Shown: piece by piece, positions 1-33,805 of the stretch
Position numbering within the stretch: the stretch's first letter is position 1
Layout of the letters: each line of letters starts with the position of its first letter
DNA from: Desulfotignum sp.
GTDB lineage: Bacteria; Desulfobacterota; Desulfobacteria; Desulfobacterales; Desulfobacteraceae
Assembly (NCBI GenBank): GCA_011390615.1
Contig: JAABSB010000018.1
Span: 1 to 33,805, forward strand
Reading direction: 5' to 3'
Length of the DNA stretch: 33,805 nucleotides
Made by a program: the position numbers and the translations under genes
Notes under the pieces: model-generated
Database searches by the model: none
The model's input: the letters and a program-made list of their open reading frames with translations, nothing else
Told to the model about the DNA's origin: nothing

Positions 1-331
1 GTCCCATTGCATGGTCCTTGTCACCTGCGGCAGTGAAACCAAAGCCACAGACCTGGCATCCAAAATTGTTAACAGAAAACTGGCTGCCTGTGTGCAGATG
101 AACCCGGTGGTCAGCATCTATACCTGGGATAACCAGGTGCAGACGGAAACAGAAACCCGGCTGGTCATCAAGACCCGTACATCCCTGTATCCTGATCTGG
201 AAGCCTTTATCCTGGCGCACCACCCCTATGATGTGCCCCAGATCCTGCAGGTACCGGTAACAAACGGGCTGCCTGCTTTTCTTGACTGGATTGACCAGAC
301 CACTGGAAAAGAAACAGCACCGGGGAAATAG
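1..331 (+). CDS. cutA: CutA-like divalent cation tolerance protein (5' end probably outside window)
   Basis: Small trimeric cytoplasmic protein of the CutA family, linked in E. coli to copper and other divalent-cation tolerance; its biochemical role is still unclear. The readable part has the family signatures LAACVQM-PVVSIYTW near the N-terminus, then VIKTR and HPYDVPQI in the middle. An ATG lies at 11, but the same frame is open to the window edge and residues before it (S-H-C) fit the first beta strand, so the true start is likely upstream and the entry is treated as 5'-partial. A GC-rich hairpin with a short T run follows the stop. Family identification is secure; physiological role is not. 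Confidence 0.85.
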   Translation, partial: SHCMVLVTCGSETKATDLASKIVNRKLAACVQMNPVVSIYTWDNQVQTETETRLVIKTRTSLYPDLEAFILAHHPYDVPQILQVPVTNGLPAFLDWIDQTTGKETAPGK

Positions 332-336
332 CCGCT

Positions 337-367
337 GCCGGCCCCGGGGACGGCCCTTCGCATTTTT
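337..367 (+). terminator. possible rho-independent terminator after cutA
   Basis: GCCGGCCCC at 337-345 pairs with GGGGACGGC at 346-354 with one mismatch, and five Ts follow at 363-367. The tight turn and the spacer before the T run make it only a plausible terminator. Confidence 0.4.
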
Positions 368-450
368 ACTGTACTTTGCTTAAAAACTATTTCATAATGG
401 GCCAGAATGTATATGAAAAAATCCTCTGTGGATCTGTTCTTTCATTGTTT

Positions 451-592
451 GTTGTGCCCGGCAGGGCATGAAAGCTGTTAGCCATTAGCTGTTAAATGTT
501 AAATGTTAACCGGCAGTAACCAGCAGGGAAAAATTTGTAATTGTTTACTGGAAGCTGATATCTGGTTACTTACGGCTGACGGCTTTATATAA
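451..592 (+). repeat. dispersed intergenic repeat cassette with seven-base tandem array
   Basis: The 20-mer at 451-470 is the reverse complement, with one mismatch, of the 20-mer found twice at 26588-26607 and 26691-26710. It is followed by ATGAAAG (468-474). Five seven-base units then run from 478 to 512: TTAGCCA, TTAGCTG, TTAAATG, TTAAATG, TTAACCG. GGCTGACGGCTTT and ATATAA at 574-592 recur at 26667-26686. The cassette ends just before the Shine-Dalgarno site of the next gene, so it lies in or next to that gene's 5' leader. Confidence 0.7.
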
Positions 593-607
593 AGGAGACC
601 GACATTG

Positions 608-2464
608 ATGAATCTCAGGGACGTATGTCCGGAAAAACTGCTGACCCCGGAAGAGAGCGTCAAAAAGATCAAAAACGGCAGCCGGGTGTTCATCGGCACC
701 GGATGCGGTGAACCCCAGCGCCTGATAAAGGCCATGGTGGAAAATGTGAGCACCCAGGACATCATCGTGTATCAGATGCTGTCTTCTTCGCTGTCCAAAT
801 ATATCCATGATGAAAAATTTTTGTCCCGGTTTTCCATCAAGCTGTTTTTTATTTCCGTTCTCATGCGCCAGTCTGCCTTTGAAGGGAAAATTGACTATAT
901 CCCGGTCTATCTCTCCCAGATTCCCAAGATTTTTGAACACCGGGAAATCGGCCTGGATGTGGCCCTGATCCAGGTATGCCCCCCGGACAAGCATGGTTAC
1001 TGCTCTTTGGGCATCTCCGTTGATATCACCTTGTCAGGCATGAAAAATGCCGATCTGGTAATCGCCCAGGTCAATCCCCGGATGCCCAGAACCTGGGGAG
1101 ATTCCGTGGTGCATGTGGATGAAATCGACTTTCTGGTGGAATATGAGGAACCACTGCTGGAATCTCTGCCCAGCCAGAAAAACAAACAGGTGATAGAGCG
1201 TATCGGCCATTATGTCAACATGCTGGTGGATGACGGTGCCACCCTCCAGATCGGATTCGGCCACCTGCCTGATGCGGTGGTGCCCTATCTGGCCGACAAA
1301 AAGGACCTGGGCATCCACACCCAGGTCATCACCGACGGCCTGCTGCCGTTATTTGAAAAAAAAGTGATCACCAACAGAAAGAAAAATTACCTGCCGGACC
1401 GGGTGGTGGCATCTTTGTGCATGGGGTCCAAAGCCCTGTATGACTATGTGGATAACAACCCCATGTTTTATTTTAAATCCTCGGAATTTGTCAATGACCC
1501 CAATGTGATCGCCAAAAACGACCGGCTGATCTCAATCAGTTCCGCTCTGGAGGTGGATCTGACCGGCCAGGTCTGTACAGATTCCAAGGGATATCTGTTT
1601 TACAGCGGCATCGGGGACCAGGTGGATTTCATCAGGGGATCAGCCATGTCAGAAGGGGGATTTTCCATTATCATCATCCCTTCCACAGCCCAGAACGATG
1701 AGGTGTCCCGTATTGTGCCCCACCTGAGTGAAGGGGCTGGCGTGGCAACCACCAGAGGGGATATTGATATCATTGTGACCGAATACGGGATTGCAGAAAT
1801 GCGGCGCAAAAGTATCTACCAGCGGGTCATGGAACTGGCCCAGATCGCCCATCCCAAATTCAGAAAAGAGTTGATTTCAGAAGCCAAAAAGCGCCACTAT
1901 ATTTTCCCGGACCAGCTGCCCCCTACCAGCCAGGACCTCATGTTTCTGGATTCCTACCATTACACGTTAAAACTTGCCAACGGCAAGGACATCAATTTCA
2001 GGCCCCTGCTGCCTTCCGATGAGTTTGAGTCCCGGCATTTTTTTTATTCTCTGCAGGAAGATTCCATTTACTACCGGTTTTTCAACAAGCGCAAGGTGTT
2101 TTCCCGGGAGATGCTCCAGCAGCAGTGGGCTGAGGTGGACTACCGCCGGAACATGACCCTGATCGGCCTGATGCAGGTGGGCCAGCGCAAACAGATCGTG
2201 GCCATCGGTTCCTATGCAGAGGCCACGGACGATGCCGCAGAAGTGGCGTTCCTGGTAAAAGAAAACCTCCACGGCATGGGCATTGGTTCCTTTCTTTTGG
2301 AAACCCTGGAGGGCATTGCCAAAGAAAACAATTACACAAGTTTTCTTGCCACAGTCCTTGCGGAAAACCGCAAAATGCTCAAGGTTTTTCAGAAGCGGTA
2401 TCCGGATGCCAAATTCATGCGCACCGGCAGCGGGGAGATCGAAGTGGAAATGCCTTTTGCATGA
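608..2464 (+). CDS. acetyl-CoA hydrolase/CoA-transferase fused to a GNAT acetyltransferase domain
   Basis: About 618 residues. Residues 1 to about 440 match the acetyl-CoA hydrolase/4-hydroxybutyrate CoA-transferase family, which moves CoA between carboxylic acids or hydrolyses acyl-CoA through a glutamyl-CoA intermediate. Hallmarks seen: GTGCGEPQ near the N-terminus, ITDG...LFE (the Glu near residue 250 is the likely nucleophile by analogy), and GQVDFIRG. Residues from about 455 form a GNAT domain ending in an acetyl-CoA loop region (HGMGIGSFLLE). AGGAG at 593-597 supports ATG 608; a TTG at 605 is an alternative. The divergent substrate is unknown. The neighbouring acyl-CoA synthetase, convergent downstream, suggests short-chain acyl-CoA metabolism. 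The combination is known in proteobacterial genomes, and the GNAT part may regulate or be an independent acyltransferase. Confidence 0.88.
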   Translation: MNLRDVCPEKLLTPEESVKKIKNGSRVFIGTGCGEPQRLIKAMVENVSTQDIIVYQMLSSSLSKYIHDEKFLSRFSIKLFFISVLMRQSAFEGKIDYIPVYLSQIPKIFEHREIGLDVALIQVCPPDKHGYCSLGISVDITLSGMKNADLVIAQVNPRMPRTWGDSVVHVDEIDFLVEYEEPLLESLPSQKNKQVIERIGHYVNMLVDDGATLQIGFGHLPDAVVPYLADKKDLGIHTQVITDGLLPLFEKKVITNRKKNYLPDRVVASLCMGSKALYDYVDNNPMFYFKSSEFVNDPNVIAKNDRLISISSALEVDLTGQVCTDSKGYLFYSGIGDQVDFIRGSAMSEGGFSIIIIPSTAQNDEVSRIVPHLSEGAGVATTRGDIDIIVTEYGIAEMRRKSIYQRVMELAQIAHPKFRKELISEAKKRHYIFPDQLPPTSQDLMFLDSYHYTLKLANGKDINFRPLLPSDEFESRHFFYSLQEDSIYYRFFNKRKVFSREMLQQQWAEVDYRRNMTLIGLMQVGQRKQIVAIGSYAEATDDAAEVAFLVKENLHGMGIGSFLLETLEGIAKENNYTSFLATVLAENRKMLKVFQKRYPDAKFMRTGSGEIEVEMPFA

Positions 2465-2493
2465 CCGGACTGCCTGTCCCCTGACAAGGCTGT

Positions 2494-4257
2494 CTACTGC
2501 CTTTTTCTGGAACCCAACTCCGGAAAATCCCAGTAAAAATATTCTGTCATCTGTCCCTGGCCGGGAGTTTCTGATGGTGAAGCTGACATTTCCCGCAGTT
2601 CGATGCGCCGGATTTTACCGGAAATGGTCTTGGGGACCTCTGTGACAAACTCGATGATTCTGGGAATCTTGAATTTTGCCAGAATATTGGTGGTATGCCG
2701 GAACAAATCCAGGGCCAGGTCCCGGTTCGGTTCAACCCCCTGGTTCAGGATAACATAGGCCTTGACCAGCTGGTACCGCTGCGGATCAGGCGCCCCAACA
2801 ACAGCGGCTTCCGCCACAGCAGGATGCTCCACCAGCGCGCTTTCCACCTCAAAAGGCCCGATGCGGAAATCCGATGATTTGATCACATCATCAGCCCTGC
2901 CCACAAACCACCAGAATCCATCTGTATCAAAAGAGGCCCGGTCACCGGTATAGTAAAAATTATCCACAAACACGGCGCTCATTTTTTCCGGGTTGCCGAT
3001 GTATTCACAAAACAGACCGATACCCCGCCATCTGTCCAGCTTGACCACAATATGGCCCACTGTATCAGGGGTGGTAATCTCATTTCCTTCATCATCTGCC
3101 AGGGCCACATCATACATGGGAATGGGTTTGCCAAATGAACCGGACCGCATGGTTTCGGCCATCCACGGGGCATTGCCGATCATGGCCGTGGATTCGGTCT
3201 GCCCGTAAAAATCCCTGATCCGGGTATTGGTATGTTTTTTCCACCGGGTGATCACATCCGGATTCAAGGGTTCTCCGGCTGATATGGACTGGCGCAGGCA
3301 GGACAGGTCAAACCCCGACAGATCTGTGTTCACAAACATCCGCCAGGCAGTGGGAGGGGCGCAAAAGATGGTGACCCTGTTCTGTTCCAAAGCCTTGAGA
3401 TAAAGCGCAGGGTCCAGGGAGGTAAAGGCAAACGCGGTCACGGTGGCCCCCACATTAAAGGGCACAAAAAAAGAGGACCAGGACCATTTGGCCCAGCCGG
3501 GCGCACTCAGATTATGGTGGATATCACCGGGCTGTGTGCCGATAATGACGGTGGTGGACAAATGGCCCACCGGATAAGACAATGCCGTGTGTCCCACCCG
3601 TTTGGGAAGCCCTGTTGTGCCGGAGGTAAAAAAGCAGAACAAAATATCATCGGAACGGGTCTCTGCAGCCGGGGCTTCCCTGCTCTGGGTACTGATCTCA
3701 TCAAAACTGGTCCACCCTTCTCTTGTGCCCAGCACCAGTTTGATTTTTGGATGGATACCGGTCTGCTGTGCTGCCTGGTCAATGAGCTCGGCACTGGCTT
3801 CATCAGCCAGCACCACATCCGGTTTATAGGTCTCAAACCGGTATTCCATCTCCCTGGGCGTCATGGTGGTGGCAGTGGGAACCGCCACGATACCGGCTTT
3901 TATACATGCTATGCCGGCAATCCAGATTTGTGGAAGCACCGGTGCCATCATATACATATTGTGTGTGTGGCCCACCTTGTTTTGTGCAAGAAAATTCACC
4001 AGCTGGTTGGCTTTTTCGGACAGGTTCAGATAGGAAAATATGTTTTTTTCACCAGTGTGGATATCATGCCAGACCAGGGCAGTCTTTTCAGGGGTGTTTT
4101 TCACATGCAGGTCTTCAAAAATCTGGCTGGCCCAGTTAAAATGGGTGGGCATTGCCATGTTGTTCAACTTTGCAAAAAAAGATTTTGCCCTGTGTTCTTT
4201 GTCAGCGTTGTCCGCCATCTGGTTGATCTGGATAACCTCTTGATAAAGCGCTTTCAT
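2494..4257 (-). CDS. AMP-forming acyl-CoA synthetase (MACS/acetyl-CoA synthetase-like)
   Basis: ANL-superfamily enzyme that activates a carboxylic acid with ATP and joins it to CoA. The P-loop motif FFTSGTTGLPK, the DFYGQTE adenylate motif, YTGDRA, the hinge GRADDVIKSSDFRIGP and the C-terminal PKTISGKIRR are all present. The catalytic lysine is about K548 of 587. The start ATG at 4257 is preferred because AAGGAG lies upstream on that strand and the extra N-terminal 29 residues of the longer frame (start 4344) do not look like family sequence. Phrases such as NLSAPGWAKWSWSSFF resemble medium-chain/MACS acyl-CoA synthetases. Substrate cannot be read from sequence. Its 3' end faces the CoA-transferase with 29 bases between them. 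Confidence 0.9.
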   Translation of the reverse strand: MKALYQEVIQINQMADNADKEHRAKSFFAKLNNMAMPTHFNWASQIFEDLHVKNTPEKTALVWHDIHTGEKNIFSYLNLSEKANQLVNFLAQNKVGHTHNMYMMAPVLPQIWIAGIACIKAGIVAVPTATTMTPREMEYRFETYKPDVVLADEASAELIDQAAQQTGIHPKIKLVLGTREGWTSFDEISTQSREAPAAETRSDDILFCFFTSGTTGLPKRVGHTALSYPVGHLSTTVIIGTQPGDIHHNLSAPGWAKWSWSSFFVPFNVGATVTAFAFTSLDPALYLKALEQNRVTIFCAPPTAWRMFVNTDLSGFDLSCLRQSISAGEPLNPDVITRWKKHTNTRIRDFYGQTESTAMIGNAPWMAETMRSGSFGKPIPMYDVALADDEGNEITTPDTVGHIVVKLDRWRGIGLFCEYIGNPEKMSAVFVDNFYYTGDRASFDTDGFWWFVGRADDVIKSSDFRIGPFEVESALVEHPAVAEAAVVGAPDPQRYQLVKAYVILNQGVEPNRDLALDLFRHTTNILAKFKIPRIIEFVTEVPKTISGKIRRIELREMSASPSETPGQGQMTEYFYWDFPELGSRKRQ

Positions 4258-4383
4258 ACTGTTCAAACACTCCTTGCAATCTGATTTAATGTTCTGTATA
4301 GCATCACAACCCGGTCCATCCCGTATGGCTGTGACAGATGTCATGCCTGCGGCACAAAATTACACCCGGCAAAACAGGCAGCC

Positions 4384-5349
4384 ATGGACAAAAAAGATCC
4401 CATCCTGATACTGGCCCCTTTACAGGGATTTACTGATGTAACATTTAGAAATGTGTATGCCAAGCATTTTTCCGGCCTTGATGCTGCACTGGCTCCCTTT
4501 ATTTCCACCATGGGACAGCAGCGGCTCAAACCATCACGGCTCCGGGATGTGGATCCGTGTCTCAACCAGCTTCTGCCGGTAACCCCCCAGATCCTGGGGA
4601 ATGCGGCAGAAGACTTTGTCTTTCTGGCCAGGCGCCTGGCTGATATGGGGCATAATCTTGTCAACTGGAACCTGGGATGCCCCCATTCCAAGATCGCCAA
4701 AAAAGAACGTGGTTCCGGCCTGCTTTTGTTTCCGGAAAAAATCGATGCCCTGCTGGACCGGATAATCCCCGATATTCCCATGGCATTGTCCGTCAAAATC
4801 CGCCTGGGCCGCAAAAGCAGGGAGGAGATCCATGGCCTCATAAAAGTGTTCGACCGCCATGATCTGGACCATATCATTCTGCATCCGCGCACAGGTATTC
4901 AGATGTACCAGGGCACAGCCGACCATGATGCGTTCGGGGCCGCCATGGCACAAAGCCGCCATACCTTTGTATATAACGGGGATATTACGGATATACGCTC
5001 ATTTAATAAGGTGAAAAACCGATTTAATGGCATCAGCCGGTTCATGATCGGCAGGGGCATTCTTTCCAACCCGTTTCTGCCCGAAGATATTAAGTCTGTC
5101 CTCGGAGATCCGGACAAACGGCTGGCAAGGCTGCAGGCTTTTCATGATGATCTTCTGGCTGCCTATAGCAGCATAATTTCAGGACCCGGGCATTTGACCG
5201 GCCGCATGAAAGGATTCTGGAACTATCTGGGCCCTTCCTTCAAAAACCACAAAAAACCTGTGAAAGCCATATTAAAATCCACGTCTATGCCTGCCTATAC
5301 CGACAATGTGGCACAATTTTTTGCTGCACAGCCTGTATTTGCTCCCTGA
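4384..5349 (+). CDS. tRNA-dihydrouridine synthase, DusC-like
   Basis: FMN-dependent reductase making dihydrouridine in tRNA. The 321-residue protein starts with APLQGFTD, has NWNLGCPHSK with catalytic Cys99, VKIRLG, LHPRTG and IGRGILSNPFL, all typical of a Dus TIM barrel plus helical domain. It is most like the DusC type, a judgement from motifs only. It is divergent from the acyl-CoA synthetase (about 126 bases apart). A second Dus gene lies at 11780. Confidence 0.9.
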   Translation: MDKKDPILILAPLQGFTDVTFRNVYAKHFSGLDAALAPFISTMGQQRLKPSRLRDVDPCLNQLLPVTPQILGNAAEDFVFLARRLADMGHNLVNWNLGCPHSKIAKKERGSGLLLFPEKIDALLDRIIPDIPMALSVKIRLGRKSREEIHGLIKVFDRHDLDHIILHPRTGIQMYQGTADHDAFGAAMAQSRHTFVYNGDITDIRSFNKVKNRFNGISRFMIGRGILSNPFLPEDIKSVLGDPDKRLARLQAFHDDLLAAYSSIISGPGHLTGRMKGFWNYLGPSFKNHKKPVKAILKSTSMPAYTDNVAQFFAAQPVFAP

Positions 5350-5370
5350 CACTGCAGTATATGACACCGG

Positions 5371-5384
5371 CGCTGCATGCAGCG
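5371..5384. repeat. 14-bp perfect palindrome between convergent genes
   Basis: CGCTGCATGCAGCG is its own reverse complement. It sits in the 72-base gap between the DusC-like gene and the convergent flavoenzyme gene. There is no T run on either side, so a classical terminator is not supported. Confidence 0.4.
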
Positions 5385-5421
5385 ATCACTGCCTGGATTT
5401 CGGGATTTTGTACCGCCGGAC

Positions 5422-7422
5422 TCAGATACGGTTTGCCGCGGCAAATCCCTGATGGACTGCGTCAAAAGCCGTGCCTACCCTTGCGGCATCCCCTGCTGTT
5501 TCACAGGCGATGCCCATGCTGCGCACCAGGTCCTCAAGGGGGTTATGGGAGACAGATCCTGCCGCCACCACCACGGTATCAACAACCAATGCTTGGGATT
5601 TTCCACCCTGTTCAAAGGTTACGCCGGTGTCGGAAATGCCGGTCACTGTTGCCGATGTCATGGTTTCAATGCCGCACCTGCCAAGATCCTGGAGCATTCC
5701 CCATTTGGTGGATTTGCCGATATCCTTTCCGATTTTGTCCATCATCTCAAAAACAAAAATACGGGTATTGCCTGCCACCGCCATTTTATAAAGGGTCTGG
5801 GGGTCTTCCGCCTGGTTGACCAAAAGAAACTTCACCACATCTGCAGGCATCGACCCTTTTTCAGCCAGAAACAGCGCGGTTTCCACCCCCACGGCATTGC
5901 CGCCGATGACGGCCACCCGGTTGCCCACAGCCACCCGGTTTTCAAGCACATCCCAGGCCTGGACCACATGGGGCAGGTCTATACCTGGCACGGGTGGTTT
6001 CACCGGCACAGCACCAGTTGCCAGGATCACGGCATCAGGGGCATTTTCCCGGAGCACTGCCTGGTCCACCTTGGAATTGAGAACCACCGGTATTTTTTCC
6101 AGGGTCAGCTGGTTTGCCAGGTCTCTGGAAAACACGGCAAACTCTTCTCTGCCCGGCGGGGCTGCAGCCAGATGCAGCTGTCCTCCCAGGCGGCCGCTTT
6201 TTTCATGCAGCACCACCCGGTGCCCCCGGCGGTGTGCTGTCACGGCAGCCATCATGCCCGCAGGCCCGCCGCCAACCACCAGTATATTTTTTGGAGAAGA
6301 TGTTTTTTTCACAACCCGGGTGCTTTCATGCCCGGCCAGGGGGTTGCACAGGCATTCCACCTGTTTGAGCTTGAACAGATTGTCAAAACATCCCTGGGCA
6401 CAGGCTATGCAGTGTATAATTTCATTTTCCCGGCCCTGTTTTGCCTTTCGGGGCAGCATGGGGTCGGCAATCAGGCTTCTGCCCATGGCCACCATGTCGC
6501 AATGGCCTTTTGCCAGAAGGTCTCTTGCGGTATCCGGGTCATTTATCCTGTGGGAGGCGATCACCGGCACATCCACCTGTTCTTTGATGCCGGCAGCCAG
6601 ATAGGAAAAGGCCCCCCTGGGCACCTGGGCCACAATCTGGGGCACCCTGGCCTCATGCCATCCCACATTGATGCACAGGGCATCCACAGGTCCTTTTGCC
6701 AGAGCTTTGGCATAGGTTTTCAGCTCTTTTCTGGTATTGCCGCCCGGCATGAAATCATTGCCGTTCATGCGTACAATAAGCGGAAAGTCTTTGCCCACGG
6801 CATCCCGCACCGCATCCATTACCTGGAGGCCGAACCGCATCCGGTTTTCCAGGCTGCCGCCGTATGCATCTGTGCGAAGGTTGGTCAACGGCGATAAAAA
6901 CTCACTGATGAGATAGCCGGTGCCGCTGAGGATCTCCACAGCATCAAATCCGGCTTTTTTCACCCGCAAAGCTGCCCGGGCAAACCGGTCAACGGTCTGT
7001 TCAATTTCCTGGACGCTCATTTCCTTAGGCACCTCTTTGGTCAGGCGGGAGGCAATGGCGGACGGGGCCACCGGCTGTTTTCCCTCCAGAAAAAAGGAAA
7101 AATTATACCGGCCGGCATGGTTGAGCTGCACCACCCCTCTGGACCCGTTATCTTTGATGGCGGATGCCAGACGGGAAAGACCCGGTATAAACCGGTCATC
7201 ATGGGCCCCGATATTCTGGGTATTGCCCGACAGTTCATCCACGGTGGCAAATCCCACACAGATCAGACCGGCACCGCCTCTGGCCCGCAATGCATAAAAA
7301 TCTACAATCTGGTCTGTGACCGCATAATCCACCCCCATGCCCAGATGCATGGCAGGCAGGTAAATCCGGTTATCCAGGGCCAGGGTATTTATGGTAATGG
7401 GTTCAAACAACGGATCTTTCAT
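5422..7422 (-). CDS. NADH:flavin oxidoreductase, 2,4-dienoyl-CoA reductase (FadH)-like
   Basis: About 666 residues with the FadH architecture. Residues 1 to about 360 form an old-yellow-enzyme FMN barrel with QLNHAGRY. A 4Fe-4S motif follows, C338-x2-C341-x3-C345-x11-C357. The C-terminal half has two dinucleotide folds, VVGGGPAGMMAA for FAD and VIGGNAVGVETA for NAD(P)H. Such enzymes reduce 2,4-dienoyl-CoA or other enals/enoates; the exact substrate cannot be assigned. Start ATG 7422 is chosen because GGAG lies six bases upstream on the minus strand; longer starts to 7467 are possible. The small membrane gene at 7500-7691 is just upstream in the same orientation. Confidence 0.88.
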   Translation of the reverse strand: MKDPLFEPITINTLALDNRIYLPAMHLGMGVDYAVTDQIVDFYALRARGGAGLICVGFATVDELSGNTQNIGAHDDRFIPGLSRLASAIKDNGSRGVVQLNHAGRYNFSFFLEGKQPVAPSAIASRLTKEVPKEMSVQEIEQTVDRFARAALRVKKAGFDAVEILSGTGYLISEFLSPLTNLRTDAYGGSLENRMRFGLQVMDAVRDAVGKDFPLIVRMNGNDFMPGGNTRKELKTYAKALAKGPVDALCINVGWHEARVPQIVAQVPRGAFSYLAAGIKEQVDVPVIASHRINDPDTARDLLAKGHCDMVAMGRSLIADPMLPRKAKQGRENEIIHCIACAQGCFDNLFKLKQVECLCNPLAGHESTRVVKKTSSPKNILVVGGGPAGMMAAVTAHRRGHRVVLHEKSGRLGGQLHLAAAPPGREEFAVFSRDLANQLTLEKIPVVLNSKVDQAVLRENAPDAVILATGAVPVKPPVPGIDLPHVVQAWDVLENRVAVGNRVAVIGGNAVGVETALFLAEKGSMPADVVKFLLVNQAEDPQTLYKMAVAGNTRIFVFEMMDKIGKDIGKSTKWGMLQDLGRCGIETMTSATVTGISDTGVTFEQGGKSQALVVDTVVVAAGSVSHNPLEDLVRSMGIACETAGDAARVGTAFDAVHQGFAAANRI

Positions 7423-7476
7423 ATCTGTCTCCATTCTTCTGTTAATCAGGATCAGCACACACAACAATCACATCAT

Positions 7477-7498
7477 TAAAACACCCTTTATCAGGGTT
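7477..7498 (-). terminator. terminator-like hairpin after the extended small ORF
   Basis: Read on the minus strand, ACCCT-gataa-AGGGT is followed by GTTTTAAT. It begins right after the second stop codon (7500-7502) of the putative selenoprotein, which fits a transcript ending there. The stem is short, so confidence is moderate. Confidence 0.42.
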
Positions 7499-7499
7499 G

Positions 7500-7691
7500 T
7501 CACTCTTTTTTGTCAGACAATGAAGACGGCTGATTTTCCGGTGAAACAGATTTTTGTTCTGTGATGGTATTTTTGCCTGTCACCTGACAGGCATCCCGCA
7601 TTCAGGTGGAAATCCCCATTTTGGGCAGCACATAAATCTGCAGCAGCAGATAAATTCCAACAAATCCTATGATCAAAAGCATTTCTTTCAT
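7500..7691 (-). CDS. putative small membrane selenoprotein (UGA at codon 30), 63 residues
   Basis: ATG at 7691-7689 follows a strong AAGGAG site about six bases upstream. Codons 1-29 encode one hydrophobic helix (about residues 4-22: MLLIIGFVGIYLLLQIYVL) ending in PKMGIST. A TGA at 7604-7602 comes next, then 33 more open codons (M-R-D-A-C-Q-V... ending DKKE) to a TGA at 7502-7500. The UGA residue would form a U30-x4-C35 pair right after the membrane segment. A perfect 7-bp hairpin with loop AGGU starts 9 nt after the UGA. Read conventionally it is a 29-aa membrane peptide (7602-7691), and an ATG directly after the TGA could start a separate 33-aa peptide. The function is not recognised; a membrane-tethered redox thiol/selenol is an inference. 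A promoter (7721-7749) and a terminator (7477-7498) bracket it. Confidence 0.62.
7575..7592 (-). promoter_or_regulatory. SECIS-like hairpin downstream of in-frame UGA
   Basis: On the minus strand GCCTGTC pairs with GACAGGC around loop AGGT (18 nt). The loop's first G lies about 18 nt after the UGA at 7602-7604. Bacterial SECIS elements are hairpins in the coding region just after UGA with a G in the first loop bases, and E. coli fdhF has GGUC at nearly this distance. No bulged U in the stem is obvious, so SelB recognition is inferred. Confidence 0.55.
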
Positions 7692-7720
7692 TTTTATCTC
7701 CTTGGAAAAGGTTATTCCTC

Positions 7721-7749
7721 ATAATAAGCACAAATCCCGGACAATTCAA
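7721..7749 (-). promoter_or_regulatory. sigma70-type promoter of the small membrane gene
   Basis: On the minus strand TTGAAT (7749-7744), a 17-base spacer and TATTAT (7726-7721). The predicted transcript would start near 7715, about 24 bases before the ATG at 7691. Confidence 0.55.
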
Positions 7750-7824
7750 CCAGCTGTTACATCAGGGTGAGTGCATTCTAACCGTCAATCCATCGATTTT
7801 GCCCCCAGGGCTGTCAAATTGCGT

Positions 7825-7880
7825 AACCACGAAGCGCACGAAGGACACGAAGAAAGGGCATCTTCGTGCGCTTCGTGGTT
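7825..7880. repeat. palindromic repeat built from nine-base CACGAAG units
   Basis: The 19-bp arms at 7825-7843 and 7862-7880 are perfect reverse complements (AACCACGAAG...CTTCGTGGTT). The left side holds three units of CACGAAGNN at nine-base spacing; the right side holds two. The same element type recurs at 33262-33322. It lies in non-coding DNA. Confidence 0.8.
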
Positions 7881-8010
7881 GAAAAAAAATCAAACCAATA
7901 CAATGTCATCCGACATTTGTCATAACGCATTTAATTTATGAAATAATTTTTGAAGAATGAGTTTGTCCGGGCAGTATCTGGGGAGATATCCGGGGGATAC
8001 CACCAGGGAC

Positions 8011-8039
8011 TTGCATCCAAAAAGGCAAGTTGGTATACT
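8011..8039 (+). promoter_or_regulatory. possible sigma70 promoter for the fmdB-like gene
   Basis: TTGCAT at 8011-8016, a 17-base spacer and TATACT at 8034-8039. The -10 matches 5 of 6 and the -35 3 of 6. The start codon is 71 bases downstream. Confidence 0.42.
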
Positions 8040-8109
8040 ATTAGAATAAAAAATCACCGGATTTTCACATACAGATTTCCATTAATGATTTACCAACAAG
8101 GAGGCAGTG

Positions 8110-8301
8110 ATGCCGATTTTTGAATTTCAGTGTGATTCCTGCAAACATGAATTTGAAAAACTTGTGTTCGCAGGAGACACACCTGATATCACCTGTCCGG
8201 AATGCAAAAGCCGGGAGGTCACAAAAAAAATGAGTGCTGTAAGCTTTATGGGCAAAAGTATGGGCACCTGCGCTGCAGATGCCCCAAAAGGTTTTTCATG
8301 A
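8110..8301 (+). CDS. FmdB-family zinc ribbon protein
   Basis: A 63-residue protein of the FmdB/CxxC_CxxC_SSSS family. It opens MPIFEFQCDSCKHEFE and has a second CPEC pair at about residues 29-32, giving a four-cysteine zinc ribbon; the tail is flexible and Ser/Gly-rich. Role unclear in the family (linked by name to formamidase regulation). AAGGAGG at 8098-8104 supports ATG 8110 rather than the GTG at 8107. It lies upstream of the universal stress protein in the same direction, about 170 bases apart. Confidence 0.88.
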   Translation: MPIFEFQCDSCKHEFEKLVFAGDTPDITCPECKSREVTKKMSAVSFMGKSMGTCAADAPKGFS

Positions 8302-8469
8302 GCAAGTTAACTACAGGACGGCCGTGTGCCGTCCATGCCCTGCAGAAGAACCAGGTGAAAACACGCTTGCATAACATGAATTTGTGTTTACAATAGAACC
8401 AGTTTTAATGCTTTTGCGGCGTACTGTTTTTTTACCATACCTAAATAATGTAAATGGAGATACCCTGTC

Positions 8470-8994
8470 ATGATTACAAAACCCCGGAACATTTTGTTTG
8501 CCTCTGACCTGTCCGTGGACATGAAAAAGATCTTTGAACATGCTGTTGCCATGGCCACCTATACCGACGCCAACCTGATCGTTCTCCATGTCATGGAGGA
8601 AGCCAGCCCATCAGCGGAAAGACAGGTAAAAATGGCCTTTGGCGAAACCCTGTACAAGGAGATTAAAGCCAAACACAAATCCGGTGCACGGGATCTGCTC
8701 ATAGGAAAAAATGTGGATGCGCTGCGGATCCGCCAGGCAATTGCCGGATTTTTCGAAGACCGGGAAAATGCCCCGTCCCATGCCGACTCCCCCATCAAGA
8801 AAATCCTGGTTGCAGAAGGCCGTTCCATTGCTGATGAAATTGTATCCACTGCTGTGGAAGAGGATTGTGCTTTCATTGTCATAGGATGCCGTCAGCAGGG
8901 CCTGATGGCACAGACCATGGGGGACAAACTGGTGCGCAAGGTATTGAAACGGTCATCTGTCCCTGTATTTGTGGTTCCCAGGGACAACGCATAA
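8470..8994 (+). CDS. universal stress protein (UspA family)
   Basis: A 174-residue single-domain Usp. ILFASDLSVDMKKIFEHA at the N-terminus is the typical first strand and helix, LIVLHVMEE the second strand, and AFIVIGCRQQG...RKVLKRSSVPVFVV the C-terminal nucleotide-binding region. The usual GxxG...G(S/T) ATP loop is altered (GCRQQG...MGDK), so ATP binding is uncertain. GGAGA about ten bases upstream supports the start. Its 3' end meets the convergent MFS gene 12 bases later. Confidence 0.88.
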   Translation: MITKPRNILFASDLSVDMKKIFEHAVAMATYTDANLIVLHVMEEASPSAERQVKMAFGETLYKEIKAKHKSGARDLLIGKNVDALRIRQAIAGFFEDRENAPSHADSPIKKILVAEGRSIADEIVSTAVEEDCAFIVIGCRQQGLMAQTMGDKLVRKVLKRSSVPVFVVPRDNA

Positions 8995-9006
8995 GATCAT
9001 GCCGGG

Positions 9007-10419
9007 TCAGAAACCCTTTCTCTCTTCCCGGCCCCTTAAATAAGTAACGGCAATACCGATAACAGCCAGGCCGGCTCCGGCGGTCATGACATGTTTGAAT
9101 CCTGTCATGAATGCCGGTGCCATGTCAGGCCCGTATCCGTTCGGCCCATGCCCCTGAAGGCTGACAAAGCTGGAAAACACCGCACCTGCCAGGGCCACCC
9201 CGGAAACCATGCCCAGGTTCCGGGCAGTGGCGATGGCACCCGAAGCAATGCCCCGCTGGTGTATGGGCACAGATCCCATGATGGCGGTATTATTGGGGGA
9301 AACAAACAGGGCCGTGCCGATGCCGGCCAAGGCAATGCGCCAGACAATGGCCGAAACCCCCATATCCGGACCTGAAAATACAAGAAAAAACAAAGACAGG
9401 CCCATGAGCAGCATGCCTGTGGTGCACAAAAGCCTGGACCCCAGCCGGTCGGCCAGCATGCCGGAAACAGGGGAGATAACCAGTAAAAACAAAAACGGCA
9501 CAATCATGATGAGGCCTGTTTTGGAAGCGGAAAACCCACAGGGATATGTCAGAAAAAAGGGCATCATGAACACCAGCACAAACAGGCAGGCAAAAAGAAT
9601 TGCCGCAGCAACCAAAGGAAACGTGAACAAACGGATTTTCACCAAATCCAGATCAAAAAGGGGATAGGCTGCACGTTTTTCATTGTATACAAACCCCACC
9701 GCGCTCAGCATGCCCGCCATAAGACACAGACCTGATTTCACAGAGACAAGACCCCAGTCAGAAGAGCGGGCCAGGGTTACGATCAGACAGCTGAGCATGA
9801 TCACCAGCAGCAGGCTCCCGGTCCTGTCCAGAGGTTCACGGCTCCCGCGGCCGCCGGGCAGGCCTTTGAGAACAAAAATGCCTGCTGCCACCGCCAGCAC
9901 GCCGATGGGCACATTGATATAAAAGATAACCCGCCAGGAAAAATACGCCAGAATCATCCCCCCTGCCAGGGGCCCGAGCGTGAGGCCGGCAGCCACCACC
10001 GCCCCCATAAGGCCCAGGACCCTGCCCCTTTCTTTGGGGGCAAAGGCATCCACCACCAGGGCCGGGGAACAGGCCATGAGCATGGATGCCCCGATCCCTT
10101 GAACCATCCTGGCACCCACCAGAAAATGCGCTGTCATGGCATTTGCACACAGCAAAGACCCGAAGGTAAACACCAGAAAACCTGCCACATATACCAACCG
10201 CCGGCCCCGGGTATCAGACAGCCTGCCAAAGGTGAGCAAAAGAGAGGACACGGTGAGCAGATAGACCAACACCACCCATTGCACGGTTTTCATATCCGAG
10301 GACAAATCTTCCATAATATAGGGCAATGCCACATTGACAATGCTGGAATCCAGGGTGGACATGAAGATCGACACCCCCACCAGAGAAAATACCAGCCATT
10401 TTTTATCCCGGACACCCAT
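9007..10419 (-). CDS. MFS exporter, DHA2 (EmrB/QacA) family
   Basis: About 470 residues with roughly 14 hydrophobic helices, the size of DHA2 drug:proton antiporters. Motif C-like region ALVVDAFAPKERGRVLGLMG, motif A GRLSDTRGRR between helices 2 and 3, and STLDSSIVNVALPYI in helix 1 are characteristic. Start at 10419 (MGVRDKKW) is chosen because the longer frame to 10515 would overlap the divergent gene at 10502. Substrate unknown. Confidence 0.88.
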   Translation of the reverse strand: MGVRDKKWLVFSLVGVSIFMSTLDSSIVNVALPYIMEDLSSDMKTVQWVVLVYLLTVSSLLLTFGRLSDTRGRRLVYVAGFLVFTFGSLLCANAMTAHFLVGARMVQGIGASMLMACSPALVVDAFAPKERGRVLGLMGAVVAAGLTLGPLAGGMILAYFSWRVIFYINVPIGVLAVAAGIFVLKGLPGGRGSREPLDRTGSLLLVIMLSCLIVTLARSSDWGLVSVKSGLCLMAGMLSAVGFVYNEKRAAYPLFDLDLVKIRLFTFPLVAAAILFACLFVLVFMMPFFLTYPCGFSASKTGLIMIVPFLFLLVISPVSGMLADRLGSRLLCTTGMLLMGLSLFFLVFSGPDMGVSAIVWRIALAGIGTALFVSPNNTAIMGSVPIHQRGIASGAIATARNLGMVSGVALAGAVFSSFVSLQGHGPNGYGPDMAPAFMTGFKHVMTAGAGLAVIGIAVTYLRGREERKGF

Positions 10420-10501
10420 GTGCACCCCATTCCCTTCTTTTGATACAGCCAAGAATATGTTATATTGGGGCGGCAAACAAGAAAAATTACAAAGGAGCTT
10501 C

Positions 10502-10885
10502 ATGGCTACAATCAATGATGTGGTATTAATTTATCTGGAAAACAGCCCTGTGTCTTTTGCCAGGGTTGAAAGCATTCAGCCTGACCATAAAAAAGACTGG
10601 TTTCAGATCACCCTTCTTTTGCTCCAGATTCCTTTGCAGGAGGCTACCTGGATACTCAAAGACAATTATATCAACGGTGAAGAATTTCAGATGAACGGCA
10701 AAAAAATGCGCATCGAAACGGTAAAAAATCCGAAAAACACACATGGTGTTCCGTCTGACATGAAAAGTGACATGAAAACTGTCCCCCCCCAAAATGAACC
10801 TTCTGAAACCGGAAACAAAGCATCCGGCCAGATCATATCCTTTTCTGACCTGAAGAAAAAAAACCATGACCAGGACCCGGGATAA
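10502..10885 (+). CDS. conserved hypothetical protein, coupled to DUF1848 gene
   Basis: A 127-residue soluble protein. The first 80 residues are a compact conserved-looking part (VVLIYLENSPVSFARVESIQPD, WFQITLLLLQIPLQEATWIL); the rest is polar and ends in a DLKKK region. Similar short proteins appear in sulfate reducers, but I know no function. AAAGGAG about six bases before the ATG gives a good start. Its last 20 bases overlap the next gene's start at 10866, so the two are translationally linked. Confidence 0.72.
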   Translation: MATINDVVLIYLENSPVSFARVESIQPDHKKDWFQITLLLLQIPLQEATWILKDNYINGEEFQMNGKKMRIETVKNPKNTHGVPSDMKSDMKTVPPQNEPSETGNKASGQIISFSDLKKKNHDQDPG

Positions 10886-11783
10886 AATCATTTCCGCTTC
10901 CAGGCGGACAGATATTCCGGCATGGTACACCCCATGGTTTCTCAAACAGATCCGGCAGAAACATTTTATTACAGTCAATCCCTTTACCCGTAAGTCCAAA
11001 CAGGTGGATGTCTGCCCGGAAAACACCCACAGCATTGTATTCTGGTCCAAAAATTACGGCCCGTTTCTGGATCTTGGGGCCCACAGGATTCTGGGGGATA
11101 TGGGGTTTAACCTGTTTTTCAATTTCACCGTTAATTCCAGATCCCCCCTGCTGGAACCAAACCTGCCGGACCTGGCCACCCGTCTATCCCAGGTAAAAGT
11201 GCTTGTAGACCGGTTCGGACCGCATGCCGTTGCCTGGCGGTTTGATCCCATCTGCTTTTATACCCTCAGCACCCAAAGCGTTGAAAACAATCTGTCTGAT
11301 TTCCTTTACATTGCAGATGCCATGGCTGACATGGGCATTACGGTTTGTGTCACCAGCTTTTACGATGCCTACCGCAAAGTTGCTATTCGTACCCGGCATC
11401 TGGCCAGATCAGGCGGACCTGTCGTCTGTTTCACAGACCCGGATACTGCAGAAAAAAAACAGCTGATCTGCAGCATGGCAGCGCAGCTTGAAAAAAAACA
11501 GATCCAGCTGCACCTGTGCTGTGAAAAAAAACTGTATGACACTGTAAAACCCGGATGCACAAATATCTTTGAAAATGCCTGTATCAATGGCCATTTTCTG
11601 GAAAAACTGTTCGGCGGCAACCCTGAAACCCGGCGGGATTACGGGCAGCGGGCCAAAAAGGGATGCAGATGTACCAGTGCCATCGATATCGGATCCTACC
11701 AGGACCATCCCTGCTATCACAACTGCCTGTTCTGCTATGCAAATACGCACATGGATACCAGAATAAAAAAAGGCATACAATGA
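10866..11783 (+). CDS. DUF1848 family protein (C-terminal cysteine cluster)
   Basis: About 305 residues. ISASRRTDIPAWYTPWF near the start and WSKN and WRFDPI in the body are the DUF1848 hallmarks. The C-terminus holds CRC and then C-YHN-C-LF-C-YAN, a CxxxCxxC pattern like a radical SAM iron-sulfur motif, here at the end of the protein. The function is unknown; an iron-sulfur role is inferred. Its stop overlaps the DusB start in ATGA (11780-11783), so the two are probably co-translated. Confidence 0.85.
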   Translation: MTRTRDKIISASRRTDIPAWYTPWFLKQIRQKHFITVNPFTRKSKQVDVCPENTHSIVFWSKNYGPFLDLGAHRILGDMGFNLFFNFTVNSRSPLLEPNLPDLATRLSQVKVLVDRFGPHAVAWRFDPICFYTLSTQSVENNLSDFLYIADAMADMGITVCVTSFYDAYRKVAIRTRHLARSGGPVVCFTDPDTAEKKQLICSMAAQLEKKQIQLHLCCEKKLYDTVKPGCTNIFENACINGHFLEKLFGGNPETRRDYGQRAKKGCRCTSAIDIGSYQDHPCYHNCLFCYANTHMDTRIKKGIQ

Positions 11784-12781
11784 AGATCGGCTCTCTGGCC
11801 ATCGCCGGCAGCACCTTTCTGGCCCCCCTGGCAGGCATAACCAACCTGCCGTTCCGGCGGCTTGTAAAAGCATGCGGCTGTGCCGTGGTCTGCTCGGAAA
11901 TGATCAGCGCCAAAGGCCTTTTTTACAACTCACAAAAAACCCTGACCCTGCTGCAGACACACAAGGATGAAAAACCTTTGTCTGTCCAGATTTTCGGGGC
12001 AGAACCTGAAATAATGGCCAGGGCGGCAGCTGCCATTGAAGCAATGGGGGTGGCAGATATTCTGGACATCAACTTCGGGTGCAGTGTAAAAAAGGTGATA
12101 AAGCAGGGGGCCGGTGTTGCCCTGATGCAGGACATGGAAAACAGCAAAGCGGTTCTAAAGGCGGTGCGAAAGGCCACCTGCCTGCCGTTTACCATCAAAA
12201 TCAGGTCCGGCTGGGACCGGTCCGGTTCCCAGGCACTGCAACTGGCCAGAATCGCCCAGGACCAGGGCGTGGATGCCGTCACCCTGCATCCGCGAACGGC
12301 AACCCAGGGATTTGCAGGAACGGCAGACTGGCAGCTTATCAGACAGCTCAAAAAAAAGATATCCATACCGGTAATCGGCAATGGTGATATTCTTTGTGTA
12401 CAGGATGCCGCAGACATGATGAACCAGACCGGATGCGATGGTGTGATGATCGGCAGAACAGCCATGGCCAACCCTTTTATTCTCAGCCAGGTGGAATCTT
12501 ATCTCACACATGGAACCTGCAAAGAACCATCTGCATCCGACATTTTCCGGAAAATGAAAGCGCTTATCCATCTCTATGTGGCGCATTTCGGTGAAGAAAC
12601 TGCCTGCAAAATGCTCAGAGGCAGGCTTGCCTGGTTTGTAAAAGGCATGCCCGGATGTTCCGGTTTTCGAAAAGAATTGTCCCGGATACCTGCAACCAAC
12701 GCCGCTTTGGAACTTATCAAAGACTATGAATATCGCCTCAACGCACAGGATTTTGGTTGTACCGGCGAAAAACATGCCTGA
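11780..12781 (+). CDS. dusB: tRNA-dihydrouridine synthase B
   Basis: FMN-dependent tRNA reductase of the DusB group, 333 residues. It shows FLAPLAGITNLPFRR, QIFGAEP, VTLHPRT, IGNGDI and GRTAMANPF, all family signatures. The catalytic site reads INFGCSVKKV with Cys101, where most family members have GCP; the proline-to-serine change is unusual. The start overlaps the DUF1848 stop. No clear terminator follows. Confidence 0.9.
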   Translation: MKIGSLAIAGSTFLAPLAGITNLPFRRLVKACGCAVVCSEMISAKGLFYNSQKTLTLLQTHKDEKPLSVQIFGAEPEIMARAAAAIEAMGVADILDINFGCSVKKVIKQGAGVALMQDMENSKAVLKAVRKATCLPFTIKIRSGWDRSGSQALQLARIAQDQGVDAVTLHPRTATQGFAGTADWQLIRQLKKKISIPVIGNGDILCVQDAADMMNQTGCDGVMIGRTAMANPFILSQVESYLTHGTCKEPSASDIFRKMKALIHLYVAHFGEETACKMLRGRLAWFVKGMPGCSGFRKELSRIPATNAALELIKDYEYRLNAQDFGCTGEKHA

Positions 12782-12812
12782 AATTTTCAGAGGGAGAAAT
12801 CGCAAAAATACC

Positions 12813-12841
12813 TTGACAAAGGCGGCAAAAAACAGGATAAA
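12813..12841 (+). promoter_or_regulatory. sigma70 promoter upstream of gene at 12991
   Basis: TTGACA at 12813-12818 (perfect -35), a 17-base spacer and GATAAA at 12836-12841 (4 of 6). The leader to the ATG at 12991 is about 145 bases. Confidence 0.6.
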
Positions 12842-12869
12842 TAAGGAGTTTTTACACCAACGCCGATAT

Positions 12870-12885
12870 TCGGAAAATATTCCGA
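12870..12885. repeat. 16-bp inverted repeat in the leader of gene 12991
   Basis: TCGGAA at 12870-12875 pairs with TTCCGA at 12880-12885 around AATA. It lies about 20 bases after the predicted transcription start, a usual place for an operator or a leader hairpin. Which one cannot be told. Confidence 0.45.
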
Positions 12886-12990
12886 GGCCGATGTAGTTAT
12901 AATAAAATATAAAAAAATTAAAATCTTACGAATGTCATGCCATTGCCATGGCCAAAGACATTGAAAATTTCCAAGGAGCGTATGAGTTAA

Positions 12991-13812
12991 ATGAACGATT
13001 TTTTACACAGCCTTCGCAACGGACAGGCTGACAAACCACGGGCCCCCAAAACCCGCAAAAATTATGACAATTCCTATCAATACAACAACAACCCCAGATT
13101 TCAGTCCTATGGAAACGGGTACCAGAACCCCAGAAATCCCAACATGAAACGCCCCCCCATGCCGGCCGGCCCCATGGGGAACCAGCTGCCGCCGGAAGAT
13201 CCCGGCATGACCCTGCTGGCTGATGCCATTGAAAACCTCACCAACCATGTTGAAATCCTGGTGAAAAACCAGGAATATCTGACAACGGTTCAGGAACGGA
13301 CAGCAGACATGATGGAACGGCAGGCATATGCCATTGAACGGATTGTTGCCCATCTGAGCATGGAATCACCGCTCCAAAGCGATGCGGCCCCGGCATATGA
13401 AGCCCGTGATGAAACCATGCAAAAGAGACATGATCCCCAGGATTCTCCTGAAGCATTCCAACAGGAAACTTATATGGATCGGCCTGCATCCGGTCAAGCC
13501 GTTCAGACGAATGACAATGATTTTTTCCCGGAAAATATCCTGACTCCGGCTGATCCGGAAAAGAAAGCCAAACGCCGGGTCATCAGAAAACGCAAAAAAC
13601 CTGCGGCTGCCCAAAAAACAGATAACACAGCATCATCCGGCGCTATCCTGCTTCCCAGAGAAGAAGTGATGGATATTATCCATACCATGCGAAAACAGGG
13701 CGCCACCTATGACCAGGTTGCCAAACATCTGGTGGGACTGGGCCAGCCCACATTCTCCGGACGCGGGGAATGGCATGCACAAACCATTCACAGGCTCTGC
13801 AGCAAAAAATAG
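12991..13812 (+). CDS. hypothetical protein with recombinase-like C-terminal tail
   Basis: A 273-residue protein I do not recognise. Residues 1-70 are disordered and rich in Asn, Pro, Arg and Tyr. Residues about 75-125 form a predicted coiled or helical segment (DAIENLTNHVEILVKNQEYL). A long acidic/polar linker holds the basic patch KAKRRVIRKRKK. Residues about 220-273 (EVMDIIHTMRKQGATYDQV...SGRGEW..TIHRLC) resemble the small helical element at the end of serine-recombinase recombinase domains, here used alone. DNA binding is inferred from the basic patch and this tail. A SD-like AAGGAGCG lies upstream. It has its own promoter and a leader hairpin. Confidence 0.65.
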   Translation: MNDFLHSLRNGQADKPRAPKTRKNYDNSYQYNNNPRFQSYGNGYQNPRNPNMKRPPMPAGPMGNQLPPEDPGMTLLADAIENLTNHVEILVKNQEYLTTVQERTADMMERQAYAIERIVAHLSMESPLQSDAAPAYEARDETMQKRHDPQDSPEAFQQETYMDRPASGQAVQTNDNDFFPENILTPADPEKKAKRRVIRKRKKPAAAQKTDNTASSGAILLPREEVMDIIHTMRKQGATYDQVAKHLVGLGQPTFSGRGEWHAQTIHRLCSKK

Positions 13813-13837
13813 ATACCTGCACACACCCGTTTTACCT

Positions 13838-13877
13838 TGAGGCATCGGAAAGGGCATTGTCTTTTTTCGATGCTTCA
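13838..13877. terminator. imperfect inverted repeat between convergent genes
   Basis: TGAGGCATCG at 13838-13847 pairs with CGATGCTTCA at 13868-13877 with one G-T type mismatch, enclosing a stretch with six Ts. It overlaps the stop of the HNH gene and follows the plus-strand gene, so a bidirectional terminator is possible but not convincing. Confidence 0.28.
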
Positions 13878-14171
13878 GGGTCTGCGCTTTTCCATATAGG
13901 CATTCCACTCGCAGGGCAGAAGCTGCTGCTTTTTGGTATTACAGGATTTGCAGCAGGGCACCAGATTGAATTTTTCAGACCTGCCCCCGCGTACCAGGGG
14001 GATGATGTGATCCATGGTCAGTTCAGAAGGTGCAAAGGTTTTGCCGCAATAATGACAGATGCCGGTGGAGCGTCTGCGTTTCCACCACTGGGTGTTACGC
14101 AGTTTCCTGGCTTTTGCCCGCTCTTTTTTCAGAAATATGTCATCCATGCATAAAAACACATTTTCCATCAT
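13875..14171 (-). CDS. small HNH endonuclease-like protein
   Basis: A 98-residue protein with the compact HNH fold: C-HY-C near the middle, then LTMDHIIP and a final NLVPCCKSCN, giving the paired CxxC zinc ligands and the catalytic His. It begins four bases after the era stop (TAA then ATG 14171), so translation is coupled to era. The Met at 14147 is a possible shorter start. As a solitary HNH without a partner gene, its target is unknown, and it may be a housekeeping nuclease of this lineage. Confidence 0.85.
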   Translation of the reverse strand: MMENVFLCMDDIFLKKERAKARKLRNTQWWKRRRSTGICHYCGKTFAPSELTMDHIIPLVRGGRSEKFNLVPCCKSCNTKKQQLLPCEWNAYMEKRRP

Positions 14172-14174
14172 CTT

Positions 14175-15059
14175 TTAATACCCGAACTCATCCAGAATGC
14201 GCTGGTTGCTCACCCAGTCTCTGGTCTCCTTTACAAACAGCTTGAGCAAGACTTTTTTTCCCAGCATTTTTTCCATATCGATTCTGGCCCGGGAACCGAT
14301 TTTAGACAGCATGGCCCCTTTTTTGCCGATGATAATCCCTTTTTGCGAACTGCGCACCACATGGATGCTTGCATGGATGACGATCAATTTTTTTTCCACA
14401 TCAAAGGCATCCACGGTCACAGCGGAAGAATAGGGAATTTCCATGCCGGTGAGGCGAAATACTTTTTCCCGGATAATTTCCTTGACCATGAATTTTTCCG
14501 AAACATCTGTAAACGTGTCTTCAGGATACAGCCGTGGTCCCCTGGGCAGATGTTTTTCCACCTCATCCATAAGCTGGGTCACCTGAATGTTCTGCCGGGC
14601 TGATATGGGTATTACCGCCTTGAAATCAAATACAGGGGTTAATTTTTCCACAAGCGTGAAAAGATCTGCCTTTTTCGCAGCATCCACCTTGTTCAATGCC
14701 AGGATAACCGGCTTTTCCGCCTTGTGCAGCTGCGCAATGATCTGCTTTTCTGCTGAAAAATTGCGGGAAACCGCATCCACCATGAACAGGATCAGGTCCA
14801 CATCCGCCACTGCCTGGAGGGCCTGGTCCACAATCCGCTTGTTGAGCAGGCTGGTACTCTTGTGAATCCCGGGGGTATCCACAAAAATGATCTGGGAGCC
14901 GGGCCGGTTCACGATGCCAAGAATCCGGTCCCGGGTGGTCTGGGGTTTTTTTGATGTGATGGATATTTTCTGCCCCAGTACCTGGTTCAACAGGGTTGAC
15001 TTGCCGGCATTGGGTGCGCCGATGATGGCCACAAACCCGGATCGCATATCTTTTTCCAT
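14175..15059 (-). CDS. era: GTPase Era
   Basis: Essential GTPase that binds 16S rRNA near its 3' end and helps assemble the small ribosomal subunit. G1 GAPNAGKS, G2 TT, G3 DTPG, G4 NKVD are present in order, and the C-terminal KH domain (GKKGAMLSKIGSRARIDME) binds RNA. Start ATG 15059 has AGGA six bases upstream; an alternative ATG at 15065 overlaps the engB stop as ATGA. Part of the hisI-to-HNH operon. Confidence 0.95.
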   Translation of the reverse strand: MEKDMRSGFVAIIGAPNAGKSTLLNQVLGQKISITSKKPQTTRDRILGIVNRPGSQIIFVDTPGIHKSTSLLNKRIVDQALQAVADVDLILFMVDAVSRNFSAEKQIIAQLHKAEKPVILALNKVDAAKKADLFTLVEKLTPVFDFKAVIPISARQNIQVTQLMDEVEKHLPRGPRLYPEDTFTDVSEKFMVKEIIREKVFRLTGMEIPYSSAVTVDAFDVEKKLIVIHASIHVVRSSQKGIIIGKKGAMLSKIGSRARIDMEKMLGKKVLLKLFVKETRDWVSNQRILDEFGY

Positions 15060-15061
15060 GG

Positions 15062-15661
15062 TCATTCCTGCTGTCCGTACCATGCCATGAGGCTGTCAAT
15101 TTCATCCAGCACGGTTTCCCGCCCCAACCTGGTTTTGGCTGAAAACACAATCACCGTGTTTTTGTCCCTGTGCAGCCGGGAAGAGATGGCGGCACACCGC
15201 TTTTGCTGCTGTGTTTTTGATAATTTGTCTGCCTTGGTCAGCACCACCAGATAGGGAATCCCGCGGGATTCCAGCCAGTCAGCCAGAGCAGATTCTTCCT
15301 GCCCCGGATCTCTGCGGATATCTATAATAAGCACCAGGCCCAGAAGATTGCTCCTGCCTGCCAGGTAGGTTTCCACCATGGGCTGCCATGTGGCCCTGAT
15401 CTTTTTGGATACTTTGGCATACCCGTATCCAGGCAGGTCCACCAGAGACAGGGTCTCGTTGACCAGAAAAAAATTAATGAGCTGGGTGCATCCGGGCCTG
15501 GAACTGGTTTTCACCATATCCCTGCGCTGAATCAATGTGTTGATCAATGAACTTTTTCCCACATTGGACCGGCCGGCAAAGGCAATTTCGGCAAAATCGT
15601 AATCCGGATACTGATCCGGCTTCACCGCGCTTTTCACAAACTGCACATCCCGGATCTTCAT
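15062..15661 (-). CDS. engB: ribosome biogenesis GTP-binding protein EngB/YsxC/YihA
   Basis: A 199-residue GTPase needed for large-subunit assembly. G1 GRSNVGKSS, the LPGYGYAKV region after G3 DLPG, G4 TKAD, and the C-terminal SAKT are visible. The start overlaps the aminotransferase stop as ATGA (15658-15661), and its own stop overlaps the era region, which points to a single transcript. Confidence 0.95.
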   Translation of the reverse strand: MKIRDVQFVKSAVKPDQYPDYDFAEIAFAGRSNVGKSSLINTLIQRRDMVKTSSRPGCTQLINFFLVNETLSLVDLPGYGYAKVSKKIRATWQPMVETYLAGRSNLLGLVLIIDIRRDPGQEESALADWLESRGIPYLVVLTKADKLSKTQQQKRCAAISSRLHRDKNTVIVFSAKTRLGRETVLDEIDSLMAWYGQQE

Positions 15662-16815
15662 GGTTTTGTCTTTATATAATTTTCCATGCGGTCCAGGCCC
15701 CGGGTCAGATTTTCCAGGGAATTGGCATAGGAAAACCGCAGATACCCTTCTCCGTTGGCGCCGAAATCAATGCCCGGTGTCACCCCGATATGGGCTTTTT
15801 CCAGAATATCAAACGCCAGGGAATAGGAATCTGTTGAAATATGTTTTACATTGGCAAACACGTAAAAAGCCCCTGTGGGCGGCACTGTAATCCCCAGGCC
15901 CATATCCTGTAACCGCTGTATCATATACAACCGGCGCTTGTTATACACCTTTCGCATATGCTGTGTTTCTTTGTGAGCATGTTTGAGAGCGGCGGTTCCG
16001 GCCATCTGGGCCACGGAATTGGCACAGATGAAGAAATTCTGCTGCAGAATCTGCAGGGCCCTGACAAAGGCAAGGGGGGCGATGAGATACCCCAGGCGCA
16101 GACCGGTCATGGCAAAGAGCTTGGAAAATCCGTTGAGCACAAAGGCCTTGGAAGTAAATTCCAGAATGGAATGTTCCTGACCCTCATAGACCAGGCCATG
16201 GTAGATCTCATCTGAAATAATATACAGGTCATGTTTTTTGGCAAGTGCCACAATTTCCTGCATCCGGTCCTTTGGAATCACGTTTCCGGTGGGATTGGAA
16301 GGGGAATTGATAAGAATGGCTTTGGTTTTCGGGGTGATTTTCGCTTCTATGGCATCCGGGGTGAAAACAAAGCCTTGTTCTTCAAACACAGGCACAGTGA
16401 CCGGTATCCCCTGGACATAATGAACAAAATTGGCATAGCAGGCATAATGGGGATCGGAAATGATGACCTCGTCCCCAGGATTTACCAGGACGGAAAACAG
16501 CAGCAGCATGGCAGGAGAGGTGCCGGATGTCACCAGGATCTGGCCGGGGTCAACGTTGGTGCCGTATGTATCTGCATGGTAGCGGGCAATGGCCTGGCGC
16601 AGCCGGATATCCCCGAGGCTGTGGGTGTAACAGGTGGCATTGCACGCCAGGGCATCCCGTGTTGCCTGGTTGACACATTCAGGCACATCAAAATCAGGCT
16701 CACCGATTTCCATATGGATCACATCAATGCCGGCAGCTTCCATCTGATGAATTTTTTCCAGCACATCCATCACGATAAAAGGGGTGATATTTTCACAGCG
16801 TGTGGCAGGTTTCAT
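15658..16815 (-). CDS. class I/II pyridoxal-phosphate aminotransferase
   Basis: A 385-residue fold-type I enzyme, near the aspartate/prephenate-type branch. The signature NGFSKLFAMTGLRLGY puts the PLP-binding lysine at about K232; NSPSNPTGN and SDEIYHGL bind the cofactor. It sits one base after hisG and before engB. The donor and acceptor cannot be set by sequence; possible roles are aspartate or histidinol-phosphate aminotransferase, the latter suggested only by its position next to hisG and hisI. Confidence 0.9.
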   Translation of the reverse strand: MKPATRCENITPFIVMDVLEKIHQMEAAGIDVIHMEIGEPDFDVPECVNQATRDALACNATCYTHSLGDIRLRQAIARYHADTYGTNVDPGQILVTSGTSPAMLLLFSVLVNPGDEVIISDPHYACYANFVHYVQGIPVTVPVFEEQGFVFTPDAIEAKITPKTKAILINSPSNPTGNVIPKDRMQEIVALAKKHDLYIISDEIYHGLVYEGQEHSILEFTSKAFVLNGFSKLFAMTGLRLGYLIAPLAFVRALQILQQNFFICANSVAQMAGTAALKHAHKETQHMRKVYNKRRLYMIQRLQDMGLGITVPPTGAFYVFANVKHISTDSYSLAFDILEKAHIGVTPGIDFGANGEGYLRFSYANSLENLTRGLDRMENYIKTKP

Positions 16816-16816
16816 T

Positions 16817-17692
16817 TTACAGCACCTTGTTCAGGGGATATTCGATAATACCTTCCGCCCCTTCCTTAAGCAGCCGGGGAATCAAATCCCGGACATGTTT
16901 TGTATTGATAATACTTTCCACCGAATACCAGTCGGACTGGTACAATCCGGCAATGGTGGGGGCATTGAGGCTGGGCAGAAGGGATACAATTTTTGCTATC
17001 TTGTTTTCCGGCACATTCATTTTAATGCCCACCATCTGGTCTGCCACCAGTGCCCCCTGGAGCAGCTGGGCAATCTGCTGGATTTTTTCTCTTTTCCGGA
17101 GATCCTGCCACGCGGTTTTATTGGCAATGAGCTGGGTATTGGTTTCCATCACTTCATGGATTACCCGCAGGTTATGCGCCCGAATCGTACTTTCGGTTTC
17201 CGTGATCTCCACAATGGCGTCAGCAAGGCCGGATACGATTTTGGCTTCCGTGGCCCCCCAGGAAAATTTCACCGTCACATTGATATTGCGTTCTTTGAAA
17301 AACCGTTTGGTGAATTTAACCAGTTCCGTGGAAATGGTCATGCCTTCCAGATCCTTAAGGTCGTGTATGGGTGATTCACTGGCCACGGCCACCACCCACC
17401 GGGCCGGGCGGGCACTGACTTTGGAATAGACAAGGTCTGTCACCACATGCACGTCGGATTCATGTTCCGCCACCCAGTCAAGTCCGGTGAGACCTGCATC
17501 AATAACCCCGCTTTCCACATTAATGGACATTTCCTGGGCCCTGCACAGGGCGCATTCAATGGTTTCATCATCGATATCGGGAAAATAACTTCTTCCTTCC
17601 ACATTGATTTTCCATCCAGAACGTCTGAACAGATCAATTGTGGCATTCTGCAGGCTTCCTTTGGGAATGCCCAGTTTGAGTATTTTCTGCAT
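16817..17692 (-). CDS. hisG: ATP phosphoribosyltransferase, long form
   Basis: First enzyme of histidine synthesis, joining ATP and PRPP. The length, 291 residues, is that of the long HisG with a C-terminal ACT-like regulatory domain, so it should be feedback-inhibited by histidine and work without HisZ. LGIPKGSLQ at the N-terminus, GLTGLDWV, and ADAIVEITETEST in the PRPP loop are typical. It overlaps hisI by one base (TAATG at 17692). Confidence 0.95.
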   Translation of the reverse strand: MQKILKLGIPKGSLQNATIDLFRRSGWKINVEGRSYFPDIDDETIECALCRAQEMSINVESGVIDAGLTGLDWVAEHESDVHVVTDLVYSKVSARPARWVVAVASESPIHDLKDLEGMTISTELVKFTKRFFKERNINVTVKFSWGATEAKIVSGLADAIVEITETESTIRAHNLRVIHEVMETNTQLIANKTAWQDLRKREKIQQIAQLLQGALVADQMVGIKMNVPENKIAKIVSLLPSLNAPTIAGLYQSDWYSVESIINTKHVRDLIPRLLKEGAEGIIEYPLNKVL

Positions 17693-18066
17693 TATTTGTA
17701 AACCTTTTCGGGATCGAAAACCCTTTGGCTGATTATCGTAAGTTCACTGCCCTGCACAGCCCTGAAAAAACAACTTTTATACCCCTTGTGGCAGGCTGCA
17801 CCACCTGCCTGCACCACCTGGAGCACCAGGGTATCCAGGTCGCAGTCCACAAGAATTTTCTGGACATGCTGCACATTGCCCGATGTTTCCCCTTTTGTCC
17901 ACAGCATGTTGCGGGAACGGCTGTAATAGGTGGCTTTGCCGGTCTGCAGGGTCTTTTCAAAGGCCTGGCGGTTCATATAGGCCAGCATCAGCACCTCACC
18001 GGTTTGTACGTCCTGGGCAATGGCTGGAATCAATCCCCCGACCTTTTCAAAATCAAGCTGGATCAT
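17692..18066 (-). CDS. hisI: phosphoribosyl-AMP cyclohydrolase
   Basis: Third step of histidine synthesis: opens the purine ring of PR-AMP. The 124-residue single-domain form carries the zinc/metal motif [13 protein letters not shown] and then [11 protein letters not shown], both diagnostic. No HisE domain is fused, so HisE must be separate. It is the first gene of the minus-strand operon and has a possible promoter just upstream. Confidence 0.95.
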
Positions 18067-18114
18067 GGCAACTCTTTTGTATTTATTTTATCAATTACAC
18101 CACTAAAACTTTTA

Positions 18115-18143
18115 TATTTAACCAAAATCCTTCAAAAAGTCAA
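18115..18143 (-). promoter_or_regulatory. possible promoter of the his-era operon
   Basis: Minus-strand TTGACT (18143-18138), a 17-base spacer and TAAATA (18120-18115). The -10 match is weak (3 of 6) so this is tentative. Confidence 0.35.
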
Positions 18144-18185
18144 TTTATAAACAAAATTTGGGAGCACAACAAGCTATATGCCATG

Positions 18186-18214
18186 TTGATGTTCTCATAC
18201 AAAAGCGGTATAAT
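18186..18214 (+). promoter_or_regulatory. sigma70 promoter of the PBP1A gene
   Basis: TTGATG at 18186-18191, a 17-base spacer and a perfect TATAAT at 18209-18214, with the coding start about 80 bases further on. Confidence 0.65.
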
Positions 18215-18294
18215 CATTTGCCTAATGGAAGGCAATCTGATAACAAGCATGTAAAATTTTATCCCCAACACCTAAATATTGCTTTTATGGTACC

Positions 18295-20697
18295 ATGACA
18301 AATAAAAAATCCAGATCCGAGGTTTTGAAAAAACGCGGAAAAAAAGAAAGACACCTGGCACTCGCCTTTTTAAAATGGGGGCTTGCCACAATTGTTTTTG
18401 GCATTCTGCTGGCTGCCGGCGGGTTATTCGGACTCTATATATACCTTAGCAAAGATTTGCCCAAAATCAATTCATTATCAGATTACCGGCCGGCCACTGT
18501 TACCAGTGTATTTTCAGATGATGGCCGTAAAATTGGAGAATTCTACAAAGAGCGCAGGATAGTTATCCCTTTGTCTGACATGCCCCCACACCTGATAAAT
18601 GCCTTTGTTGCTGCCGAAGATTCACGGTTCCGGGAACATCCGGGCATTGATATCCAATCCATTTTCAGGGCGTTTATCAAAAATTTTCAGGCCGGTGCCA
18701 TTACCCAGGGGGGAAGCACCATTACCCAGCAGGTAACCAAATCCTTTCTGCTGACACCGGAAAGGACCTATGAGCGTAAACTCAAAGAAGCCATCCTGGC
18801 CTACCGCATAGAAAAAAAATTTACCAAGGATGATATTTTATTTTTATACATGAATCAGATTTATCTGGGCCATGGTGCTTACGGGGTCGAGGCAGCTGCA
18901 GAAAACTATTTTGGAAAACATGCACGGGATCTGAATCTGGCTGAATGCGCCATGCTGGCCGGACTTCCCCAGGCCCCCAGCCGGTATTCGCCTTTCCGGT
19001 TTCCCGACCGGGCCAAACAGCGCCAGATCTATACCCTGAACCGCATGAAAGAAGAGGGCATGGTAACCAACATGAAGGTTACCGAAGCCATTGATCTGGA
19101 ACTGGACATCAAACCCCGGAAAAACTGGTTTATCGAAGAAGTGCCCTACTATACAGAGCATGTCAGGCGGTATGTGGAAAAAAAATATGGAGAAGACGCC
19201 CTGTACAACCAGGGTCTGCAAATCCACACCGCTGTCAATATCGAACTGCAGAAGATGGCACGGGAGTCTGTCAAAAAAGGCCTCATTGATCTGGACCGGC
19301 GGATGGGATACCGGGGACCTGAAAAAAACATATCAGCCCTTGAAATTGAAAATTTCTGCCGGACCGTGGCTGAAAAAATACAGGGGAATATGCTTGAAAA
19401 AGGCAGTGTCTATACCGGTGTGGTGCTGGATGTGGATGATAAAAACAAGGTAACCAGGGTGCGGGTGGGAAATTTTCAGGGAATCATCCCTCTCAAAACC
19501 ATGACCTGGGCACGCCGTCCCAATCCGGAGGTGGCATATTATGAATCCAATGTCACCAGACCCTCCCGGGTTTTCACGCCCGGGGATATCATTCAGGTGG
19601 AGGTATTGAATGACCTGGACCAGACAGACCAATACGAATTCACCCTGTATCAGGAACCAAACGCCCAGGCAGCACTGTTGAGCATTGCAGCGGAAACCGG
19701 TCATGTGAAAGCCATGATCGGGGGCCGGGATTTCCAAGACAGCCAGTTCAACCGGGCCTACCAGTCCAGACGTCAGCCGGGATCCGCATTCAAGCCCATC
19801 ATATATGCGGCTGCCCTGGACAAGGGGTACACCCCTGCAACCAGTATCATTGATTCGCCGGTGGTATATGAAGATGTATCCCGGGACTTCATCTGGAAAC
19901 CCCAAAACTACAAGGAAGAATTTTACGGGCCCACTTTGTTCAGAGAGGCCCTTGTTAAATCCCGGAACGTGGTCACCATAAAAATCCTCAAGGATATCGG
20001 TATCTCCTATGCCATAGACTATGCAAGGAAACTGGGCATCACATCGGATATCAACCAGGATCTGTCCATTGCCTTAGGGTCTTCAGGTGTATCCCTGCTG
20101 GAACTTGTCAATGCCTATTCCGTATTTTCCAATCTGGGATACCTGATTGAACCGGTGTTTATAACCAAAATTTACGACCGGAAGGGCAATCTGCTGGAAA
20201 CCGCCAAACTGATCCGCAAAAAGGTCATTGACATGAACACCGCCTATATCATGACCAATATCCTGGAAAGTGTTGTGCAGTCAGGCACCGGCCGGCGCGT
20301 CAAGGCTTTGAACCGGCCTGTGGCCGGCAAAACCGGCACCACCAACAATCTCTTTGATGCCTGGTTTCTGGGATATACCCCCAGATACACCACCGGTGTC
20401 TGGGTGGGAATGGATCAGGAAGCATCCCTGGGAAAAGGAGAAACCGGTTCCAGAACAGCCAGCCCCATATGGCTTGATTTCATGCAGCAGGCCCTGGAAG
20501 GAAAGCCTGCCAGAACCTTCACTGTGCCCGAAGGCATTGTGTTTGCCAAAATTGATGCAAAAACCGGGTTGCTGCCCATCAGAGAATCAGAAAAAACCCT
20601 TTTTGAATGTTTTAAAGAAGGCACCGTACCCACGGCCCACACCCCGAAACCAGATACTGCTTCAGGCACGGATGATCTTTTCAAGCAGGGCATTTAA
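18295..20697 (+). CDS. penicillin-binding protein 1A (bifunctional glycosyltransferase/transpeptidase)
   Basis: An 800-residue class A PBP making and cross-linking peptidoglycan at the outer face of the membrane. One membrane helix lies at about residues 23-50. GT51 follows: EDSRFREHPGID with catalytic Glu108 and GGSTITQQ. An OB-like insert precedes the transpeptidase with SxxK serine S497 (QPGSAFKP), SRN, and KTGT at K679. No Shine-Dalgarno site is visible before the ATG at 18295, and no alternative in-frame start lies just upstream. Its 3' end overlaps the convergent radical SAM gene by 17 bases. Confidence 0.95.
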   Translation: MTNKKSRSEVLKKRGKKERHLALAFLKWGLATIVFGILLAAGGLFGLYIYLSKDLPKINSLSDYRPATVTSVFSDDGRKIGEFYKERRIVIPLSDMPPHLINAFVAAEDSRFREHPGIDIQSIFRAFIKNFQAGAITQGGSTITQQVTKSFLLTPERTYERKLKEAILAYRIEKKFTKDDILFLYMNQIYLGHGAYGVEAAAENYFGKHARDLNLAECAMLAGLPQAPSRYSPFRFPDRAKQRQIYTLNRMKEEGMVTNMKVTEAIDLELDIKPRKNWFIEEVPYYTEHVRRYVEKKYGEDALYNQGLQIHTAVNIELQKMARESVKKGLIDLDRRMGYRGPEKNISALEIENFCRTVAEKIQGNMLEKGSVYTGVVLDVDDKNKVTRVRVGNFQGIIPLKTMTWARRPNPEVAYYESNVTRPSRVFTPGDIIQVEVLNDLDQTDQYEFTLYQEPNAQAALLSIAAETGHVKAMIGGRDFQDSQFNRAYQSRRQPGSAFKPIIYAAALDKGYTPATSIIDSPVVYEDVSRDFIWKPQNYKEEFYGPTLFREALVKSRNVVTIKILKDIGISYAIDYARKLGITSDINQDLSIALGSSGVSLLELVNAYSVFSNLGYLIEPVFITKIYDRKGNLLETAKLIRKKVIDMNTAYIMTNILESVVQSGTGRRVKALNRPVAGKTGTTNNLFDAWFLGYTPRYTTGVWVGMDQEASLGKGETGSRTASPIWLDFMQQALEGKPARTFTVPEGIVFAKIDAKTGLLPIRESEKTLFECFKEGTVPTAHTPKPDTASGTDDLFKQGI

Positions 20698-21703
20698 CAT
20701 CCAACTGGTCTGATCCCATGGCCGGATCTGTCTGGATTTCAAAATCAAGGTGTGGGAAAACTGCTTTCAGCCGGCGCAGATTGCTGTTCTTATCCCCCCT
20801 GAGACGGGATGCAACACGGGGATGGACACAAAGTCTCACCTTTCGTTGTGTCCGGTCATCTGCAATGCCCTGTATTTTTTTTACCGCCTGCCTGTAAAGA
20901 AGATGGGACAAAACCAGATGCCCGAAAGCCGGATGTCCGGGACCGGCAATTACAGTGGGATCATGGGCGCCGGAAGTCTGAAGCCCCATGCGGATCACAG
21001 CAACCCCTTCCCGGGTGAAAATCCGGAACATATCAGCAGATATTTCCACTGCCTGGTCCAGTGCCAGGGGCTGGTATTTCCCATGTTTGTACCATTGGGC
21101 CAGCAGGGTCTTTTTCAGGACAAGAACCGGATATATCCTTGCTGTCTGCGGCTTTAATCCTGCCAGTATATCTGCCGTCCGGACCATGCCGGCCCGTGTA
21201 TCCCCGGGAAGACCCACCATGACCTGGACCCCTGCTCCCAGTCCTTTTTTTTCAAGCAGACCCATTGCCCGGAACGTGTCATCACTGGTGTGGCCCCTGT
21301 TCACCCTGTCCAGCACCTGATCGTTCATGCTCTGGGCCCCCAGCTCCACAAGACATACCGGATAGGATCGGACCAGATCCAGGGTTTTTTCGGTCACCGT
21401 ATCCGGCCGGGTGGAAAACCGTATTCCCTGGATGACCCCGCTGTCCAGAAAAGGTTGTGCATTTGCCATAAGACGTTTGATATGCCGGGCATCCAGGCCC
21501 AGAAAATTGCCGCCGAAAAACCCCAGCTCCACACGGGACCTGGTACCTTTATATTTCAGGTACTGGCGGATGACAGCAGCCATGCGGGCTGAATCCGGCA
21601 AGCTTTCGGTTTCCCGGGTAATGGCGTTCTGGTTGCAGAAAGCGCACTGGTGCGGACATCCTGAATGGGGAATAAAAATGGGGATAACCAGGGGAGAAGG
21701 CAT
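20681..21703 (-). CDS. radical SAM protein (Elp3/YhcC-like)
   Basis: A 340-residue radical SAM enzyme with C16-x3-C20-x2-C23 (SGCPHQCAFCNQ) for the 4Fe-4S cluster and GFFGGNF in the next strand. Members next to rnc and smc genes are often called Elp3-like or YhcC-like; no acetyltransferase half of Elp3 is present. The chemistry is unknown. It follows the PHP-RNase III gene with a few bases between them, which favours a link with RNA metabolism. It overlaps the PBP1A 3' end. Confidence 0.88.
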   Translation of the reverse strand: MPSPLVIPIFIPHSGCPHQCAFCNQNAITRETESLPDSARMAAVIRQYLKYKGTRSRVELGFFGGNFLGLDARHIKRLMANAQPFLDSGVIQGIRFSTRPDTVTEKTLDLVRSYPVCLVELGAQSMNDQVLDRVNRGHTSDDTFRAMGLLEKKGLGAGVQVMVGLPGDTRAGMVRTADILAGLKPQTARIYPVLVLKKTLLAQWYKHGKYQPLALDQAVEISADMFRIFTREGVAVIRMGLQTSGAHDPTVIAGPGHPAFGHLVLSHLLYRQAVKKIQGIADDRTQRKVRLCVHPRVASRLRGDKNSNLRRLKAVFPHLDFEIQTDPAMGSDQLDVKCPA

Positions 21704-21707
21704 TGCC

Positions 21708-23264
21708 CTAAGCGTTTTTAAGCAGATTTATGGCATTTTTTGCAGCATCCTGTTCTGCTGCCTTTTTGGTTTTGCCAAACCCCCGGGCGCTGATATGGAC
21801 CAGTTCCAGACAGATTTCAAAGGTTTTATCATGATCCGGGCCCATCTCATGTATCACCGTATAAACGGGTGTGGTGGCAAATATTTCCTGGGCATATTCC
21901 TGGAGACTGCTTTTATAATCAAATGTGTGGTCACAGGACAATACCGTATCAACGGCTTTTTTGAACAGGTCCTGGATCAGGTCGCAGGTTGTATCAAACC
22001 CGGCATCCAGAAACACCGCTGCCATGACCGCTTCAAACGCATCAGAAAGAATGGAGTTTTTATCTCTTCCTCCGGATATAGTTTCTCCCTTGCCCAGCCG
22101 GACAAATCTTCCCAGGTCAATGGACCGGGCCATATCAGCCAGCCCGGGCTCACTTACAAGGGTGGCGCGCAGTTTGGACAACTCGCCCTCTTTTCTGGAA
22201 GGGCTCTTCTTCATGAGAATATGGCCGATACAAAGCCCGAGCACCGCATCACCCAGAAATTCCAGGCGTTCGTTATCAGTATCACAAAACCGCTGGTTTT
22301 CATTCAAAAAAGAGCGGTGGCACAGGGCGGTCTGCAGCAGGGACCGGTCAATGAACTGGTGCCCGAGGTTAGCTTCCAGGATATCCAGGCGATCATGGAG
22401 GTTGTGCATGGCATCCAGGCGGCTGGTCAAGGCTTTGAAAAGGGCATATTGCACCTGGATATTGTCCTTGCCGCTGCCCAGTTTGACCCCGGCATTGAAA
22501 CTCCCATGAAAATCAGACCCGCCGGTGACCAGCAATTTTTTCTTTCTGGCCAGGTTGGCAAAATATTCTGTCTGATGGGCATCATGGTCGGTATAAAAGA
22601 CTTCCATTCCCTGGAGACCGTAACTGATCAGGGTATCCAGGAACGCTTCCAGATCCCTTGTCCGGTTGAACGTCAGCAGGCCCGGATGGGCCAGCACAGG
22701 GATCCCCCCGGCATCAAGGATGGTCTGAACGGCCTTTTTGCACGATACCTTGAATTTGTCCACATAGGCTGGTTTTCCCTTGCCAAGCCAGGTATCAAAG
22801 GCCTCCTTAAAGGAGGAAACAAATCCTTTTTCCTTCATCAGCTCAGCAATATGGGGCCGTCCGGTCTGCCCGGTCCCGAAACGTGCAGCAATTTCCGCCA
22901 GACTGATATCCAGCCCGGCCTGGTTTAATTTGCTGATAATTTTTGGATTTCGCTGTTCCCGTGACAGCTTTGCCGCCGAAAGCATCAGGTTCAGGTTCCG
23001 GTCATACAGGGAAAATCCATACCCAAGCAGATGAACACTGCCGATGGTTTCAAACTCCCGGGGCGGTGTACACGATATTTCCACCCCGGTCATGAATTCT
23101 ACCGGAAAGGCCTGCAGCTGGTCTGTGATTTCTTTGATACCGTCAATGGAATCATGATCGGTAATGGCAATGGCTTTGATGCCCCTGTCCCTGGCGAGTT
23201 CCAGAATTTCCAGAGGAGACAGAGATCCATCTGAAGCAGTGGAATGTACGTGAAGATCAATCAA
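21708..23264 (-). CDS. rnc: PHP phosphoesterase fused to ribonuclease III
   Basis: One continuous 518-residue frame. Residues 1 to about 280 are a PHP domain with metal ligands H5, H7 (DLHVHS), D12, H37 (TDHD), E62 (GVEIS), then AHPG and SDFHG, similar to TrpH/YciV. From about residue 286 a full RNase III follows: NERLEFLGDAVLG catalytic core, DAFEAVMAAVFLD second acidic site, and a dsRNA-binding domain (DYKSSLQEYAQE ... KTKKAAEQDAAKNA). RNase III cuts double-stranded rRNA precursors; E. coli YciV (RNase AM) trims rRNA 5' ends, so a joint rRNA-maturation enzyme is a reasonable inference. A Met at residue 286 (ATG 22409) could give a free RNase III. It lies between dksA and the radical SAM gene. 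Confidence 0.92.
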   Translation of the reverse strand: MIDLHVHSTASDGSLSPLEILELARDRGIKAIAITDHDSIDGIKEITDQLQAFPVEFMTGVEISCTPPREFETIGSVHLLGYGFSLYDRNLNLMLSAAKLSREQRNPKIISKLNQAGLDISLAEIAARFGTGQTGRPHIAELMKEKGFVSSFKEAFDTWLGKGKPAYVDKFKVSCKKAVQTILDAGGIPVLAHPGLLTFNRTRDLEAFLDTLISYGLQGMEVFYTDHDAHQTEYFANLARKKKLLVTGGSDFHGSFNAGVKLGSGKDNIQVQYALFKALTSRLDAMHNLHDRLDILEANLGHQFIDRSLLQTALCHRSFLNENQRFCDTDNERLEFLGDAVLGLCIGHILMKKSPSRKEGELSKLRATLVSEPGLADMARSIDLGRFVRLGKGETISGGRDKNSILSDAFEAVMAAVFLDAGFDTTCDLIQDLFKKAVDTVLSCDHTFDYKSSLQEYAQEIFATTPVYTVIHEMGPDHDKTFEICLELVHISARGFGKTKKAAEQDAAKNAINLLKNA

Positions 23265-23277
23265 TTAGCATATCCGG

Positions 23278-23640
23278 TCAGATTCCCAGGGCATTCTCCA
23301 TATCCTCTTCCCGGGTCTTGCATTCAATACACTGTGTGGTCACTGGTCTGGCCTTGAGACGTTCTATGGAAATCTCTTCCTCACATGTCTCACACCGCCC
23401 AAATGTGCCGTTTTCTATACGTTCCAGGGCTTTTTTAATTTTCTTTATCAATTTATGCTCCCTGTCACGGATCCGCAGCTCAAAACTTCTTTCTGCTTCA
23501 TGGGACGCCCGGTCCGTTGGGTCTGCAAAATTCTCTTTGGGCTTTGTCATGCCCGTAACCGTACTGTCTGCATGCTTGAGCAATTCATTGAGTCTGTCAG
23601 TCAACAGGGTATTAAAATATTCCAGATCTTCTTTCTTCAT
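23278..23640 (-). CDS. DksA/TraR family RNA polymerase-binding zinc finger protein
   Basis: A 120-residue protein with a coiled-coil N-terminal half bearing the DxxDxA tip (DPTDRASHE) and a C-terminal four-cysteine finger, C-ET-C ... C-IE-C. DksA acts with ppGpp in the secondary channel of RNA polymerase; the Asp-rich tip is the functional site. Its own promoter is at 23686-23713, downstream of hemA. Confidence 0.9.
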   Translation of the reverse strand: MKKEDLEYFNTLLTDRLNELLKHADSTVTGMTKPKENFADPTDRASHEAERSFELRIRDREHKLIKKIKKALERIENGTFGRCETCEEEISIERLKARPVTTQCIECKTREEDMENALGI

Positions 23641-23685
23641 GGTTTCATCCTCACAGTTAAAGGTCCGGGAACATTAAAAGAGGTC

Positions 23686-23713
23686 ATTATACCAATATTT
23701 ATTCATTTGTAAA
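23686..23713 (-). promoter_or_regulatory. sigma70 promoter of the dksA-like gene
   Basis: Minus-strand TTTACA (23713-23708), a 16-base spacer and a perfect TATAAT (23691-23686). The coding start is about 46 bases downstream. The site lies in the gap after the hemA stop. Confidence 0.65.
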
Positions 23714-23717
23714 GATA

Positions 23718-24995
23718 TTATTGTTCGTCTGGCATATCCAGGTTAAAGAGCTGGCGGGTCACATTGAGGTACAAAGAATCATCCCGGTGGGTGCCGGTAT
23801 TTCTTAAAAACAGGATCGGATCATGGATGGCCCGGGATGCAATGGCCCGGGTCATGCGGCGGATGGCGGCCCTGTCCTGTTCTGACAAATGATCCAGATG
23901 GGCCAGGGTTTTGTCACACTCCATTTCCACAATGGCTGTCATCTTGTCGTTAATGGCCTTGATGGTGGGAACAATGGCCAGGCTGTCCAGCCATTTTCTG
24001 AACTTGACCACCGCCTGGGCCACAAACCGCTCAGCCTTGACGGTTTCCTGCTCCCGCTGCTGGATATTGGATGCCACAATGGTTTTCAGATCATCAATAT
24101 CATAGACATAGGCATTGGACAGTGTATTGATTTTCGGATCAATATCCCGGGGCACGGCAATATCAATGAAGAACAGGGTCCTGTACTGCCGTTTTTTCAT
24201 GGCCTTTTTCACCTGATCCGCCGTTATCACGTATTGGGTGGCACCGGTGGAAGAGATGATAATGTCCACATCCGCCAGTGCGGATTCCCGTTCTTCAAAA
24301 CCCATGGCCTGGCCCCTGAATTTTTCAGCCAGGGTTACGGCATTTTCAAAGGTCCGGTTGGCCACCAGAACCTGTTTCACATTATGGGACATGAGGTGTT
24401 CCACCGCCAGTTCCGCCATCTCCCCTGCCCCCAGCAGCAGCACACTTTTTGCCGACAGGTCGCTGAAAATTTTGTTGGCCAGTTCCACTGCGGCATAACT
24501 GATGGAAACAGCATTGTCACCGATCCCGGTTTCCTTGCGCACCTGCTTGGCAATGGAAAATGCCTTGTGCATCATCCGGTTGAGCAGCACCCCTGAAGCC
24601 CCGGCTTCCACTGCAGTTCTGTATGCCTGTTTCACCTGGCCCAGGATCTGGGGTTCCCCCACCATCATGGAATCAAGGCTGGATGCCACCCGGAAAATAT
24701 GGCGCACCGCCGCATCCCGGTGCAGCACGTAAAGGGCTGATGCAAATTCAGACACATCTATATGTTTTTGTGCGGAAATAAAGGCAGCAACATCATCCAC
24801 AGAACTGTCACTGCCGGACACATACAAAATCTCGGTCCGGTTGCAGGTGGAAAAAATCAATACCTCTTTTATGTCTGGATGCTGTTTGAGCTCCTTTAAG
24901 GCTGCCAGGGTTTCCTCCCTGGAAAAAGACAGTTTTTCCCGAAGTTCCACCGGGGCGGTTTTATGGTTTACACCAATGAGTATGATATGTGGCAT
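23718..24995 (-). CDS. hemA: glutamyl-tRNA reductase
   Basis: NADPH-dependent reduction of glutamyl-tRNA(Glu) to glutamate-1-semialdehyde, the first step of tetrapyrrole synthesis by the C5 route. 425 residues; catalytic Cys51 in STCNRTE, GVNHKTAPVELREKL at the N-terminus, and LLGAGEMAELA for NADPH. Start ATG 24995 has GGGA six bases upstream; the longer frame to 25085 overlaps the previous gene and its leader does not look like family sequence. It is the last of the sirC-ccsA-hemA group. Confidence 0.95.
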   Translation of the reverse strand: MPHIILIGVNHKTAPVELREKLSFSREETLAALKELKQHPDIKEVLIFSTCNRTEILYVSGSDSSVDDVAAFISAQKHIDVSEFASALYVLHRDAAVRHIFRVASSLDSMMVGEPQILGQVKQAYRTAVEAGASGVLLNRMMHKAFSIAKQVRKETGIGDNAVSISYAAVELANKIFSDLSAKSVLLLGAGEMAELAVEHLMSHNVKQVLVANRTFENAVTLAEKFRGQAMGFEERESALADVDIIISSTGATQYVITADQVKKAMKKRQYRTLFFIDIAVPRDIDPKINTLSNAYVYDIDDLKTIVASNIQQREQETVKAERFVAQAVVKFRKWLDSLAIVPTIKAINDKMTAIVEMECDKTLAHLDHLSEQDRAAIRRMTRAIASRAIHDPILFLRNTGTHRDDSLYLNVTRQLFNLDMPDEQ

Positions 24996-25005
24996 GATGT
25001 TCCCG

Positions 25006-25842
25006 CTATTTGGTAAATTCCTGGTGGTGACCGCCCAAAAACATATTAACCCCCAGAAACGTGAAAATGATGATAGCGAATCCAACGATGGTCATAATGG
25101 CTGATTTTCTGCCCCGCCACCCTGAATACAGCCGCAGATGGATCAATACGGCATAAACCAGCCAGGCGCCTAAAGAAAAAACCTCTTTGAAATCCCAGCT
25201 CCAGAAACGCCCCCATATGGCTTTGGCATATACAAACCCGGTGATCAGCCCGAAGGTCAGCAAAAAAAATCCCGTGATAATGCAGGCATGGCTGACCAGA
25301 TCCAGAAAATCAAGGGAAGGCAGCCGCTTGAAAAAAAAACCCGGGCTCTTGGCTTTGATCCCTTTTTCCTGGAGCAGATACAATATCCCGGCACCGCAGG
25401 CCAGACCCAGGGCGGCATCCCCTGTGAAAACAAGCAGTATATGGCAGTAGAACCAGAACCCCTTAAGGATGTCATTGGGCACCACCTGGGTATCCGGCAG
25501 CACCATGACCATCAGCATGGTTCCGGATAAAATAATGGCGGCAAACAGTCCCAGCATCTTGAGATGAAATTTATACTGTACAAATAAAAACATGCCCCCA
25601 AAGGCCAGAGCGGCCATGGAAAGGCTCTGGACCAGATTGTGGACAGGCAGACCGCCCATGGCCGCCCCCATGACCACAATAGCGGCAAAATGCACCAGAA
25701 CCCCTGCTGTGATCAGGTAAATGGACGTTCTGTGCACCGGCTCTTTTTGATAAACCAAATAAAACAGGTATCCTGCCAGACTCACAAGGTAGAGCAAAAA
25801 GGCAAATTGCAGCATGGTCCCGGCTGTTTGTAATCCATTCAT
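25006..25842 (-). CDS. CcsA/HemX-like cytochrome c assembly membrane protein
   Basis: A 278-residue multi-pass protein, about eight helices, with the tryptophan-rich haem-handling loop GRFWSWDFKEVFSLGAWLVYA of the CcsA/CcmC/HemX superfamily and conserved histidines. In many bacteria such a gene (hemX, also ccsA-like) lies next to hemA. It may affect HemA amount or take part in haem delivery for c-type cytochromes. The position between sirC and hemA favours a HemX role, but sequence alone cannot separate the two. Confidence 0.85.
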   Translation of the reverse strand: MNGLQTAGTMLQFAFLLYLVSLAGYLFYLVYQKEPVHRTSIYLITAGVLVHFAAIVVMGAAMGGLPVHNLVQSLSMAALAFGGMFLFVQYKFHLKMLGLFAAIILSGTMLMVMVLPDTQVVPNDILKGFWFYCHILLVFTGDAALGLACGAGILYLLQEKGIKAKSPGFFFKRLPSLDFLDLVSHACIITGFFLLTFGLITGFVYAKAIWGRFWSWDFKEVFSLGAWLVYAVLIHLRLYSGWRGRKSAIMTIVGFAIIIFTFLGVNMFLGGHHQEFTK

Positions 25843-25854
25843 AATGGGTTGTAT

Positions 25855-26511
25855 TTATCCCTCCTGTGATGTCAGATCCTGAAACGAAAATCCGCTGCCC
25901 AGCAGTTCAAACAGGATGTTATCAATGGCGGTGATGTCCTGATCGGCAATCAAAGCCGGCACATTTTTTTCCATCACCTGCCTGAAAAACATTTTATGGC
26001 CTTCCGGATCATGGCCGGTTGCCAGCAGTTTTTTCCTGAGGGCTTTCATGAACACCAGAAATGTGGCGTATTCAGGCCCGTATGTCCGGTCCAGGTCCTG
26101 TCTGATTTTTCTGGCCAGGGCGGGGCTGGCCCCGCAGGTGGAAACAGCACATATCAGATCCCCCCGGCTTGAAACCGCCGGAAGAATAAAATCCCCCTCT
26201 TCGGGTGCATCCGCACTGTTGCACAACACACGGGCTGCCCGGGCAAGATACAGAATCTGCCGGTTCTGTTCTGCATCATTGGTGGCGGCAAATACCAGAA
26301 ACATGCCCGCCAGGTCCCGGGGGTGAAAGGCACGTTTTTTCAACACGATCCCCGGCAGTTTTTCCAGTTCTTCACACATTTTTTTAGAAACCACTGTCAC
26401 CTGGGCACCGGAACAAACAAGGGTTGCCGCTTTTCTGGTTCCCACGCGTCCACCGCCTGCCACCAGGCAGTTTTTGTCTTTGACATTCAGGAAAACTGGA
26501 TAATATTTCAT
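25855..26511 (-). CDS. precorrin-2 dehydrogenase/sirohydrochlorin ferrochelatase (SirC/CysG N-terminal-like)
   Basis: A 218-residue protein with the CysG-B/Met8p-type NAD fold: VAGGGRVGTRKAATL, FAATND, and the NSADAPEEGDFILPA stretch. It oxidises precorrin-2 to sirohydrochlorin and may insert iron, giving siroheme. In Desulfobacterota siroheme serves sulfite reductase and is also a precursor for haem by the alternative Ahb route, so grouping with hemA and a HemX-like gene makes sense. The C-terminal tail is variable. First gene of the minus-strand haem group. Confidence 0.92.
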   Translation of the reverse strand: MKYYPVFLNVKDKNCLVAGGGRVGTRKAATLVCSGAQVTVVSKKMCEELEKLPGIVLKKRAFHPRDLAGMFLVFAATNDAEQNRQILYLARAARVLCNSADAPEEGDFILPAVSSRGDLICAVSTCGASPALARKIRQDLDRTYGPEYATFLVFMKALRKKLLATGHDPEGHKMFFRQVMEKNVPALIADQDITAIDNILFELLGSGFSFQDLTSQEG

Positions 26512-26587
26512 TTGGCTGCCCTGTGTTCACCCTTGTTTGTACAAAACAATTATTATATATTGGCAGCATGTTTTTTTCAATAACATT

Positions 26588-26787
26588 CATGCCCTGGCGG
26601 GCACAACAAAGCATGAAAGTGGTTAGCTGTTAGCTTTTAGCTGTTAGCTTATAGCTAAGTACTGATGGCTGACGGCTTTCATATAACCCCCATGCCCTGG
26701 CGGGCACAACCAAAAATGAAAGTATGAGCAGGCAGATATGAACTTAACACTTAAAACTTAAAATTTAACACTTTCATATAAAATTCA
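26588..26787. repeat. two tandem intergenic repeat cassettes with 20-mer and heptamer arrays
   Basis: The 20-mer CATGCCCTGGCGGGCACAAC occurs identically at 26588-26607 and 26691-26710; it can fold as TGCCC-tggc-GGGCA. Each copy is followed by ATGAAAG, a seven-base tandem array, and a distal CTTTCAT (26676-26682 and 26771-26777), so each array is enclosed by a 7-bp inverted repeat. Array one is 26623-26657 (TTAGCTG, TTAGCTT, TTAGCTG, TTAGCTT, ATAGCTA); array two is 26744-26771 (TTAACAC, TTAAAAC, TTAAAAT, TTAACAC). A related inverted copy is at 451-592. This region is the 291-base gap between sirC and the amidohydrolase; no gene is seen. Confidence 0.75.
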
Positions 26788-26802
26788 TAAGGCAGATATT
26801 GG

Positions 26803-27642
26803 ATGATCATTGATACCCATACCCATTTATTTCCTGAAATCATTACACAGGACCGGTCCCGTTTTTTTCACAACGAACCGGAATTTACCTTGCTTTACAA
26901 ACATCCCAAAGCACAAATGGCCACCTGTGAGCAGCTGGTTGCTGCCATGGACCGGCATGGGGTTGATATTGCCTGTGCCAGCGGATTTCCCTGGCGCAAC
27001 CCGGAACATGCCCGGGCAAACAACGACTATATCATTGCATGTGTGAACAGATTTCCAGACCGGATAAAAGGGTTGGCCTGTTTTGACCTGGAATGGAGCG
27101 GGGCGGCTAGAGAAGCGGCCCGGTGTATTGATGCCGGCCTGTCCGGGGTGGGAGAACTTGCCTTTTACCTGTCCGGCATAGACAAAAGGGCCCTGGATCT
27201 CATGGCGGAGGTGATGGCTGTCCTGCGGGAAAAAGGCAACCTGCCGTGCATGATCCACACCAACGAGCCGGTGGGGCACGCCTATCCCGGCAAAACCCCG
27301 GTAACCCTGGAACAGATTCAACATCTGGCCCAAACATTTCCAGACAACCGGATCATACTGGCCCATTGGGGTGGCGGTATTTTCTTTTACCATGTCATGA
27401 AAAAACAGCTCAAACATACGTTGAAAAACATCTGGTATGACACGGCAGCATCACCATTTTTATATGACCCTGCCATTTATGACATGGCAGCGCAGGCCGG
27501 TGTTCTGGAAAAGGTTTTATTGGGGACAGATTTTCCTTTGCTGCTGCCGGACCGCTATTTTCAGGATCTTGCTGCATCCGGACTGAATAAAGCCCAGCAG
27601 CAGATGGTTTTAGGCGGCAATGCCGCAATTTTCTATGCCTGA
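26803..27642 (+). CDS. amidohydrolase 2-type TIM-barrel metalloenzyme
   Basis: A 279-residue hydrolase or decarboxylase of the amidohydrolase superfamily. Metal motif HTH at residues 6-8, IHTNE and LAHWGGG for later ligands, and GTDFP with the catalytic Asp are all visible. Members include 2-amino-3-carboxymuconate semialdehyde decarboxylase and related enzymes; substrate unknown here. The start at 26803 has only a weak AAGG upstream, which follows the heptamer repeat region. It converges on phoR with 16 bases between them. Confidence 0.85.
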   Translation: MIIDTHTHLFPEIITQDRSRFFHNEPEFTLLYKHPKAQMATCEQLVAAMDRHGVDIACASGFPWRNPEHARANNDYIIACVNRFPDRIKGLACFDLEWSGAAREAARCIDAGLSGVGELAFYLSGIDKRALDLMAEVMAVLREKGNLPCMIHTNEPVGHAYPGKTPVTLEQIQHLAQTFPDNRIILAHWGGGIFFYHVMKKQLKHTLKNIWYDTAASPFLYDPAIYDMAAQAGVLEKVLLGTDFPLLLPDRYFQDLAASGLNKAQQQMVLGGNAAIFYA

Positions 27643-27644
27643 GC

Positions 27645-27668
27645 CCCCTGTTTCTGGATCAGCAGGGG
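27645..27668. terminator. hairpin at the junction of amidohydrolase and phoR
   Basis: CCCCTG at 27645-27650 pairs with CAGGGG at 27663-27668, with CTG/CAG inside. There is no T run on either strand, so termination is uncertain. Confidence 0.3.
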
Positions 27669-29428
27669 ATGCAGATATGAAAAGTGGTGCCTTTTCCCTT
27701 GACAGAGTCCACCGTGATACGGCCGTTGTGGTACTGGACAATGTGCTTGACAATGGCAAGCCCTAATCCGGTCCCCCCTTCCTGGCGGCTTCTGCCCTTG
27801 TCCACCCGGTAAAACCGGTTGAAAATTTTCGGCAGATGTTCCTTGCTGATACCGTTTCCAAAATCTGTGACAGCAATCTCCACCCACTGGGCTGTTCCCC
27901 GGGCGGTGATATCCACCTGTGTTTTGTCCGGACTGTATTTCACGGCATTTTCCACAAGATTTGCAATGGCCTGTTCCATGAGAATCGGGTCCACCATGGC
28001 GGTCAGATCCTCTGGACAGTCCACATGGATCTGCATCTGTTTTTTATCTGCCATGGCCCGGCAGGAGCCCACCGCATCCGCTATCAGTGTGGACAAATGG
28101 TTTTCTTCAAACTCTATTCCGGTTCCCTCTAAGCGCTCAAGCCTGGACAGTGCCAGCAGATCATTGATCAGTTCAATCATCCGGTTGACATTTTTTTCTA
28201 TGATTTTTAAAAATCCGACCGCATCTTTGCTGGTGTCTGCCACCATTTCCTGAAGGGTTTCAATGAACCCCTTGATGGTGGTCAACGGGGTTTTCAGCTC
28301 ATGGGACACGTTGGCGGCAAAGTCCTTGTGCATTCTCTCCAGCCGGCGTATACGGGTGATATCATGAAAAATGATCAGGGTGCCCATCCGCTGTTCCCTG
28401 GCATCCCACAGGGCACTGGAATGGATATTGAGGATATGGTCCCCGTCTTGCTGGATAAAAATGTCATCCTCCACCGGTTCATGGGTGGAAAGGGCTTTCT
28501 GGATAAAATTCTGAAGAGCAAAGTTCCGCGCCACCTCCAGGATGTTACGGTTTTTCAACTGATCAGGGGAAAAGTTGAAAATCCTGGCAGCAGCATTGTT
28601 AATGGTGATAATCTGTTCGTCATTGCCAATGGCGATCACCCCTTCCTGCATGCTGCAGTGCACCGCTTCCAGCTCTTTTCGCCGGTTCAGGGAATCCTGG
28701 ATACGGTCATCCAGATTTTGCGCCATCTGGTTCATGGCCCTGGCCAGATCCGAGAGTTCTTCTGTATCAGGCAATGCCAGGCGGTTGGACAGATTTCCCC
28801 GGGCAAATGCCTGGGCCCCCTGCTTGATATGTTCCAGCGGTCTGATGATTCTGCGCGATACATACAGGGAGGCTGCAGCTGCCGCAACAACCGTGAAAAC
28901 AAGAAACAAAAAAATTTTATTGCGCATCTCATCAATATTTTTGTCAATGGCAGAAATGGAAAACGCGGTTCTGACCACAGCCCTGACCTTCCCTTCCGAC
29001 GTGGTCACAGGCAGGGCAATATACATCATGGTGTCATCCAAGGTAGTGCTGTGCCGGATTGACGTGCCTTTTTCACCCTGGAGGGCTGCCTGGATTTCAG
29101 GCCTGTTTTTATGATTTTCCATGGGTTTGATCCGGGCGAATGAATCTCCCACCACCTTTCCTGAAGGCATAATAATGGTCACCCGTGTCTGTATGGATTC
29201 ACCCAGATCCTTGCACAGGGCATCCAGATCACGGTCCTGCCCTTCGGCCATGGCACTGGCCAGTTTCAGCTGAATGAGCCGGGCCCGGATGGTCAGTTCT
29301 TTTTCCGAGTTTTCCAGAAAGAACTGTCTTGAATGGTTTATGAAATACCAGGCTTCCAGGGAGAGAGAGACGATAATGATGATTAAAAAAAATGGGAAGA
29401 TCCGCCAGATCAGTTTTCGTTTTTTCAT
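27659..29428 (-). CDS. phoR: phosphate-regulon sensor histidine kinase PhoR
   Basis: A 589-residue membrane kinase. One helix at about 8-28, a periplasmic sensor to about 165, a second helix to about 190, then HAMP, a PAS domain (about 258-350), HisKA with phospho-His376 (NVSHELKTPLT), and HATPase with N-box NLVENAVKYSP, DFGNGIS and GTGLGLAI. With phoU and phoB on the same strand this is the phosphate-starvation system. The large periplasmic domain is longer than in E. coli PhoR, as in Gram-positive forms, so the signal may differ. Confidence 0.9.
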   Translation of the reverse strand: MKKRKLIWRIFPFFLIIIIVSLSLEAWYFINHSRQFFLENSEKELTIRARLIQLKLASAMAEGQDRDLDALCKDLGESIQTRVTIIMPSGKVVGDSFARIKPMENHKNRPEIQAALQGEKGTSIRHSTTLDDTMMYIALPVTTSEGKVRAVVRTAFSISAIDKNIDEMRNKIFLFLVFTVVAAAAASLYVSRRIIRPLEHIKQGAQAFARGNLSNRLALPDTEELSDLARAMNQMAQNLDDRIQDSLNRRKELEAVHCSMQEGVIAIGNDEQIITINNAAARIFNFSPDQLKNRNILEVARNFALQNFIQKALSTHEPVEDDIFIQQDGDHILNIHSSALWDAREQRMGTLIIFHDITRIRRLERMHKDFAANVSHELKTPLTTIKGFIETLQEMVADTSKDAVGFLKIIEKNVNRMIELINDLLALSRLERLEGTGIEFEENHLSTLIADAVGSCRAMADKKQMQIHVDCPEDLTAMVDPILMEQAIANLVENAVKYSPDKTQVDITARGTAQWVEIAVTDFGNGISKEHLPKIFNRFYRVDKGRSRQEGGTGLGLAIVKHIVQYHNGRITVDSVKGKGTTFHICIPC

Positions 29429-29484
29429 AAGATTTTTTTTTCTTTGTTAAACTGTTTGCTCTTTTTGTCCTGTTTTTTGTCCCA

Positions 29485-30177
29485 TTACTCTTTGAACCGG
29501 TACCCCACGCCTCTTACGGTTTCAATACGGGATGCATAGGATTTGAGTTTTTTGCGCAGCCCAACGATAATCACATCGATACTTCTTTCTGTCACCGCAT
29601 AGTTTTCACCATGAATGGCATCCATGATCTGGTTTCTTGTAAAAACCCAGCCTTTTTTATCTGACAAAAATGACAACAGTTCAAATTCAGACAAAGTCAG
29701 ATCCACAGCCTCCCCCTGGATGGTGACCACATGTTTGGCGCGGTCAATGGTCATTTCTCCCACCTGGCGGATATTTGCGGGCGGGTCATCCAGTGCATGT
29801 TTTCTGCGGCGCCGCAAAATGGCCCTGATTCTGGCCAGAAGCTCTTTGGGGCTGAAGGGCTTGGAAATATAATCATTTGCGCCAAGCTCCAGGCCGGTGA
29901 CAATATCTGATTCCTCCCCCTTTGCTGTCAGCATGACAATGGGAAGATCTTTTGTCTGTGCTGAATTTTTCAAAAACTTGGTCACCTCCAGGCCGTCAAT
30001 CCCCGGCAGCATAAGATCCAGGACAATAAGATCCGGTAAGGACTTTCTGGCAATCTTGATGGCCTGTTCCCCGGTGAATGCCGTAAGAATATCATATCCC
30101 TCGTTTTTCAGGTTATACTTGATCAGCTCGATAATATCTTCTTCATCATCTACTATCAATATGGTTTCTCTGGCCAT
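29485..30177 (-). CDS. phoB: phosphate-regulon response regulator PhoB
   Basis: A 230-residue OmpR-class regulator. D54 in LDLMLPG is the phosphoacceptor; D10-D11 and K105-like residues complete the acidic pocket. The winged-helix output (FELLSFL, RSIDVIIVGLRKKL, VRGVGYRF) binds DNA. It is 56 bases before phoR and 86 after phoU. No clear Pho box was found in the short gaps. Confidence 0.92.
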   Translation of the reverse strand: MARETILIVDDEEDIIELIKYNLKNEGYDILTAFTGEQAIKIARKSLPDLIVLDLMLPGIDGLEVTKFLKNSAQTKDLPIVMLTAKGEESDIVTGLELGANDYISKPFSPKELLARIRAILRRRRKHALDDPPANIRQVGEMTIDRAKHVVTIQGEAVDLTLSEFELLSFLSDKKGWVFTRNQIMDAIHGENYAVTERSIDVIIVGLRKKLKSYASRIETVRGVGYRFKE

Positions 30178-30263
30178 GGTTATTTCCTGTGTGAAGTGTT
30201 TATGGGTGACACAGATACCGGACAGCCCACATACAGGAACCTGCCCGGTAACCGTGTCCGAAA

Positions 30264-30911
30264 TCAGGTATGGCGGATGATATCCCCTTCAATAAGATAA
30301 ATCACCTCTTCTGCAATATTGGTGGTATGGTCCCCGATCCGTTCAATATGACGGGAAATCAAATACATATTGATAATCTCCGTCACCATGTCCGGATGTC
30401 TCTGGATATCAGCCTTCATGGTCCGGTAGGCTTCATTTCTCATGGTATTGACCTCTTCATCCATTTCCAGAACCGTATAGGCCATTTCCACATCCATGCC
30501 CACCAGGGCATCCAGGCTCAACTTGAGCATTTTGGCGGCCTGGTCCGCCATGGCGGTATAATCATAGCCAAACTTCTTGGGATCATCAGATGATGTGATA
30601 AACCGCCTTGCGATGTTGCCGGCATAATCGCCAATCCGCTCCAGATCGTTGTTGATTTTGATCACTGCCACAATAAGTCGCAGGTCCGTTGCAACAGGCT
30701 GATACAATGCCAGGGTTTTGAGGCATTCTTCTTCCACCTCAATTTCCCGTTCATCCACTTCAAAGTCCGTATCTATGATAAATTGTGCCAACTGCAGATT
30801 TTCCGTGCGCACCGCTTCAATGGATTTTTTAAAACGGTCCTCCACCAGGGCACCTAAGGAAAGAATTTCCTTTTTAATTTTATCCATTGCCCGGTGCAAA
30901 TGGGTTGTCAT
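30264..30911 (-). CDS. phoU: phosphate transport system regulator PhoU
   Basis: A 215-residue protein made of two three-helix bundles, with the paired metal-binding motif ERIGDYAGNIA and ERIGDHTTNIAE. PhoU restrains PhoR signalling and the Pst transporter when phosphate is plentiful. A GAGGAGGG site before ATG 30911 gives a strong start. The Pst transporter genes that usually accompany it are not in the window; upstream is 146 bases and then a different operon. Confidence 0.95.
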   Translation of the reverse strand: MTTHLHRAMDKIKKEILSLGALVEDRFKKSIEAVRTENLQLAQFIIDTDFEVDEREIEVEEECLKTLALYQPVATDLRLIVAVIKINNDLERIGDYAGNIARRFITSSDDPKKFGYDYTAMADQAAKMLKLSLDALVGMDVEMAYTVLEMDEEVNTMRNEAYRTMKADIQRHPDMVTEIINMYLISRHIERIGDHTTNIAEEVIYLIEGDIIRHT

Positions 30912-31005
30912 GGTCCCTCCTCATAGTAAAAAAACTGCATCACTTTATGTATAAACAAAACCTGGTATCTGTTTTCAAGGTATTTCGCAGGTCACATCCA
31001 AACCC

Positions 31006-31017
31006 ATTGTATACAAT
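31006..31017. repeat. 12-bp perfect palindrome ATTGTATACAAT upstream of phoU
   Basis: It is its own reverse complement and sits in the gap between the RsbW-like gene's stop and phoU. A dimeric regulator's site is possible; no matching copy was noticed elsewhere. Confidence 0.4.
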
Positions 31018-31057
31018 TTTTTTGCTAGCATCATATTAGGAACATGTTACGGTAAAA

Positions 31058-31522
31058 TTAAATCCGGGATGTGAAATCCATGTGCAAAAACAAAATATTT
31101 CCTTTTTCATTATAGGCATATCTTGTAAAATAGGTTTTCATAATGGGAATTCCCCGGCCGTGATCCGCTGCCAAAGGAAATTCAGAGCCCTTATGTTTCC
31201 GCCAGTCAAATCCATTGCCCTGGTCTTCAATTTCTATAAAGAGGGAAACCCCATCAACGATCTTCAGCGTGACCCTGACCTCTTTTGTGATGTCGTTTTT
31301 ATTGCCATGGAGCACCGCGTTGGTCAGCCCTTCCCGCATCACAAGATTAACGGCAAACATCTGGTCAGGCCTTTGCACCGCTGCCAGGCGAAACAACAGG
31401 TACTGGGTGACAACCTGGCATGCTGCATCAATATTTTCCAGACAGGAAGGAAACCGGATATCAAGCATATTATCTGTCCGGGTGATCTGCAGTTTTCTGG
31501 TTTCCCGGGCCATGGAGCTCAT
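31058..31522 (-). CDS. RsbW-like ATP-binding serine kinase/anti-sigma factor
   Basis: A 154-residue GHKL ATPase of the RsbW/SpoIIAB group. N-box MREGLTNAVLHGN, G1-type EDQGNGFDW and the HGRGIPIMKTY loop bind ATP. Partner-switching kinases phosphorylate an antagonist with a STAS domain and hold a sigma factor or another target. The start overlaps the phosphatase stop as ATGA at 31519-31522. Neither a STAS antagonist nor a sigma factor is in this window, so the output is unknown. Confidence 0.88.
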   Translation of the reverse strand: MSSMARETRKLQITRTDNMLDIRFPSCLENIDAACQVVTQYLLFRLAAVQRPDQMFAVNLVMREGLTNAVLHGNKNDITKEVRVTLKIVDGVSLFIEIEDQGNGFDWRKHKGSEFPLAADHGRGIPIMKTYFTRYAYNEKGNILFLHMDFTSRI

Positions 31523-32640
31523 ACCTCAATACATAGCACGACAATATCATCTTCCGGGCGGCTGTTTTCAGCAAACAGGTGCCGGATCAATCGGCCTGGG
31601 GCCTCTGTGCAGGAAAACTGCTGCAGGTCCTTGAAAACAGGCAGCAGTTTTCGGGCACCTGCGATCCAGTTGGTTTTTCTGCCCACTGACTCCACTAGCC
31701 CGTCTGAATACACAAAAAACCGGTCTCCTCTGGATACCTTGATGCGGGTGACACCAAAATGTGCGTCAGAAAACATGCCCAGAATATCCCCCTGGGACTT
31801 TACCAGAAAGGGGGCCCCCTGGACCGGCAGGCATGCAGCAGGGGGATGGCCTGCATTGACAAGCGTCATGGTCATGGTGGACCGGTTCAGGTGCAGGTAA
31901 CAGGCAGTGAGATATTTTTCCTGGGGCAGAATTTCTTTGAGCACTGCATTGACCATCTTCATGCTTTCCCTGGGGGAATATAGCGGTGTGCAGTTCTGGA
32001 CCAGCAGGGCTTTGATGGATGCTGTCAGATAACTGGTTCTGATGTCATGACCGGAAAAATCCGCCACAAAATATCCAGTGATAAATTCACTGATGTTCAA
32101 AATATCATAAAAATCCCCGCCTGCCTCTTCCAGCGCTTTATAATAAACCCCGAACCGTTCATTGGGAAAACTTTTTGGCACTGGCAGCATGGCGGTCTGG
32201 GCTTCGGCCACCTGCAGCAGCTTTGCTGCCTGATCCTGAATCAAGGAGTTGGTGGCAATGGAAAGCTTCAGATGAATCCGGACCCTGGCCAGCACCTCCA
32301 GAGGATGAAACGGTTTGGTGATATAGTCCACTGCCCCGAGATCAAATCCCTTGAGTTTGGCATTCACATCACTGATACCGGTGAGAAAAATCACGGGAAT
32401 CGGGTTGGTGACAGCGTCTTCCTTTAATTTTTTGATCACCTCAAACCCGTTTTCCCCTGGCATCTCAATATCCAGCAGGATCAGGTCAGGGTGTTTTTCT
32501 CTGGCAATATTCCGGCCTTCCGACCCGTTACCGGCAATAAAAATCTGATACCCCTCTCTGGACAGGGATTTTTCAATCATTTTAAGGTTCAACAGGTTGT
32601 CATCCACGGCAAGCACGGTATAGGGCTGTATTTTTTTCAT
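31519..32640 (-). CDS. response regulator with PP2C/SpoIIE phosphatase output (RsbU-like)
   Basis: A 373-residue protein: receiver 1-125 with phosphoacceptor D57 (LLDIEMPG), a coiled linker to about 165, then a PP2C-type serine phosphatase with AGGDFYD, SGHD and the late YSDGLVE / PEDDIVVLCI acidic motifs. Phosphorylation of D57 should control dephosphorylation of a STAS antagonist. It lies between an Hpt phosphotransfer protein upstream and an RsbW-like kinase downstream, an apparent three-gene relay. Confidence 0.9.
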   Translation of the reverse strand: MKKIQPYTVLAVDDNLLNLKMIEKSLSREGYQIFIAGNGSEGRNIAREKHPDLILLDIEMPGENGFEVIKKLKEDAVTNPIPVIFLTGISDVNAKLKGFDLGAVDYITKPFHPLEVLARVRIHLKLSIATNSLIQDQAAKLLQVAEAQTAMLPVPKSFPNERFGVYYKALEEAGGDFYDILNISEFITGYFVADFSGHDIRTSYLTASIKALLVQNCTPLYSPRESMKMVNAVLKEILPQEKYLTACYLHLNRSTMTMTLVNAGHPPAACLPVQGAPFLVKSQGDILGMFSDAHFGVTRIKVSRGDRFFVYSDGLVESVGRKTNWIAGARKLLPVFKDLQQFSCTEAPGRLIRHLFAENSRPEDDIVVLCIEV

Positions 32641-32669
32641 TGTCCCTCTGCTTCTATGGTCCGGGGGTA

Positions 32670-32978
32670 TCAGGTGGGGATCAGGGCATCCACCCGGGTT
32701 TCAAGGTCTGCAATATAGGCATCAAAATCCGTAAGACAGCCGCTGTTGGCAGCAGATTCCATTTTTCCGGCCAGGTCTGCCAAATGGGTAAATCCCAGAT
32801 TTCCGGCTGCCCCTTTTATGGAATGTGCTGCTGCCGCAGCCTGGCGGGGATTGCCATAGGACACCCCCTGGCGGATTTTTTTCAGATCAGTCCTGGTGGT
32901 ATCCACAAACAATGCGACCAGCTCCAGAAATTCGGTTTCATCCATTTCCAGCTGGTCAGCCAGGTGTTTATAATCCAT
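32670..32978 (-). CDS. Hpt histidine-phosphotransfer protein
   Basis: A 102-residue four-helix phosphotransfer domain with phospho-His52 in AAHSIKGAAGNLG. AGGAGGT about five bases upstream supports the ATG at 32978; the frame can be opened to 33050, but those residues look unlike an Hpt. It is first of the minus-strand set ending in the RsbW-like kinase and could bring phosphate from an outside hybrid kinase to the receiver of the next gene. Confidence 0.88.
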   Translation of the reverse strand: MDYKHLADQLEMDETEFLELVALFVDTTRTDLKKIRQGVSYGNPRQAAAAAHSIKGAAGNLGFTHLADLAGKMESAANSGCLTDFDAYIADLETRVDALIPT

Positions 32979-33260
32979 TGGAACCTCCTGTTGGTCAGGA
33001 CCATCGCATGGAACCATATCCTGTTCAGCTGCTTGATACCCCGCTACCATCAGGGGGCTATGCCTTTATAGGTGACACTGCATCTACATGCGACTAAACT
33101 GTCCTGTTGGTAATCACAGGTATCTTACATCCTCAATTGGTTTCTGTAAACCAGTAACCGTCACTGTTCAGGTCAAATTCATTCATAAGCAGTTATAATA
33201 TAAATTCAGATAGTTATGACCAATATCGGATGGCCTTACATTGATTTATTTTTTTTTAAA
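32979..33260 (-). other. 5' leader/intergenic region upstream of the Hpt gene
   Basis: About 280 bases without a supported gene. The minus-strand leader (about 33188 to 32979) can form CCCC-tgatggtagc-GGGG near 33040-33060 on that strand. No named riboswitch fold was recognised. The promoter-like sites at 33195-33223 lie in it. Confidence 0.5.
33195..33223 (-). promoter_or_regulatory. possible promoter of the Hpt operon
   Basis: Minus-strand TTGGTC (33223-33218), a 17-base spacer and TATTAT (33200-33195). The -10 is good (5 of 6), the -35 poor (3 of 6). The leader would be about 210 bases. Confidence 0.38.
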
Positions 33261-33261
33261 A

Positions 33262-33322
33262 CCACGAAGATCACGAAAAGCACGAAGGAAAGGCATCTTC
33301 GTGCTTTTCGTGATCTTCGTGG
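33262..33322. repeat. long hairpin of nine-base CACGAAG units, second copy
   Basis: The arms 33262-33287 and 33297-33322 are perfect 26-bp reverse complements around a nine-base loop (GAAAGGCAT). Three units (CACGAAGAT, CACGAAAAG, CACGAAGGA) make the left arm. The loop and inner arm match the copy at 7825-7880, but the stem carries an extra unit and compensating changes. Confidence 0.85.
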
Positions 33323-33472
33323 AAAATAATCTGACGGCCCTGAAGGCCTAAAATAGATGTGTTGACTATTAGAATGAAATCACTGTGGTCACTGTTCTTG
33401 TGCAATTATGCACAAATGGTTGCCTGGGGTAAGAAATCAGGATAAAACAGATGAAACTGATACCTGAAGGGG

Positions 33473-33580
33473 TGACATCAGTTTTAATCTGACACGACCA
33501 AAACAGGAGATCAGACGTTTGATGTCAACTACCCCGGCCTGAAGGCCGGAGCTTGTAAAAGGCTCCATGGTTGACCAGGG
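33473..33580 (+). mobile_element. left-end region of an IS200/IS605-superfamily element (IscB type), boundary not resolved
   Basis: CCGGCC-tgaa-GGCCGG at 33534-33549 is a perfect hairpin, enclosed by GTCAAC (33524-33529) and GTTGAC (33570-33575); TGACATC (33473-33479) and GATGTCA (33521-33527) form a further inverted pair. A competing GGAGC/GCTCC hairpin spans 33548-33566. Hairpins of this kind near the ends are what TnpA-type transposases recognise as single strands. No tnpA is visible. The exact insertion point, and so the guide, is not known. Confidence 0.5.
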
Positions 33581-33582
33581 AA

Positions 33583-33805
33583 ATGTTCAAAGTTTAGTGG
33601 CAAAGACAAAAAAGGAGAACATTAAAAGTTGCATAGAGAGCTAAAGACCAACGGCGGGATGCTTCCTCAGTCCCGCCCTCTTGAAGCCCGGGTTGCAGAC
33701 AACCTTCAGGGGTGTGGACGAAACGGGTCCGGGCATACAGCCGCTGTGCAACAATCCCGAGGGGAGAGTTCAACCGATGCCAGGGTTGAACCGTCACCCG
33801 CCGTG
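33583..33805 (+). ncRNA. HEARO/omega RNA associated with iscB (3' end cut by window edge)
   Basis: The stretch is non-coding, GC-rich and highly foldable: ATGTTC (33583-33588)/GAACAT (33617-33622); GGCGGGA (33653-33659)/TCCCGCC (33671-33677); GCCCGG (33686-33691)/CCGGGC (33729-33734); GGTTG/CAACC at 33691-33704; GTTCAACC (33768-33775)/GGTTGAAC (33784-33791). This order, and strings such as GAGGGGAGAGTTCAACC and GTCACCCGCCGTG, agree with my memory of HEARO RNAs, the guide-RNA scaffolds lying before iscB. Recognition is from memory and not from a covariance search. Confidence 0.7.
33746..33805 (+). CDS. possible 5' end of iscB (RNA-guided HNH/RuvC nuclease), truncated
   Basis: The frame opened by GTG 33746 reads through the last RNA hairpin to the window edge and ends ...EPSPAV, which would lead into the VFVLD opening of IscB proteins if the gene continues. 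GTG 33803 is a second possible start, and ATG 33777 opens another frame. Only about 20 codons are available, so the call depends on the upstream RNA. Confidence 0.35.
   Translation, partial: MQQSRGESSTDARVEPSPAV

Follow-up and report, generated by a model that had tools for sequence, protein, structure and literature searches.

Small single-pass membrane proteins that carry selenocysteine (Sec) in a short charged tail are represented in eukaryotes by SELENOS and SELENOK. Several of the searches for prokaryotic selenoproteins lean on homologs with Cys at the place of Sec, so that a short family lacking a Cys form is hard to see; such a gene would be listed as a fragment of 29 residues or left unannotated. 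Cys homologs were reported for the new families in the accessible parts of PMC12013277 and PMC2398784, and the latter also reports Sec in two marine sequences of a family named putative regulatory protein FmdB. The bacterial SECIS rules laid down in the available portion of PMC13188914 call for a stem of 4 to 16 bp, a loop of 3 to 9 nt with a G in its first two bases, a distance of 16 to 37 nt from the UGA and a dG of -7.5 or lower. Here we analyse a stretch of 33,805 nucleotides from Desulfotignum sp. (contig JAABSB010000018.1 of assembly GCA_011390615.1; hereafter, the window), in which one gene, read over its whole length, very probably codes for a 63-residue single-pass membrane selenoprotein. 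The insertion of Sec at its internal UGA, codon 30, appears from the comparison of homologs to be almost certain.

The gene is found on the reverse strand (Table 1), and its frame consists of 29 codons, the Sec UGA and then 33 codons (M1...T29-UGA-M31...E63). The translation of positions 7691-7503 reads MKEMLLIIGFVGIYLLLQIYVLPKMGISTUMRDACQVTGKNTITEQKSVSPENQPSSLSDKKE. The ATG with its Shine-Dalgarno sequence, the 29 codons, the TGA and the 33 open codons up to a second TGA are all present as the original prediction had described them. Its observation of a recoded frame followed by a hairpin is confirmed, and its interpretation of the gene as a selenoprotein is supported by the sequence comparisons given below. 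The flanking signals that it had listed fared differently. What it called a good upstream promoter exists as a site with 9 of 12 matches, but one such site was found where shuffled sequences gave a mean of 2.0. A terminator-like hairpin does follow the second stop, again at chance level (one found against a mean of 0.8 in the shuffles).

Table 1. Coordinates of the features at the selenoprotein locus, numbered from the first letter of the window
Feature	Position	Strand	Basis
Putative selenoprotein gene, 63 residues	7503..7691	-	translation; UGA aligned in 138 homologous loci
Start codon ATG	7691-7689	-	sequence
In-frame UGA, read as Sec (residue 30)	7604-7602	-	UGA in 138/138 homologous loci, Cys in 0
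Final stop TGA	7502-7500	-	sequence
Shine-Dalgarno-like AAGGAG	7703-7698	-	six bases 5' of ATG; seen in sequence
Predicted helix, codons 2-24, assumed to span the membrane	7620..7688	-	AlphaFold2; hydrophobicity read from sequence
Cys35 codon, possible Sec30 partner (U-x4-C), also within the stem	7587..7589	-	Cys at +5, 117/138
bSECIS-type hairpin, 8 bp, loop AGGU	7593-7574	-	same sequence in L002; covariation
Weak terminator-like hairpin 3' of second stop, 5 bp	7497-7483	-	at chance level
FmdB-type zinc ribbon gene (Zn_ribbon_8), divergent neighbour	8110..8301	+	PF09723 2.9e-15 for 8107-8301

What seems decisive for the recoding is the comparative evidence on the UGA, rather than the single hairpin. 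A scan of genome contigs with the protein of the window retrieved 29 loci, all of them from Desulfobacterales or Deltaproteobacteria according to their titles, the closest relative being a Desulfotignum MAG with 92% identity. The UGA is codon 30 in 28 of these near loci and codon 29 in the other one, where the start lies one residue later, and CQVT continues after the UGA in 28 of the 29. A profile made from the 29 near loci and the window, with Cys written for U (A1), was run on 395 genomes of the phylum of the window and matched in 163 of them, while a broader profile of 60 rows (A4) detected relatives in 169 of the 395 sampled genomes, about two fifths; among the A4 matches listed, every row has at least one TGA inside the match. 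We then used as homologous loci the 29 from the single-protein scan and 109 of the better A1 matches, the latter drawn from a part of the 163 genomes, which gives 138 loci, with the window as an extra one. Their gene cores all differ, and yet UGA is found at the aligned position in 138/138 and Cys in none, with coding conservation on both sides. After the UGA, the frame remains open for 13 to 46 codons and contains the conserved Cys in most cases, so that the pattern that the original prediction had named as contrary to its reading, i.e., homologs that end at codon 29 with nothing conserved beyond, is absent from these loci.

The same prediction had anticipated homologs with Cys in place of U at position 30, and in this respect it did not hold for the phylum sample of 395 genomes, in which no such homolog appeared among the translated loci or the A4 matches listed. 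Since the search profiles held Cys at the key position, Cys forms would have been favoured in this sample, and none was seen. With no Cys homolog found, the usual Cys/Sec pairing test cannot be made here; Cys homologs are customary support for a bacterial selenoprotein and not a requirement. No relative was found in plasmids, nor in the viral contigs of IMG/VR with a pattern requiring a Cys codon.

To extend the reading toward the weaker matches, 23 genomes, mostly of the weak tail, were re-run with the profile and 27 loci were read, with one listed row (G017:C11) left out. Seven of these loci were repeats, 14 were further members and six were weak. The UGA is in the same register in 13 of the further members and one residue off in the remaining one (L176). 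The weak loci are L177, L178 and L181 (one place), L179, L180, and L182; U is in place in L178/L181 and L179, shifted in L177, and elsewhere in L180 and L182. Matches that carry the mark "none" and finish near profile position 28 break off at a UGA or directly before one, except for L180 and L182. These two are second-copy small membrane genes with a displaced UGA (VPRLKPPTSFSCPTUATK), possibly a further selenoprotein paralog. Another variant was found in four genomes of a single family (f84; loci L163, L164, L167, and L170), with two in-frame UGAs each, an early one in LP[KR]LG[IL]PSUGAP and a second one in PTUDGxxC near the C terminus, an arrangement resembling a duplication of the Sec motif.

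The family has a simple plan, with one N-terminal hydrophobic helix followed by the motif LP[KR]xG[IV]xTU and, usually, a Cys five residues on. Over the 138 loci, the P at -7, the G at -4 and the U itself are invariant, position -6 is always Lys or Arg, Gln or Asn is found at -12 in 136, T at -1 in 131, and Trp at -16 in 125. Cys is found at +5 in 117 of the 138. Counting the window (n = 139), the first Cys after U is at +5 in 118 loci, at +6 in 12 and at +10 or +12 in 4, and 5 loci have no Cys within the 20 residues after U. Of the U30-x4-C35 redox pair that had been proposed from the window, the spacing is thus well conserved, and the redox role is what we infer from it. Codon structure also extends beyond the UGA. 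Pairwise differences per site among the 29 close loci, taken over the nine codons past the UGA, were 0.13, 0.05, and 0.26 at the first, second, and third codon position, as is typical of a coding sequence, which indicates that codon periodicity persists past the UGA.

Eight bases separate the UGA from the hairpin, which starts at the ninth base with the sequence UGCCUGUC-AGGU-GACAGGCA and has its loop beginning 16 nt after the UGA. Its place and its loop are those originally predicted, but the stem has 8 bp, not 7. An identical stem-loop in locus L002 scores -13.0 kcal/mol, and with the energy taken from that identical sequence the hairpin of the window complies with the published bSECIS rules. 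A stretch of 45 nt of the window folds at -13.9 (z -2.1), and 7 of 200 shuffles fold at least as stably. Scoring simple unbulged stems under the published rules, 78 of the 139 loci (window included) reached -7.5 kcal/mol, the other 61 missing this limit with the unbulged stem; -5 kcal/mol was reached in 106, and 8 loci had no stem within the rules. In synonymous-codon controls that keep each protein and the approximate GC content (n = 2780), these energies were reached by 3.0% and 9.0%, respectively.

The stem was also examined for covariation. AGG is found in the loop register in 61 loci besides the window and is missing from 77. The alignment contained 50 of these 61 and the window (51 sequences, 42 of them distinct), after 11 loci whose stem register seemed shifted or different had been dropped by eye (L062, L064, L068, L071, L077, L080, L081, L087, L113, L127, and L135). 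Compared with shuffles, which ignore relatedness and hence provide support rather than a probability, the seven-pair stem had more paired cells (89.8% versus 82.9), more cells changed on both sides (21 versus 5.0) and a higher covariation score (0.260 versus 0.134), with 0 of 500 shuffles as high for any of the three; slid partners scored at most 0.103. In the same alignment, the number of pairs showing changes in both partners (2 versus 2.4) and that of further pair types (5 versus 7.0) were not above the shuffles. Two of the stem pairs covary by way of silent codon positions, namely, the wobble bases of Ala34 and Cys35. In the 42 distinct rows, the third base of Ala34 and the first base of codon 39 form CG in 25, UA in 8, and GC in 5 and no pair in 4; between the third base of Cys35 and the first base of codon 38, the pair is UA in 34 and CG in 8. 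The Ala34-wobble/codon-39 pair is standard in 51 when all 62 sequences are kept. RNA structure appears, at positions 38-39, to shape the choice of amino acid.

The genome of the window contains selA (589 bits, above the cut-off), selB (341 bits, above the curated cut-off), and selD (above the cut-off), the combination expected in a genome with a bacterial selenoprotein. The original prediction had named all four sel genes, and a genome lacking selB or selC as contrary to its reading; selB is present, and the fourth gene, the tRNA-Sec gene selC, did not rise above the gathering score in this MAG, which is 83% complete. Of the 31 genomes searched for tRNA-Sec, 22 had it above that score, 8 of 12 congeners among them. 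The selD gene has an in-frame UGA of its own in KGAGU, which we take to be its catalytic place. At locus L041, this selD with its in-frame UGA (KGAGUAAK) is a second selenoprotein gene of the genome. In the phylum, selA is above the cut-off in 355 of the 395 genomes, and genomes with the family (A1 matches) make up 156 of these 355 versus 7 of the remaining 40 (Fisher p 0.0011, with the lists compared by hand), a weak test because so many of the genomes have selA. Six of the seven family genomes without selA above the cut-off have selB above it.

An ordinary stop at the UGA would turn what lies downstream into a regulatory hairpin or into a separate small ORF, re-initiated at the ATG that follows. 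An ATG directly after the UGA is indeed present in the window and in 93 of the 138 loci, and the hairpin is conserved. However, the other 45 loci have different codons at this place (CTG, CTC, GCT, GGC, ACT, and others), including the non-start codons GCT, GGC, ACT, and CTC; in terms of residues, U is followed by Met (93 loci), Leu (22), Val (8), Ala (6) or Ile (4), the remaining five loci having Gly, Phe or Thr. Because the residue after U varies beyond Met, re-initiation at this ATG is no general explanation: it fits the window and its 29 near relatives, all of which have the ATG, and was discarded because of the distant homologs. In addition, the close loci show codon periodicity in a coding frame that runs through the UGA, Cys is kept at +5 in most of the set, and a UGA at the aligned place in every one of the 138 argues against an ordinary stop, which leaves this explanation very improbable. 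Even less credit can be given to a near-cognate tRNA reading the UGA as Trp or Cys with no Sec involved. Plain readthrough would likewise conserve the downstream frame, but the hairpin of bSECIS type covaries and has the right spacing, the Sec machinery is encoded in the genome, and near-cognate readthrough would not bar a Cys or Trp codon from all 138 loci.

The neighbourhood of the gene showed no universal partner gene or operon. The most recurrent neighbour is the FmdB-type cluster, with a member within 450 bp in 30 of the 139 loci, distributed over about 11 families. Thioredoxin is found within 500 bp in 15 of the 139. No FmdB cluster members were found between 450 and 2500 bp, a range that many of the stretches, reaching only 1.5-2 kb, cover in part. 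Among the same-strand ORFs scanned (111 upstream and 106 downstream, with 13 of the 29 near loci considered and the upstream row L021 dropped), Zn_ribbon_8 was the commonest upstream Pfam family (13 of 111) and was found 5 times downstream. The selenoprotein, FmdB and thioredoxin genes are all together at L112, L114, L117, and L149. In 12 of the 139 loci, the selenoprotein gene overlaps at its end with a gene of the ECF sigma cluster, and a zf-HC2 cluster gene is found beyond in 14, both clusters being named from one scanned representative each. Near loci of the single-protein scan account for at least 9 of these 12 sigma linkages, which may therefore represent one event. MobB is nearby in 11 loci, and the gene downstream in the window is an Oxidored_FMN/Pyr_redox_2 flavoenzyme.

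Other elements were seen around these genes. Eight loci have a cluster of small multi-Cys ORFs (median of 70 aa and median distance of 31 bp), whose scanned representative gave no Pfam match. In the window, two palindromic repeats with CACGAAG units, similar to a REP- or MITE-type element, are located at about 33260-33322 and at about 7825-7880, the latter separating the selenoprotein gene from the divergent FmdB gene. For these repeats, the sequence CACGAAGCGCACGAAG gives 5 matches with up to 2 mismatches, where 0 are expected.

AlphaFold2, run on A1, predicted a helix at residues 2-24 (pLDDT 88-89 for residues 1-20) and an unstructured tail of low confidence (mean pLDDT 63.7). Over the 138 loci, the mean net charge is +2.6 for the C side and -0.17 for the first four residues, and the C side is more positive than the N end in 111. 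By the positive-inside rule, a positive tail faces the cytoplasm, and this distribution suggests a tail-in topology. The computational results on which a mechanism can be built are the recoded and conserved UGA, the SECIS-type hairpin with its covariation, the Sec machinery and the conserved U-x4-C; from there on, we infer the topology and the selenenylsulfide as well as the electron donor and the substrate. SelB and Sec-tRNA would be guided by the hairpin just past UGA30 and would place Sec at the membrane-proximal helix end, after which translation would proceed into a short, mostly positively charged tail facing the cytoplasm. Sec30 and Cys35 would probably form a selenenylsulfide/selenol pair reducible by thioredoxin, and the protein would act as a membrane-tethered redox relay or a peroxidase-like site.

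As for the role, the likeliest would be a thioredoxin-reduced selenol/thiol site, given that U and C would be close to each other at the membrane surface and that thioredoxin is a recurrent neighbour; the specific assignment as a thioredoxin-fed membrane redox relay is a tentative one. Its main rival is a selenoprotein that would serve in sensing, regulation or metal/chalcogen binding and not as a thiol-redox relay; one such protein would be a membrane sensor of redox state or selenium, acting together with the FmdB zinc ribbons or the ECF sigma/zf-HC2 pairs. The recurrence of FmdB close to the gene and at the top of the upstream Pfam families points in this direction, as do the overlapping sigma genes and the zf-HC2 genes beyond them. 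However, the sigma linkages may be a single event, the function of FmdB is itself unknown, and thioredoxin neighbours together with U-x4-C fit redox chemistry equally well or better; we consider a role of this kind somewhat less likely than the relay.

The protein of the window and 15 diverse members gave no significant match in NCBIfam (best E of 0.16) or in Pfam (best E of 0.012, to DUF5337 in one member). The window protein had no match in PHROGs, and a sequence profile search of PDB returned one match at E 0.92, to a ribosomal protein. Judged by names and motifs, none of the 119 families or subfamilies in the rows of Table 1 of PMC13188914 has this plan, and no such family is found in the accessible parts of PMC12013277, PMC1914089, PMC1242214, PMC2398784, PMC9312934, and PMC1794560. 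Text searches of the literature brought up none either, and an earlier description elsewhere is possible. We think it likely that these genes form an uncatalogued family of very small membrane proteins, which some two fifths of the sampled genomes contain and which is apparently Sec-only within the one phylum and the 395 genomes that this statement covers, with a redox site at the membrane surface in which Cys would not be an accepted substitute and with one lineage carrying a second Sec motif in the tail. That Cys is not accepted would explain why methods based on Cys/Sec pairs have missed the family. If this is confirmed, the family would be a selenoprotein that is widespread among sulfate reducers and related organisms, and it would offer a natural case for studying why Cys cannot replace Sec.

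The family has in common with the bacterial selenoproteins of Table 1 of PMC13188914 the in-frame UGA, the downstream stem-loop with a G in the loop and a Sec that, as is often the case there, is paired with Cys. It differs from the families printed in that table, as far as their names and motifs indicate, in the single N-terminal transmembrane helix combined with TU-x4-C, and from the new families in the accessible parts of PMC12013277 and PMC2398784 in that no Cys homologs were found here. FmdB, a family with a redox motif, recurs beside the selenoprotein gene as a neighbour and not as a homolog, and the FmdB gene of the window encodes Cys and is free of in-frame UGA codons. The likeness to SELENOS and SELENOK is one of plan: in the family described here, Sec would not lie close to the C terminus but where the helix ends at the membrane, and the coding region itself contains the SECIS-type hairpin.
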